From Aerosticca soli (GTDB lineage: Bacteria > Pseudomonadota > Gammaproteobacteria > Xanthomonadales > Rhodanobacteraceae), in the NCBI RefSeq assembly GCF_003967035.1, contig NZ_AP018560.1, positions 2,810,970-2,874,969 on the forward strand: a stretch of DNA of 64,000 bases, read 5' to 3'. Made by a program: the position numbers and the translations under genes. Each line of letters opens with the position of its first letter. Position 1 is the stretch's first letter. Below the pieces are notes generated by a model. That model saw only the letters and a program-made list of their open reading frames with translations, was not told the origin of the DNA and ran no database searches. Shown here piece after piece: positions 1 to 64,000 of the stretch.

Positions 1-702
1 CTCGAGGGTGCCGACGCGGACACGCTCGCGCTCGCCGCCGAGCTGGCCTTCCGCCAGGGCTGGTACGACCGTGCGATCTACGTGTTCAGCCACGGTCCGG
101 GGCTGCGCTACTACGACCGTCGCTTTCCGCTGGCCGAGGAGGACGGCCTGCCGGCGCAGGCCGATCAGGCGGGCATCGAGCCGGCCTTCGCCTATGCGAT
201 CGCCCGCGCCGAGAGCGCCTGGACCGTCGATGCCCGCTCCGGCGCCGACGCCCGCGGGCTGATGCAGCTGCTGCCGACCACCGCCGCCCAGGTCGCGCGG
301 CGGCACGGGCTGGACTGGCAGGGCGGCGATTCGCTGTACGACCCGGCGGTGAACGTCGCCCTCGGCACGCGCTACCTCGCCGAGCTCGCCGGGCGCTTCG
401 GCGGCGCGCCGTGGCTGACCGCGGCGGCCTACAACGCCGGTCCGGACAAGGTGCAGCAATGGCTGGACGCCCGCGGCGCGCTGCCGCCGGACGTCTTCAT
501 CGCCACCATCCCCTATGCCGAGACGCGCGAGTACGTGGCGCGGGTGCTGGCCTTCAGCGTGATCTACGACTGGCGCCTGCATGGCGCGCCGCTGCCCATG
601 AGCGCGCGCCTGCAGCCGCCCGGCCAGGCCGCCCCGGCCGCGACGCGCCGGCCGGTGAGCTGCGCCGCCGCTCCCGCGCCGGCCGAACTGGAGACGCGCT
701 GA
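1..702 (+). CDS. slt: Soluble lytic murein transglycosylase, C-terminal part (partial)
   Basis: The reading frame is open from base 1, so the gene begins outside the window and only about 233 C-terminal residues are visible. They hold the SLT (goose-lysozyme-like) catalytic domain: the catalytic Glu lies in ARAESAW (codon near 211-213), followed by the family motif GLMQLLPTTA and later AAYNAGPDKV. Family knowledge: it cleaves the MurNAc-GlcNAc bond of peptidoglycan and leaves a 1,6-anhydro end, acting in the periplasm. The missing upstream part would be the signal peptide and the alpha-superhelical ring of Slt70. A short Ala/Pro-rich tail follows the domain. It converges on the trehalase gene with a 9-bp gap. 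Confidence 0.88.
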   Translation, partial: LEGADADTLALAAELAFRQGWYDRAIYVFSHGPGLRYYDRRFPLAEEDGLPAQADQAGIEPAFAYAIARAESAWTVDARSGADARGLMQLLPTTAAQVARRHGLDWQGGDSLYDPAVNVALGTRYLAELAGRFGGAPWLTAAAYNAGPDKVQQWLDARGALPPDVFIATIPYAETREYVARVLAFSVIYDWRLHGAPLPMSARLQPPGQAAPAATRRPVSCAAAPAPAELETR

Positions 703-711
703 GCGGCCTTC

Positions 712-2355
712 TCAGGGCGTGGCCACCGCGGTGCGGGCGTTTTTTAGCAGCTCCTGCAGCTTGAGATAGACGCCGTTGGTCCAGCCGAAGCCGATCACGT
801 TCTCGCTGTAGCCGGCGGTGATCTGCACCTGCGCGCTGCCGGTGACCATGTCGTACTTCTCCCGGATGGTGCCGTCCGCGGCCAGGCCGCGATCCACGGT
901 GGCGGCGAACTTGGCGGCGAGCCGACGCGCATCGTCGTGGAAGCCATAGGCCTCGAGCCCGGCGATCGCCAGCCAGTGGGTCGGCGCCCAGCCGAACGGT
1001 TCGTCCCATTGCGCGCCGCTCGGGCGCGTGCTCATCGACAGGCCGCCCTTGCGCTCGAACAGCGCCAGCTGGCGCTGCACCGCCCGGGCCTGCTCGGCCG
1101 AGGCCACCCCGGCCCACAGCGGATAGAAGGTGTTGAGGTAGGGGTCGGGGTTGGCGCGACGGGCGACGAAGTCGTAGTCGCAGTAGCGGCCGAGCGCGGG
1201 CTGCCACAGATAACGGTCGATCGCCGCCTTGCGCGCGGCGGCGGCCTGCTCGAAACGCTGCGCGTCCGCGACCTTGCCCAGGCGCAGGGCGAAATCGTGC
1301 AGGTCGCGCTCGTAGCGGTACAGCAGGCTGTTGAGATCCACCGGCGCGTAGTGGTGGGTAAGCCCGGCGTAGGGCCCGAAGTGGAAGTTGGTGTCGAAGC
1401 CCGACTCGCGCATCGCGCGGTCGCCGCGATAGAAATCCGCGCGCAGGCGATGGCCGTCCTGCCAGGCCTGCAGACAGATGGTCGAGGCGCGCACGTCGCA
1501 ACTGCGGGTGGCCAGCTGCGCGGCCTCGGCCGCGTCCGGATGCTCGGGCGCGGCGATCAGGTAACCCGGGTCCTGCTCGGGATGGGCGAGCGCCCAGGCG
1601 ATCACGCCGCGGTAGTAGCTGGCGTCTTTCATCTCCGGCACCGGCCCGGCGCCGAAGTCGAAATAGCGCGCGAGGCCGGTGTCGCCGGCGCGGTGCTCGG
1701 GTCGCGTCCAGGTGGCGTAGTCGCGCAGCACCAGCGGATAGGCACGGGCCAGCCAGGCGCTGGCTTCGCCGGCATCCTTGAAGCTCGCCGGATCGTCCAG
1801 CACCGCGCGGATCATCGCGGTGAGGAACGGCGGCTGCGAACGGGTGAGGTAATAGGTGCGGTTGGCGTTCAGCACCGCGCCGTAGTGCTCGACCTCGAAC
1901 AGGAAGTTCTCCACCATGCCACGCGCCAGCGCCTCGCGATGATCGGCAATGAGGCCGAGCACGATGAAGTAGCTGTCCCAACCGTACATCTCGTTGAAGC
2001 GCCCGCCGGGCACCACGTACGGTTGCGGCAGGTAGAGCAGGCCCGGCGGCAAGCGGCTGGCATCGAGCTCGCCCAGCCGGGTGATCGCGGGCAGCGTGCG
2101 CACGTCGACGCGGCAGCGCTGCACGGCGCGGGTCAGCACGTCCGGCTGCGGCACACCGGCGGGCAGGTACAAGACCGGCGTGCCGTCGAGCTTGGGATCG
2201 GCGAGCGAGGCGCAGTCGTCCATCGAACGCGTGAGGGTGTCCCACGCCTGGTCGATGTAGGCGCGGGTCCGCGCCGGATCGGGCGTGGCGGCCGCCGCCG
2301 CGGCGGCGAGGACGAGAGCGGACAGCAGCACGGCGAGACGCTTGGACAGGGACAT
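712..2355 (-). CDS. treA: Periplasmic trehalase (GH37)
   Basis: Hydrolyses alpha,alpha-trehalose to two glucoses. The 547-residue product starts with a signal peptide (about residues 1-23, Ala-rich core), so a periplasmic location is expected. Both GH37 signatures are present: PGGRFNEMYGWDSY at about residues 116-129 and QWDEPFGWAP near the C-terminus. Length matches E. coli TreA (565). The frame is open much further upstream, but that stretch overlaps cca on the other strand; the ATG at 2355 begins the signal peptide and is the right start. It is divergent from cca with a 108-bp gap. Confidence 0.95.
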   Translation of the reverse strand: MSLSKRLAVLLSALVLAAAAAAATPDPARTRAYIDQAWDTLTRSMDDCASLADPKLDGTPVLYLPAGVPQPDVLTRAVQRCRVDVRTLPAITRLGELDASRLPPGLLYLPQPYVVPGGRFNEMYGWDSYFIVLGLIADHREALARGMVENFLFEVEHYGAVLNANRTYYLTRSQPPFLTAMIRAVLDDPASFKDAGEASAWLARAYPLVLRDYATWTRPEHRAGDTGLARYFDFGAGPVPEMKDASYYRGVIAWALAHPEQDPGYLIAAPEHPDAAEAAQLATRSCDVRASTICLQAWQDGHRLRADFYRGDRAMRESGFDTNFHFGPYAGLTHHYAPVDLNSLLYRYERDLHDFALRLGKVADAQRFEQAAAARKAAIDRYLWQPALGRYCDYDFVARRANPDPYLNTFYPLWAGVASAEQARAVQRQLALFERKGGLSMSTRPSGAQWDEPFGWAPTHWLAIAGLEAYGFHDDARRLAAKFAATVDRGLAADGTIREKYDMVTGSAQVQITAGYSENVIGFGWTNGVYLKLQELLKNARTAVATP

Positions 2356-2450
2356 GGGACTTATGGCCCGGTGAAGGGATCGGACGGGTAGCATCCCCAC
2401 ATCGCGGCCGGCAGGCAATCCTCGGCGCCCGGGCGGTCCGACGCGCATGG

Positions 2451-2463
2451 CACAATCGGCTGC
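2451..2463 (+). promoter_or_regulatory. -10-like element directly before cca
   Basis: CACAAT (2451-2456) is followed by 7 nt and then the cca ATG. No Shine-Dalgarno fits between them. If this is the -10 box, transcription would start at or next to the ATG, giving a leaderless mRNA. No clear -35 is visible. See the leaderless finding for the two parallel cases. Confidence 0.35.
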
Positions 2464-3702
2464 ATGCAGAGCTATCTCGTCGGCGGCGCGGTCCGCGACA
2501 AGCGCCTCGGCCGCGCGGGCGGCGATCGCGACCACGTCGTCGTCGGCGCCACCGCCGAGGAGATGCTCGCGCGCGGCTTCCGGCCGGTCGGGCGCGATTT
2601 TCCGGTGTTCCTGCATCCGCAGACCGGCGAGGAGTACGCCCTGGCGCGCACCGAGCGCAAGAGCGGGCACGGCTATCACGGCTTCGTCTTCCATGCCGAT
2701 CCCGGGGTGACGCTGGAGCAGGACCTCGCCCGCCGCGACCTCACCATCAACGCCATGGCCGAGGACGAGCACGGCCGGCTGATCGATCCCTTCGGCGGCG
2801 CGCGCGATCTCGAGGCGCGCGTGCTGCGCCACGTTTCCCCGGCCTTCGCCGAGGACCCGGTGCGCCTCTTGCGCGTCGCCCGCTTCGCCGCGCGCTTCGC
2901 CCCGCTGGGCTTCACCGTCGCTGACGAGACGATGGCACTGATGCGCGAGATGGTGAACGCGGGCGAAGTCGACCATCTGGTGCCCGAGCGGGTGTGGCAG
3001 GAAACCCGCAAGGCGCTCGCCGAGCCGCGCCCCTCGGCCTTCCTGCGCCTGCTGCGCGAGACCGGCGCACTCGCGGTGCTGTTCCCCGAGATCGATGCGC
3101 TCTACGGCGTGCCGCAGAGTGCGCACTACCATCCGGAGATCGACACCGGCATACACGTGGAAATGGTGCTGGATGCCGCCGCCGAGCTCGCGCCGGGCGA
3201 CGACCGGGTCGGCTTCTGCGCGCTCACCCACGACCTCGGCAAGGCGCTCACGCCGAAGGCCGAATGGCCGCGCCACATCGGCCACGAACGCCGCGGCCTC
3301 GCCCCGCTGCGCGCGCTCGCCGCGCGACTCAAGGTGCCGGCCGAACATGCCGCGCTCGCCGAGCTCGTCTGCCGCGAACACCTGAACGCGCATCGCGCAT
3401 TCGAGCTGCGCGCCGCCACCTTGCTCAGGCTGCTGATCGCCCTCGATGCGCTGCGCCGGCCGGCGCGGCTGGAACCGTTCCTCGCCGCCTGCGCCGCCGA
3501 CAAGCGCGGTCGCCTCGGCCACGCGCAGGACGACTATCCGCAGGCCGACTACCTGCGCGCCGCACGCGAGGCCGCCGCCGGCATCACCGCCGCGCCGTTC
3601 GTGGCGCGGGGCCTGGCCGGCCCGGCGATCGGCCAGGCGATGACGAAGGCGCGCATCGCGGCGCTGCGCGCGCTCAAGGCGGCGTGGCCTCCGGCGGGCT
3701 GA
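2464..3702 (+). CDS. cca: Multifunctional CCA protein (tRNA nucleotidyltransferase)
   Basis: Adds and repairs the 3'-CCA end of tRNA using CTP and ATP without a template. The 412-residue protein matches the E. coli enzyme from end to end: N-terminal YLVGGAVRD, the catalytic DRD pair near residues 21-23, [21 protein letters not shown], and a C-terminal HD domain with THDLGK that in this class carries phosphatase/phosphodiesterase activity. Start is the ATG at 2464; no ribosome binding site is evident. Convergent with the VanZ-like gene. Confidence 0.96.
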
Positions 3703-3716
3703 AGAACGCACGCCTT

Positions 3717-4127
3717 TCAGCGGCCGACCAGCCGCTCCACACCGGCCAGCACATGTCCCAGCGGCGTGCGCAGCAGGACCAGCGCGAGGGCGATGCCGGC
3801 GGCATCGGCGAGCACGTCGAGCGCATCGGCGTCGCGCGGCGGATCGAGCCACTGCGCGAGCTCGATGAAGACGCCGAAGAGCAGACAACCGAGCGCGGCG
3901 AGTCGGCGGGCACGCAGGCCCGGATACACGTTGCCCCACCAACCGCTGAGCACGGCGAAGGTGAACGCGTGCAGCAGCTTGTCGCCCGCGGGCACGGCGA
4001 GGGTGACGCCCGGATCCGGGCGCAGCGCCATCCACAGGGTGAAGAGCATCAGCGCGACGCCGATCCCCGTCCACAGCGGACACCAGCGCAACGGCGGCGC
4101 GACCGACGACCGGTGGACCGACCTCAC
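3717..4127 (-). CDS. VanZ-like family membrane protein
   Basis: 136 residues with about four hydrophobic segments and the family hallmarks DKLLHAFTFAVLSGWWG and DVLADAAGIALA. VanZ-like proteins are small integral membrane proteins; the founding member gives low teicoplanin resistance, but the role of chromosomal homologues is not established. Start is GTG at 4127, overlapping the TGA of the upstream methyltransferase gene (GTGA), so the two are translationally coupled and share an mRNA. That link is seen in sequence; no joint function is known to me. Confidence 0.82.
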   Translation of the reverse strand: MRSVHRSSVAPPLRWCPLWTGIGVALMLFTLWMALRPDPGVTLAVPAGDKLLHAFTFAVLSGWWGNVYPGLRARRLAALGCLLFGVFIELAQWLDPPRDADALDVLADAAGIALALVLLRTPLGHVLAGVERLVGR

Positions 4128-5314
4128 AGGCGCGCGCGCCGGTCCGCGGCGAGGAGTTCGTCGGGCAGGGCGAGTTCGAGGCCGCGCGCGAACAGCATCG
4201 CCTGGAAGCGCTCGCCCATCTGCCCGGGCAGGGTCAGGCGCTTGACTTCCTGGGCGAGGCCCAGCCGCCGGACCTCATCCTCGCTGGCCGACCAGGCCTG
4301 CTCGAACGCTTCCGGCAAGCCGTGGGCGAGCAGGAACGCGCTTTGCGGCACGTAGGCAAGTAGCTCGAAACCGGCGCCGTGGCCGGCTTCGGCCAGGGCG
4401 GTGAAGTCCACCGAGGCGGTGAGGTCGTTGAGACCGGGCAGGAAGAACGGGTCGGCATGCGCGCGATGGCGATAGTGCGCCATCAGCGTGCCGTCGCGCC
4501 GCTCGGGCAGATAGTACTCGCGGCGCGGATAGCCGTAGTCGACGAACAGCAGCAGCCCGGCCTCCAGCGTGCCGGCCACCGCCTCGAGCCAGTACGGCAG
4601 CTGCGGCAGGATCTCCGAGCGGTAGCCGTCGGCGAACGGCGCTTCCAGGTCGCGCTCGACGCGCCGCACCGCCGAGCGCACCAGCGCATCGGCAGGCAGG
4701 TCGCGGCGCACGAAGGCGCCGTGCTCGTCGAGCGCGACGTGTTCCTCGTACACCTCGCCCTGCGCGATCGCAAAGCGCGTGGCCGGCAGGGCGTCGATCA
4801 CCTCGTTGGCGAACAGCACGCCGCGCCACGGCGAGCGCGGCGGCCGGTCCAGCCATTGCACGCGGGTGGCGAGAGCCGACGGCAGCGCCGACCGCAGGCG
4901 CTCGCGCTGTCGTTCGCGCAGGTCGGCGCTGGGTTCGAGGATGAGATAACGCCGCGGCGGCGTGCCGCCTGCCGCCAGCGCACGCAGCGCGGTCTCGGCA
5001 AAGGCGCCGCTGCCGCCGCCGAGTTCGAGGACGTCCGCCTGCGCGCCGAGCGCGGCCAGGGCCGGGCGCATCGCCTCGGCCACGCAGCGGGCGAAGAGTT
5101 CGCCGAGCTCGGGCGCGGTGATGAAATCGCCAGCCGGGCCGAACTTGGTCTTGCCCGCGCTGTAGTAGCCCAGCCCCGGCGCATACAGGCAGCGCTCCAT
5201 GTAACTGGAAAACGGCAGCGGGCCGTGCGCGGCGATCATCTCGCGCAGCAGCGCGGCCAGGCGCTCGGCATGCGCGTGCTCCTCGGCACTGGGGGCGGGC
5301 AACGGACTGGACAT
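4124..5314 (-). CDS. MidA/NDUFAF7-type SAM-dependent methyltransferase
   Basis: 396 residues. The N-terminal block FSSYMERCLYAPGLGYY, then KFGPAGDFITAPELG, is diagnostic of the MidA family (DUF185); the SAM-binding loop VLELGGGSGAFAET follows at about residues 80-95. Eukaryotic NDUFAF7 methylates an arginine of the complex I subunit NDUFS2; the bacterial substrate is uncertain. The frame extends upstream to 5503, but the ATG at 5314 begins the conserved region and the extension overlaps a region of other coding sense. First gene of a two-gene unit with the VanZ-like gene. Confidence 0.88.
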   Translation of the reverse strand: MSSPLPAPSAEEHAHAERLAALLREMIAAHGPLPFSSYMERCLYAPGLGYYSAGKTKFGPAGDFITAPELGELFARCVAEAMRPALAALGAQADVLELGGGSGAFAETALRALAAGGTPPRRYLILEPSADLRERQRERLRSALPSALATRVQWLDRPPRSPWRGVLFANEVIDALPATRFAIAQGEVYEEHVALDEHGAFVRRDLPADALVRSAVRRVERDLEAPFADGYRSEILPQLPYWLEAVAGTLEAGLLLFVDYGYPRREYYLPERRDGTLMAHYRHRAHADPFFLPGLNDLTASVDFTALAEAGHGAGFELLAYVPQSAFLLAHGLPEAFEQAWSASEDEVRRLGLAQEVKRLTLPGQMGERFQAMLFARGLELALPDELLAADRRARL

Positions 5315-5393
5315 CGCCTGTGCGTAGCGGGAAAGCCACAAGCATAGCCGCAAGCCCGCGCATTTTTCGCCGCGGGCCTGGTGCCATGGACGT

Positions 5394-7520
5394 CTAGAAG
5401 TCTTTCTGCACGCTGAGATAGACGCCCCTTCGCGGACCGTACTGCGGGGCGCCGACGCCGACGCCGCTGCCGTCGCGCAGCTCGTAGCTGCGGTCGAGCG
5501 CATTGATCAGCGCCAGCTGGGTATGCAGCTTGCCGGTGGCCGCGAAGCTGAAGTCGTGCGAGAGGCTCAAGTCGAGCTGGAAGTAGTACGGCAGCGAGGC
5601 GCCGTTGGGCACGCCGCCATCCCTGCGCATGCCACTGCCGAAAAGGTAGTTGGCGCCGATGCGCGTGGCCGCGTCCAGCGCGTAGCTGATGCCGCCGGAG
5701 GAGGTCAGCTTCTGGTCGTGGTCCAGATGGATGTCGTGATCGGCGATGTAGGCGAGCTCTTCCGGTGCGAAGTTGTACTGCCCGGTGATCACGCGCCGGC
5801 CCATCGCCCGCCCGTAGGCCAGGTTGAAATAGGTGCTGATCGGGCCCGCGGCGTAATTGGCGGTGAACTCCACGCCGCGGATGTGGCCTTCGGCATAGTT
5901 GAAGGTGGAATACACCAGCGCCGCGCCGAACTGGCCTTCGTCCTGCAGGCGGCGGACCTTGCGGTAATAGGCGTCAAGGCCCAGGGTCAACGGGCCGAGC
6001 TGCTGCTGCACGCCGGCGTCGAAGTAGTCGCTGCGTTCGGCCAGCGGCGTGTTGCTGCCGTTGTCGGGCAGCGCGTTGGTGGTGCCGTCGAACTTGTGGA
6101 TCGCGGTGGTGGTGATCGCCTCCGTCGCCGGCGGCGTGAAGTAACGCGCGTAGCCGGCATGCAGCGTGGTGCTGTCGGTGGCCTGGTAGACCGCGCCCAG
6201 TCGGGTGCTCAGCTGGCTTTCGTGCCGGAAGGCCGAATAGACGTCGCCGCGCAGCCCGTAGTTCAGCGTCAGCCGGTCGCCTAAGCTCCATTCGTCCTGC
6301 ACGTAGGCCGAGCCGGTGCGGGCGATGAGCCGGTTGCGGTCGACGATGCCGATCGGCACGGTGCTCGTCTGCCTGCCCTCGCCGTCGGCGGGGAAAACCT
6401 GGGCATCGGTGCGGCTGGGCGCGCTCTCGAAGCTGCCGTAGAAACCGTAGCGCAGGGTGTGCGTATCGCCCAGCGGCGTGGCGAAGTCGGCTTGCAGCGT
6501 ACTCGCGCGGCTGCTGCGCGAGATCGCGCCGGCGATGCCGTTGAACATCAGGTCGCCGATGGGATCGGGGGTGAAGTCGAGGCTGGAATAACGTTGGCCC
6601 AGCGATACCTGGTAGTCGGTGGCGCCGAGCTTGCCCTGCAGGCTGAGCGCACCGAAGCGGGTCTGCTCGTGCTGGCGTTCGTTGAGCCGGGACGAATCGA
6701 AATCGGTCTGGTCCAGATACTGGAAGGCGGGCGTCTGGCCGGGCCGGTTCGGGATCTCGAAGCGGTTATTGGCCATGCCGAACAACAGGCTCAGCCGGGT
6801 GTCGTTGTCGATCAGGTAGGAGAGCTTGCCGAACGCCTTGACCTGGTTGGTGTGGTCGTGGTCGGGCTTGCGGCTGGCGGTCGGGTTCTCGATGCCGACG
6901 TCGTTTTCGAGATAGTTGGCGGTCAGGAACCAGCTCCAGCGATCCGCGCTGCCCCACAGCGAGGCATTCGGGTTGAGCGTGCCGAACGAGCCGCCGGTGA
7001 CGCCCGCGCTGCCGCCGTTGCCGAGCGCGTGGCCGTCGCGGGTGGCGATGTCCACCACCGCCGCGGTGCGCAGCCCGTACTGGGCCGGCAGGGCGCCGTC
7101 CAGCAGCTTGACGCTGCGGATGGTGCGCGCGTCCAGGGTCTGGCCGAAGCCGGAGATCGACTCGGGGATGATCACGCCATCAATGCGGTACTGCAGGTTG
7201 GCGTGGTCGCCGCGCACGTGCACGCCGCCATAGGAATCCTGCACCACGCCGGGCGCCTGCAGCAGCACCTGGTTGAGCGGTGTCGAGTCGCCGAGCGGCA
7301 TGCGTGCGATCGCCTCGCGATCGATCACATACTGGCTGGAGCCGGTGTCGGGCGAGAGTGCGTTGCGCGCCTGGTCCAGTGCCGCGCTGACGTCGACCGC
7401 GTCGAGCTCCTTCACCGGCTTGGCATCCTGCGGCGCGGGCGGAGTGGCCGTGCCGGCGAGCGTGGCGGCAGTGGCGGACAGGCCGGCGAGGGCCAGCGCA
7501 AGGGCAAGCGGACGGGGCAT
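5394..7520 (-). CDS. TonB-dependent outer-membrane receptor, possibly zinc-regulated
   Basis: 708 residues from the ATG at 7520: signal peptide (MPRPLALALALAGL...), plug domain (about 60-170, with VLLQAPGVVQDSYGGVHVRG and YRIDGVIIPE), then a 22-strand-type barrel ending in Phe (SVQKDF), the signal for BAM-mediated insertion. It should carry a metal chelate or similar ligand across the outer membrane with TonB energy. The ligand cannot be read from the sequence. The AT-rich dyad upstream resembles a Zur box, which would suggest zinc uptake (ZnuD-like); this is inference. The next gene upstream is on the opposite strand, so the receptor is monocistronic. Confidence 0.9.
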   Translation of the reverse strand: MPRPLALALALAGLSATAATLAGTATPPAPQDAKPVKELDAVDVSAALDQARNALSPDTGSSQYVIDREAIARMPLGDSTPLNQVLLQAPGVVQDSYGGVHVRGDHANLQYRIDGVIIPESISGFGQTLDARTIRSVKLLDGALPAQYGLRTAAVVDIATRDGHALGNGGSAGVTGGSFGTLNPNASLWGSADRWSWFLTANYLENDVGIENPTASRKPDHDHTNQVKAFGKLSYLIDNDTRLSLLFGMANNRFEIPNRPGQTPAFQYLDQTDFDSSRLNERQHEQTRFGALSLQGKLGATDYQVSLGQRYSSLDFTPDPIGDLMFNGIAGAISRSSRASTLQADFATPLGDTHTLRYGFYGSFESAPSRTDAQVFPADGEGRQTSTVPIGIVDRNRLIARTGSAYVQDEWSLGDRLTLNYGLRGDVYSAFRHESQLSTRLGAVYQATDSTTLHAGYARYFTPPATEAITTTAIHKFDGTTNALPDNGSNTPLAERSDYFDAGVQQQLGPLTLGLDAYYRKVRRLQDEGQFGAALVYSTFNYAEGHIRGVEFTANYAAGPISTYFNLAYGRAMGRRVITGQYNFAPEELAYIADHDIHLDHDQKLTSSGGISYALDAATRIGANYLFGSGMRRDGGVPNGASLPYYFQLDLSLSHDFSFAATGKLHTQLALINALDRSYELRDGSGVGVGAPQYGPRRGVYLSVQKDF

Positions 7521-7544
7521 CGGTACAGGCTCGAAGCGCGGGTA

Positions 7545-7559
7545 TTGATACAATATAAC
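7545..7559 (-). promoter_or_regulatory. Zur-like dyad upstream of the TonB receptor
   Basis: Read on the minus strand: GTTATA-TTG-TATCAA, in an AT-rich island within a GC-rich region, 25-39 bp before the start codon. Zur boxes of proteobacteria centre on GTTATA/TATAAC dyads; the right half matches 4 of 6. It could also simply be a -10 region (TATATT). Confidence 0.35.
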
Positions 7560-7701
7560 ATCCACCGGCGCGGCGTTGTCCAGCATCGGCAGGCCTTTTC
7601 AACGCGCCTTGCGCCGGCCCTGATCGCGCGTTCACCCGCGCTTGCCGACACTGCGGCACGGCCCGCCCGGCCGACCGTCGAAGCTGCCTCGAGGAACCGC
7701 C

Positions 7702-8370
7702 ATGTCGAACGATCGTCTACCCGCCCTGCCGCCGGCCCAGGAAGGTCACCGCATCGCCCAGGCGCTGTTGGACCTCGCCGGCCAGGTCCCGCCCAGTCGC
7801 GAGCGGCCGCGCACCCATCCGCATGCCGCGGCCCAGCGCCTGATCCACCGTGCCGCGCGACGGGCCGCGCTCACCTCGGGTTCCTTGTCGCTGCCGCCCG
7901 GCGTGATCGGCTGGCTCACCGTGCTGCCGGAAATCACCGCGATCTGGCGCATCCAGGCGCAGCTGGTGAGCGACCTGGCCGCGCTGTACGGCAAGCACGC
8001 CGAGCTCGGGCGCGAGCAGATGCTCTGGTGCCTGTTCCGGCATACCGCCGCGCAGGCGTTCCGCGACCTGGTGGTGCGCATGGGCGACCGCCTGCTGTTC
8101 CGCCGCGTGTCGCTGGGCGTGCTGCAGCAACTCCTGACGCGACTGGGCAAGCATCTGTCACGCCGCGCGCTCGGGCGCGGCGGCGCGCGCTGGCTGCCGG
8201 TGATCGGTGCGCTGGGCGTGGGTGCCTACGCCTATTACGACACCCAGCAGGTCGGCGCCACCGCGCTCGCCATGCTCGAAGGCGGATTCAGCCAGGAAGA
8301 CGGCGAAGCGGCGCCGCGCGTCTCGCGCGCGATTCCGGCGCAACGGCAGGAGAGCGACGCGCAGCGGTGA
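7702..8370 (+). CDS. EcsC-like family protein
   Basis: 222 residues; start ATG at 7702 with a GAGGAA ribosome binding site 6 bp upstream. Features: SGSLSLPPGVIGWLTVLPEITAIWRI (shown only in part in the family as the proline-rich hydrophobic helix), QAQLVSDLAALYGK, and a C-terminal hydrophobic hairpin RWLPVIGALGVGAYAYYDT. This arrangement matches the EcsC-like family, named after a B. subtilis protein encoded beside an ABC transporter; no biochemical function is established. The C-terminal tail is hydrophilic. Divergent from the TonB receptor, upstream of and parallel to the pteridine reductase gene. Confidence 0.65.
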   Translation: MSNDRLPALPPAQEGHRIAQALLDLAGQVPPSRERPRTHPHAAAQRLIHRAARRAALTSGSLSLPPGVIGWLTVLPEITAIWRIQAQLVSDLAALYGKHAELGREQMLWCLFRHTAAQAFRDLVVRMGDRLLFRRVSLGVLQQLLTRLGKHLSRRALGRGGARWLPVIGALGVGAYAYYDTQQVGATALAMLEGGFSQEDGEAAPRVSRAIPAQRQESDAQR

Positions 8371-8429
8371 CGTGCCCTGCCGCTTGCGGCAAGCTCATGG
8401 CCTCGCCTCCGTGCAAAGGCCAATCGAAG

Positions 8430-9170
8430 ATGGCGTCCCTTTCCTCCCGCCCGGTCGTCCTGGTCACCGGAGCCGCGCGCCGGATCGGCGCCGGCATCGC
8501 CCGCACCCTGCATGCGGCCGGCTACGACCTCGTCCTGCACCATCGCGCCTCGAGCGCCGAGGCCGCCACGCTCGCCGCCGCGCTCACCGCCGCGCGTCCC
8601 GACAGCGTGCTGACCGTACAGGCCGACCTTGCCGACGGCGCGCGGCTGCCCGCCCTGGTCGATGCCGCGCTCGACCGTTTCGGGCGGCTGGACGGCCTGG
8701 TCAACAACGCGTCGAACTTCGCCCCGACGCCGCTGGGCACGATCACCCCCGCCGACTGGGAAGCGCTGACCGCGGTCAACGCGCGCGCGCCGCTGCTGTT
8801 GAGCCAGGCCGCGGCGCCGGCGCTCGCCGCGCGGCAGGGCGCGATCGTCAACCTGCTCGACCTGTATGCCGAGCACCCGCTCGCCGGCCATGCGGTGTAC
8901 TGCATGGCCAAGGGGGCGCAGGTCACGCTGACCCGTGCCCTCGCGCTGGAACTTGCGCCGCAGGTGCGGGTGAACGGCGTCGCCCCGGGGGCGATTCTCT
9001 GGCCCGATGGCGGCAAGGGCGAGGCCGCGCGCGCGGCGATCCTCGCCCGCACGCCGCTCGGGCGACTGGGCCGGGTCGAGGACATCGCCGCCGCCGTGCT
9101 GTGGCTGTTGCGCGACGCCGCGTTCGTCACCGGCGAGATCGTGCACGTGGACGGCGGACGTACGCTTTAG
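8430..9170 (+). CDS. Short-chain dehydrogenase, pteridine reductase (FolM-like)
   Basis: 246-residue SDR with the NADPH-binding TGAARRIGAGIA loop (an Arg at the position typical of pteridine reductases), NNASNF, and the YxxxK active site YCMAKGA, preceded by LLDLYAEHPLAG where pteridine reductases carry an Asp. FolM/PTR1-type enzymes reduce dihydrobiopterin, dihydromonapterin or dihydrofolate. Context supports this: its stop overlaps the 3' end of folK, and folB follows. An in-frame ATG at 8397 is an alternative start; 8430 gives the usual N-terminus. Confidence 0.85.
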   Translation: MASLSSRPVVLVTGAARRIGAGIARTLHAAGYDLVLHHRASSAEAATLAAALTAARPDSVLTVQADLADGARLPALVDAALDRFGRLDGLVNNASNFAPTPLGTITPADWEALTAVNARAPLLLSQAAAPALAARQGAIVNLLDLYAEHPLAGHAVYCMAKGAQVTLTRALALELAPQVRVNGVAPGAILWPDGGKGEAARAAILARTPLGRLGRVEDIAAAVLWLLRDAAFVTGEIVHVDGGRTL

Positions 9171-9670
9171 CGCGTGAGCGCATCGTCCGCGTCGTCGTCC
9201 AGGCTCACCGGCGTCAGCGGCTCGCACGCCTGCGCAAACGCCGCCCAGCGCTCGGCCAGGCTGCGGTCGTCGTCCGGCAGCCGCAGCTGCGGCGCGATCT
9301 CGGCCAGCGGGCGCAGCACGAAGGCGTGCGCGAGCTCCGGCCGCGGTGCCATCCGGATGCGGCCGTCGTCGCCGACCCAGGCCAGCAGATCGATGTCGAG
9401 GGTGCGGTCGGCATAGCGCGGACCGTCGCGGCGGCGGCCCAGGCGATCTTCCAGGCCGTGCAGCCAGGCGTCGAGCTCAGCGGGCGCGAGATCGCTGTCG
9501 AGGGCCACCGCGAGGTTGATGAAATCCGGCCCGTCGAAGCCGACCGCACGACTGCGGTAGGCCGGCGAGACGACGAGCGGCCCGAACCGCTCGCGCAGCG
9601 CCGCGAGCGCCGCGCGCAGGTGCCGGCGCGGCTCCACGTTCGAGCCCAGGCTCAGGTAGGCGCGCGCCAT
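9167..9670 (-). CDS. folK: HPPK, 6-hydroxymethyl-dihydropterin pyrophosphokinase
   Basis: Transfers pyrophosphate from ATP to 6-hydroxymethyl-7,8-dihydropterin in folate synthesis. 167 residues with AYLSLGSN at the N-terminus and the HPPK signature RYADRTLDIDLL, whose Asp pair binds the two Mg ions. Starts 2 bp after the folB stop, so the two form one operon. It ends convergently, overlapping the last 4 bp of the pteridine reductase gene. Confidence 0.95.
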   Translation of the reverse strand: MARAYLSLGSNVEPRRHLRAALAALRERFGPLVVSPAYRSRAVGFDGPDFINLAVALDSDLAPAELDAWLHGLEDRLGRRRDGPRYADRTLDIDLLAWVGDDGRIRMAPRPELAHAFVLRPLAEIAPQLRLPDDDRSLAERWAAFAQACEPLTPVSLDDDADDALTR

Positions 9671-9672
9671 CG

Positions 9673-10032
9673 TCAGCCCGGCCGCACGCCGCGTTCGATC
9701 CGCACGCCGACCGCGCGCGATCCACGCACCGCGCCCGGCTTGGAAAGTTTCAGCCGCACCCAGGCCACGCCGAATTCCTCGCGGATCAGCGCCGCGCAGC
9801 GCTCGGCCAGGGTTTCCACCAGCTGGAACTCGCTGCCGCCGACGTAGGCGATCAGGCGCTTGGCCACCGCCTTGTAATCCAGGGTATCGGCAATGGCGTC
9901 GCTCGCCGCCGGCACGCGGTTGTCGAAGGCCATCTCGATGTCGAAGGCGAGCGGCTGGCGGATGCGCCGCTCCCAGTCGTAGATGCCGATCACCGCGTCG
10001 ATGCGCAGGTCTTCGATGAATACGATGTCCAT
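9673..10032 (-). CDS. folB: Dihydroneopterin aldolase
   Basis: 119 residues; cleaves 7,8-dihydroneopterin to 6-hydroxymethyl-dihydropterin and glycolaldehyde. N-terminus MDIVFIEDLRIDAVIGIYDWER is the family hallmark (first residues shown), with the catalytic Lys in VRLKLSKPGAV and the substrate Glu in VETLAERCA. Start ATG 10032 is preferred to an in-frame ATG three codons upstream because DIVF is the conserved beginning. First gene of folB-folK. Confidence 0.94.
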   Translation of the reverse strand: MDIVFIEDLRIDAVIGIYDWERRIRQPLAFDIEMAFDNRVPAASDAIADTLDYKAVAKRLIAYVGGSEFQLVETLAERCAALIREEFGVAWVRLKLSKPGAVRGSRAVGVRIERGVRPG

Positions 10033-10166
10033 GCCGGCCAAGTCTAGGGAGCGCGCCGCGTCCTGTCGCGTGCCACCGGTGACGCCTCGCGCCGTTTGCG
10101 CAGGATGCGCGCCGCCCGGCCGCTGGCGCTTGCGCTATCTTGGCCGTTTTTGGCCACGAAGCCCGC

Positions 10167-11468
10167 ATGTCCACGCCGTCACCATCGCCCGGTGCGTCCC
10201 GCCGCCGCGCGGCGCTCGCCTTCATCTACGTCACCGTGCTGTTGGACATGCTGGCCTTCGGCATCGTCATCCCGGTGCTGCCGCATCTCGTCGCCCAGCT
10301 CGCCGGCGGCGGCGTGGCGCGGGCGGCGTGGTGGGTGGGCGTGTTCTCCACCGTGTTCGCGCTGGTGCAGTTCCTGTGCTCGCCGCTACAAGGCGCGTTG
10401 GCCGACCGCTACGGCCGGCGCCCGGTGATCCTGATCTCCAACCTGGGCCTGGCCTTGAACTTCGTGGTGCTGGCGACCGCGCCGACGCTGTGGCTGCTGT
10501 TCGTCGCGCGCGTGGTGCTCGGCGCGACCGCGGCGAGCTTCACCACCGCCAACGCCTACATCGCCGACATCACGCCGCCGGAACGGCGCGCGGCGGCCTT
10601 CGGGCTGCTGGGCAGCGCCTTCGGTGCCGGCTTCATCATCGGTCCGGGCCTGGGCGGCCTGCTCGGCGAGCTCTCGCTGCGGCTGCCGTTCTGGGTCGCC
10701 GGCGCACTGGCCTTCGTCAATTTCCTCTATGGCCTGTGCGTGCTGCCCGAATCGCTGCCGCGCGAACGACGCACCGCGCGACTGGAGCTGCACATGGCCC
10801 ATCCGCTCGGCGCGCTGACGCTGCTGCGGCGCTATCCGCCGGTGCTGCGGCTGGCGGTGGTGCTGTTCCTGGTCTACCTGGCCAATTACGCGCTGCAGGC
10901 CACCTTCGTGCTCTACGCCGACTATCGCTACGGCTGGGGTCCGCAGGCGGTGGGCTACGTGCTGATGCTGGTCGGCGCCTGCGACGGCGCCGCGCAGGCG
11001 CTGCTCACCGGCCGTCTGAGCCTGCGCCTGGGCGAACGGCGACTGCTGCTGTGGAGCATGCTCGCCGGCATCGCCGCCTTCCTGCTGATGGGCCTGGCCG
11101 ACCGCGGCTGGCTGTTCCTGACGGCGGTGCCGCTGATGGCGCTGTGGGGGCTGGCCAACCCGCCGCTGCAGTCGCTGATGACGCACGAGGTCGATCCGAG
11201 CGAGCAGGGCCGCCTGCAGGGCGCGCTGACCAGCCTCGGCAGCCTGGCCGGCATCTTCGGCCCGTTCCTGTTCGCCGAAGTGTTCGCCCTGGCGGTGGCG
11301 CCGGCATCGCCGCTCGAAGTGCCCGGATTGCCGTTCGTGCTCGCCGCGCTGCTGCTCGCCATCGGCACCGTGCTGGCCGTGCGGGCGAGCCGCGACCTGC
11401 ACGGCGGTGCGGGCGGCGCGGCGTATCATGCGGACCCGGTACCCCCCTCCGACCGGAGCATCCCATGA
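10167..11468 (+). CDS. MFS transporter, TCR/Tet (drug:H+ antiporter) family
   Basis: 433 residues, 12 predicted membrane helices. Motif A is clear after TM2 (GALADRYGRRPVIL), and motif C-like glycines lie in TM5 (GAGFIIGPGLGGLLG). The DMLAFGIVIPVLP start of TM1 is typical of TetA/TCR-like proteins. This predicts proton-coupled export of a small molecule; substrate unknown. Start ATG 10167 is chosen over an in-frame TTG at 10140. A TATCTT box lies about 25 bp before it. Its stop overlaps the DUF1993 start (ATGA). Confidence 0.88.
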   Translation: MSTPSPSPGASRRRAALAFIYVTVLLDMLAFGIVIPVLPHLVAQLAGGGVARAAWWVGVFSTVFALVQFLCSPLQGALADRYGRRPVILISNLGLALNFVVLATAPTLWLLFVARVVLGATAASFTTANAYIADITPPERRAAAFGLLGSAFGAGFIIGPGLGGLLGELSLRLPFWVAGALAFVNFLYGLCVLPESLPRERRTARLELHMAHPLGALTLLRRYPPVLRLAVVLFLVYLANYALQATFVLYADYRYGWGPQAVGYVLMLVGACDGAAQALLTGRLSLRLGERRLLLWSMLAGIAAFLLMGLADRGWLFLTAVPLMALWGLANPPLQSLMTHEVDPSEQGRLQGALTSLGSLAGIFGPFLFAEVFALAVAPASPLEVPGLPFVLAALLLAIGTVLAVRASRDLHGGAGGAAYHADPVPPSDRSIP

Positions 11469-11980
11469 CCCTCTCGATGTATCAGGCTTCCGTGCCCGTC
11501 TTCATCCGTGCGCTGGGCAACCTGCGCCACGTGCTCGCCAAGGGCGAGGCGCATGCCAAGGCGCGACAGGTCAGCGACGAGGTGATGCTGGCCACCCGGC
11601 TGGTGCCGGACATGTTTCCCCTGGTCCGACAGGTGCAGATCGCCACCGACATGGCCAAGGGCGGCGCCGCGCGGCTGGCCGGCGGCGAACCGCCCACCTT
11701 CGCCGATGACGAGACCACGTTCGCCGCGCTGTATGACCGCATCGAGCGCACCACCGAGCATCTTCGGTCCTATCGCGCCGAGCAGATCGACGGCAGCGAG
11801 GAACGCGCCATCACGCTCAAGACCCGCCACGGCGAGATGCACTTCAAAGGCCGGGACTACCTGCTGGATTTCGTCATTCCCAACCTGTTTTTCCACTGCA
11901 CCACCACCTACGCGATCCTGCGCGGGATCGGCGTCGAGCTCGGCAAGCGCGATTTTCTGGGACCGCTCGGCCATGGCTGA
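11465..11980 (+). CDS. DUF1993 family protein
   Basis: 171 residues, matching the DUF1993 family (N-terminal LSMYQASVPVFIRALGNL, central VPDMFPLVRQVQIATDMAKG, C-terminal NLFFHCTTTYAILR with conserved His). The family is predicted to adopt a DinB-like four-helix bundle; function unknown. Translationally coupled to the exporter by ATGA overlap; a GGAG ribosome binding site and a TATCAT box lie inside the end of the exporter gene, so it may also have its own promoter. Confidence 0.85.
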   Translation: MTLSMYQASVPVFIRALGNLRHVLAKGEAHAKARQVSDEVMLATRLVPDMFPLVRQVQIATDMAKGGAARLAGGEPPTFADDETTFAALYDRIERTTEHLRSYRAEQIDGSEERAITLKTRHGEMHFKGRDYLLDFVIPNLFFHCTTTYAILRGIGVELGKRDFLGPLGHG

Positions 11981-12049
11981 ACGCGACCGCGCCCGGGCAT
12001 GTGCACCGGCCGCGCATGCCGGTCGATGCGCGGCGCCCGGGGCGAGGCC

Positions 12050-12184
12050 ATGAAAGACAGGCGCCGGCTGGCTTGGTGGACGCTGGTGATCGCGCTGCTC
12101 GTCGTGCTCGCGGTGGGCACCTATCAGGCGCTGCATCACGAGGAACGGCGGCCGGTGCAAAGCGGCGCCCCGGCCGCGCCCTAG
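12050..12184 (+). CDS. Small single-pass membrane protein
   Basis: 44 residues: basic N-terminus (MKDRRRLAWW), one hydrophobic helix (TLVIALLVVLAVGTY), short polar tail with HHEERR. GGCGAGG precedes the ATG. Follows DUF1993 by 69 bp in the same direction. No recognised family; the positive-inside layout predicts an N-in bitopic membrane protein. Confidence 0.5.
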   Translation: MKDRRRLAWWTLVIALLVVLAVGTYQALHHEERRPVQSGAPAAP

Positions 12185-12277
12185 CTTAAGGCGCGCATCG
12201 GCCATCCGGCCCATGCGCCGGGGATCGCCCAGGCCATGCCGCAGCGCCAGCCGGCCAGTGCCGTGGGTCGCTTGCCT

Positions 12278-12769
12278 TCAGTGCCGGCGCCGGGCGCGGG
12301 TGGCGGCCGCCTTCTTCGCCGCCGCCGAACGGCCGGCCGCGCCCTTGGTCCTGGCCGCCTTCTTGGCAGCTGCCGAACGGCTGGCTGCGGGGCGCTTGGC
12401 CGCGCTCTTGTGCGCCTGACTCGACAGCGCCCGCTTGGACACCGCGGCGCGGCCTTCGCGCTTGAGCGCGCCGGTGGTCGCCCGCGAGCGCTTCGGATCC
12501 GGCTTGTGCGGATGCTCGCCGGCGGCCTGGTCGCGAGCGGCGCGTTTGCGCGTGGCCTTGCTCGCGGTTTTCTTCGCCGGCACCTTGACGCCGGCGCGGC
12601 GGGCCTTGGACAGGCCGATCGCGATCGCCTGCTTGGTCGAACGGACACCGTGCTTGCCTTCGCGCACGTGCTCGATCTCCTCGCGGACGAATTCGCCGGC
12701 CTGGGTGCTGGGCGCCTTGCCCTCGCGTTTGTCGCGGGCGGCGGCCTGGCGGGTACGTTTCTCGGACAT
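12278..12769 (-). CDS. Lysine/alanine-rich DUF6496-like protein with histone-H1-like tail
   Basis: 163 residues. The N-terminal half carries the conserved block EEIEHVREGKHG...STKQAIAIGLSKARRAGV found in proteins listed as DUF6496 or 'plasmid stabilization protein'. The C-terminal half is low-complexity, made of Ala-Lys-Arg repeats (SAAAKKAA, twice) like bacterial H1-type DNA-binding tails. Binding to DNA or RNA is therefore likely, but no function is known. Start ATG 12769; an in-frame start 18 codons upstream lacks family similarity. Confidence 0.65.
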   Translation of the reverse strand: MSEKRTRQAAARDKREGKAPSTQAGEFVREEIEHVREGKHGVRSTKQAIAIGLSKARRAGVKVPAKKTASKATRKRAARDQAAGEHPHKPDPKRSRATTGALKREGRAAVSKRALSSQAHKSAAKRPAASRSAAAKKAARTKGAAGRSAAAKKAAATRARRRH

Positions 12770-12936
12770 GGCAGCGACCTCGAAATGCGCGGCATCGCGC
12801 CGACGCTTCGCCGCCACGCTCACACGGCAGGCGTCGAGATGCGGTCAAGCACCACGCGGCCTGCACGCGCAGCGGCGCAGGCTGCAGCGATGCCCGAACG
12901 CTCCTTCCCGCAGCGCATGCGTCAGGCGGCCCGCCG

Positions 12937-13818
12937 ATGAGCGTGCGCATCGGCATCTCCGGCTGGCGCTATGCGCCGTGGCGCGGGCGTTTCTATCCTG
13001 AAGACCTGCCACAGCGGCTGGAGCTGCACTACGCCGCGCGGCATTTCTCCAGCATCGAACTCAACGGCTCGTTCTACGCGCTGCAGCGCCCGGAAAGCTA
13101 CCGGCGCTGGTATGCGGACACGCCACGCGGTTTCGTCTTCGCGGTCAAGGCGCCGCGGTTCATCACCCACATCCGGCGCCTGCGCGAAGTCGACGGGCCG
13201 CTGGCCAACTTCTTCGCCTCCGGCGTGCTGGCGCTGGGTGAAAAGCTCGGCCCGGTGCTGTGGCAGCTGCCGCCTTCGCTGGCCTACGACGCCGCGTCGA
13301 TCGAGCATTTCCTGGCCGCCCTGCCGCGCGACAGCCGCCAGGCGCAGGCGCTCGCCCGCCGGCACGAGCCGCGCATGACGCCCGAGCGCACCTGGTTGGC
13401 GGTATCCGCCAACCATCGCCTGCGCCATGCGCTGGAGATCCGCCACCCGAGCTTTGCCTGCGCCGGCTTCATCGCCCAGCTGCGCCGGCATCGGGTGGCG
13501 CTGGTGGTGGCCGACACCGCCGGCCGCTGGCCGCTGCTGGAAGACGTCACCGCCGGCTTCATGTATCTGCGTCTGCATGGCGACAAGGAGCTCTACGCCA
13601 GCGGCTACGACGATGCCGCACTGGACGAGTGGGCGCGCCGCATCCGCGCCTGGCAGCGCGGCGGTCAGCCCGGCGATGCGCGCACGGTGAGCGACGCGGC
13701 GCCGCCGAAGCGGCGTTCCCGCGACGTCTACTGCTATTTCGACAACGACACCAAGGTCCGCGCGCCGTTCGACGCCAGGCGCCTGGCCGAACGCCTGCGG
13801 GAGAGGCCGGCACGCTGA
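12937..13818 (+). CDS. DUF72 family protein
   Basis: 293 residues; starts VRIGISGWRYAPWRGRFYP and contains SSIELNGSFYALQRPESYRRW and FAVKAPRFITHIRRL, all diagnostic of DUF72 (YecE-like), a TIM-barrel fold of unknown activity. The C-terminus has the family's YLRLHG and DVYCYFDNDT (Asn/Asp cluster). No ribosome binding site stands out. Pirin follows 87 bp later in the same direction. Confidence 0.9.
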   Translation: MSVRIGISGWRYAPWRGRFYPEDLPQRLELHYAARHFSSIELNGSFYALQRPESYRRWYADTPRGFVFAVKAPRFITHIRRLREVDGPLANFFASGVLALGEKLGPVLWQLPPSLAYDAASIEHFLAALPRDSRQAQALARRHEPRMTPERTWLAVSANHRLRHALEIRHPSFACAGFIAQLRRHRVALVVADTAGRWPLLEDVTAGFMYLRLHGDKELYASGYDDAALDEWARRIRAWQRGGQPGDARTVSDAAPPKRRSRDVYCYFDNDTKVRAPFDARRLAERLRERPAR

Positions 13819-13905
13819 GGCGATCGTGGTGGCTGGGGATGCGCCCCCTTGCGCACGCGCGACGCGGACCGCATCTGCAAGGGCCCGTCCCGAACGATGG
13901 CAGCC

Positions 13906-14739
13906 ATGTCCGAACGACACCTCCAAAGGCGCGTGCACGGCGTCGAGACCGCCGACGGCGCCGGTGTGCGCCTGAAACGCATCATCGGCCAGAGCGCGCT
14001 GGACAGCCTCGACCCGTTCCTGCTGCTCGATGAGTTCCGTTCCGACCGCCCGGACGACTACCTCGCCGGGTTCCCCGAGCATCCGCATCGCGGCTTCGAG
14101 ACGGTCACCTACATGCTCGCCGGCCATATGCGTCACGGCGACAACCACGGCCATCGCGGCGACTTGGGCCCGGGCAGCGTGCAGTGGATGACCGCCGGTC
14201 GCGGCATCGTGCACTCGGAGATGCCGCAGCAGGAAGCCGGCCTGCTGTGGGGTTTCCAGCTGTGGGTGAACCTGCCGGCCCGCGACAAGCTGACCGCGCC
14301 GCGTTACCAGGACATCCCCGCCGAGCACATCCCGCACGTGGAGCCGGCGCCGGGCGTGACGGTGCGCGTGATCGCCGGGACCTTCGGCGACGCCGTCGGG
14401 CCGGCCCTGGGCATCGCCACCGCGCCGGTCTATCTGGACGTCGCGCTGGGTGCCGGTACGCGCCTGGACGTGCCGCTGCCCGCCACGCACAACGCCTTCG
14501 TCTATCTCTTCGACGGCACGACGGTCGCCGTCGGCGGCGAACCCCTGCGGCACGGCGAGCTGGGCGTGCTTTCCGCCGGCACGCGGGTCGCGCTGGCCGC
14601 AGCGGCATCGCCGGTGCGGCTGCTGGTGGTCGCCGGCCGGCCGCTCGGCGAGCCGGTCGCGCGCTACGGCCCCTTCGTGATGAACACGCCGGCGGAAATC
14701 CGCGAGGCGATCGCCGACTTGCGCGCGGGTCGTTTCTGA
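13906..14739 (+). CDS. Pirin family protein
   Basis: 277-residue bicupin. The metal ligands of the first cupin are visible (FPEHPHRGFETVTYMLAG, then HGDNHGHRGDLGPGSVQWMTAGRGIVHSE). Bacterial pirins bind Fe and some have quercetinase activity; others act as regulators, so the role here is open. Two close in-frame ATGs (13897, 13906); 13906 gives the usual MSERH start. Convergent with the ABC permease gene with a 6-bp gap. Confidence 0.9.
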   Translation: MSERHLQRRVHGVETADGAGVRLKRIIGQSALDSLDPFLLLDEFRSDRPDDYLAGFPEHPHRGFETVTYMLAGHMRHGDNHGHRGDLGPGSVQWMTAGRGIVHSEMPQQEAGLLWGFQLWVNLPARDKLTAPRYQDIPAEHIPHVEPAPGVTVRVIAGTFGDAVGPALGIATAPVYLDVALGAGTRLDVPLPATHNAFVYLFDGTTVAVGGEPLRHGELGVLSAGTRVALAAAASPVRLLVVAGRPLGEPVARYGPFVMNTPAEIREAIADLRAGRF

Positions 14740-14745
14740 AGGCCT

Positions 14746-15558
14746 TCAGCGGCTGCCGAGCAGCAACCCGGCCAGATAGTGCCGCTGCAGCGCCATGAAG
14801 AGCGCGAGCGCGGGCAGCACGGTGACCGCGGAACCGGCCATCATGAGCTCGGTGTCCTGCGCGTGTTCGCGCGCGAGCGAGGCCAGCCCCACCGGCAGCG
14901 TGTAGTGCTCCTGGCCGGTCAGCACGATCAGCGGCCACATGAAATCGTTCCAGGCGGCCAGGAAGGTCAGCACCGCCAGCGTCGCCATCGCCGGCTTGAG
15001 CAGCGGCAGCACGATGGCGACGAAGATGCGCCACTCGCCGGCGCCGTCGATGCGCGCGGCCTCGATCAGTTCGACGGGCACGGCGCGGGCGAACTGCCGC
15101 ACCAGATAGATGCCGAAGGCACTGGCCAGCGCCGGCACGACCACGCCGGCGTAGCTGTTCACCCAGCCCAGCGCCTTGAGTTCCAGGAACAGGGGCAGCA
15201 TGGTCACCTGCGCGGGAATCGCCAGCGCGGCCAGCACGCCGCGGAAGAGCACGCGGCGCCCCGGGAAATCGAGCCGGGCGAAGGCGTAGCCGGCGGCGAG
15301 ATTGCAGCCCAGCGAAAGCAGGGTGATGGCGGCGGACACGCCGAGGCTGTTGGCGAGGTAGCGGCCCATGCCGGCGCGGGCGAACAGCGCGCGGTAGTTG
15401 TCCAGCGTCGGCGCCGGCGGCCAGGGCGACGCTCCCGCCCCGGCCGTGCCGGCCGGCAGCAGGGATACCACCAGCATCCAGCCCAGGGGGAACAGCGCGA
15501 CCAGCGCGCCGCCGAGCAGGAGGCCGTTGACCAGCACCCGGGCCAGGCGCGGACTCAC
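14746..15558 (-). CDS. Sugar ABC transporter permease (MalG/UgpE-like)
   Basis: 270 residues, six membrane helices, with the EAA loop IEAARIDGAGEWRIFVAIVLPLLKP (only the core EAARIDGAGE...P is diagnostic) that contacts the ATPase. Starts at GTG 15558, overlapping the TGA of the preceding permease gene (GTGA). Together with the two upstream genes it makes a CUT1-type oligosaccharide importer. Last gene of the leftward glycan locus; no terminator before the convergent pirin gene. Confidence 0.92.
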   Translation of the reverse strand: MSPRLARVLVNGLLLGGALVALFPLGWMLVVSLLPAGTAGAGASPWPPAPTLDNYRALFARAGMGRYLANSLGVSAAITLLSLGCNLAAGYAFARLDFPGRRVLFRGVLAALAIPAQVTMLPLFLELKALGWVNSYAGVVVPALASAFGIYLVRQFARAVPVELIEAARIDGAGEWRIFVAIVLPLLKPAMATLAVLTFLAAWNDFMWPLIVLTGQEHYTLPVGLASLAREHAQDTELMMAGSAVTVLPALALFMALQRHYLAGLLLGSR

Positions 15559-16433
15559 GATTCCCCCGCGCGCCGGAACAGCGCGAGCAGGCTGGTGGTC
15601 GCCGCCAGGGTCAGCGCGAACAGCACGAAGGCCACCGCCGAGCCCACGCCCAGGTTCCACCACTGGAAGCCCTCCTGATACATGAGGTAGAGCACGCTGA
15701 CCGTACTTTGCAGCGGGCCGCCCTCGGTGATCACGTAAGGCTCGGCAAAAAGCTGAAAATAGCCGGCCACGGTGAGGATGGTCACCATGCTCAGGGTCGG
15801 CAGCAGCGCCGGCAGGGTGATGTGCCAGAACCGCCGCAGCGGCCCTGCGCCGTCCAGCCGCGCGGCCTCGTAGAGTTCCGGCGCGATGCCCTGCAGGCCG
15901 GCGAGCAAGATGATCATGTTGTAGCCGAAGTTCTTCCACACCGCGAACAGGATGATGGTCGGCATCGCCCAGTGCGGATCGCCGAGCCAGTCCACCACCG
16001 GCAGCCCGAGCCGGGCGAGCCAGGCGTCGACGAGGCCCTCGCGGGCGTTGAAGAGATAGCGCCAGACCACCGCCATCGCCACCAGCGTAGTCACCACCGG
16101 CGCGAACAGCGCGGTGCGGAAGAAGGCCTTCGCCCGCGCCAGCGGCGAGTCGAGCAGCAAAGCGGCGCCGAGCGAGACGGCCATCGACAGCGGCACGCCG
16201 ACGAGCACGAAATAGACGGTGTGGCCGAGCGCCGACCAGAACAGCGGTCGCCGGAGCAGATCCAGATAGTTGTGCAGGCCGACGAAACGCAGCTGGTGCC
16301 AGTCGGCCAGCGCGTAGAGGTCGTAATCGGTCAGGCTGAGCAGCAGCGCACCGAGCACCGGCAACAGGAAGAACACGCCGAGCACCAGCCCCGCCGGGGC
16401 GAGGAACAGCCATGCCGCGCGATGCGTGTTCAT
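15555..16433 (-). CDS. Sugar ABC transporter permease (MalF/UgpA-like)
   Basis: 292 residues with six membrane helices and the EAA loop LYEAARLDGAGPLRRFWHI; N-terminal AWLFLAPAGLVLGVFFLLP is typical of the MalF/UgpA subfamily without the large periplasmic loop of MalF. Start ATG 16433 overlaps the binding-protein stop codon (ATGA). Heterodimer partner of the next permease. No ATPase gene follows, so an MsmK/UgpC-type shared ATPase elsewhere is expected (inference). Confidence 0.92.
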   Translation of the reverse strand: MNTHRAAWLFLAPAGLVLGVFFLLPVLGALLLSLTDYDLYALADWHQLRFVGLHNYLDLLRRPLFWSALGHTVYFVLVGVPLSMAVSLGAALLLDSPLARAKAFFRTALFAPVVTTLVAMAVVWRYLFNAREGLVDAWLARLGLPVVDWLGDPHWAMPTIILFAVWKNFGYNMIILLAGLQGIAPELYEAARLDGAGPLRRFWHITLPALLPTLSMVTILTVAGYFQLFAEPYVITEGGPLQSTVSVLYLMYQEGFQWWNLGVGSAVAFVLFALTLAATTSLLALFRRAGES

Positions 16434-17716
16434 CGCCGTGCCGTCCGCTTGAGAAGCCAGCGCCGCTTGGCCAGGATGCGGTCCACCCGGCGGTCGAGCT
16501 CGGCGGCGGCCTGATCGACATCGTATTCGCCGGCCACGGTCTGCGCGGCGACCAGCTGCATCTCGTTGGCGATGCGCTCCCACTCGGGCACCTGCGGAAT
16601 CGGCTTGACCCGTTCGAGCTGGGCGAGGAAGGCGCGCGTCTTGGCATCGTCGTGCAGCGCGCCTTCCGCCCATGCGCTGCGCCGCGCCGGCAGGTCGCCG
16701 AGCAGCGCGTAGAAGCGCTGCTGCACCTCGGGGCGGGAAAGGTATTCGATCAGCGCCCAGGCACCGCGCTGGTGCGGCGAGCGGGCGAACACCACCAGGC
16801 TGGAGCCGCCGGCAAGCCCGCTGCCCGGGCCATCCGCGCCGGGCAGCGTCGCGGTCGCCCAGGCCGACTCGAACGCGGGCGGCAGGCGCTGGCGCAGCTC
16901 GCCGATGTTCCACGGGCCGGACAGGTAGAACGCATAGGTGCCGCGCCCGAAGGCCTCCCACGGGTTGCCGGCCTCGACGTTGCTGATCGGCGGCGCCTGG
17001 CGCAGACGGAACGTCTCCACATAGAAAGCCAGCGCGCGCCTGAAGCCGGCGCTCCGGAAGTTGCCGTAGCGGTCGCCGTCGCGCAGCAGCGGCTCGGGTT
17101 GCTGCAAGGCCAGCGACAGCAACTGCTCGTATTCGTTGGTCGGCAGCAGGATGCCGTAGCGCTGCGCCTCGGGCCGGCTGAGCGCGGCCAGCATGCGCCG
17201 CCATTCGGCCCAGTCGCGCGGCGGGTGATCGAAACCGGCCGCGGCGAGCAGATCGCGGCGGTAGAACAGCAGCCGCGTGTCGGCATACCAGGGAATGCCA
17301 TAGACCCGGCCGGCGACCACGTTGGTGGCCCACAGGCTGGGAAAATAATCCTGCGCCACGACCGTGCGCGTCTGCGCCAGATACGCATCCAGCGGCGCCA
17401 GGGCATGCAGCGCGACCCATTCGGCAAGCCAGGTGTTGCCGAGCTGGGCCAGGTCCGGCAGGGTGCCGGCGGCGAAGGCGGTGAGCATCTTCTGGTGCGC
17501 CGCCGAATGCGGCAGCCGCTGCAGCTCGACGTGCAGGCCCGGATGCTCACGCTCGAAGTCGGGCAGCAGCATCGCCACCGCCTCGCCCTCGCGGCCGAAG
17601 GTCCAGAACTTGATCGTCTCCCCGCGCGGCGGACCGGCGCAGGCGCACAGCCCCGCCAGCACGAAGGCCATCAGCCCCCGCCGCCACCTGCGTGCCCGCC
17701 CGCCTCGCTCCGGCAT
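16430..17716 (-). CDS. Sugar ABC transporter substrate-binding lipoprotein
   Basis: 428 residues, extracellular-solute-binding family 1 (MalE/UgpB-like): IKFWTFGREGEAVAML, ELQRLPHSAAHQKMLTAFAAGTLPDL, GRVYGIPWYADTRLLFYRRD. The N-terminus has a hydrophobic stretch ending LAGLCACAG, a lipobox-like Cys, so membrane anchoring in the periplasm is likely. It should capture oligosaccharides released by the two glycosidases encoded just upstream. The gap to the GH39 gene is 74 bp with no visible terminator. Confidence 0.92.
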   Translation of the reverse strand: MPERGGRARRWRRGLMAFVLAGLCACAGPPRGETIKFWTFGREGEAVAMLLPDFEREHPGLHVELQRLPHSAAHQKMLTAFAAGTLPDLAQLGNTWLAEWVALHALAPLDAYLAQTRTVVAQDYFPSLWATNVVAGRVYGIPWYADTRLLFYRRDLLAAAGFDHPPRDWAEWRRMLAALSRPEAQRYGILLPTNEYEQLLSLALQQPEPLLRDGDRYGNFRSAGFRRALAFYVETFRLRQAPPISNVEAGNPWEAFGRGTYAFYLSGPWNIGELRQRLPPAFESAWATATLPGADGPGSGLAGGSSLVVFARSPHQRGAWALIEYLSRPEVQQRFYALLGDLPARRSAWAEGALHDDAKTRAFLAQLERVKPIPQVPEWERIANEMQLVAAQTVAGEYDVDQAAAELDRRVDRILAKRRWLLKRTARR

Positions 17717-17790
17717 GTCCGCCGCCCGCCCGATCGCTACACCGGCTTCACCGCTGCCCTGCCCGATGCCGAGCGCACCTGGGACCGCAA

Positions 17791-19314
17791 TCAGGGGCGC
17801 CCGCTCGAAAGCATGATCTGCACCAGGGCATTGGGCCCCAGCGTCAGGGTGAGCACGCCGTTCGTCAAGCGTCGTCGCTCCGGTACAAGCGCCGTGGCGG
17901 CATTGATCTGCGCCACCTGTGCGGGCGTGGGATAACGTGGCCGGCCGAGCCGTTCGTACACCGCCAGCGCGTTGCCATGTTCGGCATCGACGCGTCGAAT
18001 CACCGCCACTGCATCTGCCGCGAGGCCCGTTACTTCCAGTCGAAAGCGGCGTGTAGCAGCGTCTTCACCCGGATTGACCAGATGCCACAGCACGATGGCC
18101 AGGCTGCCATCCGTCCGGCGCGTGACGATGGCATGCGGCGACGGATGGGGCAGACGCTGCTCGCCGAGCTCGTGCAGCAGGGCGAAGGCGTAGTAACTCG
18201 GCTTGTCGATGCCGCCGATCGCGCGCAGGCCGAACAGGCCGGCGAACGGCGCGTGGTTGGGACCCTGCTCGTCGATGATGTCGGAGAAGGTCCAGAACGA
18301 CATCGCATCCACGAGGCCATCGCAGGCGCGCACCGTATCGGCCAGCGCCGGACCGACGTAGATGGTGTCGCGTAGGCCACCCTCGCGCAGCACGTTCCAT
18401 TCGGTCCACAACAGCGGCAGCCCGGGTCGCGGCGAGGCGGCAATCTGTCGATGCACCTTGGCGACCGCACGACACACGCGATCCTGCGGCGGCACCGGCG
18501 TGTCGTCGCCGAACAGATCCTGCTCGCGATCAGAGGCATAGCCGTGAGTGGAGACGAAGTCCACCGGCACATGCTCACGCGCAGCGTGGGCTAGAAAGGC
18601 ATCGACCCAGGCGGCGGCCGCGGTCGCCGGGCCGCCCACGCGCAGCCGCGCGCTGACCGACTTCAGCGCGCGGGCGGTGTGGTCGTACAGCTCGAAATAA
18701 CTGCGTTGGCGCGGCGCGCCGACCCAGAAGTCGATGTTGGGTTCGTTCCACACCTCGAAATACCACTGCGCCACCTCATCGCTGCCGTAGCGTTGCAGCA
18801 GATGCTCGGCGAAGGCCCGCACCAGCGCGTCCCAGCGCGCGTAGTCCTTGGGCGCGGACACGTTCGGCTTGTACCAGAACGGGTGCAGCGCATCCGGGTT
18901 GAACGCGAGCCGGCGCGGCATGAAGCCGATCTCCACCAGCGGCCGCACGCCTTCGGCGAGCAGCCCGTCGTAGACCTGATCGACCAGGGTGAAGTTGTAG
19001 ACCGGCGCGCCATGTTCGTCTTCGGTATATACGCCGAGATCGTCGTCGAAGATGCCGTGAAAGCGCACGTAGCCCAGCGCGGCCACCCGTTTCACGGCGC
19101 GCAGGTCGCGGCGATAGTCCTCACGCAGCGAGAGCACCGCACGGCCTGAACCGAACATGCGTTCCCAGAAATGCGGAAAGGGCCGCGCCGGTTCCCGGGC
19201 ATCGATGCGTATTGTCTCTTCTTGTCCGGATTGCGCATGCAGCGGCAACGACGACAGCCCCAACACCGCCAGAGTCGCGAGCATTTTCCAGCGAAAGGCG
19301 TAAGACAGACTCAT
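17791..19314 (-). CDS. GH39-like glycoside hydrolase
   Basis: 507 residues with a signal peptide (core LATLAVLGLSSLPLHA). TIM-barrel retaining hydrolase of clan A: acid/base Glu191 in FEVWNEPN and nucleophile Glu305 in LLWTEWN. Family GH39 includes beta-xylosidases, alpha-L-iduronidases, beta-glucosidases and others, so linkage specificity cannot be called. A C-terminal beta-sandwich follows, as in GH39 xylosidases. Start ATG 19314 overlaps the stop of the GH144-like gene (ATGA), so the two enzymes are made in a coupled way, probably for successive steps on one glycan. Confidence 0.85.
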   Translation of the reverse strand: MSLSYAFRWKMLATLAVLGLSSLPLHAQSGQEETIRIDAREPARPFPHFWERMFGSGRAVLSLREDYRRDLRAVKRVAALGYVRFHGIFDDDLGVYTEDEHGAPVYNFTLVDQVYDGLLAEGVRPLVEIGFMPRRLAFNPDALHPFWYKPNVSAPKDYARWDALVRAFAEHLLQRYGSDEVAQWYFEVWNEPNIDFWVGAPRQRSYFELYDHTARALKSVSARLRVGGPATAAAAWVDAFLAHAAREHVPVDFVSTHGYASDREQDLFGDDTPVPPQDRVCRAVAKVHRQIAASPRPGLPLLWTEWNVLREGGLRDTIYVGPALADTVRACDGLVDAMSFWTFSDIIDEQGPNHAPFAGLFGLRAIGGIDKPSYYAFALLHELGEQRLPHPSPHAIVTRRTDGSLAIVLWHLVNPGEDAATRRFRLEVTGLAADAVAVIRRVDAEHGNALAVYERLGRPRYPTPAQVAQINAATALVPERRRLTNGVLTLTLGPNALVQIMLSSGRP

Positions 19315-20771
19315 GGCGCGGGTGACGCCTGCAACCAGCCGCCGGTGAAGCCGGCGCGCTCCAGGCCCTTGCGCAGATACGGGTTCTTGCGCATTACCCG
19401 CCACACCAGGCCGCTGCGCCAGTTCTCGATCATCAGCAGGATCGGTCCCTGGTCGATGCCAAGCTGCACGGTGTCGGCCCAGCCCATGGGCGTCAGCTGG
19501 CCGGTGCGCAGCTCGGTGCGCAAATGGAAGCTCGGGTTGAAGGCGTCGACGAAACCGTAGCGGTTGTAGATGTACCGGCCGTAGCGCTGCTTCATCTCCG
19601 CGAGCGCCGAGAGCACCAGCGCCGGCTCGAAGACGATCGAGCCGCCCGCGGCGGTCGGCGCCAGGGTGCCGTCGTCGTTGATGTAGTCGAGCCCGGCGCC
19701 ACGCGCGCTGTAGCCCTCGAAACGACGGACGCCGTCGACGTCCTCGACCACGTAACCGCCCGGCCCGTTGCAGGCGGTGAGCCCCCACACGTTCGCGCCA
19801 TAGCCGGTCCAGCGGCCGGGGTTGGCGATCGCGTAGTTGCGCTGGCTGCGCACGGCGCGCCGGCTGTTCTCGAAGAAGTCGATGTCGTGGGCCTGTGCCC
19901 AGGCATCGCGGATGCCGCGGAAATCCACCCAGATGTGGCTGTACTGATGGCCGAACAGCGGCGCGAAATTGAGCAGGGTCTCGCCGTAGAAAGCGCCCCA
20001 GTGCTTGTCGTTGCCGGCGCTCCACGCCTGCCAGGCGTCCGCGCCGACCGGATGCGTGGGCGAGCCTAAGGCGAGCAGATAGACCAGCATGCCTTCGTTG
20101 TAGCCGACCCAGTCCACCGGAATGTATTGGCCGCCCGGTGTCCAGCCCATGCTGATGAGCGGCGCGCGCGGCTGCATCCACGGCCAGTCCACCGCACGGT
20201 AGATCGCATCGGCGAGTGCGCGGATCTCGCGTTCGGCCGGCGTGTCGCGATCGAAATACGACTGCGCGAACAATACGCCGCCGAGCAGCAGGGCCGTGTC
20301 CACGCTGGACAACTCGACGAAGCGCGCGAAACGCCGGCCGCTGCGCATGTCCAGGAAGTGGTAGTAGAAGCCGTGATAGCCCGTGGCATCGTCCTCGCTC
20401 GCGTTCTGCGGCGCATTCTTGAAAAAACGCAGCGTGGCGAGCGTGCGCTCGGCCGCCTGTTCGCGGCTGACGTAGCCGCGTTCGGCGCCGATGCCGTAGG
20501 CGGTGAGGCCGAAGCCGACGGCGGCGATGCTGGCGAACGACTCGCCGGGGAAGTGATCGGGCACCAGGCCGGTCTTGGGGTCGGCACTCGCCCAGAACCA
20601 GTCGAATGTGCGCCGTTCCAGCTCGTCGACCAGCGCCCGTTGCGAGGGCGTGGCTTCCTCGTAGCGCAAGAGCGGCGGCTCCCCCGCGGACGCGGGCGGC
20701 ACCGCGAGCACGAGCAGCATCAGCAGGACGCCGCCGAGGCGGGCGATGGCATCACGAAGCAGAGTGGGCAT
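19311..20771 (-). CDS. GH144-like (glycoamylase domain) secreted glycosidase
   Basis: 486 residues with a signal peptide ending near PPASAG. The (alpha/alpha)6-barrel glycoamylase domain (PF10091 type) is evident: ERRTFDWFWASADPKTGLVPD, SIAAVGFGLTAYGIGAERGY, GYHGFYYHFLDM, GYNEGMLVYLLALGSPTHP, WGLTACNGPGGY and AGGSIVFEPALVLSALAEMK (motifs quoted in part). Characterised members (GH144) are endo-beta-1,2-glucanases; 'glucoamylase' in old annotation is not supported by biochemistry. Substrate here is therefore probably beta-1,2-glucan or a related glucan, by inference. Coupled to GH39 downstream. Confidence 0.82.
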   Translation of the reverse strand: MPTLLRDAIARLGGVLLMLLVLAVPPASAGEPPLLRYEEATPSQRALVDELERRTFDWFWASADPKTGLVPDHFPGESFASIAAVGFGLTAYGIGAERGYVSREQAAERTLATLRFFKNAPQNASEDDATGYHGFYYHFLDMRSGRRFARFVELSSVDTALLLGGVLFAQSYFDRDTPAEREIRALADAIYRAVDWPWMQPRAPLISMGWTPGGQYIPVDWVGYNEGMLVYLLALGSPTHPVGADAWQAWSAGNDKHWGAFYGETLLNFAPLFGHQYSHIWVDFRGIRDAWAQAHDIDFFENSRRAVRSQRNYAIANPGRWTGYGANVWGLTACNGPGGYVVEDVDGVRRFEGYSARGAGLDYINDDGTLAPTAAGGSIVFEPALVLSALAEMKQRYGRYIYNRYGFVDAFNPSFHLRTELRTGQLTPMGWADTVQLGIDQGPILLMIENWRSGLVWRVMRKNPYLRKGLERAGFTGGWLQASPAP

Positions 20772-20814
20772 GGGGTATTCCCGTGGTTACGTCACGCGGC
20801 GGGCGCGCGGCTCG

Positions 20815-22332
20815 TCAGGCGGCCTGTGCGGCGGCGGCACAATGGCGGGCGATGAAGGCCTCGTGCGGCGGCATCGCCGCCACGCAGCTGGCGATGACCT
20901 CCTCCACGTGCGCGATGAAGGCCTGGAGCTCGGCCTCGGGCACCTGGTCGACCAGCGGATGATAGGCGCGCGGCATCAGTCCCTGGCCCAGCATCACCTC
21001 GACCCAGCTCGGCTCGGCGAACATCTCCTCGGCATGGCGATAGAAGCGACCGCTGTCGTGGAACAGGGCGATGTTGTCGGCCAGCTCGATCGGGATGTCC
21101 ATGTACCGGCAGGCGCGCCAGAACGGCTCGGCGCGATCGTTGAGGCGATAGTGCAGGATCAGGAAATCGCGGATGCGATCGAACTCGAACGCCGACTGCG
21201 CGTTGTAGCGGTCGATCAGCACCGGGTTGAAATCGCGGCGCGGCCACAGGCTGAGGAGCTTGGCGATGCCCGACTGGATGAGATAGATGCTGGTCGACTC
21301 CAACGGTTCCAAAAAGCCGCTGGCCAGCCCCAGCGCGACCACGTTGCGGTTCCAGAACTTCTTGCGTCTTCCGGTCACGAAGCGCAGCAGCCGCGGATCG
21401 CCGAGCGGCCTGCCGTCCAGATGGGCGAGCAGCGTGGCGGCGGCCTCGTCGTCGCTCACGTGGGCGCTGGAATACACGTAGCCGTTGCCGGTGCGGTGCT
21501 GCAGCGGAATCCGCCACTGCCAGCCGGCGGCGCGCGCGGTCGAGCGCGTGTAGGGCGTGGGCGGGCCGACTTTCTCGCACGGCACCGCCAGCGCGCGGTT
21601 GCACGGCAGCCAGTGGCTGAAGTCGTGATACCCGGTGTGCAACGCATCCTCGATCAGAAGACCGCGGAATCCCGAGCAGTCGATGAAGAGGTCAGCGGAG
21701 AGCGCCTGGCCATCGGCGAGCACCACCGAGGTGACGAAGCCGCTCTCCGGATCCAGCCTGACCTGGTCGATGCGACCCTCGTGGCGGCGCACGCCGCGCG
21801 CCTCGGCATAGCGGCGCAGGTAGCGCGCATACAGGCCGGCATCGAAATGGTAGGCATAGGCGATGTTGGCCAGTGGCGAGCTTGGCGACACGTCACTGGC
21901 CGAGGTCATGAACTTGCCGCGCGGCGCCGCCGCGGTGTTGAGCGAATAGGCGCCGATGTCCTTGGCGCGGCCGGCCAGAAACGCCTTGATCCAGTATTGG
22001 TGGAAAGGCTGCGAGCCGAGCTCGCGGCCGATGCCGCCGAACCCGTGGACGTAGCTGTCGCCCGGCCGCCCCCAGCCGTTGAACTGGATGCCGAGCTTGA
22101 AGGTGCCCTGGGTCTGCCGGACGAATTCGCGCTCGTCGATCTGGAGCAGGTTGTTGAACAACTTGAGGTGGGGCACGGTGGCCTCGCCCACGCCCACAGT
22201 GCCGATCTCGTCGGATTCGACCAGCGTGATGCGACAGGCCGTGCCGAGCACGCGGGCGAGAGCCGCCGCCGCCATCCAGCCGGCGGTCCCGCCGCCGACG
22301 ATGAGGATGCGTTCCAGGTTCGCGGGAATCAT
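20815..22332 (-). CDS. Flavin-dependent tryptophan-halogenase-like protein
   Basis: 505 residues. All landmarks of flavin-dependent halogenases are intact: FAD-binding GGGTAGW (13-19), Glu/Ser segment VGVGEATVP, the catalytic Lys at position 79 (QGTFKLG), which is the PrnA/RebH number, and WQWRIP at 271-276 that blocks monooxygenase chemistry. A halogenating enzyme needing FADH2, halide and oxygen is predicted; no flavin reductase is nearby. Halogenases of this clade recur beside TonB receptors in Xanthomonas and Caulobacter glycan loci; the native substrate is unknown to me. Expressed downstream of an internal terminator. Confidence 0.9.
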   Translation of the reverse strand: MIPANLERILIVGGGTAGWMAAAALARVLGTACRITLVESDEIGTVGVGEATVPHLKLFNNLLQIDEREFVRQTQGTFKLGIQFNGWGRPGDSYVHGFGGIGRELGSQPFHQYWIKAFLAGRAKDIGAYSLNTAAAPRGKFMTSASDVSPSSPLANIAYAYHFDAGLYARYLRRYAEARGVRRHEGRIDQVRLDPESGFVTSVVLADGQALSADLFIDCSGFRGLLIEDALHTGYHDFSHWLPCNRALAVPCEKVGPPTPYTRSTARAAGWQWRIPLQHRTGNGYVYSSAHVSDDEAAATLLAHLDGRPLGDPRLLRFVTGRRKKFWNRNVVALGLASGFLEPLESTSIYLIQSGIAKLLSLWPRRDFNPVLIDRYNAQSAFEFDRIRDFLILHYRLNDRAEPFWRACRYMDIPIELADNIALFHDSGRFYRHAEEMFAEPSWVEVMLGQGLMPRAYHPLVDQVPEAELQAFIAHVEEVIASCVAAMPPHEAFIARHCAAAAQAA

Positions 22333-22348
22333 CGGATGAGCCCTTGGT

Positions 22349-22379
22349 AAAAAGACCGGCCGCCCATGCAGGCGGCCGG
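22349..22379 (-). terminator. Intrinsic terminator between TonB receptor and halogenase genes
   Basis: Perfect 9-bp stem (22356-22364 with 22371-22379, CCGGCCGCC/GGCGGCCGG), 6-nt loop, followed on the minus strand by TC and five T residues (22353-22349). It lies 26 bp after the receptor stop and 17 bp before the halogenase start. It should cut most transcripts after the receptor gene and leave lower readthrough into the enzyme and importer genes. Confidence 0.8.
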
Positions 22380-22404
22380 CGGTACTTTCGATGCGTCTTC
22401 GACG

Positions 22405-25400
22405 TCAGAAGTTGAGCCCCACCTCGAACTTGAAGGTGCGCGGGACGTAGGTGATGTTTCCAGTGGGATTGTACTTGGCTTTGGCATGCGGCTTACCGTT
22501 AGCCAACGCATAGTCATAAAGCAGGTCGCTGTAATTGTTGAAGCCGAACACGTTGAGCACGTCGAGGCGGCCGAACAGCGTCACCCCATGGCCGAGATCG
22601 AAGTTCTTGGTGGCCTGGAAATCGACGTCGCGATAGCCGAACACCTTGCCACCGATCAGGAACTTGCCATTGCCGCCGGGCGTCACTCCGATAGGTACGC
22701 AGGCACTGCCGTTGGGGAAGGTATAACCGTAGCTACCGAAGCATGCCACGGTATTGCCGGGGATGGGCGTGGCCAGGGTCAACTTCAGCGAATACACCGT
22801 ATTCCATGGGCCATCCATGTTACCGGTGGCGACGAAACGGTGCTTGGACGCGGCATTGGAGGTGATAAAGGGATAATCCTTGATGGTCGCCTCGTCGAAT
22901 GAATAGTGCTCGTTGATATCGCGGTTCTGCTTGGCGTGGGTAAAGGTGTAGGCGAAGGTCGCCCCCCAGCCCGATTCCTTGGTATAGGGCTTCTCGGCGG
23001 AAAGCAGGATCTGCGTGCTGCGGGTTTCGATGCCGTTGTTGCCCAGGATCAGGGGGCCGAAACCGGGCACGCCATTACCCCAGGGCTGACTGTTGTCTTT
23101 CCAGAACGAACCGTCCGGATAGCGATTACCCAGGGTGAAGGCAAAGCCATTGCGGTAGAGCACGCGGCTCACCGTGGCATCGGTGTTCCATTCGCCGATC
23201 TGGTTGCGCATGCCCAAGCTGTATTGGTCCGAATACGGCGCCTTGAGGCGGTTGTTGAGCAGATCGACCTCGGTGCCTGCGTTACTGGAAGGGCCCAACA
23301 AGGCCTGCAGGTTGGGCAGGCCATTGAGCAGGTTCGGATCCCAGTCGTAGCAGGGCGTGGAATCACGCCGGCAAAGCCCCGTAACCGGGTCACGGAAATA
23401 CACCGTGTATTGCGGCAAGGCCGACTTGGTGGTTTCCAGCTGCAGGTAGTCGTAAAGATCCCGATCATAGGCACGACCGGCACCACCGTGGATCACATGC
23501 GCCTCGTCGCCGAACAGGTCATAGGAGAAACCCAGCCGCGGCTGCCATTCACCCTTGTAGGCGTGGCGGTTGTGGCCGTCGCTGATGTAGTCGCCGATGT
23601 TGATGCCGCCCTTGGCCAGGCTCTCGGCATAGGTCTGGCCAGGCGCGTTCGGATCCGGGCCATACAACGCCGCCACCACGTTGGCCGGGGTGACGAAATC
23701 GGTATACGAGGGCGTGCGCTCGTAATCCCAGCGCACGCCGAGGTTCAGGGTCAACTTGTCGGTGACGTCCCAATCGTCCTGGATGTAGGCGCCGAACTGG
23801 TGACTCTTGGTCCGCACTGAGGGTGAAAGCCCCAGTCCCTCGACCGGCTTGGTGAAGAAGGCCTTGTACGGCGTCGGGTCAGGCCCATTGGGGGTCACGT
23901 TGTAATAGAACTGCGGGTTGACGTCCGCCGCGTCGGCAGCATGCAGATTGATGAGCTTTTTCTTGAAGCCCATCTTGATCACATGGTCGCCATGCCACTC
24001 GAGATTGTTGAAAGTGAAGTCGTCCTGGATCGCAGGGCCATTCTGCCCCTTGTTCTGCGTCGCCAGCGGATTGGCCGCACCGGTCTCGACGATCGACATG
24101 TCATCGCTGCCGCGCGGCCAGGTATATACGTAACCGTTGCCATAGTTGATCGCGGTCGGCGCGTTCACCGCGGTCTCGTAAGTGAGCAGCAGTTCGTTGA
24201 AATAGAAATCGCCGCTGTGCTGCCAACGCACGGCGAAGCGTTTGTCGTTGTTGACCGTATTAAAGGCTGCCGAGGGTGCCACGGGCCCGCCCAGACCGCC
24301 ACGCTGTTTTTCTTCACGGATTTGCGCGGTGGCCTCGAAACGATCACGGTCGGTCGGTTCGAAGTCGATCTTGCCGAAGTAAAGATCCTCATGGAACGGC
24401 AGATTGGCCGGTCCCAGCTGGGCGGCCACACTGGGCGGCAAATAGGCCGCCCCGGGGGCCGCGTCCGGATTGGGCACGACGGTGATCGGCGTATTGAAGG
24501 TCTTCGCCTCATAAGTGACGAAGAAATGCATCATGTCCTTGATGATCGGCCCGCCCAGCGCAAAGCCGTATTCCTTTTCTTCGGATTGCGCCTTGCGGTC
24601 GGCGGCCTTCTCCGCCGGCGTCCGCTCGCGGAAGGCGTCGTTGGTATAGCGATAAAAAGTCTCGCCATGAAACTCATTGGTGCCAGACTTGGTCTGCGCG
24701 GTCACCGCGGCGGAGGAAATCTGGTCGTATTCGGCCTTGTAGTTGGAGGTAATGACTTTGTATTCGCCGATCGCCAGCTGCGGGAAAGGATTGCCCTGAC
24801 TGTTGATCTGGCCACTGACGCCGCCCTCCTTGACGTAACTCTTTTGCCCGACGCCGTCGATGTAGACGTTCACCGAGCTGTTGTTGAGCGCGCCGCCACG
24901 CAGCGAGGTATTGCCATTGGCGTCCACCGTGAACACCATGCCGGGCACGGTGTCGGCAAACTCCAGGAAGTTGCGCGATACCTGCGGGATGGTCGCGATC
25001 TCGCGCTGCGAGACGATCTGCGCGACCTCCGGCGTCTTCACCTCGGTCAGCGTGGTCGCCGTCACCGTGATGCTGCCGAGCGAGGTGGCATTGGCGCTGG
25101 CCGGCGCGGCGGACGCTGCCGGCTGCAGGTTCAGGGTGACGGTGGAGGCCACGTTCAAGGTCACCGTGCGTTCGGTGCCCGGGCCCGCGTCGATCTGGTA
25201 GGTGCCGGGCGGCAGTCCAGGGATGGCATAGCTGCCATCGGCCGCCGCCCGGGCGCGCCGGACCAGGCCGGTGGCGACATTGCGCGCCGTGATCTCCGCA
25301 TTGGCCGGCGCCGAGCCGCGCACGGTGGCATTGGCACTCTGCGACCAGGCGACCGTCGGCGCGACGGCCAGGGCGGTGAATGTACCGGCGATGACGCTCG

Positions 25401-25437
25401 CCAGCAGGCTCTTTCTCAACAACTGGGTCTTGCGCAT
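22405..25437 (-). CDS. TonB-dependent receptor with N-terminal carboxypeptidase-regulatory-like domain
   Basis: 1010 residues: signal peptide (to about residue 33, AWS), an Ig-like carboxypeptidase-regulatory/Oar-type domain (about 35-110, with GSYAIPGLPPGTYQID), plug (about 120-260, SLRGGALNNSSVNVYIDG), and a large barrel ending in Phe (FEVGLNF). Such receptors import large ligands, commonly oligosaccharides, using TonB. It is the main outer-membrane entry of this glycan locus. Ribosome binding site GGGAGGGG precedes ATG 25437. Base use is visibly more AT-rich than the flanking genes. Starts 12 bp after the lacI-type gene, so it is co-transcribed with its likely regulator. Confidence 0.93.
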   Translation of the reverse strand: MRKTQLLRKSLLASVIAGTFTALAVAPTVAWSQSANATVRGSAPANAEITARNVATGLVRRARAAADGSYAIPGLPPGTYQIDAGPGTERTVTLNVASTVTLNLQPAASAAPASANATSLGSITVTATTLTEVKTPEVAQIVSQREIATIPQVSRNFLEFADTVPGMVFTVDANGNTSLRGGALNNSSVNVYIDGVGQKSYVKEGGVSGQINSQGNPFPQLAIGEYKVITSNYKAEYDQISSAAVTAQTKSGTNEFHGETFYRYTNDAFRERTPAEKAADRKAQSEEKEYGFALGGPIIKDMMHFFVTYEAKTFNTPITVVPNPDAAPGAAYLPPSVAAQLGPANLPFHEDLYFGKIDFEPTDRDRFEATAQIREEKQRGGLGGPVAPSAAFNTVNNDKRFAVRWQHSGDFYFNELLLTYETAVNAPTAINYGNGYVYTWPRGSDDMSIVETGAANPLATQNKGQNGPAIQDDFTFNNLEWHGDHVIKMGFKKKLINLHAADAADVNPQFYYNVTPNGPDPTPYKAFFTKPVEGLGLSPSVRTKSHQFGAYIQDDWDVTDKLTLNLGVRWDYERTPSYTDFVTPANVVAALYGPDPNAPGQTYAESLAKGGINIGDYISDGHNRHAYKGEWQPRLGFSYDLFGDEAHVIHGGAGRAYDRDLYDYLQLETTKSALPQYTVYFRDPVTGLCRRDSTPCYDWDPNLLNGLPNLQALLGPSSNAGTEVDLLNNRLKAPYSDQYSLGMRNQIGEWNTDATVSRVLYRNGFAFTLGNRYPDGSFWKDNSQPWGNGVPGFGPLILGNNGIETRSTQILLSAEKPYTKESGWGATFAYTFTHAKQNRDINEHYSFDEATIKDYPFITSNAASKHRFVATGNMDGPWNTVYSLKLTLATPIPGNTVACFGSYGYTFPNGSACVPIGVTPGGNGKFLIGGKVFGYRDVDFQATKNFDLGHGVTLFGRLDVLNVFGFNNYSDLLYDYALANGKPHAKAKYNPTGNITYVPRTFKFEVGLNF

Positions 25438-25449
25438 GGTGCCCCTCCC

Positions 25450-26484
25450 TCAAGGGTTGGTGATTGATCCAGTGGATGCGGTCGCCGTGGTGGCGCCGCA
25501 GCTGCCGCGGACACGCACGCGGCAGGCAGCAAAAAGCGTGTCTTCCGGTACCGCTGCGGGCGGTCCGTCCAGCCGCGCGACCAAGGTCTCGAGCGCGCAG
25601 CGCCCCCATTCGGCGATGCGCACCTCCACGGTGGTCAACGGCGGATCCAGATAGCGCGCGATGGGGATGTCGTCGAAACCGGCCAGGCCCATGTCCTGCG
25701 GCACGTTCAAGCCGGCCTGGCGCAGGGCGTGCAGACAGCCCAGCGCCATCATGTCGTTGGCGGCGAACACGGCCTGCGGCAGGGTCGGCAGGGCGAGCAG
25801 GGCGAGTCCGGCGCGGTAGCCGGAATCCTCGGTGAACTCACCCGGCAACACGCAGGGCGCCGTGCCTGGGGCGAACGCTGCCAGCGCATCGCGATAGCCG
25901 GCCTCGCGCTGGCGGGCATCGTAGTTGGCCGCGGGCCCGCCGATGAAAGCGACGGCACTGCCGCGCGCGGCGATCAGGTGCCGGGTCATCGCATAGGCGC
26001 CGCCATAATTGTCGAGATTGAGCACGCCATACTCGCCACTCTCCAGGGCGCTGTTGAGCAGCACCACGGGCAAGCCCGCCGGCAGATTGGCCTGCAGGAA
26101 GGCGGCGTCGACCCAGGGCGAGAGGATCAGCATGCCGTCGACGCGACCCTGCATGGCCCGCATGGCGAGTGCGGCCTCCTCGACGTCGCCGTGGGAACTG
26201 GAAACCAGCAGATGCAGGCCTCGCGGACGGGCGGCGAGATCGATGCCGCGGATCAGTTCGGAGAAAAACTCGCCGTAGAGATCCGGCAGCAGTACGCCGA
26301 TGGTGTGCGTGCGCCGGGTGATCAGGCTGCGCGCGGCCATGTCCGGCACGTAGCGAAGCTGCGCGGCGATTTGGCGGATGCGCGCGGCGGTCTCGGCGGT
26401 GACTCCGCCGTGGCCGTTGAGGGCACGCGACACCGAGGCCACGGACACCCCCGCTTCGCGCGCTACGTCTCTAATCGTCACCAT
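25450..26484 (-). CDS. LacI-family transcriptional regulator of the glycan locus
   Basis: 344 residues from ATG 26484. N-terminal HTH VTIRDVAREAGVSVASVSRALNG (start VTIRDVAREAGVS) with hinge-helix YVPDMAARSL, then a periplasmic-binding-protein-like effector domain ending in LTTVEVRIAEWG. Typically a repressor released by a mono- or disaccharide derived from the imported glycan. A LacI-type palindrome lies 39 bp upstream of its start, so autoregulation of the whole leftward unit is likely. An upstream in-frame start at 26565 would place the operator inside the gene and is rejected. Confidence 0.92.
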   Translation of the reverse strand: MVTIRDVAREAGVSVASVSRALNGHGGVTAETAARIRQIAAQLRYVPDMAARSLITRRTHTIGVLLPDLYGEFFSELIRGIDLAARPRGLHLLVSSSHGDVEEAALAMRAMQGRVDGMLILSPWVDAAFLQANLPAGLPVVLLNSALESGEYGVLNLDNYGGAYAMTRHLIAARGSAVAFIGGPAANYDARQREAGYRDALAAFAPGTAPCVLPGEFTEDSGYRAGLALLALPTLPQAVFAANDMMALGCLHALRQAGLNVPQDMGLAGFDDIPIARYLDPPLTTVEVRIAEWGRCALETLVARLDGPPAAVPEDTLFAACRVRVRGSCGATTATASTGSITNP

Positions 26485-26522
26485 GCCCGTCCCGCCGCCC
26501 CTGATCGACGTTTGCGCCCGAA

Positions 26523-26536
26523 CGTAAACGTTTTCA
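26523..26536. promoter_or_regulatory. LacI-family operator
   Basis: CGTAAACGTTTTCA, a near-perfect dyad around the central CG typical of LacI/PurR operators (TGNAANCGNTTNCA). It sits between the divergent lacI-type gene and the SPFH-like gene. Confidence 0.65.
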
Positions 26537-26605
26537 TACGCCGCTGTAAAGCTGCAGTGAAGCATCGCCGCCAGGCCCTGGCGGCGGGGCAGTTCGCCCG
26601 ATCGC

Positions 26606-26634
26606 TTGCATTGGTGTTAAATTGGGATTAATAA
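26606..26634 (+). promoter_or_regulatory. Sigma-70-like promoter for the SPFH-like gene
   Basis: TTGCAT (26606-26611), 17-bp spacer, TAATAA (26629-26634), in the most AT-rich stretch of this intergenic region. The start codon follows 57 bp later. The rest of the 207-bp gap holds the LacI operator. Confidence 0.45.
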
Positions 26635-26691
26635 AAAGTTCAATCGGCCGTAATAGGCTCTACCCAGCCACGAAGAAAGACGCTCGACGCC

Positions 26692-27147
26692 ATGCTTGCG
26701 CTACTGCCCCTCACCGTTCTCACCGCCTTGGCGGCAACCACCGCCTTCCGGCGCGTGCCGGAAGGTCAGGTCTTTAGCGTCTACCGCGCCGGCAAGCCGC
26801 ATCGCCTGCTCAAGCCCGGTTTGCACGCGCTGGTGCCGGGGCTGGACCGCGTCGTCCATCGCATCGATCTCAACGGCCGCGTGCTGCCGTTCGCGGCGCC
26901 GCTGCCCGAGGCACGGGACGTGCACGGGCGCGTGTACTGGCAGGTCCTGGAGCCGGAACGCGCCGATCCGGTGCTCGATGAGGTGGAACCGTGGATCCGG
27001 CGCGGCTTGCTGGAGGCGCTGGAGGCCGAACCGGCGTCGGTGGGCGCCGATCCGCGCGCCCTCGGCAGCCGACTCAAGCAGCGCCTCAACGCCGCGCTGC
27101 GCGAACGCGGCATGATGGTCACCCGGGTCGAACTCGACTTCGCCTGA
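26692..27147 (+). CDS. Short SPFH/band-7-like membrane protein
   Basis: 151 residues: N-terminal hydrophobic helix (LALLPLTVLTALAATTAF), then RRVPEGQVFSVYRAGKPHRLLKPGLHALVPGLDRVVHRID (quoted in part; the VPEGQ..V...G...R.L.PGLH..VP pattern is the band-7 start). Much shorter than full stomatins (about 250-300 residues) and lacking the long coiled coil. Role unknown; membrane anchored, probably a scaffold fragment. Followed by rsmG in the same direction (68 bp). Confidence 0.6.
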   Translation: MLALLPLTVLTALAATTAFRRVPEGQVFSVYRAGKPHRLLKPGLHALVPGLDRVVHRIDLNGRVLPFAAPLPEARDVHGRVYWQVLEPERADPVLDEVEPWIRRGLLEALEAEPASVGADPRALGSRLKQRLNAALRERGMMVTRVELDFA

Positions 27148-27215
27148 AGCTCCGCCGGCCGCCCTCCGCCGGCCGGCGAATACCGCCGCCTTCGTTACCC
27201 GCCCACCGAGACGGC

Positions 27216-27866
27216 ATGACCGACGCCAGCCTCCAAGCCCGCCTCGAAGAGGGCATCCAGGCGCTCGGGCTCACCCTGCCGCCCGAGGCGGTGCCGCGCC
27301 TGCTCGCCTATCGCTCGCTGCTGGAACGCTGGAACGGCGCCTACAACCTGACGGCGGTGCGCGATCCGGCCGAGCAGATCACCCGGCACCTGCTCGATTC
27401 ACTGGCCATCCTGCCCCATGTACGCGGCCGCACGCTGGCCGACCTCGGCACCGGCCCGGGGCTGCCTGGCATTCCGCTGGCGATCGCGGCACCGGGGCGG
27501 CAGGTGCTGCTGGTGGATGCTAACGGCAAGAAGGTGCGCTTCCTGCGCGAGGCGATCCGCACGCTCGGGCTGGAAGGGGTGAGCGCGGTGCAATCGCGCG
27601 TGGAGGACGTCGAGGGCCGCTTCGACTGCGTCACCGCGCGCGCCTTCGCCAGTCTCGCCGACATGCTGGCCTGGGGCGGCCACCTGCTCGCCGACGACGG
27701 CTGCTGGCTGGCGATGAAGGGCCGGCTGCCGGAAGAGGAACTGGCGCAGGTGCCACCGGCCTTCGCGGTGCGCGCGGTACACGCGCTCGACGTGCCCGGA
27801 CTTGCCGCCCCGCGCCATCTGGTGGTGCTCGGACATGCCGGCCGGGAGACCGGGACGGGCTGCTAA
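27216..27866 (+). CDS. rsmG: 16S rRNA (guanine527-N7)-methyltransferase
   Basis: 216 residues; SAM-binding motif LADLGTGPGLPGIPLAI and the NLTAVRDP and TARAFASL family blocks. Methylates G527 of 16S rRNA. Start ATG 27216. Order rsmG-parA-parB is the classic origin-proximal arrangement. Confidence 0.96.
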   Translation: MTDASLQARLEEGIQALGLTLPPEAVPRLLAYRSLLERWNGAYNLTAVRDPAEQITRHLLDSLAILPHVRGRTLADLGTGPGLPGIPLAIAAPGRQVLLVDANGKKVRFLREAIRTLGLEGVSAVQSRVEDVEGRFDCVTARAFASLADMLAWGGHLLADDGCWLAMKGRLPEEELAQVPPAFAVRAVHALDVPGLAAPRHLVVLGHAGRETGTGC

Positions 27867-27910
27867 GCTTTAGGCGTTTCCCTATCGCGCCTCACAGGTC
27901 CGGACGATCC

Positions 27911-28738
27911 ATGGCCCGCATCATCGCTGTCGCCAACCAGAAGGGTGGCGTCGGCAAGACCACCACCGCGGTCAATCTCGCCGCCGCGCTCGCCGCGGCG
28001 AAGCGGCGCGTGCTGCTGGTCGATCTCGATCCGCAGGGCAACGCCACCATGGCTTCGGGCATCGACAAGCGCAGCGCCAAGCCGAACGGCTGCGAGGTGC
28101 TGCTGGACGAGGCGCCGATCGAGCGCGCCATCGTCGCCACTGCGGCGCATTACGACCTGCTGCCCGGCAACGGCGACCTCACCGCCGCCGAGATCAAGCT
28201 GATGGACGCGCTGGCTCGCGAGAGCCGGCTCAAGGAACAGCTGGCCAAGGTGGCCGACCGCTACGACACCATCCTGATCGACTGCCCGCCTTCGCTGCAC
28301 CTGCTCACGCTCAATGCGCTGACCGCGGCGGACGGCCTCTTGATCCCGGTGCAGTGCGAATACTTCGCGCTGGAAGGCCTGTCCAGCCTGCTGGAGACGG
28401 TCAAGGCGGTGCGCCAGCGGCTGAATCCGAAACTCGCCATCGAGGGGCTGCTGCGCACCATGTACGACGTGCGCAACAACCTCGGCAACGAGGTCTCGGC
28501 GCAGCTCACCCAGCATTTCGGCGACCAGGTGCTGCGCTCGATCATCCCGCGCAACGTACGCCTGGCCGAGGCGCCCAGCCACGGTCAGCCGATCCATCTC
28601 TACGATCGCAGCTCGCGCGGGGCGATCGCCTACATCGGCCTGGCCGGCGAACTGATCCGTCGCGAGCGCGGCGCGCCCGCCGAACCGGTGCTCGCCGAGA
28701 CCGACGCCGGCGAGCCGTCCGAGCATCGACAGGAGTGA
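27911..28738 (+). CDS. parA: Chromosome partitioning ATPase ParA/Soj
   Basis: 275 residues. Deviant Walker A KGGVGKTTTAVNL near residues 10-22, switch I/II region DLDPQGNATM and DCPPSLHLLT. ATP-dependent DNA binding drives segregation of ParB-parS complexes. The stop is followed 2 bp later by parB, so they form an operon with rsmG (44-bp gap). Confidence 0.96.
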   Translation: MARIIAVANQKGGVGKTTTAVNLAAALAAAKRRVLLVDLDPQGNATMASGIDKRSAKPNGCEVLLDEAPIERAIVATAAHYDLLPGNGDLTAAEIKLMDALARESRLKEQLAKVADRYDTILIDCPPSLHLLTLNALTAADGLLIPVQCEYFALEGLSSLLETVKAVRQRLNPKLAIEGLLRTMYDVRNNLGNEVSAQLTQHFGDQVLRSIIPRNVRLAEAPSHGQPIHLYDRSSRGAIAYIGLAGELIRRERGAPAEPVLAETDAGEPSEHRQE

Positions 28739-28740
28739 CC

Positions 28741-29598
28741 ATGGCGGCAAAGAAGCGGGGGCTGGGACGGGGACTGGATGCGCTGCTCGGCGGCGAGGCC
28801 CCGTCCGCGGCGGGCGAAGCCGAGGGCGAGCTGCGCAGCCTGCCGATCGAACAGATCCGCCCGGGGCGCTACCAGCCGCGCCGGCACTGGAACGAAGAGG
28901 CGCTCGAGGAACTCGCCGCCTCGATCCGTGCACAGGGCTTGATCCAGCCGGTGGTGGTGCGCGCGCTCGGCGGCGACGGCTACGAATTGATCGCCGGCGA
29001 ACGCCGCTGGCGTGCCGCGCAGCGTGCCAGGCTCGCCGAGATCCCGGCGCTGGTCAAGGACGTACCGGAAGCGGCAGTGCCGGCGATGGCGCTGATCGAG
29101 AACATCCAGCGCCAGGATCTCACCCCGCTGGAAGAGGCCGATGCGCTGAGGCGCCTGATCGAGGATTTCGGCCTCACCCACCAGCAGGCGGCCGACGCGG
29201 TCGGCCGCTCGCGCGCCGCGGTATCCAACCTGCTGCGGCTCACCGAACTGCCCGCGGCGATCAAGAAACTGCTCGACGAAGGCCAGCTGGACATGGGCCA
29301 CGCGCGCTGCCTGCTGACGCTGGAGGTCGACGTCGCCGTGCCGCTGGCGCGGCAGGCCGCGACCCTCGGCTGGTCGGTGCGCGAGCTGGAGGAAGCCGCC
29401 CGCCGCGCGCAATCCGCGCCGCGCGGCAAGAGCAAGCCCGGCGCGCGCGATCCGAACATCGACGCGCTGGAGCGCGAACTCGGCGAACGCTTCGCCACCC
29501 GCGTGGAAATCGCCGATGGCCGCGGCGGCCGCGGCAAGCTGGTGATCCACTACCACAGCCACGACGAGCTGGAAGGCATCCTCGGCAAGCTGCGCTGA
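28741..29598 (+). CDS. parB: Chromosome partitioning protein ParB
   Basis: 285 residues: N-terminal MAAKKRGLGRGLDALLGG (ParA-interacting), CTPase domain with GERRWRAAQRA and ENIQRQDLTPLEEA, HTH VGRSRAAVSNLLRL, and C-terminal dimerisation region. Binds parS and CTP. I see no parS-like TGTTTCACGTGAAACA in the window. Confidence 0.96.
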   Translation: MAAKKRGLGRGLDALLGGEAPSAAGEAEGELRSLPIEQIRPGRYQPRRHWNEEALEELAASIRAQGLIQPVVVRALGGDGYELIAGERRWRAAQRARLAEIPALVKDVPEAAVPAMALIENIQRQDLTPLEEADALRRLIEDFGLTHQQAADAVGRSRAAVSNLLRLTELPAAIKKLLDEGQLDMGHARCLLTLEVDVAVPLARQAATLGWSVRELEEAARRAQSAPRGKSKPGARDPNIDALERELGERFATRVEIADGRGGRGKLVIHYHSHDELEGILGKLR

Positions 29599-29672
29599 AG
29601 TCCGCGTCGCGCGGGCGTATCCCATCCACCGCCGCGCGGGAAGGGAAGACCGCCACGCATGGATTAAACTGC

Positions 29673-29698
29673 GTGCCGCCGTCGCGGCACCCGTTTTT
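29673..29698 (+). terminator. Intrinsic terminator after parB
   Basis: GTGCCGC (29673-29679), 4-nt loop, GCGGCAC (29684-29690), then CCG and five T (29694-29698). It is 75 bp after the parB stop and only 15 bp before the glycosyltransferase start, so it ends the rsmG-parAB unit or could act as an attenuator for the next gene. Confidence 0.65.
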
Positions 29699-29713
29699 CG
29701 CCAAGGCTCCGCC

Positions 29714-30430
29714 ATGCCCCAGCTCTCCGTCGTCGTGCCGGTATACAACGAGCGCGACAACATCCCGCCACTGCTCGCCGAGATCACCGCCGCCCTGCGC
29801 GGTCGCATCGATTTCGAGATCGTCTATGTCGATGACGATTCCAGCGACGACAGCCGCGCCGTGCTCGCCGCGCAGAAAGCCGTGCATCCGGAACTGCGCG
29901 TGCTCCATCATCTGACCCGCAGCGGACAGAGCACGGCGGTGTGGAACGGCGTGCGCGCCGCGCGCTCGCCGTGGATCGCCACCCTCGACGGCGACGGCCA
30001 GAACGACCCAGCCGACATCCCCAAGCTGCTCGCCGCCCGCGAGGCCGCGCCGCCGGAGGTCAAGCTCTTCGCCGGCTGGCGCACCACCCGGCGCGACAGC
30101 TTCAACAAGCGGCTCTCCTCGAAGATCGCCAATGCGGTGCGCTCGCGCCTGCTCAAGGACGACACGCCGGACACCGGCTGCGGGCTCAAGCTGTTCGAAC
30201 GCGACACCTTCCTGCTGCTGCCTTATTTCGACCACATGCATCGCTACCTGCCGGCGCTGGTCAAGCGCGCCGGCTTTCGCAGCATGAGCGTGCCGGTCGG
30301 CCACCGGCCGCGCACCGCCGGCACTTCCAAGTACGGCATGCTCGACCGCTTGTGGGTGGGGCTGGCCGACCTGCGCGGGGTGGCCTGGCTGATGCGCCGG
30401 GCCAAGGTCACCCGCGTCGAGGAGCTCTGA
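29714..30430 (+). CDS. Family 2 glycosyltransferase (DPM1-like)
   Basis: 238 residues, GT-A fold: SVVVPVYNERDNIPPLL, FEIVYVDDDSSDDS, ATLDGDGQNDPADIPKL (DxD-like). Similar to dolichyl/polyprenyl-phosphate sugar transferases such as DPM1 and ArnC but without C-terminal membrane helices. Likely charges undecaprenyl phosphate with a sugar for envelope glycans; donor unknown. Confidence 0.87.
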   Translation: MPQLSVVVPVYNERDNIPPLLAEITAALRGRIDFEIVYVDDDSSDDSRAVLAAQKAVHPELRVLHHLTRSGQSTAVWNGVRAARSPWIATLDGDGQNDPADIPKLLAAREAAPPEVKLFAGWRTTRRDSFNKRLSSKIANAVRSRLLKDDTPDTGCGLKLFERDTFLLLPYFDHMHRYLPALVKRAGFRSMSVPVGHRPRTAGTSKYGMLDRLWVGLADLRGVAWLMRRAKVTRVEEL

Positions 30431-30482
30431 TCCCTCCGCGGCGGCGTATGCTGGGCCGTCCTTCCCGCGCGTGGGGCCGCCC

Positions 30483-30851
30483 ATGGGCTTCGCCGTCAAA
30501 CGCGTCTACGAGCCGGCCGCACCGGACGACGGCTACCGCGTGCTGGTGGACCGGCTGTGGCCGCGCGGCCTGAAGAAGGAACACGCGGCGATCGACCTGT
30601 GGGCGAAGGAGCTGGCGCCGTCCACCGTGCTGCGCCAGTGGTTCGGTCACGACCCGGCGCGCTGGGAGGGCTTTCGCCACCGCTACGCCGGCGAGCTGGA
30701 CGGCGCGGCCGAGTACTGGCGTCCGCTGCTGGCCAGGGCCGCGCACCACCGCGTCACCCTGCTGTATGGCGCACGCGACGAGGCACACAACAACGCGGTC
30801 GCGCTGAAGGCCTACCTCGACGATCGGCTCGCCGCCGACGGTGCGGCGTGA
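30483..30851 (+). CDS. DUF488 family protein
   Basis: 122 residues with the family hallmarks VLVDRLWPRGLKKE, LAPSTVLRQWFGHDP and TLLYGARDEAHNNA. Small conserved cytoplasmic protein of unknown activity. Start ATG 30483 after the GT2 gene (52 bp). Confidence 0.88.
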   Translation: MGFAVKRVYEPAAPDDGYRVLVDRLWPRGLKKEHAAIDLWAKELAPSTVLRQWFGHDPARWEGFRHRYAGELDGAAEYWRPLLARAAHHRVTLLYGARDEAHNNAVALKAYLDDRLAADGAA

Positions 30852-30862
30852 ACGCGCGCGGC

Positions 30863-30875
30863 TAGAATGCGCCGC
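30863..30875 (+). promoter_or_regulatory. -10 element directly before the gamma carbonic anhydrase start
   Basis: TAGAAT (30863-30868) plus a 7-nt spacer to ATG 30876; no room for a ribosome binding site, so transcription from it would be leaderless. Confidence 0.5.
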
Positions 30876-31436
30876 ATGCCCAGCCTGCCGATACGCCCCT
30901 ATGGCGACGCCCGCCCCGTGCTCGGCGCACGCGTCTATGTCGATCCGGCCGCCAGCGTCATCGGCGCGGTGACCCTGGGCGACGACGTCTCGATATGGCC
31001 GGGCGCGGTGCTGCGCGGCGACGTCAACTTCATCCGCGTCGGCGCCGCCAGCAACATCCAGGACGGCGCGGTGCTGCACGTCGCCCACGCCGGACCCTAC
31101 GGGCCGGGCTTTCCCTGCGTGCTCGGTGCGGGCGTCACCGTCGGCCACGGCGCGGTGGTGCATGCCTGTACGGTCGGCGACTACTGCCTGATCGGCATGC
31201 ACGCGACCGTGCTCGATGGCGCGGTGGTCGGCGACTTCGCGCTGATCGGCGCCGGCGCGGTGGTGCCGCCGGGCAAGCGCGTGGGTGCGCGCGAGCTGTG
31301 GCTGGGCAACCCGGCGCGCTGCGTGCGCACGCTCGGCGAAGAGGACATCGAGCGGCTGCGCTATTCAGCCGCGCATTACGTGCGGCTCAAGGATCGCTAC
31401 CTGGCCGACCGGGGCGCCGCCGAGCGATCGCCCTGA
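30876..31436 (+). CDS. Gamma-class carbonic anhydrase family protein
   Basis: 186 residues of left-handed beta-helix hexapeptide repeats. Metal ligands of the gamma-CA family are visible: HVAHAGP and GVTVGHGAVVHAC (three His), with RGDVNFIRVG at the start of the core. YrdA/PaaY-like proteins; carbonic anhydrase or thioesterase-related activity possible. An ATG three codons upstream exists; 30876 is preferred. Followed by a strong terminator. Confidence 0.9.
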   Translation: MPSLPIRPYGDARPVLGARVYVDPAASVIGAVTLGDDVSIWPGAVLRGDVNFIRVGAASNIQDGAVLHVAHAGPYGPGFPCVLGAGVTVGHGAVVHACTVGDYCLIGMHATVLDGAVVGDFALIGAGAVVPPGKRVGARELWLGNPARCVRTLGEEDIERLRYSAAHYVRLKDRYLADRGAAERSP

Positions 31437-31505
31437 AGATCGCGGCGCTGCCGCCGCCGAAGCCGGGCACTTGAGACTTTCCGACCAGGCACCGGGTGGT
31501 CGCGG

Positions 31506-31553
31506 GGTCCTGCGCTGGGCGGGCGTGGGAGCGCTCGCCGCGCAGGACCTTTT
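31506..31553 (+). terminator. Intrinsic terminator after the gamma carbonic anhydrase gene
   Basis: Perfect 10-bp inverted repeat GGTCCTGCGC (31506-31515) and GCGCAGGACC (31540-31549) with a 24-nt loop, then TTTT (31550-31553). The IS target TTAA overlaps its T-run. Confidence 0.7.
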
Positions 31554-31555
31554 AA
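31552..31555. repeat. Target-site duplication, left copy (TTAA)
   Basis: TTAA is repeated at 32629-32632, flanking the element. IS5-group elements duplicate a 4-bp YTAR target, which TTAA fits. Confidence 0.6.
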
Positions 31556-32628
31556 GGAAGGTCTGAACAATCCGCCAAACCCCCGTGATTTCCGAGCCTC
31601 GAAGGCCGAAATCACGTTAATCCGCTCGGAATTCCGCCTTTTGCCACGCCGCCAGACGGCTTTCCCCGTCCAGCGGGCGCACTTACCCCGCCGCCGGCAT
31701 CAAGCGCCGGCGCGACATCCACAGGTTCGACAGCGCGAACAGCGTCAGCACCTGTGCCGCGTTCTTCGCGATGCCGCGATAGCGCACCTTCGTATAGCCG
31801 AACTGCCGCTTGATCACACGGAACGGATGCTCGACCTTGGCACGGACGCTCGCCTTCAAGCGCTCCAACGCCCTCGCTTCCCGCTGATCGCGCTTGCGCT
31901 TCATCGCCTTGATCACCGAAGGCTTCTTCGCGATCAGGAACACCGCATCCACGTCCTGCATCTCCTCGCGCTTCTCGGCACCGATGTAGCCACTGTCGCC
32001 GAACACCACGTCTTCCTTGCCGTGCAGCAGCTTGTGCGCCTGCGTCACGTCCGCCACGTTCGCCGCCGTGCATTCCACGTGGTGCACCAGCCCGGAGGCA
32101 TCGTCCACCCCGATGTGCGCCTTCATCCCGAAGAACCACTGGTTGCCCTTCTTCGTCTGATGCATCGCAGGATCCCGCTCGCCCTCCCGGTTCTTCGTCG
32201 AACTCGGTGCATTGATAATCGTCGCGTCCACGATGGTGCCCGAGCGAAGGCTCAGGCCCTTGCGCTGAAGATGCGCATTGACCTGCTTGAAGATCTTTTC
32301 GGCCAAGCCGTGCGTCTCCAGCAAGCGCCGGAAGTTCAAGATCGTCGTCTCGTCCGGGATGTCGCCCATGCCACCAATCCGGGCAAAGCGGCGCATCACC
32401 GGCGTATCGACCAGCGCCTCTTCCATCGCCGGGTCACTCAAGGCATACCACTGCTGCAGGAAGTGGATCCGAAGCATCGTCGCCAAGGGGTAAGGCTGCC
32501 GGCCGGGCCGGCCCAGCTTCGGATAATGCGGCTCGATCAGCGCCAGCAGCGCCTTCCACGGCACGACCTGATCCATCTCGGCAAGGAACACCTCGCGCCG
32601 TGTGCGCTTGCGACCGATCAGATCCTCG
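31556..32628 (-). mobile_element. IS5-family insertion sequence, about 1.07 kb
   Basis: Left end GGAAGGTCTGAACAATC matches the IS5-type terminus (GGAAGGT..GAA.AA). The right end read inward (CGAGGATCTGATCGGTC) matches it at 11 of 17 positions without gaps. TTAA direct repeats flank both ends. Inside the left end a long hairpin (CGTGATTTC 31584-31592 with GAAATCACG 31608-31616) lies downstream of the transposase and could block transcription. Single copy in the window. The boundary call on the right is less sure because of the diverged repeat. Confidence 0.75.
31683..32591 (-). CDS. IS5-family DDE transposase
   Basis: 302 residues from GTG 32591. DDE residues: Asp in GTIVDATIINAP, Asp in VVFGDSGYIG, Glu in VEHPFRVIK, which also gives the R-x3-E-x6-K signature; N-terminal VVPWKALLALIEPHYPK is typical of the IS5 group. 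The family's coding frame runs on upstream for about 12 more codons (GRKRTRRE before the start) but with no ATG inside the element, so the natural N-terminus may be slightly shortened or use a rare start. The core looks intact and possibly active. Confidence 0.9.
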   Translation of the reverse strand: MFLAEMDQVVPWKALLALIEPHYPKLGRPGRQPYPLATMLRIHFLQQWYALSDPAMEEALVDTPVMRRFARIGGMGDIPDETTILNFRRLLETHGLAEKIFKQVNAHLQRKGLSLRSGTIVDATIINAPSSTKNREGERDPAMHQTKKGNQWFFGMKAHIGVDDASGLVHHVECTAANVADVTQAHKLLHGKEDVVFGDSGYIGAEKREEMQDVDAVFLIAKKPSVIKAMKRKRDQREARALERLKASVRAKVEHPFRVIKRQFGYTKVRYRGIAKNAAQVLTLFALSNLWMSRRRLMPAAG

Positions 32629-32632
32629 TTAA
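32629..32632. repeat. Target-site duplication, right copy (TTAA)
   Basis: Second TTAA; it also supplies the TAA stop codon of the neighbouring minus-strand gene. Confidence 0.6.
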
Positions 32633-33117
32633 GGCGATGCAGCCGCCCGTATCCGCGCTGCGCGTGCCTCGTCCTCGCGAATCACGATCTGCCGCTGCGC
32701 ATCGAGCTTGCCGCCGAGCAGGGCGAGTGTGAAGTCGGTGCCGTCGACATCGCGCAGCAGACGCAGCTCGCGCGCCGCCTCGTCCAGCTGCAGGGCATTG
32801 ATCGAGCGCTCCACCTCGGCGGTGGCGGCGGGAAACAGGCGACGCAGTCCCTCGCGCGCCGTCGTGTTGTCCGGATCGAGTTCGCGCACGCTCAGGTAGA
32901 ACTCGCAGGCATTGCTGCCGGCCGGCGCCACCAGCCGGTGTTCCGCCATCGCCTTGGCGGCGAGGTCGAGCAGGATCGCCAGCCCCTCGTTCGCCGGCGG
33001 CGCGGCGCGCCGTTCCATGGCCTGGCGGCCCAGGACGACGGCGATCAGGCCCACGATCGGCACGGCGCAGACAAATACCAGAGCGCGCACGCGCCTGGCA
33101 GACCCCGGAAAAGACAT
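32629..33117 (-). CDS. Membrane-anchored TPR-like protein, resembling the N-terminal module of TonB-like transducers
   Basis: 162 residues: one N-terminal membrane helix (ALVFVCAVPIVGLIAVVLG) and a helical region with NACEFYLSVRELDPDNTTAREGL and ALQLDEAARELRLLRDVDGTDFTLALL, a TPR-like layout I associate with the front part of some Lysobacterales 'energy transducer TonB' proteins. The proline-rich linker and TonB C-terminal domain are absent. The stop codon lies exactly in the IS target TTAA and would be the same without the IS, so the IS did not create the short form. Lies 75 bp after aroE. Confidence 0.6.
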   Translation of the reverse strand: MSFPGSARRVRALVFVCAVPIVGLIAVVLGRQAMERRAAPPANEGLAILLDLAAKAMAEHRLVAPAGSNACEFYLSVRELDPDNTTAREGLRRLFPAATAEVERSINALQLDEAARELRLLRDVDGTDFTLALLGGKLDAQRQIVIREDEARAARIRAAASP

Positions 33118-33192
33118 CGCAAAGACACCGCTGGCAGCGCCGTTGTGGCGCGGGCGCAAGCTAGAGCCTGCGGATGTCAGCGCGGTGACAGC

Positions 33193-34041
33193 TCAGGCAA
33201 GCGAAGCCGCGACGGGCATCGACGCGCGAAGCATGGCGTAGACCGGATCGGTGGCCGGACGCACGCCGTGCCAGATCGCAAAGGCTTCGGCGGCCTGCTC
33301 CACCAGCATGCCGAGCCCGTCGCAGGCCGCCACCCCGGCGCGCGCGGCCCAAGCCAGGAACGGCGCCGCGGCGCTCCCGTAGGAAAGGTCGTAGGCCAGG
33401 CCGCCGGCCGCGACCAGCCCCGATGGCAAGGCCAGCGGTTGGCCCAGCACGCCGGCGGCGGTGGCATGGATGACGAGGTCGAACGGCGCGGCCTCAGCGA
33501 GCGCCGACCACGGTGCGGCGGCGGCACGCGGATCTTCGAGCCGGGCGACGAGCTCGGCGGCGGCGCGCTCCGTGCGGTTGACGACGAGAAGCTCGGCAAG
33601 CCCCGCGTCCAAGAGGTTCCAGGCCACACCACGCGCCGCGCCGCCGGCGCCGAGCAGCAGGGCGCGCCGACCCTCCAGGGTCAGCCGCTGGCGCTCGTGC
33701 AGATCGCGCACCAGGCCGGCGCCATCGGTGTTGTGCGCGTGCAGCCCGCCCGCGACGGGCGTGAGCACGTTGGCGACCCCAGCCCGCCGTGCCGCCGGAT
33801 CGGCCACGTCGGCCAGCGCCAGTGCGGCGGCCTTGTGCGGCAGGGTGACGTTGGCGCCGGCGCCGCCGCGGGCGAAGAAATCCCTCGCGACCTCGGCGAA
33901 CGCCGCCGGCGCCACCTCGCACCGGTCGTAGCGCAGGGCAAGCCCGCACTGCGCGGCGAAGGCGCGGTGGATGGCCGGCGAGCGCGAATGGCCGACCGGC
34001 TGGCCGAACACCACGTAGCGCGGCACGTCCGTCGCGCTCAT
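33193..34041 (-). CDS. aroE: Shikimate dehydrogenase (NADP)
   Basis: 282 residues. Reduces 3-dehydroshikimate in the aromatic pathway. Shikimate-binding FGQPVGHSRSPAIH, catalytic Lys in NVTLPHK, Asp in HNTDGAG, and nucleotide-binding GAGGAARG are all present. Start ATG 34041 overlaps the TGA of the ATP-grasp gene (ATGA), coupling the two. Confidence 0.96.
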   Translation of the reverse strand: MSATDVPRYVVFGQPVGHSRSPAIHRAFAAQCGLALRYDRCEVAPAAFAEVARDFFARGGAGANVTLPHKAAALALADVADPAARRAGVANVLTPVAGGLHAHNTDGAGLVRDLHERQRLTLEGRRALLLGAGGAARGVAWNLLDAGLAELLVVNRTERAAAELVARLEDPRAAAAPWSALAEAAPFDLVIHATAAGVLGQPLALPSGLVAAGGLAYDLSYGSAAAPFLAWAARAGVAACDGLGMLVEQAAEAFAIWHGVRPATDPVYAMLRASMPVAASLA

Positions 34042-35522
34042 CGGTCCAGCCCCAGGCGCTTGCGTTCCATCCGGCGCAGGAATTCCTGCATCACCCGCCG
34101 GTACAAGTCCTCGCCGAGATAGGCATCCTCGACGCCGGCGTCGATCGACGGGTTGTCGTTCACTTCGATCACCATCGGTTTGCCCTCGACCTGCTTGAGA
34201 TCCACGCCGTACAGGCCGTCGCCGATCGGCTGGGTGGCCCTGAGCGCGAGCTTGACCACCTCCGCCGGGGCATCGCGCACCGGCACCGTCTCGAAGCCGC
34301 CGGACTTGGCCGTGCCCTTGGCGCCGTGGTTGTAGATCTGCCAATGGCCGCGCGACATGTAGTACTTGCAGGCGTACAGCGCCTCGCGGTTGAGCACGCC
34401 GATGCGCCAGTCGAACTCGGTGTAGACGAACTCCTGCGCAAGCAGCAGCGCGCTGTGCTGGAACAGTTCCCCGGCGGCCTTCTCCAGCGCCGCGGGGTCC
34501 TCCACCTTGACCACGCCGCGCGAGAACGAGCCGTCGGGAATCTTGAGCACCAGCGGAAAGCCCAGCCGCTCGGCGATCTCGGGCAGGCCCTTGGCGTCGT
34601 CGCGGTAGAGGATCTCGGTGCGCGGCACGGCGAGTTTGCGCGCGACCATGAGGTCGTTGAGGAAGATCTTGTTGGTGCAGCGCAGGATCGAGCTCGGGTC
34701 GTCGATCACCACCATGCCCTCGCGCTCGGCGCGGTGGGCGAAGCGGTAGGTGTGGTTGTCACTGGCCGTGGTCTCGCGGATGAACAGGCCATCGTATTCG
34801 GCCAGGCGCGGATAGTCGTGCTTGCCGATCGTGTCGACCTCGATGCCGAGCTCGCGGCCGGCGGCGACGAAGGCCTTGAGCGCCTTCTTGTTCGACGGCG
34901 GCATCGCCTCGTTGGGGTCGACCAGCATGGCCAGCTCGTAGCGGTAGCGCTTGCGTGCACGCGGCCGGCGCCAGAGCTTGCGCGAGAAGGCATCCAGCGC
35001 GGCGGCGAAGGCGTCCTCCTGCGCATCGTCCAGGGTGTGCAGGCCGACCGGGCGGATGGAAGCCACCTGCCAGACCCGCTCGCGCTCGAACTCGATGCGC
35101 AGCAGCGGGCAGGGGAACATCTCGAACACCTGCCGCGCCAGGTCCTGCAGGGCGGGATAGGCGGTCTGGCCGAAATAGACCAGAATGCCGAAATCGGTGG
35201 TGTCGCGGCCGCCGGCGGGCAGGAAGTGGGTGAGTTTCTGGTTGAGGTCCTCGATGTCCAGGCCGTACAGCGAGCGCCGGCGCAGATCGTTGACCGTGCG
35301 CACCGAGGGCATCACCCGGTGGCCGCGCGCCTCGGCCAGCAGCGAGACGTAGTAGCCGGTGCCCAGGTACTTGTAGTTGCGGCACAGGTTGATGACCTGC
35401 GTGCGTTCCTCGTCGGCGACCACCGGCTCGCGCAGGTAATCCATCGCGCTCATCACGTCCACGGAGGGGTAATAGGCACTCCAGTCGGAGGCTTTCTCGA
35501 CGACGACGACGAGGCGGGTCAT
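34038..35522 (-). CDS. RimK-like ATP-grasp ligase with N-terminal RLAN domain
   Basis: 494 residues. N-terminal RLAN-type domain (about 1-150: TRLVVVVEKASDW, RNYKYLGTGYYVSLLAEARGH shown in part) and a C-terminal RimK-like ATP-grasp (about 280-490): LVLKIPDGSFSRGVVKVE, FDWRIGVLN, and the metal-binding IEVNDNPSID. RimK relatives join amino acids to a carboxylate on a protein or peptide using ATP. The target of RLAN-RimK proteins is not known; they are thought to make or modify peptides together with GNAT and peptidase partners. A GNAT gene is divergent from it here. Start ATG 35522; the longer open frame has no family similarity. Confidence 0.88.
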   Translation of the reverse strand: MTRLVVVVEKASDWSAYYPSVDVMSAMDYLREPVVADEERTQVINLCRNYKYLGTGYYVSLLAEARGHRVMPSVRTVNDLRRRSLYGLDIEDLNQKLTHFLPAGGRDTTDFGILVYFGQTAYPALQDLARQVFEMFPCPLLRIEFERERVWQVASIRPVGLHTLDDAQEDAFAAALDAFSRKLWRRPRARKRYRYELAMLVDPNEAMPPSNKKALKAFVAAGRELGIEVDTIGKHDYPRLAEYDGLFIRETTASDNHTYRFAHRAEREGMVVIDDPSSILRCTNKIFLNDLMVARKLAVPRTEILYRDDAKGLPEIAERLGFPLVLKIPDGSFSRGVVKVEDPAALEKAAGELFQHSALLLAQEFVYTEFDWRIGVLNREALYACKYYMSRGHWQIYNHGAKGTAKSGGFETVPVRDAPAEVVKLALRATQPIGDGLYGVDLKQVEGKPMVIEVNDNPSIDAGVEDAYLGEDLYRRVMQEFLRRMERKRLGLDR

Positions 35523-35718
35523 GGCACCTTGGGAAGGAAATCGCTTGCGGCGGCGCTCGCGGCCATCCGCGGCCGGCGCAGCGCCGGGCAGTGTGGCACA
35601 GCGCGGCGCGCCCGCAAGGCCTTCACCCGCGCCGGTCCGGCTGACGTTCACGTTGCGCGCCATCGACCGACCTCTTGGCCTTACAGTCGGCGTCGATCCG
35701 CAAACCCGTGCGACCGAT

Positions 35719-36189
35719 ATGCCTGCCGACCTCGACCTGCGCCCGGCCCGGCGCGACGATCTCGATGCGCTGCTTGCGCTGGAACAGGCGAGCTTCAGCG
35801 GCGACCGCCTGAGCCGCGCGCAGTACCACCGGCACCTGCGCAGCGCCAGCGCGCAGGTGTGGGTGGCGACGACGGCCGCCGGAACGCTGCTGGGCAGCGC
35901 AGTGGTGTTCTTCCGTCGCGGCGGCACCAGCGCCCGGCTCTACTCGCTCGCCACCGCCTCGCCCGCGCGTGGACGCGGCATCGGCCGTGCCCTGCTGGCC
36001 GCGGCCGAAGCGGCCGCCCGCGCGCGCGGCTGCCGCCGGCTGGTGCTGGAAGTGCGCGCAGACAACGCCGCGGCGATCGCGCTCTACGAGCGCGCCGGCT
36101 ACCGGCGCGGCAAACGCCTACCGCACTATTACGAAGACGGCGCCGACGGCTGGCGCTATGCAAAGCCGCTGGCCCCGGCCGCGGACTGA
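35719..36189 (+). CDS. GNAT family N-acetyltransferase (RimI-like)
   Basis: 156 residues: N-terminal LRPARRDDLDALLALEQASF, acetyl-CoA loop SPARGRGIGRALLAAAE, and C-terminal NAAAIALYERAGYRRGKRLPHYY. Lacks the C39-like peptidase domain that is fused in some homologues next to RLAN-RimK genes. Likely acetylates an alpha-amine or N-terminus; substrate unknown. Divergent from the ATP-grasp gene by 196 bp, a gap with no clear promoter motif. Confidence 0.87.
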   Translation: MPADLDLRPARRDDLDALLALEQASFSGDRLSRAQYHRHLRSASAQVWVATTAAGTLLGSAVVFFRRGGTSARLYSLATASPARGRGIGRALLAAAEAAARARGCRRLVLEVRADNAAAIALYERAGYRRGKRLPHYYEDGADGWRYAKPLAPAAD

Positions 36190-36876
36190 TCAGTCGAGCG
36201 GCGCGGCCAGGCGGCGCGCGGTGGCTTCATCGGGCCGCGCCACCAATGCGCCGCTACGCATCAGGCTGACCGTGTAATGGCCGCCGTCGACCAGCGGCAG
36301 GAACGCGCCGCTGCCGTAGACGGCGTCCACCGCCGGCAGCCATTGCGGATACCGGCGACGCAGCTCCAGCAGGTCCCAGCCCGACGGCGCGAAATCGACC
36401 ACCGTGCGTGGCGCCTGCGCTTCCTGGGCGGCCTCGTCGTAGCGCCCGTCGATGCGGTCGAGCCGATACAGCGGCGGCACACCGGCGAGCACGGCCGGCA
36501 GTTTCCACTTGAGCACCACCGCCTCGACGCGAAAGGCATCGCCGGCCAGTTCGAGCCGCCGGGTGGCGCCGTCCGGCCAGCTCACCTGCAGCTGCCAGCG
36601 CTGTGGTGAGAGGATGTGCGCATCGATGTCGAGCACCGGCGCCTCCTCGGCGAGCAGCCGGTAACCACGCAGCGCAAGGCCGGTACCGGCCAGCAGACAG
36701 GCCAGCGCCAGGCCGATCAGGAGGGCGAGGAAACGGCCGGCGGCGGCCAGCGGCCGGCCCTCGCGTCGCCGCCGCAGCATGGCGGCCAATTGCACCAGCG
36801 CGAAGATCGCGGCCAGTGCGGCCGCGAACAGCAGCACGGTCATCGGCAGGCGGATCAGGGTGGACCACTCGTCCAT
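36190..36876 (-). CDS. Conserved membrane protein of unknown function
   Basis: 228 residues. Two hydrophobic segments at the N-terminus (PMTVLLFAAALAAIFALVQLAAML; FLALLIGLALACLLAGTGLAL) then a soluble domain with HILSPQRWQLQVSWPDG and ELRRRYPQWLPAVDAVYGSGAF. Homologues in Lysobacterales have been labelled 'cation/multidrug efflux pump', but nothing transporter-like is visible in it. Starts divergently from lptM (78 bp). Confidence 0.65.
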   Translation of the reverse strand: MDEWSTLIRLPMTVLLFAAALAAIFALVQLAAMLRRRREGRPLAAAGRFLALLIGLALACLLAGTGLALRGYRLLAEEAPVLDIDAHILSPQRWQLQVSWPDGATRRLELAGDAFRVEAVVLKWKLPAVLAGVPPLYRLDRIDGRYDEAAQEAQAPRTVVDFAPSGWDLLELRRRYPQWLPAVDAVYGSGAFLPLVDGGHYTVSLMRSGALVARPDEATARRLAAPLD

Positions 36877-36954
36877 GCGGCGGCTCTCGCGAAACGGCGA
36901 CGCGGCATGATAGCCGCTGGCTATACTCGACCTTGAGTCATCACGGACCTTGCC

Positions 36955-37110
36955 ATGCCTCGATTGCTGCTGCTGTGTCTCATCCTCGCCGCGCTCGCCG
37001 GCTGCGGCCGCAAGGGGCCGCTGTACCTGCCGCCGCCGACCGCCACGCCGCCGGCCACCGTCGCCCCCGCACCCGCCGCCAGCGCGCCGGCGCCCGCCGC
37101 CCGGCACTGA
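36955..37110 (+). CDS. lptM: LPS-assembly-type small lipoprotein LptM (YifL-like)
   Basis: 51 residues. Signal LLLLCLILAALAGC with the lipobox at residues 14-17 (Cys17), then GRKGPLYLPPP, the conserved motif of LptM, and a Pro/Ala-rich tail. In E. coli LptM promotes maturation of the LptD translocon. The lptM-dapF-DUF484-xerC order is the standard one, which confirms the call. A TATACT box lies at 36922-36927. Confidence 0.9.
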   Translation: MPRLLLLCLILAALAGCGRKGPLYLPPPTATPPATVAPAPAASAPAPAARH

Positions 37111-37126
37111 CGGGGCGGCGACACCG

Positions 37127-37960
37127 ATGCGTTTTTCCAAGATGCACGGCCTCGGCAACGACTTCGTCGTGCTCGACGCGCGCACCCGGCCGCTCGCGCT
37201 GGACGCGGCGGCGATCCGCGCCCTCGCCGACCGCCACACCGGCGTGGGCTGCGACCAGCTGCTGACCATCGAGCCGGCGCGCGATCCGTCCTGCGCGTTC
37301 CGTTACGGCATCTGGAATGCCGACGGCAGCCCCTCCGGCCAGTGCGGCAACGGCGTGCGCTGCGTGGCCGCGTGGCTGCATCGCGCCGGCGCGCTCGAGC
37401 TCGGTGAGACGGTACGCCTGGAAAGCCCGTCCGGCCCGGTCGACGTGCGCCTGCTGGGGCCCCTCGAAGTGGCGGTGGACATGGGCGAGCCGGTATTCGC
37501 CCCGGCCCGCATCCCGTTCCTTGCCGAGGCCGAGGCCGATCGCTATCCGATCGCGGTCGCCGGAGGCGAGCTCGTCATCGGCGCGGTGTCGATGGGCAAC
37601 CCGCATGCGGTGGTGGTCGTGGATGACCCGGAGGCGGCCGGCATCGACGCGCTCGGCCCGGCGCTCAGCACGCATCCGCGCTTTCCGCAGGGCGCCAACG
37701 CCGGCTTCGTGCGCCGGCTCGACCGCAACCACCTGCGGCTGCGCGTGCACGAGCGCGGCAGCGGCTGGACCCTGGCCTGCGGCACCGGCGCCTGCGCGGC
37801 GATGGCGGTGTTGCGCCGGCGCGGCGAGGTCGAGGCCGGCGTCGCGGTGACGCTGCCAGGCGGCACGCTGCACATCGACTGGCCAGGTCCCGGCCATCCG
37901 CTGTGGATGACCGGGCCGGCCGCCTTCGTGTTCGAGGGCGACTGGCCGCACGCGGCTTGA
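37127..37960 (+). CDS. dapF: Diaminopimelate epimerase
   Basis: 277 residues; interconverts LL- and meso-diaminopimelate for lysine and peptidoglycan. N-terminus FSKMHGLGNDFVVLD, the catalytic cysteines in GQCGNG (Cys73) and ACGTGAC. Starts 16 bp after lptM. Confidence 0.97.
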   Translation: MRFSKMHGLGNDFVVLDARTRPLALDAAAIRALADRHTGVGCDQLLTIEPARDPSCAFRYGIWNADGSPSGQCGNGVRCVAAWLHRAGALELGETVRLESPSGPVDVRLLGPLEVAVDMGEPVFAPARIPFLAEAEADRYPIAVAGGELVIGAVSMGNPHAVVVVDDPEAAGIDALGPALSTHPRFPQGANAGFVRRLDRNHLRLRVHERGSGWTLACGTGACAAMAVLRRRGEVEAGVAVTLPGGTLHIDWPGPGHPLWMTGPAAFVFEGDWPHAA

Positions 37961-38019
37961 TGGCGTCCGGCGCCCGGCGCACACTGCCGCATCGTCTTGA
38001 GTTCTGCCGGGGTTCGCGC

Positions 38020-38700
38020 ATGTCCGATCCGCTGCTCGCCGAGCTGCCCGACGCCGCCGCGGTCGCCGCCTTTCTGGAGCGGCATCCGGGCTTTCTCGCC
38101 GAGCACCCGGAACTCGTCGCCCGGCTGGAAGCGGGCGCGCCCGGCGTCGCTTCGCTCACCGCGCACCAGTTGAAACGCCTGCGCGAACGCAACGCCGAGC
38201 TCGAGCGGCGCCAGCTCGAGCTGGTCCGGCTGGCCGCCGACAACGAGCGCCTGATGCAGCGGGTGCATGCGCTCAACGTGGCCATGCTGCGATCGGCCAC
38301 GCCAGCGCTCGCCGTGCACGGGGTGATCGAGGCGCTGGGCCGCGACTTCGGCCTAGATCCGGTGCGCCTGCTGCTGTTCCAGGCCGCGCATGACCTCTCG
38401 TCGGCGCCATGGCTCGACATCGAGCCGGCCGGGCGGCTGGCGCTGCCGGAACTGGCCGGGCTGCTCGCCGGCGACGAGCCGTTCGTCGGGCGCCTCGGCC
38501 CCGCCCGGCTGGAACGGTTGTTCGGCGAACAGGCCGCGCAGGTGCGCTCGGTGGCGGTGCTGCCGCTCGGCGAAGACGGCCTGCTCGCGCTCGGCAGCGG
38601 TGATGCCGGCCATTTCCAGCCCGGCATGGGCACGCTGTTCCTGAAGATGATCGCCGCCACCGTCGGCGCCGCGCTCGCCCGCGCACGGGGGACGCTCTGA
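38020..38700 (+). CDS. DUF484 family protein
   Basis: 226 residues: N-terminal VAAFLERHPGFLAEHPEL, a coiled coil (LKRLRERNAELERRQLELVRLA region), and a GAF-like C-terminal domain. Found between dapF and xerC in many gammaproteobacteria; role unknown. Its TGA overlaps the CTG start proposed for xerC. Confidence 0.92.
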   Translation: MSDPLLAELPDAAAVAAFLERHPGFLAEHPELVARLEAGAPGVASLTAHQLKRLRERNAELERRQLELVRLAADNERLMQRVHALNVAMLRSATPALAVHGVIEALGRDFGLDPVRLLLFQAAHDLSSAPWLDIEPAGRLALPELAGLLAGDEPFVGRLGPARLERLFGEQAAQVRSVAVLPLGEDGLLALGSGDAGHFQPGMGTLFLKMIAATVGAALARARGTL

Positions 38701-39611
38701 GCCAGCGCGACGCGAACGCGCGTGCGCAGGCCGAAGCCTGGCTCGCGCGGCTGGCCGGCGAACGCCGTGCCTCGCCGCACACCTTGGCCGCCTACCGGCG
38801 CGACCTGGCCAAGCTGCTCGCCTGGATGGAACGCCACGGCCTCGACCGCATCACCGCGCTGGATGCCGAGCATCTGCGCCGGTTCATCGCCGACGCGCAT
38901 CGCGCCGGGCTCGCGCCCAAGAGCCTGCAGCGCCTGCTCTCGGCCTGCCGCGGTCTGTGTCGCCACCTGCTGCGCGAAGGCGCGCTGGGACATGACCCGA
39001 CCGCCGGCCTGCGCGCCCCGCGCGCGCCGCGCCGATTGCCCACCGTGCTCGACGTGGACGAGGCCATCAGCCTGATCGAGGCGGTCGGTCCAGGGCGGCT
39101 CGGCCGGCGCGACCGCGCCATGCTGGAACTTTTCTATTCCTCGGGCCTGCGGCTGACCGAGCTTACTAGCCTGCGCTGGGAGGACTTGGACCTCGACGCG
39201 GGCGAAGTCCGCGTGCTCGGCAAAGGCGGCAAGACCCGCCTCGTGCCGGTCGGCCGCCAGGCGGTGGCCGCGCTGCGGGCGCTGGCGGCCTCGCAGGGCG
39301 AGGCGCGCGGGCCGGTCTTCCGCGGACCGCGAGGCACGGCGCTGGGCCCGCGCGCGGTGCAGCTGCGCCTCCAGCGCCTGGCCCAGGCGCAGCGTTTCCC
39401 CCGGCACGTGCATCCGCACCTGCTGAGGCACAGCTTCGCCAGCCACCTGCTGGAATCCTCCGGCGATCTGCGCGCGGTGCAGGAACTGCTGGGCCACGCC
39501 GACATCGCCACCACGCAGATCTACACCCACCTCGATTTCCAGCATCTGGCCAAGGTGTACGACGCCGCGCATCCGCGTGCGCGGCGGCGGTCGGGAGCGA
39601 AACCGCGTTGA
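38697..39611 (+). CDS. xerC: Tyrosine recombinase XerC (CTG start)
   Basis: 304 residues counted from CTG 38697. Resolves chromosome dimers at dif with XerD. Catalytic set by this numbering: Arg152, Lys176, His241, Arg244, His267 and Tyr276 ([10 protein letters not shown]). The N-terminal core-binding domain starts before the first conventional start (TTG 38784); homology to XerC ([16 protein letters not shown]) requires the upstream codons, and the frame there has no ATG, GTG or TTG. CTG 38697 overlaps the preceding TGA (CTGA) and has GGGGGA 5 bp upstream. Confidence 0.9.
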
Positions 39612-39663
39612 AGGCGCGGGCGGGCGCCCCCATCTGTGCTGGTTTCCACATCCCGGAGCGCGC

Positions 39664-40218
39664 ATGGAATCCTTCCACGCCACCACCATCGTCTCGGTGC
39701 GCCGGCACGGCCGCATCGTCATCGGCGGCGACGGCCAGGTCACCCTCGGCAACACGGTGATGAAGGCCAACGCCCGCAAGATCCGCCGCCTGGGCAAGAC
39801 CGGCGAGGTGCTGGCCGGCTTTGCCGGCGCCACCGCCGATGCCTTCACCCTGTTCGAGCTGTTCGAGGACAAGCTCACCCGCCACAGCGGCAACCTGGCC
39901 CGCGCCGCGGTGGAAATGGCCAAGGAGTGGCGCACCGACCGCCGCCTGGGCCGGCTGGAGGCCATGCTGGCGGTGGCCGACCGCGACGTCTCGCTGCTGA
40001 TCTCGGGCAACGGCGACGTGCTGGAGCCGGAATACGGCCTGATCGCGATCGGCTCGGGCGGGCCCTACGCGCAGTCGGCCGCCCGCGCGCTTTTGGAACA
40101 CACCGACATGGACGCGCGCAGCATCGTCGAGAAGGCGCTCAAGATCGCCGCCGACATCTGCATCTATACCAACCACAACACCACGATCGAAGAACTGGAC
40201 GCCGCGCCGCGGGGTTGA
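39664..40218 (+). CDS. hslV: HslV peptidase subunit of the HslUV protease
   Basis: 184 residues. The nucleophile Thr7 follows a short propeptide MESFHA that must be cleaved to expose it, then [18 protein letters not shown]. Forms the double hexameric proteolytic core used by HslU. Followed by hslU after 68 bp. Confidence 0.96.
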
Positions 40219-40286
40219 GGGCTGCGTTTTGCGCCCACCGACCGCCACCTTCCCGATTGTCCCATCGCCATTGCCGACAAGACCCC

Positions 40287-41615
40287 ATGTCCGAACTCAC
40301 TCCCCGCGAAATCGTCAACGAGCTCGATCGCTACATCGTCGGCCAGCAAGCGGCCAAGCGCGCGGTGGCCATCGCGCTGCGCAACCGCTGGCGGCGCATG
40401 CAGCTCGACCCCGAGCTGCGCAACGAGGTGACGCCCAAGAACATCCTGATGATCGGCCCCACCGGCGTGGGCAAGACCGAGATCGCGCGAAGGCTGGCCA
40501 CGCTCGCCAACGCGCCCTTCGTCAAGGTGGAGGCGACCAAGTTCACCGAGGTCGGCTACGTCGGCAGGGACGTCGAGTCGATCATCCGCGACCTTGCCGA
40601 CGTCGCCTACAAGCTGGTGCGCGAGCAGGCCACCCAGCGCGTGCGCAGCCAGGCCGAGGACCGCGCCGAGGACCGTCTCCTCGACGCCCTGCTGCCGCGC
40701 CGGCAGCTCGGCGACTGGAGCCAGGACAGCGCCCCGGCCGACAACGAGACGCGCCAGAAACTGCGCCGCCAGCTGCGCGAGGGCGCGCTGGACGATCGCG
40801 AGATCGAGCTCGACGTCGCCCTGAACGTCGGCGTGGAGATCATGTCGCCGCCGGGCATGGAGGAAATGGGCCAGCAGCTCAAGCAGATGTTCCAGAGCCT
40901 GGGCGGCGCGCGCACGCAGAAGCGCAAGCTGACGGTGAAGGCGGCGCGGCCGCTGCTGATCGAGGAGGAGGCCGCCAAGCTGATCAACGACGAGGAGATC
41001 CGCGCCCAGGCGGTGTTCGCCGCCGAGCAGCACGGCATCGTCTTCATCGACGAGATCGACAAGGTGGCCCAGCGCAGCGAATGGGGCGGCGCCGGCGTCA
41101 GCCGCGAGGGCGTGCAGCGCGACCTGCTGCCGCTGGTGGAAGGCTCGACAGTGACCACCAAGTACGGACCGATCAAGACCGACCACGTGCTGTTCATCGC
41201 CTCCGGCGCGTTCTCGCTGGCCAAGCCGTCCGATCTCATTCCCGAGCTGCAGGGCCGGCTGCCGATCCGCGTCGAGCTCTCCGCGCTCTCGGTCGAGGAC
41301 TTCAAGCGCATCCTGCGCGAGCCGCACAACGCGCTGACCCGCCAATACGCGGCGTTGCTCGGCACCGAGGGGGTGCGCGTGGAATTCACCGCGGACGGCA
41401 TCGACCGCCTGGCCGAGATCGCCTTCGAGGTCAATGAACGCACCGAGAACATCGGCGCGCGCCGGCTGCACACGGTGATGGAACGCCTGCTCGAAGGGAT
41501 CTCCTTCGAAGCTGCGGACAAATCCGGTGAAACCTACGTCATCGACGCCGAAATGGTCGATCGCAACCTTACCGATCTGGCCGCCGACGAGGACCTGAGC
41601 CGGTACATCCTGTAA
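40287..41615 (+). CDS. hslU: HslU ATPase subunit of the HslUV protease
   Basis: 442 residues. AAA+ unfoldase: Walker A GPTGVGKT (57-64), Walker [10 protein letters not shown], the I-domain insertion (about 110-240) and C-terminus ending YIL, whose carboxylate tail docks into HslV. Degrades misfolded and regulatory proteins. Confidence 0.97.
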
Positions 41616-41636
41616 GGGGCGGCCGGGCCGCTCTGC

Positions 41637-41648
41637 TAAAATCGCGCC
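41637..41648 (+). promoter_or_regulatory. -10 element directly before the next start codon
   Basis: TAAAAT (41637-41642) and a 6-nt spacer to ATG 41649, again too short for a ribosome binding site: probable leaderless start. Confidence 0.5.
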
Positions 41649-42263
41649 ATGGGTAAGATCATTGAATTCAAGGGTACCGGCCTGCGCGCGCAACTGCGCG
41701 AGGCGCAGCGGCAACGGCAGTTGATCCGGCTGTGGCGCGGCGAACTCGAGCACGGCAGCTTCTGCGGCTACGTGGGCGGGGTCGGGCGCGAATGTTTCCT
41801 GCTGTGGGTGGTCGGCGACGGCATCACCTACGACGGGCTGTACGTCATGCGCCATCGGGACGTCACCGAGCTCGAGGCGCCGGACAAGCACCATGCCTTC
41901 ATCGAGAAGGCGCTCGCGCTCAAGCATCTGCTGCCGCGGGTGCCGCGCGCCTTCCCGCTCGATGCCATCCGCGATGTGGTGCAGGCGGCCGGCGACCTTG
42001 CCCCGGTGATCGGTGTACACGTGGACAGCGAAGAGGATGCCGAGGTCTGCTACATCGGCCGGCTGGTCGGCGTGGAAGAGGACGGCTTCACCCTGCAGGA
42101 GATCACGCCCGACGCCGAATGGCTGCGCGAGCCTTCCTTCTTCGCCTGGGACGAGGTGTCCACGGTCAGCATGGAAGACCCCTATGCGCAGGCGCTGCTC
42201 GCCGTGGCCGGCACGCCGCCGCCGCTCGAGCACGGCGACCCCGGGGTCGGTCGCGCCCATTGA
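41649..42263 (+). CDS. Conserved hypothetical protein downstream of hslVU
   Basis: 204 residues, soluble, no signal peptide. N-terminus MGKIIEFKGTGLRAQLREAQ, then a beta-rich middle (GELEHGSFCGYVGGVGRECFLLWVV in part) and an acidic stretch DSEEDAEVCYIGRLVGVEEDGF that looks like a second copy of an Sm/SH3-like beta barrel (RL.G...DGF..QEI). No family recognised. Separated from hslU by only 33 bp but with its own -10 box. Confidence 0.65.
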   Translation: MGKIIEFKGTGLRAQLREAQRQRQLIRLWRGELEHGSFCGYVGGVGRECFLLWVVGDGITYDGLYVMRHRDVTELEAPDKHHAFIEKALALKHLLPRVPRAFPLDAIRDVVQAAGDLAPVIGVHVDSEEDAEVCYIGRLVGVEEDGFTLQEITPDAEWLREPSFFAWDEVSTVSMEDPYAQALLAVAGTPPPLEHGDPGVGRAH

Positions 42264-42409
42264 CGCCCGCGCCGGCCCCGCAGCGCCGGCTTGGGTCTGC
42301 TGCAAGCGTGCCGATGGCTCGCGCGCCGCTCACCGCCGGGCAGGCGATCCGTCAACCGAATCGGGGCAACGGCCGTTGCAGGGTTCTCCCAGTGATCAGG
42401 AGTGCCCGC

Positions 42410-42829
42410 ATGTCCCGTTACCTTGTCTTGGCCGGCTGTGCCTGCCTTGCCGTCGCCGGCGCGGCGCTGGCGCAGACCGCCACCACACCGCCCGCGCCGC
42501 CGTCGGCCGGATCGCAGCATGTGCCGGACCCTGAGCGCCAGCTCGAACGACTGAGCCGCAAGCTCGATCTCGCCCCCGGCCAGCAGGCCCAGCTGCGCCC
42601 CATCCTGGAGCGTCGGCGCCAGGACCTCGAAGCCGTGCGCGCGGATACCAGCCTGAGCCCGGCCGAACGCCGTGCCAAGGCGGCGCAGATCCTGCGCGAC
42701 AGCGAGCGGCAGATCGAGTCGGTGCTCACCGACAGCCAGCGCCAGCAATGGCAGGCCCTGCGCCAATCCATGCGCCAGCATCACCCGGGCCGGGCACCGG
42801 CGGCGGCCGCCAGCACCGTCGACCACTGA
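42410..42829 (+). CDS. Spy/LTxxQ-like periplasmic protein
   Basis: 139 residues with signal peptide (LAGCACLAVAGAALA) and a helical domain with PERQLERLSRKLDLAPGQQAQLRPIL and SLSPAERRAKAAQILRDSERQIESVLTDSQRQQW (quoted in part), the repeating LTxxQ-type helix-turn-helix seen in Spy and CpxP. Likely a periplasmic chaperone or stress sensor. The Cys in LAGCA could be a lipobox alternative, but cleavage after ALA is more typical. Confidence 0.68.
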   Translation: MSRYLVLAGCACLAVAGAALAQTATTPPAPPSAGSQHVPDPERQLERLSRKLDLAPGQQAQLRPILERRRQDLEAVRADTSLSPAERRAKAAQILRDSERQIESVLTDSQRQQWQALRQSMRQHHPGRAPAAAASTVDH

Positions 42830-42894
42830 GGCTCACGCGCGGGCGGAGCACTGGCGTATCCTTCGCCGCCTGCCAACTTCCTTAAAGGGTCGCC

Positions 42895-43788
42895 ATGCCG
42901 CGTCTGCTCGTCGTCGGCAGTATCAACATGGATCTCGTCACCCTGGCGCCGCGGTTTCCGGCGCCGGGCGAAACCCTGCTCGGCGAGCGTTTTCTCACCG
43001 CCCACGGCGGCAAGGGCGCCAACCAGGCGGTGGCCGCCGCACGGCTAGGCGCCGAGGTGCATCTGATCGGCGCGCTCGGCGAGGACGCCTTCGGCGAGGA
43101 GCTCGCCCGCGGCCTGGCCGAGGAGGGCGTGCGACTGGAACACGTGCGCCGCTGCAGCGACGTCGGCAGCGGCACCGCCTCGATCACCGTGGCCGGTGGC
43201 GAAAACGCGATCGTGGTGGTGGCGGGAGCCAACGCCAGGGTGACGCCGGCCGACGTGGCGTCGGCCAGCGAGCTTTTCGCCGCGGCGGATGCCGTGCTGG
43301 TGCAGATGGAAATCCCGCCGGAGACGGTGGAAGCCACGCTGCGCCTGGGCCGGCGACTCGGCGTGCCGGTGATCCTCAATCCCGCGCCGGCGCGTCCGCT
43401 GCCGCAGGAGCTGCTCGCCCAGGCCAGCCTGCTGACGCCCAACGAGCACGAACTGGCGACGCTGCTCGGCGCGGACCCTCAGGAGGACTTCCGCAGCCTG
43501 ATGCAGCGCGCGCCGGCGCCGGTGGTGCTGACCCGCGGCGAGGAAGGTGCCTGGTACTGTCTCGACGGCAAACCGGTGCGGCAGCCAGCCTTTCGCGTAC
43601 CGGTGGTCGATACCACCGGCGCCGGCGACACCTTCAACGCGGCGCTCGCGGTCTTCCTGCACGAGGGCCTGCCCGAGGCGGTACGCAAGGCCTGCGCCGC
43701 CGCCGCGCTCGCGGTCACCCGGCTGGGTGCGCGCGGCGGCATGCCGCATCGCGCCGAACTCGATGCCCTGCTGGAGCGCGCCGCATGA
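42895..43788 (+). CDS. rbsK: Ribokinase
   Basis: 297 residues, PfkB family: GSINMDLVTLAPRFPAPGETLLG, GGKGANQAVAAARLG, and the anion hole/catalytic DTTGAGDTFNAALA. Phosphorylates D-ribose to ribose 5-phosphate. AAAGGG ribosome binding site. First gene of the ribose operon, which here starts with the kinase rather than rbsD. Confidence 0.95.
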   Translation: MPRLLVVGSINMDLVTLAPRFPAPGETLLGERFLTAHGGKGANQAVAAARLGAEVHLIGALGEDAFGEELARGLAEEGVRLEHVRRCSDVGSGTASITVAGGENAIVVVAGANARVTPADVASASELFAAADAVLVQMEIPPETVEATLRLGRRLGVPVILNPAPARPLPQELLAQASLLTPNEHELATLLGADPQEDFRSLMQRAPAPVVLTRGEEGAWYCLDGKPVRQPAFRVPVVDTTGAGDTFNAALAVFLHEGLPEAVRKACAAAALAVTRLGARGGMPHRAELDALLERAA

Positions 43789-44183
43789 GACGCCACGGCC
43801 TTTTGCACGCCGAACTCAACCGGCTGATCGCCGCCATGGGCCACACCGACACGCTGGTCATCGCCGATGCCGGTCTGCCGGTGCCGCCCGGCGTGCCGTG
43901 CATCGATCTGGCGATCCGCCCGGGACTGCCCGCCTTCGCCGACGTGTTCGCGGCGATCCATGCCGAGCTCGCGGTGGAAGCGGTGACCGCGGCGCGGGAG
44001 ATCCACACGCACAATCCGGCCATGCAGGCCCTCGTCGGGCAGCTGCGCGCACAAGGCCTGCGCGTGGAGGAACTCGACCACGAGACGTTCAAGCAGGCCT
44101 GCGGCCGCGCCCGGGCGGTGGTGCGCACCGGCGAAACCACGCCCTACGCCAACCTGATCCTGCATGCGGGCGTGACGTTCTAG
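43785..44183 (+). CDS. rbsD: D-ribose pyranase
   Basis: 132 residues; interconverts pyranose and furanose forms so that ribokinase can use the sugar. Catalytic His in LNRLIAAMGHTDTLVIADAGLPVP (core GHTD) and C-terminal TGETTPYANLILHAGV. Overlaps rbsK by ATGA and is followed by rbsA after 3 bp. Confidence 0.94.
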   Translation: MRRHGLLHAELNRLIAAMGHTDTLVIADAGLPVPPGVPCIDLAIRPGLPAFADVFAAIHAELAVEAVTAAREIHTHNPAMQALVGQLRAQGLRVEELDHETFKQACGRARAVVRTGETTPYANLILHAGVTF

Positions 44184-44186
44184 ACC

Positions 44187-45668
44187 ATGACCACGCCGCT
44201 GGTGGAAATGCAGGGCATCACCAAGGCCTTCGGGCCGGTCAGGGTGCTCGAGGGGGTCGACTTCACGCTGCTGCCCGGCGAAGTGCATGCGCTGATGGGC
44301 GAGAACGGCGCCGGCAAATCCACGCTGATCAAGATTCTGGCCGGCATCCATCGGCCCGACGCCGGAAGCATCCGGGTCGATGGCCAGGCGGTCGAGATCG
44401 GCTCGGTGGCCGATGCCGAGCGCGCGGGGATCGCGGTCATCCATCAGGAACTCAACCTGATTCCGGAACTGAGCGTGGCCGAGAACCTGTTTCTGGGCCA
44501 TGAACCCGCCCGCCTGGGCCTCTTGCATCGGCGCGCGATGCGCGAGCGGGCACGGGACTGGCTCACGCGCGTGGGCTTGGAAGCACTGCCGGTCGACACG
44601 CCGGTGCGGCGACTTTCGGTCGGCCAGCAGCAGCTGGTGGAGATCGCCCGCGCGCTCGGCCAGCACGCGCGCGTGCTGGTCATGGACGAGCCGACCACCG
44701 CGTTGACCGAGCACGAGACGACGACGCTGTTCGCGCTGATCCGCGAGCTGCGCGCCCAGGGCGCCGGCATCATTTACGTCTCCCATCGCATGGAAGAACT
44801 CTTCGCGCTGTGCGACCGCATCTCGGTGCTGCGCGACGGCCGGCTGGTCGGCTGTCGGCCGGTGGCGGGGCTCAGCCTGGACGAGGTGGTGCGGATGATG
44901 GTCGGGCGACCGCTCAAGGCGCGGTTCCCGCAGCGGGAACGCCGCCCGGGCGCGGTGCGGCTCAAGGTCGAGGCGCTCGGCAACCGCTATGTGCGCGACG
45001 TCGGCTTCGAGGTCCGCGCCGGCGAGGTGCTGGGCATCGCCGGGCTGATGGGCGCCGGCCGCACCGAGATCCTGCGGCTGCTGTTCGGCCTGGCCCGCGC
45101 CGAGTCCGGGCGGATCGAGCTGGACGGCCGCTCGCTGCTGCCGCGCTCGCCGGTCGAGGCGATCGGCGCCGGACTCGCGCTGGTGCCGGAGGACCGCAAG
45201 ACACAAGGTCTCGTCCTCGATCTCTCGGTGCGCGAGAACATCACCCTGGCGCGGGTGCCCGCCCGCGCCGGCGTGATCGAGCGCCGCCGCGAACGCCACC
45301 TGGTCAGCGAGCTCATCGCCCGGCTCAAGATCCGCACGCGCGACATGGAACAGGCCGTGCGCATGCTCTCGGGCGGCAACCAGCAGAAAGTGGTGCTGGC
45401 GCGCTGGCTGGCGCTCAGGCCGCGGGTGCTGCTGCTGGATGAACCCACCCGCGGCGTCGATGTCGGCGGCAAGGCCGAGATCTACGAGCTCATCAATGCC
45501 CTGGTCGGCCAGGGCGCCGCCATCGTGATGGTTTCCTCCGAACTGCCCGAAGTGCTGGCGATGAGCGACCGCATCCTGGTCATGCACGAAGGCCGGGCCA
45601 CGGCTTTGTTCGATGCCGCCGACGCCAGCCAGGAACGCATCATGCTCGCCGCCACCAGAGGTCCATGA
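44187..45668 (+). CDS. rbsA: Ribose ABC transporter ATPase
   Basis: 493 residues, two nucleotide-binding halves. First Walker [11 protein letters not shown]-loop HQELNLIPELSV, signature LSVGQQQLVEIARAL; the second half has the degenerate GLMGAGRTE typical of RbsA/MglA and [15 protein letters not shown]. Drives import through RbsC. Confidence 0.96.
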   Translation: MTTPLVEMQGITKAFGPVRVLEGVDFTLLPGEVHALMGENGAGKSTLIKILAGIHRPDAGSIRVDGQAVEIGSVADAERAGIAVIHQELNLIPELSVAENLFLGHEPARLGLLHRRAMRERARDWLTRVGLEALPVDTPVRRLSVGQQQLVEIARALGQHARVLVMDEPTTALTEHETTTLFALIRELRAQGAGIIYVSHRMEELFALCDRISVLRDGRLVGCRPVAGLSLDEVVRMMVGRPLKARFPQRERRPGAVRLKVEALGNRYVRDVGFEVRAGEVLGIAGLMGAGRTEILRLLFGLARAESGRIELDGRSLLPRSPVEAIGAGLALVPEDRKTQGLVLDLSVRENITLARVPARAGVIERRRERHLVSELIARLKIRTRDMEQAVRMLSGGNQQKVVLARWLALRPRVLLLDEPTRGVDVGGKAEIYELINALVGQGAAIVMVSSELPEVLAMSDRILVMHEGRATALFDAADASQERIMLAATRGP

Positions 45669-46618
45669 ACGACATGCCCCGATCGATTTCCACGACCACT
45701 CCTCGGGCGCTGCTGCAACGGCTCGGGCCGCTGCTCAGCCTCGCGCTGCTGCTGGCCGTGCTCGCCGCGCTGAGCGCGGATTTCCGCACCCTGTCCAACC
45801 TGCTGACCGTGCTGCGGCAGGTGTCGATCAACGCCCTGATCGCCTTCGGCATGAGCTTCGTCATCCTGACCGGCGGTATCGACCTGTCGGTCGGGGCGAT
45901 CCTGGCGCTGACCGGCGCCGTGACCGCCCATCTCCTGGGCGCCGGTCACGGCATGGCGGCGGCGCTCGGCGCCGGACTCGGACTGGGGCTGCTGCTTGGA
46001 CTGGTCAACGGCGCGCTGGTGGCCTGGGGCAGGGTGGCGCCGTTCATCGCCACGCTGGGCAGCATGACCCTGCTGCGTGGGGTGACCCTGGCCTATACGC
46101 AAGGCCAGCCGATCGTGGTCGGCCGGAGCGACTTCGCCCTGATCGGCGACGGCTACATCGGCCACCTGTTGCCCAACCCGGTGCTGTGGATGGCGCTGGC
46201 CTTCGCCGTGTGCGGCTTTCTGCTGCGCGGCACCGTGTTCGGTCGCCACGTGTTCGCCGTCGGCGGCAACGAGGAGGCCGCGCGCATCGCCGGGGTACGG
46301 GTAGGCTGGATCAAGCTGGGCGCCTATGGCCTGTCCGGCCTGCTGGCGGCACTGGCCGGCATCGTCCTGACCTCGCGCCTGCACTCGGCGCAGCCCACGG
46401 CCGGGACCGGCTACGAGCTCGATGCGATCGCCGCGGTGGTGCTCGGCGGCACCAGCCTGTCCGGCGGACGCGGCTGGCTGCTCGGCACCCTGGTGGGTGC
46501 CCTGTTGATCGGCTTTCTCAACAATGGCCTCAATCTGCTCGGGGTGTCCTCGTTCTACCAGCAGGTGGTCAAGGGTGCGGTGATCCTGATCGCCGTACTG
46601 CTGGACCGGCGTCGATAG
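45665..46618 (+). CDS. rbsC: Ribose ABC transporter permease
   Basis: 317 residues, about ten membrane helices; GIDLSVGAILALTG and GGNEEAARIAGVRV are the CUT2 permease hallmarks. ATGA overlap with rbsA. Confidence 0.95.
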   Translation: MNDMPRSISTTTPRALLQRLGPLLSLALLLAVLAALSADFRTLSNLLTVLRQVSINALIAFGMSFVILTGGIDLSVGAILALTGAVTAHLLGAGHGMAAALGAGLGLGLLLGLVNGALVAWGRVAPFIATLGSMTLLRGVTLAYTQGQPIVVGRSDFALIGDGYIGHLLPNPVLWMALAFAVCGFLLRGTVFGRHVFAVGGNEEAARIAGVRVGWIKLGAYGLSGLLAALAGIVLTSRLHSAQPTAGTGYELDAIAAVVLGGTSLSGGRGWLLGTLVGALLIGFLNNGLNLLGVSSFYQQVVKGAVILIAVLLDRRR

Positions 46619-46665
46619 CGGCGCGCCGGCCGGCAACCATCCCTCATCGCCGCCATCGGGAGTCC

Positions 46666-47610
46666 ATGTCCATGCACAAGCCACGTATCGCCCTTGCCGC
46701 GCTCGCCCTTGCGCTCCTCGCCGCCTGCAGCTCGCAGGGACCAGGCGATCAGGCCGGCCCCGGAAAGGATCAAGGCGGCCAGGGCAACCAGGCCGTCGGC
46801 CTCGCCCTTTCCACGCAGAACAATCCGTTTTTCGTCGCCCTCAAGAAGGGTGCGGAGGACGCCGCCCGCGAGGCCGGTGTCCAGTTGATCGTGGTCGACG
46901 CCCAGGACGACTCGGCCAAACAGATCGCAAACGTCGAGGACCTGATCCAGAAACACGTCGGCGCGCTATTGCTCAACCCCACCGATTCGGCCGCGCTGGT
47001 CGGGGCGGTCGAGGAGGCCAATCGCGCTGGCATTCCGGTCATCACCCTGGATCGCGCGGTCGATGGCGGCAAGGTGCTCAGCCACATCGCCTCGGACAAC
47101 CGCGCCGGCGGTGCCACCGCGGCGCGCTTCCTCAAGACCGCGCTAGCCGACCACGGCAACGTGATCGAACTCGAGGGCGTGCCGGGCACCTCCGCCGCCC
47201 GCGAACGCGGCGAAGGCTTCGAGACCGAGCTGGCCAATTCCTCGCTCAAGCTGATCGCCCGCCAACCGGCCAACTTCGATCGCGCCCAGGCCATGAGCGT
47301 CACCGAGAACCTGCTGCAGGCCCATCCCGACGTGCAGGGCCTCTTCGCCCAGAACGACGAGATGGCGCTCGGTGCACTTCGTGCCCTGGACGGGGCCGGC
47401 AAACACGATGTGGTGGTGGTCGGCTTCGACGGCACGCCCGACGCGCTGGATGCCATCAAGCAAGGCAAGCTCGCCGCCACCGTGGCGCAGCAACCCGAAC
47501 TCATGGGACAGCTCGGCGTGCAGACGGCGGCCAAGGCGCTGCACGGTCAGCCGGTCGATGCCAAGGTCGTGGTGCCGCTGAAACTCGTCACCCGCGAGGC
47601 GGCGCACTGA
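46666..47610 (+). CDS. rbsB: Ribose-binding protein, lipoprotein form
   Basis: 314 residues. Periplasmic-binding family 4/2 fold: VGLALSTQNNPFFVALKKGAEDAA, VDAQDDSAKQIANVEDLI, ITLDRAV, SDNRAGG, FAQNDEMALGALRAL. The N-terminus ends in LLAACSS, a lipobox (Cys23), then a Gly/Gln-rich linker, so it should be lipid anchored, unlike free E. coli RbsB. GGGAG ribosome binding site. Start ATG 46666 (alternative 46672). Confidence 0.93.
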   Translation: MSMHKPRIALAALALALLAACSSQGPGDQAGPGKDQGGQGNQAVGLALSTQNNPFFVALKKGAEDAAREAGVQLIVVDAQDDSAKQIANVEDLIQKHVGALLLNPTDSAALVGAVEEANRAGIPVITLDRAVDGGKVLSHIASDNRAGGATAARFLKTALADHGNVIELEGVPGTSAARERGEGFETELANSSLKLIARQPANFDRAQAMSVTENLLQAHPDVQGLFAQNDEMALGALRALDGAGKHDVVVVGFDGTPDALDAIKQGKLAATVAQQPELMGQLGVQTAAKALHGQPVDAKVVVPLKLVTREAAH

Positions 47611-47693
47611 TCGGATGCGCCGCGCTTTGCTGTGGCGCCGCTTGAAAAAACGCAAGTGTACCCATTCAGGGATTCGCATTGAGACACCGCGAG

Positions 47694-47703
47694 TTACATG
47701 TAA
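47694..47703. promoter_or_regulatory. Palindrome in the promoter region of the OprB-like porin
   Basis: TTACATGTAA, a perfect 10-bp palindrome, runs into an AT-rich segment AAAAATTTTATT (47702-47713) about 65-75 bp before the porin start. The 166-bp gap after rbsB shows no strong terminator. The palindrome could be an operator or part of the promoter. Confidence 0.4.
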
Positions 47704-47776
47704 AAATTTTATTGCACGACCATGACGGCAAAGGGGAGCCGTGTTGCCAATTTGCAGCTATGAAAGGAGATCGATC

Positions 47777-49111
47777 ATGAACATCCAACTGCGCAAAAAG
47801 CCCATTGCCCTTGCCCTGCTGGCCGGACTGGCGCTGGCCGGCACCACTTCGGCCATGGCCCAGAGCGGCGATGCGTTCAGCAGCACCTCGCCTTATCTCT
47901 TCGGCGACTGGGGCGGTGCACGTACCCGTCTGGCCGATGAGGGCATAACGTTCAACCTGGGCTACGGCAGCGAAGCCGCGCACAACTTCTCCGGCGGTAC
48001 CGACCACCTGACCCGCTACACCGATCAGTGGGTGCTCGGCGCCGGCTTCGACCTGCAAAAGCTGTGGGGCTGGCACGACGCCACGTTCAACATCATTGTG
48101 ACCGACCGCAACGGCCGCAATCTCGGCGACGATGCGCACATCGGCAACAACATGCTGATCCAGGAAGTCTACGGCCGCGGCCAGACCTGGCACCTGACCG
48201 AGCTTTCCTATGCGCAGAAGTATTTCGACGGCAAGCTGGACTGGAAGATCGGCCGGCTAACGGTCGGCGGTGACTTCGCCGCTTTTTCCTGCGACTTCCA
48301 GAACCTGACCTTCTGCGGCGCGCAGCCTGGCAACCTGGTGGGCAACTACTGGGTGAACTGGCCGACCAGCCAATGGGCGAGCCGGCTGAAGTTCAATACC
48401 GGCGACACCAGCTACATCATGCTCGGCGCCTACCAGGTCAACCCCAAGTACGTCGATGACAACTACGCCCGCCATCACGGGCTCGATCCGGACTTCCCGA
48501 GCGGCACCCTCGGCTGGCTGATTCCGCTCGAATTCGGCTGGACGCCCAGCGTGAACGGCCTGCCCGGCTCGTATAAGTTCGGCGTGTGGGACAGCACGGC
48601 GGGGGGCGACGACGTCTACGAGGACCTCGACCATCATCCCAAGGGCCTCACGCACCAGCCGGCGCTGTCGCGTGACAACGCCTACGGCGCCTACATCAAC
48701 TTCGAGCAGCAGGTCAGCGGCGAGGCCGGCGGCCGCGGCACCAGCCTGTTCCTCAACGCCACCCAGACCGACCGCTACACCGCGGCGACCGACCGGCAGA
48801 TCTCGCTCGGCATGAAGTACCACGATCCGTTCGGCCGGCCGCAGGATTTCATCGGCTTCGCCGTCGGCGCCACGCACAACAACGAGCGCTACTACAAGTC
48901 CTACGTCCAGGCCAACGGCAGCAGCTACAACCCTTCGTCGCGGACCTACGTCGGCAACGGCTATGAGTACGTCTCCGAACTGTTCTACAGCTGGGCGCCG
49001 ATCGCCTCGGTGCAGTTCCGTCCGAACCTGCAGTACGTGATGCATCCGGGCGGCACCACCCGCAACAGCAATGCCTTCGTGTTGGGTCTCAAGACGCAGA
49101 TCGCGTTCTGA
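47777..49111 (+). CDS. OprB-family carbohydrate-selective porin
   Basis: 444 residues with signal peptide (to AMAQ, about 29) and Phe-ending barrel (TQIAF). LFGDWGGARTRLADEGITFNLGY is the OprB start (quoted in part). In Pseudomonas OprB passes glucose and other monosaccharides; here, between the ribose and xylose operons, pentose entry is likely (inference). Strong ribosome binding site AAAGGAG. Base composition is a little lower in GC than its neighbours. Confidence 0.92.
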   Translation: MNIQLRKKPIALALLAGLALAGTTSAMAQSGDAFSSTSPYLFGDWGGARTRLADEGITFNLGYGSEAAHNFSGGTDHLTRYTDQWVLGAGFDLQKLWGWHDATFNIIVTDRNGRNLGDDAHIGNNMLIQEVYGRGQTWHLTELSYAQKYFDGKLDWKIGRLTVGGDFAAFSCDFQNLTFCGAQPGNLVGNYWVNWPTSQWASRLKFNTGDTSYIMLGAYQVNPKYVDDNYARHHGLDPDFPSGTLGWLIPLEFGWTPSVNGLPGSYKFGVWDSTAGGDDVYEDLDHHPKGLTHQPALSRDNAYGAYINFEQQVSGEAGGRGTSLFLNATQTDRYTAATDRQISLGMKYHDPFGRPQDFIGFAVGATHNNERYYKSYVQANGSSYNPSSRTYVGNGYEYVSELFYSWAPIASVQFRPNLQYVMHPGGTTRNSNAFVLGLKTQIAF

Positions 49112-49132
49112 CGGCAAGCTGCAAAGCACGGC

Positions 49133-49166
49133 AAAAGCCCCGGTCCACCATGACCGGGGCTTTTTT
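49133..49166 (+). terminator. Strong, probably bidirectional terminator between porin and xylH
   Basis: Stem AAAAGCCCCGGTC (49133-49145) with GACCGGGGCTTTT (49152-49164), 6-nt loop, T-run to 49166. The A-run on the left arm would serve the convergent xyl operon as well. Confidence 0.9.
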
Positions 49167-49217
49167 GTGGGCTGCAGCACCATGGACCCCTCGTCTGGCG
49201 AGGGGCCACGGCCGGTT

Positions 49218-50360
49218 TCAGCCGCGGTTGGAGCCGGACAGCACGTCCACCCACACCGCCAGCACGAGGATGGTGCCCTTGACGATCATCTGCCAGAAGG
49301 TGTCGACGTCCATCATCGACATGCCGTTGTCCAGGCTCGCCATCACCAGCGCGCCGATCAGCGCGCCATGCACCGTGCCCAGGCCGCCGCGCATCGAGGT
49401 GCCGCCGATGAAGCAGGCCGCGATCGCATCGAGTTCGCCGTTGACGCCGGATGAAGGGGAGCCGGCGTTGAGCCGGGCGGTGGTGGTGATGCCGGCAAAG
49501 GCGGCCATGAGGCCCATCAGGGCGAAGACCGCGAGCTTGACCCGCCCGACGTTCACGCCGGAAAGCCGGGTGGCCTCCATGTTGCCGCCCACGGCGTAGA
49601 TATGGCGGCCAAACACGGTCTGCGTCGCCACGTAGGAAAAGACCCCGAGCAGAATCAGCAGCACCAGCACCGGCACCGGTACACCGCCGGCCTCGTTGAG
49701 CATGCGCAGGAAGCCGACGATCACGCCGCCGATCAGCACCAGCTTGAGCACGTCGGCCCACAACGGCAGTTGCTTGAGCGATAGCTTGTTGCGGCGCCGG
49801 CGACGCAGCACGGTCAGCACCACCAGGAACAGGAACAGCAGGCCGCCCAGGATGCGCGACAGCTCGATCGGCACCAGACCCTGGCCGATGGCGACCAGAT
49901 CGTCCGGCACCGGGGCGATGGTCGCGCTGTGGGTAATGCCGAGCAGGATGCCACGGAAGGCCAGCATGCCGCCGAGGCCGACGATGAAGGAGGGAATGCG
50001 CGCCTTGGTCACCAGGAAACCGTTGAAGGCCCCGATCGCCAGGCCGAGCAGCAATGCGGCGCCGATGGCGGGATAGGTTCCCCAGTTGTAGTTCACGGTG
50101 AGGATCGCCACCACGCCGCCGAGCAGGCCGAGCAGCGAGCCGACCGACAGGTCGATTTCACCGGCGATGATCACGAACACCATGCCGCAGGCGAGCATGC
50201 CGGTGATCGACATCTGCCGCAGCAGGTTGGCCATGTTGCGGGGCGTGACGTAACCACCGTCGGTGCCGATATGGAAGAAGATCCATATCACGACCAGGGC
50301 CAGAAGCAGGGCGGCGATCTTGTAGCGGACGAAAAACTGCTGCACTTGCCGGGCTTGCAT
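49218..50360 (-). CDS. xylH: Xylose ABC transporter permease
   Basis: 380 residues, CUT2 permease with about ten helices: GEIDLSVGSLLGLLGG and FGRHIYAVGGNMEATRLSGVNV. A long basic cytosolic loop RRRRRNKLSLKQ at mid-protein is characteristic of XylH. Last gene of xylABFGH; 51 bp after xylG. Confidence 0.95.
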   Translation of the reverse strand: MQARQVQQFFVRYKIAALLLALVVIWIFFHIGTDGGYVTPRNMANLLRQMSITGMLACGMVFVIIAGEIDLSVGSLLGLLGGVVAILTVNYNWGTYPAIGAALLLGLAIGAFNGFLVTKARIPSFIVGLGGMLAFRGILLGITHSATIAPVPDDLVAIGQGLVPIELSRILGGLLFLFLVVLTVLRRRRRNKLSLKQLPLWADVLKLVLIGGVIVGFLRMLNEAGGVPVPVLVLLILLGVFSYVATQTVFGRHIYAVGGNMEATRLSGVNVGRVKLAVFALMGLMAAFAGITTTARLNAGSPSSGVNGELDAIAACFIGGTSMRGGLGTVHGALIGALVMASLDNGMSMMDVDTFWQMIVKGTILVLAVWVDVLSGSNRG

Positions 50361-50411
50361 AGAGTCTTCCTGGAAAGGACGTGAACGGCCGTCTGGCCTT
50401 GGAGGATGGAA

Positions 50412-51953
50412 TCAGGCGGCGTTTGCCTGTGGTTTGGCGTCAATGGCGGCGGCCAGGATCTTCTCCTGGGTGAGGCCCTTGTTGATGAAGTCGCCGCGCA
50501 GCCGGCCCTCGCCCACCACCAGCACGCGATCGCTGACGCCGAGGATCTCGGGCAGCTCCGAGGACACCATGATGATGGCCACGCCCTGTGCGGCCAAGTC
50601 GAACATCAGCTTGTAGATGTCGTACTTGGAGCCGACGTCCACGCCGCGCGTGGGCTCGTCGAGGATCAGCACCTTGGGCTGCGGCAGCAGCATCTTGGTC
50701 AGGACGGCCTTCTGCTGGTTGCCGCCCGAAAGGCCGGCGATGGCCAGCTCCGGACTCGCCGTCTTCACCCGCAGGCGCTTGATCTCGCGCTCGACGGTGG
50801 CCAGTTCGGCGTACTTGTCTATATGCCCGAGCCGCGAATAGTGCTCGAGCGTGGCCAGGGTGATGTTGTCGCCGACGCCGAGCAGCGGCACGATGCCCTG
50901 GCGCTTGCGATCCTCGGGCACCAGCGAGAGCCCGGCGCGGATGGCATGCTCGGGCGTGTGCACCTTGATCGGCTTGCCTTCCATGAAGAGCTCGGCGCTG
51001 TAGCGTCCGGGATAGGCGCCGAAGATCGCCGAGACCAGCTCGGTGCGCCCGGCGCCGACCAGTCCGGCGATGCCGAGGATCTCGCCGCGCCGCACGTGGA
51101 AGGAAATGTCGTCCACGCGCTTGCGGTTGGGGTTGGTGACATCCCAGCAGGTGACGTGCCGCGCCTCGAAGATGATCTCGCCGATGTCGTGCTCGACGTG
51201 CGGATAGAGCTGGGTGATTTCGCGGCCGACCATCATCGCGATGATCTGGTCGGTGGTGAGCTCGGCCATCGGCCGCGTGGCCACGTGCTTGCCGTCGCGG
51301 ATGACGGTCACCGTGTCGCATACGCGCGCCACTTCGTCGAGCTTGTGCGAGATGTAGACGCAGGCCACGCCCTCGCGCTTCAGATCCTCGATGATCGACA
51401 GCAGCACATCGGTCTCCGCCGCGGTGAGCGAGGAGGTCGGCTCGTCCAGAATCAAGAGGCGGGCGTTCTTGGCCAATGCCTTGGCGATCTCGAACAGCTG
51501 CTGGTAGCCGCCGCCGTAGTTCATCACCGGCGCGGCCGCATTCACGCCCTTGAGCTTGAGCCGGGCCAAGAGCTCGTCGGTGCGACGGTACATGGCGTCG
51601 TAGTCCATGCGCCCGCCAGGCTTGGTGATCTCGTTGCCGAGAAAGATGTTCTCGGCGACCGACAGCTGCGGCACCAGCATGAGTTCCTGGTGGATGATGA
51701 CGATGCCCGCTTCTTCGCTATCGCGCACCGAATAAGCCTTGAGCGGCTTGCGTTCCCAGAGAATCTCGCCTTCCCAGGTGCCGTAGGGATAGACGCCCGA
51801 GAGCACCTTCATCAGGGTGGATTTGCCGGCGCCGTTTTCGCCGCACAGACCGACGCACTCGCCGGGACGGACCGCCAGGCTGACGCCATCGAGCGCACGC
51901 ACGCCGGAAAACTCCTTGACGATGTTGCGCATTTCAAACAGGTATTCGCTCAA
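50412..51953 (-). CDS. xylG: Xylose ABC transporter ATPase (TTG start)
   Basis: 513 residues from TTG 51953, the same length as E. coli XylG. First domain [19 protein letters not shown], second GLVGAGRTE and [16 protein letters not shown]. The conserved N-terminus [12 protein letters not shown] begins three codons after the TTG; GAGGG lies 8 bp upstream of it. Upstream ATGs fall inside the xylF-xylG hairpin and give no family similarity. Confidence 0.94.
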
Positions 51954-52003
51954 CGTTCGGACCCTCGCCTTGCCACTTTCGAACCGCGCCGCAGACAGCG
52001 TAC

Positions 52004-52030
52004 GGCCGCCGGGCATGACACCCGGCGGCC
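52004..52030 (-). promoter_or_regulatory. Stable stem-loop between xylF and xylG
   Basis: Perfect 10-bp stem GGCCGCCGGG (52004-52013) and CCCGGCGGCC (52021-52030), 7-nt loop, no T-run. Such hairpins after binding-protein genes protect the upstream message from 3' decay, so XylF would exceed the membrane subunits. Confidence 0.6.
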
Positions 52031-52044
52031 GTGCGATCGACGGC

Positions 52045-53064
52045 TTATTTGCCGTAGACCTGCTCGTGCGTGTAGAAGCCGTCCTTGACCACCACGTCGA
52101 CATTGTCCTTGGTGAGCATGATCGGCGTGAGCAGTACCGAGTCGACTTCCTTGGTGCCGTTGTTCATCTTGGCGTTGTACTTGGGCGCGGTGCCCTTGAC
52201 CAGGTCCACCGCGAGTTCCGCGGCATTGCCGGCCAGCTGCTTGAGTGGCTTGTACACGGTCATGGTCTGGGTACCGGCGAGCACGCGCTTGACGCCGGCC
52301 AGATCCGCATCCTGACCGGAGACGGCCACCTTGCCGGCCAGATGCTGCGCGGCCAGTGCCTGGATGGCGCCGCCGGCGGTGCCGTCATTGGAGGCCACGA
52401 TGGCCTGGATATTGTTGTGGTTGGCGGTCAGCGCGTCCTCGACGATCTTCATCGCCTTGGAAGGCTCCCACTCGGGCGTCCACTGCTGGCCGACGATCTT
52501 GATGTCGCCCTTGTCCACCAGCGGCTTGAGCACCTTGAGCTGACCTTCCCGCAGGATGTGCGCGTTGTTGTCGGTCGGCGCACCGCCGAGCAGGAAGTAG
52601 TTGCCCTTGGGCGCCACTTTGACCAGACCCTGCGCCTGCATTTCGCCGACCTTCTCGTTGTCGAACGAGACGTAGGCGTCGATGTCGGAATTGAGGATCA
52701 GCCGGTCGTAGGAGATCACCTTGATGCCGGCACGCTTGGCCTCGGCGATGACGTTGCCGAGCACCTTGGAGTTGAACGGCACGATGACCAGCGCATCGAC
52801 GCCGCGCGAGATCAGGTTCTCGATCTGCGCCACCTGGCGCTCCTCGTTGGCGTCGGCCGATTGCACGTAGACCTTCGCCCCCATCTTCTCCGCGGCGGCG
52901 ACGAAGTAGTCGCGATCGCGGGTCCAGCGCTCGACACGCAGGTCGTCGATCGAGAACCCGATGACCGGCTTGTCCTTGCTGGCATGCGCCGGCGCGGCGG
53001 CGAGCCCGCCGGCCACGGCCATCACCGCGGCGAGGATGAGGTTGTGCAGTGCTTTGCGTTTCAT
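52045..53064 (-). CDS. xylF: D-xylose-binding periplasmic protein
   Basis: 339 residues with signal peptide ending AHA (about 28). Ligand-binding segments [40 protein letters not shown] and ASNDGTAGG are close to E. coli XylF (quoted in part). AAAGGAGA ribosome binding site. 24 bp after xylB. Confidence 0.96.
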
Positions 53065-53088
53065 GGGCGTATCTCCTTTAAGACCATA

Positions 53089-54588
<1,500 letters not shown>

Positions 54589-54594
54589 GCTGGA

Positions 54595-55911
54595 TCAGCC
54601 GTAGATGTAGCGGTTGACCAGGTTTTCCAGCGCTTCCTGCTGGCCGGAGACGTGCTGCGGGCGCAGGTCGCGGGCCAGAGCATCGGCGGCCAATGCCTCG
54701 AGGGTGTAGCCGCCTTCCAGGATGCGGCGGCCGAACTCCCCGTCCCAGCCGGCATAGCGCCGGGCCTTGAAGGCCGCCAGCGCGTCGTGCTCGACCATCC
54801 GCACGGCGCGTTCCAGCGCCAGCGCAAGGGTGTCGATGGCGCCGATGTGGCCATGGAAGAGGTCTTCCGGGCGATGGCTCTGGCGGCGCACCTTGGTATC
54901 GAAATTGAAGCCGCCGTGGTCGAAGCCGCCGGCCTTGAGGATTTCGTAGACGATGAGGGTGAGTTCCTCGACGCTGTTGGGAAACTGGTCGGTATCCCAG
55001 CCGTTCTGCGGGTCGCCACGGTTGGCGTCGATGCTGCCGAAGATGCCCAGCGAGATCGCCGTGGCCACCTCGTGATGGAACGAGTGGCCGGCGAGGGTGG
55101 CATGGTTGGACTCGAGGTTGAGCTTGACCTCGTGCTCCAGGCCGAAATCCTTGAGAAACCCATAGACGGTCGCGCTGTCGTAGTCGTACTGGTGCTTGGT
55201 CGGCTCCTGCGGCTTGGGCTCGATCAGCAGGGTGCCCTTGAAGCCGATGCGGTGCTTGTGCTCGACCACCATCTGGAAGAACCGCCCAAGCTGCGCCCGC
55301 TCGCGCTTCAAGTCGGTGTTGAGCAGGGTGTCGTAGCCTTCGCGGCCGCCCCACAGCACATAGTTGGCGCCGCCCAGCCGATGGGTGGCGGCCATGGCGT
55401 GGCACACCTGGCTCGCCGCCCAGGCGAACACCTCCGGCTGCGGGTTGCTGGCCGCGCCGGCGGCATAACGCGGATGGCTGAACAGGTTGGCCGTGCCCCA
55501 CAGGAGCCTGACGCCCGTCTCGGCCTGCTTGGCCTCCAGCACGTCCACCATCTGCGCGAAATTGCGCTGGTAGTCCGCCAGGCTGTCACCCTCCGGGGCG
55601 ACGTCGGTGTCGTGAAAGGTATAGAAGGGCGTGCCGAGCCGGGCGAAGAAATCGAACGCCGCATCGGCCTTGGCCATGGCCTGCGCCATCGGGTCACCGG
55701 GCCGCTGCCAGGGACGGTCGAACGTGCCGGCGCCGAACATGTCGGTACCCGGCCAGACGAAGGTATGCCAGTAGCAGACGGCCAGACGCAGGTGCTCGGC
55801 CATGCTCTTGCCGAGCAGCCGGCGGTCGGGATCGTAGTGATGGAAGGCCAACGGATTGGCGCTGGCGGGACCTTCGTAGCGGATCTTCGGGACAGATGCG
55901 AAATAGCTCAT
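54595..55911 (-). CDS. xylA: Xylose isomerase
   Basis: 438 residues, class II enzyme. Catalytic His-Asp pair in [13 protein letters not shown], metal ligands in [17 protein letters not shown] and [18 protein letters not shown] (quoted in part). Converts D-xylose to D-xylulose. First gene of the operon; divergent from xylR. Confidence 0.97.
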
Positions 55912-55971
55912 CGGGGATCATCGACCGGTGGTGGGAAACATCCCATCGATGCTAACCAGAGCCCTGCATGA

Positions 55972-55992
55972 GGCGGAATTGCGAAATCCGCC
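55972..55992. promoter_or_regulatory. Inverted repeat between xylA and xylR (candidate XylR operator)
   Basis: GGCGGAATT-GCG-AAATCCGCC: 9-bp arms matching at 8 of 9 positions, 61 bp upstream of xylA. A second short dyad TGGGA-AACA-TCCCA lies at 55932-55945, nearer xylA. The rest of the 183-bp gap shows no other motif. Confidence 0.5.
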
Positions 55993-56094
55993 AGCCGCTT
56001 GCGCGTTTTTTGCTGCCGCAGGGCGACATGCCCGCCGGCGCGGGTCGTGCTAGCGTCGCGGCCGCCACTGGCCATCCGTCATCGCCCATCCTCG

Positions 56095-57300
56095 ATGGAA
56101 CCGCGTCAAACGCCCCTGCGCATTGCCCTGCTTTTCAATGCGAACAAGAGTTACGACCGGCATGTGTTCGCCGGCATCGGCCAGTATCTGGGCTCCACGC
56201 GGGTGGACTGGGACCTGTTCCTGGAGGAGGACTTCCGCTGTCGCGTCCAGGGCATCGAACGCTGGCGCGGCGACGGCATCATCGCCGACTTCGACGATCC
56301 TACGGTGGCCGAGGCGCTGACCCGCACCGCGTTGCCGGTGGTCGGCGTGGGCGGCTCCTACCGCGACGCAACGCTCTATCCGCAAGGCATGCCCTACGTC
56401 GCCACCGACAACGCCAAGCTGGTCCGGCTGGGCTATACGCATCTCATCGATCAGGGGCTCGAGCGGTTCGCCTTCTACGGCATGCCGCCGGCGCCCGACC
56501 ATCGCTGGGCGCTGGAGCGCGAGGCGGCCTTCGTCGAACTGCTGCAGGCGGACGGGCGCGAGCCGATCATCTACCGCGGCCGGCCGACCAGCGCCGGCGG
56601 CTGGGACGTGGCGGTGGAGCACCTGGTGGCCTGGCTGGAAGCGCTGCCCAAGCCGATCGGCATCCTGTGCGTGACCGACGCCCGCGCACGCCAGCTGATC
56701 CAGGCTTGCCTGCTCGCCGGCATTGCCATCCCCGAGCAGGTCGCCGTGGTCGGCATCGACAACGACGCGCTCGCCCGCATGCTGATGCGCATTCCGCTGA
56801 CCTCGGTGATCCAGGGCACCGAGGAGATGGGACGCACCGCGGCCCATCTGCTGCACCAGATGCTGCGCGGCATCGACCATAGCGCCACCCGCATCGTGGT
56901 GCCGCCGGCCGGCATCAACGTGCAGGCCTCCAGCCGTCATCAGCCGGTACGCAGCGCCCACGTGATGCGGGCACGGCTGTATATCCGCCAATACGGCTGC
57001 CTGGGCATCAAGGTCGAGCAGGTCGCCGAGCACGTCGGCGTCTCGCGCACCGTGCTCGAGGAACACTTCCGCCGCGAACTCAAGCAGACCGTGCATCAGG
57101 CCCTGCTGCAGCACAAGCTCGAGAGCGCCCGCGAGCTGCTGGTCAAGACCGATCTGCCGCTGGCCGAAATCGCCGTGCGCTGCGGCTTCACCTCGCTGCC
57201 TTACCTCTACGCCGTGTTCCGCCGCGAATACGACATGACGCCCCGGGAATTCCAGGCCGAGGCGCGCCGCCGCGACGCCGTACAGACCGCCACGCCATGA
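56095..57300 (+). CDS. xylR: Xylose operon transcriptional activator XylR
   Basis: 401 residues: LacI-like sugar-sensing domain (about 1-285, RIALLFNANKSYDRHVFAGIGQYL in part) and C-terminal AraC-type double HTH (about 290-395, IKVEQVAEHVGVSRTVLEEHFRR, LAEIAVRCGFTSLPYLYAVFRREY in part). Length matches E. coli XylR (392). Should activate xylABFGH with xylose. Start ATG 56095. Overlaps galM by ATGA. Confidence 0.95.
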   Translation: MEPRQTPLRIALLFNANKSYDRHVFAGIGQYLGSTRVDWDLFLEEDFRCRVQGIERWRGDGIIADFDDPTVAEALTRTALPVVGVGGSYRDATLYPQGMPYVATDNAKLVRLGYTHLIDQGLERFAFYGMPPAPDHRWALEREAAFVELLQADGREPIIYRGRPTSAGGWDVAVEHLVAWLEALPKPIGILCVTDARARQLIQACLLAGIAIPEQVAVVGIDNDALARMLMRIPLTSVIQGTEEMGRTAAHLLHQMLRGIDHSATRIVVPPAGINVQASSRHQPVRSAHVMRARLYIRQYGCLGIKVEQVAEHVGVSRTVLEEHFRRELKQTVHQALLQHKLESARELLVKTDLPLAEIAVRCGFTSLPYLYAVFRREYDMTPREFQAEARRRDAVQTATP

Positions 57301-58364
57301 ATGCCGTCAACCATCTGCCCACCCGCCGCATTGACGGCCCCGAACGCTGGGGGCGCCTGGACGACGGCCGCCCGGTACACCGCTGGATCTTGCGCAACGC
57401 CCAGGACATGCGCGTGGAGATTGCCGATCTCGGCGGCAGCCTGCTGTCCTGGCTCGCGCCCGACCGCCACGGCCGGCTCGGCGAGGTGCTGCTCGGCCAT
57501 GCCAGCCCGGCCGACTATGCCCACGGTCACTGGTACATGGGCGCGCTGATCGGTCGCTGGGCCAATCGCATCCGCGACGGTCGTTTCGTGCTGGACGGCA
57601 TCCCTTACCGGGTGGACCGCAACGATCACGGCCAGCATCTGCACGGCGGCCTGGAGGGTTTCCATCGCGCGCTGTGGCAGGTCGAACCTGCCGACGGCGG
57701 GCTTTGCCTGCGCCTGCACTCGCCCGACGGCGAGGGCGGCTTCCCGGGCGATCTCGATGTCGAGGTGCGCTACCGCCTGCACGACGACGGCAGCCTGAGC
57801 ATCGATTACGACGCCTGCTGCAATTTACCGACGCCGATCAACCTCACCGCGCATCCCTATTTCGACCTGAGCGGCAACGGCGGCGGGGTTGGCGAGCACA
57901 TGCTGAAGATCGCCGCCGGGCATTACCTGGCGGTGGACGCGGCGATGATTCCCATCGCCTGCGAAAGCGTGGCCGGCACGCCGTTCGACTTCCGCCACCC
58001 GGCGCCGCTGGGCGCCCGCCTGGCCTGGCCGCATCCGCAACTGGCCATCGCCCAGGGCTTCGATCATTGCTTCGTGCTGGACGGCGAACCCGGCCAGGCG
58101 CGGCCGGTAGCCGAACTCTACGCCCCGGCCAGCGGGCGCCGGCTCAGCGTGAGCACCGACCAGCCCGGCCTGCAGCTCTACACCGGCCAGCACCTGACCG
58201 GCGCGCCCGACCGCCGGGGCGGCAGCTATCGCGCCGGCGCCGGCCTGTGCCTGGAGGCGCAGGCCTTCCCGAACCAGATCAACAGTGATCGCGCGGCGCA
58301 GGTGGTGCTGCGGCCCGGGGCCCGCTACCGCCAACACACGGTCTACCGGCTCGACGCCGTCTGA
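57297..58364 (+). CDS. galM: Aldose 1-epimerase (mutarotase)
   Basis: 355 residues: GRWANRIRDGRF, HLHGGLEGFHRALW (first catalytic His), INLTAHPYFDLSG (second His) and the C-terminal catalytic Glu in LCLEAQAFPNQIN. Equilibrates alpha and beta anomers, so it can supply the anomer XylA prefers. Coupled to xylR. Confidence 0.94.
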   Translation: MNAVNHLPTRRIDGPERWGRLDDGRPVHRWILRNAQDMRVEIADLGGSLLSWLAPDRHGRLGEVLLGHASPADYAHGHWYMGALIGRWANRIRDGRFVLDGIPYRVDRNDHGQHLHGGLEGFHRALWQVEPADGGLCLRLHSPDGEGGFPGDLDVEVRYRLHDDGSLSIDYDACCNLPTPINLTAHPYFDLSGNGGGVGEHMLKIAAGHYLAVDAAMIPIACESVAGTPFDFRHPAPLGARLAWPHPQLAIAQGFDHCFVLDGEPGQARPVAELYAPASGRRLSVSTDQPGLQLYTGQHLTGAPDRRGGSYRAGAGLCLEAQAFPNQINSDRAAQVVLRPGARYRQHTVYRLDAV

Positions 58365-58394
58365 AGAGGCGCGCGGTTTCACGGAGGACCCCAC

Positions 58395-60107
58395 ATGAAA
58401 AAACTCATCAACGACGTCGGCAGCGTGGTGGCCGACATGCTGCATGGGCTGGTCGCCCTGAATCCACGCCTGGCCCTGGTCGAGGGCCAGCACATCGTCG
58501 TCCGCGCCGATGCGCGCGCGGCGGCCGACCGCGGCGAGGTGGCGCTGATCTCCGGCGGCGGCTCCGGCCATGAACCGGCGCATGCCGGCTACGTCGGCGC
58601 CGGCATGCTGAGCGCGGCCGTCGCCGGCGAGGTGTTCACCTCGCCTTCCACCGACGCCGTGCTCGCGGCGATCCGCGCGGTCGCGGGCCCGGCCGGCGTG
58701 CTCCTGATCGTCAAGAACTACACCGGCGACCGGCTCAACTTCGGCCTCGCCGCCGAACTTGCGCGTGCCGAGGGCATCGCCGTGGAGACGGTGATCGTCG
58801 CCGACGACGTCGCCCTCGCCGCACGCGGGGAACACGCCGGACGCCGCGGCCTGGCCGGCACCGTGTTCGTGCACAAGCTCGCCGGCGCGGCGGCTGCCGC
58901 AGGCCGGCCCCTGGCCGAGGTCGCCGCCATCGCCCGCGAGGCGGCCACCGCGCTGGGCACCATGGGCGTGGCGCTCAGCGCCTGCACCGTGCCGGCGGCA
59001 GGCCGGCCGGGTTTCACCCTCGGCGAGGACGAGATCGAATGGGGCCTCGGCATCCATGGCGAGCCGGGCGTCGAACGCGGCCGCTTGCTGCCGGCGCGGG
59101 CGGTGGCCGCGCGGCTCATCGCCCGCATCGTGGAAGACCTGGACCTGCCGCGCGGCGAGCGGGTCGCGCTGCTGGTCAACAACCTGGGCGCGACGCCACC
59201 GGGCGAACTCGACATCGTCGCCGCTGCAGCCCTCGAGGCCTTGGCCACGCACGGCCTGCTCGTCGAGCGTGCCTGGGCCGGGACCTTTCTCTCCGCGCTG
59301 GACATGGCCGGCGTCTCGCTGTCGCTGCTCAAGCTCGACGAGGCGCGGCTGCGCGGGCTCGATGCCCCCACGACGGCGCGCGCCTGGCCGGCGATCGACG
59401 GCCGCGTGGGCCCGGTGCGCCATGTCCACCTTCCCGTGCCTGCGTCCAGCTCGACCCCGGCCCCGGCCGCCTCGGTGCAAGGCGATCCGTTCATGCAGGC
59501 ACTCGATGCCGTCTGCGCCCGCCTCGTCGCGGCCGAGGACGAGCTCACCGTACTCGATCAGCGCGTGGGTGATGGCGATCTGGGCCAGAGCCTGGCCCGC
59601 GGCGCCCAAGCGGTACAAGCGGCGCGGGCCACACTTCCGGCCGCCCCCGCCGACGCCCTGCGCGAGCTTTCCGCGATCGTGCGGCGCGTGGTGGGCGGCA
59701 CCTCCGGGCCGCTCTATGCGGCCATGCTGATGCGCGCGGCGGCGGCGCTCGAAACTTCCGCCGCAGCCGATGCGCAGGCGTGGGCACAGGCACTGGAGGC
59801 GGCCATCGCCGGCGTGGCCGAGGTCGGTGGCGCGGCGCCGGGCGAGCGCACCATGCTCGACGCCCTGGTGCCGGCCCTCACCGCCCTGCAGACCGCGCTA
59901 ACCACCGGGGACGACGCCCTGCGCGCCCTGGATGCCGCGGCCGCGGCGGCCGCGGACGGGGCCCGCGCCAGCGCCCAGCTGATGCCGCGGCGCGGCCGTT
60001 CGAGTTATCTCGGAGCGCGCGCCCTGGGCCATCCCGACCCGGGCGCGCACGCGGTCGCGCTGTGGCTCGCGGCGATCCGCGACGCGTTCGCCTCACCCGC
60101 CGCGTGA
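58395..60107 (+). CDS. Fused DhaK-DhaL dihydroxyacetone-type kinase
   Basis: 570 residues. DhaK domain about 1-330 (SGGGSGHEPAHAGYVG, and WGLGIHGEPG with the His that binds the substrate covalently); linker rich in Pro/Ala/Ser; DhaL domain about 360-570 (GDGDLGQSLARG, GGTSGPLYAAML, GERTMLDAL). This is the ATP-dependent class, not the PTS class. Members phosphorylate dihydroxyacetone, glyceraldehyde or four-carbon ketoses. Starts 30 bp after galM with GGAGG, so it is probably in the xylR-galM unit. Confidence 0.92.
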   Translation: MKKLINDVGSVVADMLHGLVALNPRLALVEGQHIVVRADARAAADRGEVALISGGGSGHEPAHAGYVGAGMLSAAVAGEVFTSPSTDAVLAAIRAVAGPAGVLLIVKNYTGDRLNFGLAAELARAEGIAVETVIVADDVALAARGEHAGRRGLAGTVFVHKLAGAAAAAGRPLAEVAAIAREAATALGTMGVALSACTVPAAGRPGFTLGEDEIEWGLGIHGEPGVERGRLLPARAVAARLIARIVEDLDLPRGERVALLVNNLGATPPGELDIVAAAALEALATHGLLVERAWAGTFLSALDMAGVSLSLLKLDEARLRGLDAPTTARAWPAIDGRVGPVRHVHLPVPASSSTPAPAASVQGDPFMQALDAVCARLVAAEDELTVLDQRVGDGDLGQSLARGAQAVQAARATLPAAPADALRELSAIVRRVVGGTSGPLYAAMLMRAAAALETSAAADAQAWAQALEAAIAGVAEVGGAAPGERTMLDALVPALTALQTALTTGDDALRALDAAAAAAADGARASAQLMPRRGRSSYLGARALGHPDPGAHAVALWLAAIRDAFASPAA

Positions 60108-60129
60108 GCATCGGCTTCCAGACGCCTCG

Positions 60130-61467
60130 TCACTTGCCGATGCAGAAACTCGCGAAGATCGCGCCCAAGAGATCGTCACTGGTGTAGGCACCGGTGATCT
60201 CGCCGAGCGCGCGCTGGGCCGCACGCAACTCCTCGGCGGCCAATTCCCCCGCGCGTGCGGCGCCGAGGGCTTCGGCGGCGCGGCTCAGCGCCGCGGCCAC
60301 GGCATCCAGCGCCAGCAGGTGACGACGCCGCGCGCTGAAGGCCCCTTCGCCGCCCGCGCCGGCAAGACGCAGCAGCTGTGCCCGCAAGGCGTCCAGGCCC
60401 TCGCCGGTGCGCGCGGAAAGCCACAGCCACGGCACGCCCGCGCGCATTTGCACCTGTGCCGGCGAGCCGTCGAGATCGATCTTGTTGACCACGACGAGTC
60501 TCGCCGCCGCCGGCACCTCGGCGAGCAGGGCGAGATCGCCTTCCGCATGCTCAGCCTCGGTGACCAGCAAGGCGAGATCCGCGCGTTCCAGTTCCAGCCG
60601 CGCGCGGCGCACGCCCTCGCGTTCGACCGGATCGTCCGTTTCGCGCAGACCTGCCGTATCGGCCAGCGACAGCGCGAAGCCGTCCAGTTCGATCGCCTCC
60701 CGCAGCACGTCGCGGGTGGTGCCCGGCACGGCCGTGACGATGGCCCGCTCGCTGCCGGCCAGCGCATTGAGCAGGCTGGACTTGCCGGCATTGGGCCGGC
60801 CGACGATGACCGCGCGCAGACCGTCGTTGAGCCGCACGCCGCACCGCGCGGCGGCCTGCAGCGCGGCCAGCTCGCCGCGCAGGACCTCGAGGCCGGCGAT
60901 GAGCGCCGGGTCGGCGAGAAAATCGATTTCTTCCTCGGGAAAGTCGATCGCGGCCTCCAGCTGCACGCGCAGGGTGACGAGCCGCTCGAAGAGCGCCTGC
61001 ACCTGCCGCGAGAATGCCCCTTCCAGCGAAGCCAGCGCGGCGCGGGCGGCGGCCTCCGAGCGGGCGGCGATGAGATCGGCGACCGCTTCGGCCTGCGCAA
61101 GGTCGAGCTTGCCGTTCAGGAACGCCCGCTCGGTGAACTCACCCGGCCGCGCCAGGCGCGCGCCGAGCGCGCACACCCGGCGCACGAGCAGGTCGAGCAG
61201 GACCGGACTGCCGTGTCCTTGCAGCTCCAGGACGGGTTCGCCGGTGTAGGAAGCCGGCGCGGGGAAATACAAGAGCAGCCCGCGATCGATCAGGCTGCCA
61301 TCGCTGGCGCGGAAATCCGTCAGATGCGCGTGGCGCGGACGCGGCCTGCGGCCGAGCAGGGCCCGGGCGATTGCCGGCACCGCCGGCCCGGACACGCGCA
61401 CCACGCCGATTCCGCCGGCACCGGCCGGGGTGGCGATGGCGGCGATGGTATCGGCAGCGATCGACAT
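60130..61467 (-). CDS. mnmE: tRNA modification GTPase MnmE
   Basis: 445 residues. N-terminal folate-binding domain (GGIGVVRVSGP), helical domain, inserted G domain with GRPNAGKSSLLNAL, DTAGLR and NKID, and the C-terminal CIGK whose Cys is conserved. With MnmG it makes the 5-carboxymethylaminomethyl modification at wobble U34. Confidence 0.97.
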   Translation of the reverse strand: MSIAADTIAAIATPAGAGGIGVVRVSGPAVPAIARALLGRRPRPRHAHLTDFRASDGSLIDRGLLLYFPAPASYTGEPVLELQGHGSPVLLDLLVRRVCALGARLARPGEFTERAFLNGKLDLAQAEAVADLIAARSEAAARAALASLEGAFSRQVQALFERLVTLRVQLEAAIDFPEEEIDFLADPALIAGLEVLRGELAALQAAARCGVRLNDGLRAVIVGRPNAGKSSLLNALAGSERAIVTAVPGTTRDVLREAIELDGFALSLADTAGLRETDDPVEREGVRRARLELERADLALLVTEAEHAEGDLALLAEVPAAARLVVVNKIDLDGSPAQVQMRAGVPWLWLSARTGEGLDALRAQLLRLAGAGGEGAFSARRRHLLALDAVAAALSRAAEALGAARAGELAAEELRAAQRALGEITGAYTSDDLLGAIFASFCIGK

Positions 61468-61505
61468 GGACGCCCTTGGGCCGCATCAGCCCGCGCAAGC
61501 CGTAC

Positions 61506-63209
61506 TCAAGCCGCGCGCGCCGGCTGCTCGGCGCGTTCCACCTGACGGGTGATGAACCACTGCTGGGCGAGGCTGGTGGCGCCGTTGACCACCCAGTAGA
61601 GCACCAGCCCCGACGGGAAGAAGGCGAACATCACCGCGAACAGGATCGGCATCACCTTCATCATCTTGGCCTGCGCCGGATCCATGCCGGTGGTGGGCGT
61701 GAGCCACTGCGTGGCCAGCATCACCAGCACGTAGAGCGCCGGCAGCACGAAGTACGGGTCGGGCGCGGAAAGATCGTGGATCCAGCCGAAGAACGGCGCC
61801 TGACGCAGTTCCACGCTCTCCATCAATACGCGGTACAGGCCGAGGAAGACCGGGAAGGTCACCAGGATCGGCAGGCAGCCGGCCATCGGGTTGATCTTCT
61901 CCTTCTTGTACAGCTCCATCATCGCCTGCTGCAGCTTGAGCTTGTCGTCGCCATAGCGCTCGCGCAGCGCCTGCATGCGCGGCTGCAGCTTGCGCATGCG
62001 CGCGCCGGAGCGGAACTGCGCGGCGGTGAGCTTCCACAATGCCGCCTTGAGCAGCAGCACCAGCAGGATGATCGCCACGCCCCAGTTGCCGCACAACGCG
62101 TGCAGCTTGGAGAGCAGCCAGTGCAGCGGCTGCGCAATGGCGGTGAGCCAGCCGTAGTTGGTGGTCAGTTCCAGGCCCGGTGCGATGGCATCAAGCTGCC
62201 CCTGCAGCTTGGGACCGGCATAGAGTCGTGCTTCGGTGGCGAGCCGCTGTCCCGGTGCCACCATCAACGCCGGGCCGACGGCACGGACCAGATAGGTCGG
62301 TTGCGCCGACTCCGGATGCAGCACGCCGCTGGCGAAGGTCTGCGGCTCGTTCGCCGCCGGAATCCAGGCGGCGAAGAAGTAATGCTGCAGCATGGCGATC
62401 CAGCCGCCGGTGACCTGGCGCTGCAGTGGCTTCTTGGCGAAATCGGCGAAGGACAGCGCGTCGAACTTCTCCTCCGGGCTGTACCAGCCGGCGCCGGTGA
62501 AGCTGTTCGCGCTGGGGTTGGTGAAATTGGCCAGCCAGCCGCTCACCTTCGGCGGCGCCACGCGCTGCAGCTGGGTGTAGGCATTGCCCTGCCAGGGCGC
62601 GGCGCCGGTGTTCTCGATGGCCTGGGTGAGGTGCACCACGTAGCTGCCGCGTTTCAAGGCGTAGGTCTTGCTGACCTTGAGACCGGCGGCATCCTGCCAA
62701 GTGAGCACCACGCTCGCCTCGTCGGCGCCGGGAGCCAGGCCGACATCGCCCTGCGCCACCGCGAACACGGCACGGTGATCCGGCGCCGCGCCTTGCGCAC
62801 TGACCAGACCGCTCTGGGCGACGTAATAGCGCTCGGCGGCATCGTCGAACAGGCGCACCGGCGGTGGATGGGGCTCACGCTTGCTCGGCGCCACCTCCGG
62901 GTAGCGCAGGAGCTCGGCACGGACCAACGTGCCGCCGCGGCTGTCGATGGTCAGGCGCAGCACGTCGTTGCTGAGCGTGACGCGCCGGCCGGCCACCGAT
63001 GGCGCGGTACCGGCCGGCACCGCGGCCGCGACGCTGGCAGCGGAAACCGGCACGTCGCCGGCCGGTCCGGAAGCAGCCGCGGCAGCGGCAGCGGGACCGG
63101 AAGCGGACGGGGATGCCGGGCGCGGGCCGTAATCCTTTTCCCAGGCCATCCACAGGAGATAGGCGACCGCCATCAGGGCGAACAGCAGGAAGGTGCGGGT
63201 CTGGGTCAT
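61506..63209 (-). CDS. yidC: Membrane protein insertase YidC
   Basis: 567 residues. N-terminal signal-anchor helix (FLLFALMAVAYLLWMAWEKDYG), large periplasmic beta-sandwich domain (about 60-350), then five core helices with QPLHWLLSKLHALCGNWG and GCLPILVTFPVFLGLYRVL. Inserts and folds inner-membrane proteins. The yidD gene that usually lies between rnpA and yidC is missing: the gap is only 64 bp. Confidence 0.97.
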   Translation of the reverse strand: MTQTRTFLLFALMAVAYLLWMAWEKDYGPRPASPSASGPAAAAAAASGPAGDVPVSAASVAAAVPAGTAPSVAGRRVTLSNDVLRLTIDSRGGTLVRAELLRYPEVAPSKREPHPPPVRLFDDAAERYYVAQSGLVSAQGAAPDHRAVFAVAQGDVGLAPGADEASVVLTWQDAAGLKVSKTYALKRGSYVVHLTQAIENTGAAPWQGNAYTQLQRVAPPKVSGWLANFTNPSANSFTGAGWYSPEEKFDALSFADFAKKPLQRQVTGGWIAMLQHYFFAAWIPAANEPQTFASGVLHPESAQPTYLVRAVGPALMVAPGQRLATEARLYAGPKLQGQLDAIAPGLELTTNYGWLTAIAQPLHWLLSKLHALCGNWGVAIILLVLLLKAALWKLTAAQFRSGARMRKLQPRMQALRERYGDDKLKLQQAMMELYKKEKINPMAGCLPILVTFPVFLGLYRVLMESVELRQAPFFGWIHDLSAPDPYFVLPALYVLVMLATQWLTPTTGMDPAQAKMMKVMPILFAVMFAFFPSGLVLYWVVNGATSLAQQWFITRQVERAEQPARAA

Positions 63210-63273
63210 CGGCGGGAAAGTCCGGTGGCCGGCCGCGCAGGGCGCGCCGGCTCGAGAGATGGCGGAAGAGAAG

Positions 63274-63654
63274 TCAACGCACGATTGTGCCGGCGCCCTC
63301 GGAAGGCTTCAACGCGGCCAGTCGCCGCCACAGCGTTTGCAGCTCGCCGGCGAGCACATCCCCCGGCTGGCCGGCGGCGGTGGCCTGTGCGATCACCAAG
63401 ATGTCGAAGGCGGGCAAGAGTGCGCGCTCGCGGCGAAAGCTTTCGCGCACCAGGCGCTTGAGGCGGTTGCGTTCGACCGCGCGCTTGGACACGCGCCGCG
63501 ACACGGCCAGGCCCAGTCTGGCCAGGCTGAGTCCGTTGGCGCGATAACGTACAGAAAAACAGCGGCCGCCGAGGCGGCCGCTGGTCTGTCGCAGGGCGAG
63601 GAAATCGGCGCTGCGGCGAAGCCGCGCCACGCGCGGCAAACCGGCGTCACGCAC
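63274..63654 (-). CDS. rnpA: Ribonuclease P protein component
   Basis: 126 residues from GTG 63654. RNA-binding motif VSRRVSKRAVERNRLKRLVRESFRR (core RNRLKR) is intact. Cofactor of the RNase P ribozyme in tRNA 5' maturation. Starts 13 bp after rpmH; the longer frame overlaps rpmH and is rejected. Confidence 0.95.
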   Translation of the reverse strand: MRDAGLPRVARLRRSADFLALRQTSGRLGGRCFSVRYRANGLSLARLGLAVSRRVSKRAVERNRLKRLVRESFRRERALLPAFDILVIAQATAAGQPGDVLAGELQTLWRRLAALKPSEGAGTIVR

Positions 63655-63667
63655 GCTTGCGAAACAC

Positions 63668-63802
63668 TTACGGGATGAGACGCTTGCGGCCCTTGGCGCG
63701 GCGCGCATTGAGCACCTTGCGCCCATCGGCCGTGGCCATGCGGGCACGAAACCCGTGGGTGCGGGCGCGCTTGAGCTTGCTGGGCTGGAAAGTCCGCTTC
63801 AT
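63668..63802 (-). CDS. rpmH: Ribosomal protein bL34
   Basis: 44 residues, beginning [20 protein letters not shown] and ending [11 protein letters not shown]. Fits the family closely. First gene of rpmH-rnpA-yidC-mnmE, which reads away from the origin edge. Confidence 0.98.
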
Positions 63803-63904
63803 GGCTGGCTCCAGAACGAAAACGGTTGGAAAAAAGGTTTGAAAGTATGCCGGTCGGCCGCTTCGGCTGTCAAACCGCCCGCACCCGGCGGCGCAAGCCT
63901 GGCC

Positions 63905-63913
63905 TGTGGACAA
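63905..63913 (-). promoter_or_regulatory. DnaA-box-like site upstream of rpmH/dnaA
   Basis: TTGTCCACA (minus strand) differs from the TTATCCACA consensus at one base. The region 63803-64000 between rpmH and the presumed dnaA is AT-richer near rpmH and otherwise has no gene. Confidence 0.5.
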
Positions 63914-63939
63914 GTTCAGGGACAGGCTGTGCATGATGC

Positions 63940-63945
63940 TAGAAT
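63940..63945 (+). promoter_or_regulatory. -10-like box reading toward the presumed dnaA gene
   Basis: TAGAAT in the context GCTAGAATT, the same motif seen before the gamma carbonic anhydrase gene. It points out of the window, where dnaA is expected from conserved gene order. Confidence 0.4.
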
Positions 63946-64000
63946 TGGCGGTCCACCCCGCGCTTTTTCCGGGCGCGCTCCATCTTGTCGTGGAACATCC

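Follow-up and report, generated by a model that had tools for sequence, protein, structure and literature searches.

Which glycan is served by an eight-gene run of Aerosticca soli that encodes a TonB-dependent receptor (TBDR), two glycosidase-type proteins and parts of an ABC importer, and why is a gene for a flavin-dependent halogenase located in its middle? The question was addressed in a window of 64,000 nucleotides, to which all coordinates refer unless stated otherwise. We consider it highly probable that the locus serves to scavenge beta-1,2-glucan by a TonB step followed by an ABC step, with halogenase and GH39 as accessories and with the ATPase and beta-glucosidases encoded elsewhere. 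Gene order, domains, catalytic residues, conservation and operator sharing are direct observations; the substrate, the directions of transport and the roles of halogenase and GH39 are inferred.

Gene content, conservation and operator

The eight genes are collinear in the order lacI, TBDR, halogenase, GH144, GH39, solute-binding protein (SBP), permease 1 and permease 2, and the features of the locus are as follows:

14746-15558, minus strand: permease 2 of the ABC importer (GTG start at 15558; PF00528)
15555-16433, minus strand: permease 1 of the ABC importer (PF00528)
16430-17716, minus strand: solute-binding lipoprotein of the ABC importer, Lin1841 type, 428 aa (SBP_bac_1)
17791-19314, minus strand: GH39 exo-glycosidase-type gene, 507 aa, signal-peptide-like start (PF01229, 317 bits)
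19311-20771, minus strand: GH144 gene for a predicted secreted beta-1,2-glucanase, 486 aa (PF10091, 268 bits)
20815-22332, minus strand: flavin-dependent halogenase of the BrvH/Xcc4156 group, 505 aa (Trp_halogenase PF04820, 661 bits)
22355-22380, minus strand: terminator-like hairpin in the TBDR/halogenase gap (11-bp stem, 9 GC pairs, tail CTTTTT)
22405-25437, minus strand: TBDR, 1010 aa (OMP_b-brl_4, CarboxypepD_reg)
25450-26484, minus strand: lacI-type repressor, 344 aa (PF00356 and PF13377; ATG at 26484)
26524-26537, minus strand: LacI-type operator TGAAAACGTTTACG, about 40 bp upstream of the lacI ATG

Intergenic distances in gene order are 12, 72, 43, -4, 74, -4 and -4 bp, and gene coordinates and Pfam matches thus bear out the collinear run with three overlaps and gaps of at most 74 bp that a preliminary description had reported. 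The same description had called the locus complete, which does not hold, as genes for an ATPase, a GH1 and a GH3 enzyme are absent from the eight and located elsewhere in the genome. Binding protein and two permeases (SBP_bac_1 and twice BPD_transp_1) are present as in CUT1-type importers, and the dedicated ATPase of such importers is lacking in the operon; the genome has a single MalK-type gene, at 413 kb, adjacent to and divergent from its single GH1 gene (411-414 kb). A BglX-type GH3 is encoded at 1,262 kb, with the same operator as the locus 13 bp before its start. Among the eight genes themselves, none encodes a finishing beta-glucosidase or phosphorylase unless GH39 serves as such, and Pfam detected no SusD-type domain in the eight proteins, i.e., the SusC/SusD pair of a Bacteroidota-type PUL is not formed.

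The GH144 protein was used to fetch 80 relative loci, and its own count is thus given by construction. In the 66 of these loci that contain both lacI and permease 2, GH144, SBP and permease 1 are present without exception (66/66) and the TBDR in 62; given this recurrence, the arrangement from lacI to permease 2 is not due to chance. Relatives carry homologues of the ATPase, GH1 and GH3 genes beside the locus and behind the same type of operator. The A. soli GH1 is 63-78% identical to 17 GH1 proteins encoded near the locus in relatives, its MalK 61-74% identical to 14 such MalK proteins, and its GH3 76-82% identical to those near two of the loci (L008 and L003).

The LacI-type operator announced ahead of the run was indeed found; a longer lacI reading frame starting at 26565 would place it within the gene. 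A site of this class precedes lacI in 70 of 70 loci by a loose scan and in 60 of 69 by a strict pattern. The consensus was fixed after inspection of the lacI upstream regions, and the count for lacI is therefore not independent, unlike those for malK (13/14), GH1 (8/15) and GH3 (4/5) in the relative loci. Controls with the strict pattern yielded 0 of 140 across six groups of flanking genes beyond the locus, and 123 of 4000 random segments. Genome-wide, three sites match the core AAAACGTTTACG when up to one mismatch is allowed, and the reversed control also gives three; use of the motif as a genome-wide regulon marker was therefore dropped. The motif alone is uninformative at this scale, and weight is given only to its recurring location ahead of the same genes in different relatives. 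No operator was found at the GH1/malK genes of A. soli itself.

Setting of the halogenase gene

Co-transcription of the whole run under this one operator had also been proposed. The operator stands, but a single transcript is doubtful in view of the terminator-like hairpin behind the TBDR gene, which may split the operon in two. Comparable structures occur in the gaps 3' of the TBDR gene in relatives (6/23 and 16/51), as against 2 of 66 lacI-TBDR gaps. With 10 in the stretch and 6.7 on average after shuffling (sd 3.2), terminator-like sites in general are not in excess; only the hairpin at 22380-22355 was singled out, being long and recurring in relatives.

What is surprising about the locus is its link to a halogenase. 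BrvH (PDB 6FRL, 500 bits) and Xcc4156 (PDB 6Y1W, 534 bits) are among the three best PDB matches of the protein, and both share its catalytic Lys and Glu. The motifs GxGxxG and WxWxIP are intact in the window's protein, as are the two catalytic residues; all 25 locus halogenases share K79, E345, W271 and W273, the GxGxxG glycines are present in 24-25 of 25 (one row gapped) and the final proline of WxWxIP in 24. The two studied enzymes act on indoles, and their native substrate is described as not known in the available text of both reports (PMC5945002, PMC7336383). The word "TonB" is absent from the main text of either, whereas the gene of the window lies inside a glycan operon. Titles and abstract beginnings of the open literature combining halogenases with TonB or glycans contained nothing on a glycan locus.

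Is the halogenase, then, a passenger in a transcription unit of its own behind the terminator, without any link to the glucan? This is rather unlikely, with a good deal on either side. Apart from the hairpin and the relation to enzymes acting on indoles, it is favored by the operator data, as none of 23 halogenase genes in the relative loci is preceded by the strict pattern, and by the distribution of the gene, which was not seen in 56 of the 80 fetched loci or, counting only the 74 with a TBDR, in 51; in those loci the glucan system would work without a halogenase. On the other hand, a search of the stretch gave no sigma-70-like promoter, the active-site residues have been kept, and the position recurs: the halogenase gene is situated between TBDR and GH144 in fetched loci holding both, as the preliminary description had stated for A. 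soli. At least 40 of 97 family genomes have a halogenase gene within 2.6 kb of a GH144 gene (the pairs were chosen by eye and their distances then checked), so that this neighborhood by itself is common. Furthermore, the halogenase was seen with a single clade of the receptor tree (in 24 of its 56 rows, compared with 0 of 19 rows in other clades). Modification of the receptor by the halogenase was rejected, as none of the receptor's Trp, Tyr, Phe or His columns follows the presence of a halogenase within that clade, a result that also fits a passenger.

We also inspected the regions around 20 other high-scoring halogenases not encoded beside GH144, taken in score order at one per genome, with G086 (contig end) and G000 excluded. 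In four of them (L125, L130, L136 and L144), the gene immediately upstream of the chosen halogenase encodes a TBDR; in two more (L132 and L141), a TBDR gene lies upstream of a second halogenase that adjoins the chosen one. Next to the remaining halogenases, most genes are unrelated or have no Pfam match. A strict partnership with TBDRs everywhere is thereby ruled out, and these counts slightly lower the probability of the far-reaching reading given below. As a separate observation, the second halogenase of the A. soli genome is encoded next to CstA.

Taken together, the halogenase looks like a receptor-linked accessory that would not be needed for glucan breakdown itself. A more far-reaching idea, tentative and rather doubtful at present, is that BrvH/Xcc4156-type halogenases of the Lysobacterales are specifically devoted to TonB receptors that capture glycans, with halogenation built into polysaccharide feeding (beta-1,2-glucan here, starch elsewhere) and the halogenated aromatic signaling or guarding captured sugar.

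A further gene family of the relatives, cluster 5, was followed as well. It has no similarity to GH3 beta-glucosidases, which rules out that assignment. A role in opening alpha-1,6-cyclised glucans, by which it should track OpgG, found no support: of 97 genomes, 4 have OpgG/MdoG and 27 have cluster 5, with an overlap of 2. Of 18 loci that lack cluster 5, 15 have a halogenase; mutual exclusion is not claimed, since 11 of the 27 cluster-5 genomes also have a halogenase beside GH144 (by eye).

Substrate and proposed route

The GH39 protein has PF01229 together with the Glu acid/base (NEP) and the Glu nucleophile of its family, and this catalytic pair, E191 and E305, is kept in six of six GH39 proteins. 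Its ten best PDB matches (287-322 bits) are all beta-xylosidases and do not point to glucose. Accordingly, the glycan actually used could contain xylose or be mixed, or it could be a sophoroside from plants; GH39 would then serve as the beta-xylosidase, and GH144 would attack a beta-1,2-linked portion. GH39 within the operon is an uncommon insertion that only one of the 80 fetched relatives shares; a conserved GH144-GH39-halogenase neighborhood, for which the preliminary description had suggested a search, is rare, and all three occur in order only in L008. We nevertheless regard a xylose-containing substrate as improbable. The core that is conserved without GH39 consists of GH144 and a Lin1841-type SBP, and the GH39 family includes a reported beta-glucosidase, CmGH1, without the usual catalytic glutamates (PMC6933502, available text). 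In four relatives, moreover, the GH39 gene follows GH1 at 13-34 bp, with an operator in the divergent GH1/malK region, which suggests that GH39 belongs to the same regulon.

In GH144, PF10091 is matched with 268 bits at a cut-off of 27, and the best PDB match is 8XUL (XcSGL, XCC2207; 562 bits), with 55% identity over 407 compared positions; CpSGL (5GZH) and BDI_3064 (5Z06), other solved GH144 enzymes, match as well. E226, F273 and Y354 correspond to E239, F286 and Y367 of XcSGL, whose I453 is also kept, and E226, D158, F273 and D440 are invariant in 81 of 81 proteins. By domain and nearness as well as by the three residues, the protein belongs to GH144 (clan GH-S), and it is predicted to hydrolyze beta-1,2-glucan.

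Such a glucan could stem from the cell itself, and the locus would then recycle osmoregulated or cyclic beta-1,2-glucans. Many relatives contain reading frames of about 2,900 aa with a weak PF10091 match, a size that we take to be that of cyclic glucan synthases. Xanthomonas is described as making an alpha-1,6-cyclised beta-1,2-glucan in the available text of PMC11228985. We consider recycling very unlikely all the same, as profile searches of the A. soli genome gave no MdoG/OpgG match and no PF10091 match except GH144, and as a TonB receptor implies external uptake; other bacteria are the likely source of the glucan.

The SBP carries the lipobox LCAC, read off its sequence. Its best match is 3UOR (489 bits), presumably a protein from Xanthomonas citri. 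Lin1841, its nearest relative with a known ligand, follows with 191 bits, and the next match reaches 110. Lin1841 of Listeria binds the beta-1,2-glucooligosaccharides Sop3-5 (PMC12369401, available text). An alpha-glucan (maltodextrin) importer, to which the name of PF10091 ("Putative glucoamylase") and matches of the permeases to MalF/MalG and UgpA/UgpE, all far below the cut-offs, might be taken to point, is extremely unlikely, because the nearest solved PF10091 protein, XcSGL of Xanthomonas campestris, hydrolyzes beta-1,2-glucan (PMC12102758, available text) and none of the maltose binders listed among the SBP matches exceeds 105 bits.

A beta-1,2-glucanase-type gene and a Lin1841-type SBP are thus combined in one cluster with a conserved neighborhood, and the beta-1,2-glucan system with TonB and ABC steps put forward at the outset is strengthened. 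In this system, the LacI-type repressor would control the operon including the TBDR, which has no PDB relative at E<=0.001 and would take beta-1,2-glucan into the periplasm. There, GH144 would cut it to short beta-1,2-glucooligosaccharides, which the SBP and the two permeases would carry into the cell, ATPase and finishing beta-glucosidases presumably being supplied from the other genome sites. GH39 may act as an auxiliary periplasmic exo-glycosidase that removes side groups or trims the chains at their non-reducing ends. The halogenase, which keeps the residues for making and delivering hypohalous acid, may add a halogen, probably bromine, to an aromatic compound that the cell makes or encounters during feeding.

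Significance and comparison with known systems

A vaguely defined glycan locus would thus become a beta-1,2-glucan regulon with named parts at three places of one genome, 3UOR-like binding proteins are suggested to bind beta-1,2-glucooligosaccharides, and a large group of halogenases without known native substrates gains a repeated genetic setting in which to find their role. Should the halogenase truly take part in feeding, halogenation chemistry would reach from natural-product synthesis into carbohydrate nutrition.

XcSGL is of the same GH144 type and shares the defining residues. The likeness to the available text of PMC12102758 is at the level of the enzyme; that of the locus rests on Xanthomonas sp. 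F10 (L065), whose GH144 scores 933 bits against XCC2207 and whose adjoining SBP scores 727 bits against 3UOR and 228 against Lin1841. Here, lacI, TBDR, GH144, SBP and both permeases occur in the same order as in the window, whereas the TBDR belongs to another clade, halogenase and GH39 are absent and an extra cluster 5 gene lies downstream. For Ignavibacterium album (IALB_1177-1187), with GH144 enzymes and a putative Sopn-binding ABC protein, a TonB step followed by an ABC step has been proposed; this cluster differs in a GH35 transglycosylase and a GH94-type gene, and the available text mentions neither halogenase nor GH39 (PMC8861115). Listeria innocua (Lin1839-1841) and Streptomyces griseus (SGR_2422-2427) have a Lin1841-type SBP like that of the window along with a beta-glucosidase of family GH3 or GH1 that prefers beta-1,2 links, whereas, as Gram-positive bacteria, they have no outer membrane, and a phosphorylase (Lin1839) or a GH193 enzyme takes the place of GH144 (PMC12369401, available text).

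Gene order and conservation of the operon

The eight collinear genes listed in the preliminary description were found in the order and at the positions given there, on the minus strand, and all eight family assignments are backed by Pfam. The intergenic gaps from lacI to permease 2 measure 12, 72, 43, -4, 74, -4 and -4 bp. The start of lacI is best placed at 26484, in preference to a longer ORF from 26565 that would enclose the LacI-type operator. The window forms the terminal 64 kb of a 2.87-Mb single-contig genome, and RsmG/GidB-, ParA- and ParB-like ORFs, recognized by eye from translations, lie just past the operon (26991-29598), which suggests a position near the chromosome origin.

Searching with the GH144 protein gave matches to at least 594 stretches, 577 of which were confirmed; the window proteins were placed on the best 80, kept as loci L002-L081 and mostly Lysobacterales by title. 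Among the 66 loci with both lacI and permease 2, GH144 (by construction, as the loci were found with this protein), the solute-binding lipoprotein (SBP) and permease 1 are each present in 66, the TonB-dependent receptor (TBDR) in 62, the halogenase in 17 and GH39 in five. The closest receptor among the fetched loci is that of Fulvimonas soli (Rhodanobacteraceae, 79%). The combination of GH144, GH39 and halogenase, singled out at the outset, proved rare: among the best 80 loci only L008 shares the window's placement of GH39 between GH144 and SBP, and in four others (L006, L016, L017, L022) it follows a GH1 gene about 3-6 kb downstream of permease 2. A Stenotrophomonas-like copy occurs in L077, whose Bacillus subtilis title probably reflects mislabelling or a mixed assembly, and a diverged copy in L067, an Acidobacteriota MAG by title.

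A scan of the stretch for sigma-70-like promoters found none, which is weak evidence in a GC-rich genome. The gap between TBDR and halogenase contains a terminator-like hairpin (22380-22355; 11 pairs, then CTTTTT); folding of this gap gave a z-score of -1.8, and 8 of 200 shuffles were equally stable. Under stricter criteria, structures of this type were counted across the loci, in gaps of unequal length. We infer partial termination behind TBDR, which would place receptor expression above that of the enzymes.

Terminator-like structures by gap (gap; median length; loci with structure; count after mononucleotide shuffling)
Behind TBDR, with halogenase; 132 bp; 6/23; 0.3
Behind TBDR, without halogenase; 255 bp; 16/51; 1.3
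lacI-TBDR; 120 bp; 2/66; 0.4
GH144-SBP; 74 bp; 6/72; 0.7
SBP-permease 1; 35 bp; 1/71; 0.1

Operator distribution and functions encoded outside the operon

The locus had been called complete, a term that does not hold for an operon devoid of an ATPase and of a GH1 or GH3 beta-glucosidase. A single MalK-type ATPase gene occurs elsewhere in the genome, next to and divergent from the sole GH1 gene; the two proteins share 61-74% identity with 14 MalK proteins and 63-78% with 17 GH1 proteins, respectively, encoded near the locus in relatives. One of three GH3 genes, in region L088, lies above the BglX cut-off, carries TGTAAACGTTTACG 13 bp ahead of its start, and its product is 76-82% identical to the GH3 proteins that L008 and L003 encode close to the locus.

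In relatives, the strict operator pattern TGNAANCGNTTNC occurs upstream of lacI (60/69), malK (13/14), GH3 (4/5) and GH1 (8/15, the divergent region being common with malK), and also of TBDR (11/71) and GH144 (16/81). It was absent upstream of halogenase (0/23), SBP (0/68), permease 1 (0/68), GH39 (0/5), cluster 5 (0/50), an uncharacterized gene next to permease 2, and six flanking gene groups beyond the locus (0/140). As a control, 123 of 4000 random 310-bp segments of the loci contained it, true sites included. At the GH1/malK genes of the window genome itself, a search found no operator.

Of the 68 loci whose sequence extends far enough downstream, 50 have cluster 5 (about 900-1,100 aa) adjoining permease 2; it was not found in the window genome. 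Examples downstream of permease 2 are:
L013, 14474-17188, cluster 5 gene
L036, 14430-17807, cluster 5 gene

Its predicted fold (pLDDT 82) comprises, in our domain reading, beta-sandwiches and an (alpha/alpha)6-type helical domain. The closest structures are those of dextran dextrinase, GH94 phosphorylases and glucodextranase, with identities of about 9-14%; judging from this model, cluster 5 may represent an undescribed glycosidase family. Five of the 18 loci that lack cluster 5 carry GH39, versus none of the 50 that have it (Fisher p 0.0008, not corrected for kinship); GH39 may therefore replace the cluster 5 enzyme. In four relatives GH39 lies 13-34 bp behind GH1, and the operator sits in the region from which malK and GH1 diverge. 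The window GH39, the sole one of its genome, retains the catalytic glutamates and has a start that reads like a signal peptide; it may act on glucose or on xylose units.

The halogenase and its neighbourhoods

The top solved relatives of the window halogenase are Xcc4156 (6Y1W), 9LUQ and BrvH (6FRL), at 500-534 bits, versus at most 295 bits for tryptophan halogenases such as 2WET and PrnA, and all 25 locus halogenases compared retain the catalytic Lys and Glu. Bromination of indole-type test compounds is reported for BrvH and the Xcc enzymes, whose native substrates are not known (PMC5945002, PMC7336383).

In a tree of 75 receptors, a halogenase accompanies 24 of 56 rows on one branch side, the window included, and 0 of 19 on the other (Fisher p 0.0003, not corrected for kinship), and at least 7-8 gains or losses of the halogenase are implied. 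The locus halogenases cluster: after removal of duplicate rows from six other loci, 49 rows, among which two pairs are identical and the window protein appears twice, lie inside the starred set of 52. Among 31 halogenase loci surveyed (29 of relatives, best match per genome, and two of the window genome), TBDR is directly upstream in 26 and GH144 directly downstream in 23. Of 20 further halogenases away from GH144, four directly follow a TBDR, including one in a starch-type setting (L144, TBDR-halogenase-GH13 amylase), two lie beside a TBDR-halogenase pair, and another is found in a second starch-type setting (L143, pullulanase-halogenase-GH97). Given these mixed neighbourhoods, the link to glycan receptors holds for only part of the group and extends to more than one receptor kind; there the halogenase would act in an accessory role. 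The second halogenase gene of the window genome (L083/L087, genome 939720-941087) has no TBDR adjacent; its neighbour encodes a carbon starvation transporter of the CstA type, and an amidohydrolase gene lies farther downstream.

A family survey of 97 genomes found PF04820 in 85 and PF10091 in 80; genes of the two families lie no more than 2.6 kb apart in at least 40 of the 97 (pairs picked by eye among the matches listed, distances then checked). Many relatives also have ORFs of about 2,900 aa with a weak PF10091 match (e.g., G021:C1:630396, G054:C56:94426), a size that we take to be that of cyclic glucan synthases, and in several genomes a second GH144-like gene lies about 5-18 kb away; the survey found no such ORF in the window genome.

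Substrate and relation to known systems

The top solved relative of the window GH144 is 8XUL (562 bits; second, 205 bits), an E239Q mutant chain of XCC2207 or XcSGL, a GH144 protein described as active on beta-1,2-glucan with E239, F286 and Y367 as clan-defining residues (PMC12102758). Window residues E226, F273 and Y354 align to these, and 55% of 407 compared positions are identical. Among solved structures, SBP is closest to 3UOR (489 bits), followed by Lin1841 (191 bits; third, 110 bits), which is reported to bind beta-1,2-glucooligosaccharides of 3-5 units (Sop3-5; PMC12369401). In Xanthomonas sp. F10 (L065), a GH144 gene (933 bits to XCC2207) adjoins an SBP gene (727 bits to 3UOR), a pairing which, at the sequence level, suggests that XCC2207 and 3UOR both derive from loci of this kind.

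Beta-1,2-glucan clusters with ABC importers are already known, and a TonB-then-ABC route has been proposed for Ignavibacterium (PMC8861115). Searches of open-access literature yielded no description of a halogenase with a TonB or glycan locus. Within the literature searched, the new elements are this halogenase association, the Lysobacterales regulon with its operator and, likely, the tie of 3UOR-type SBPs to that regulon.
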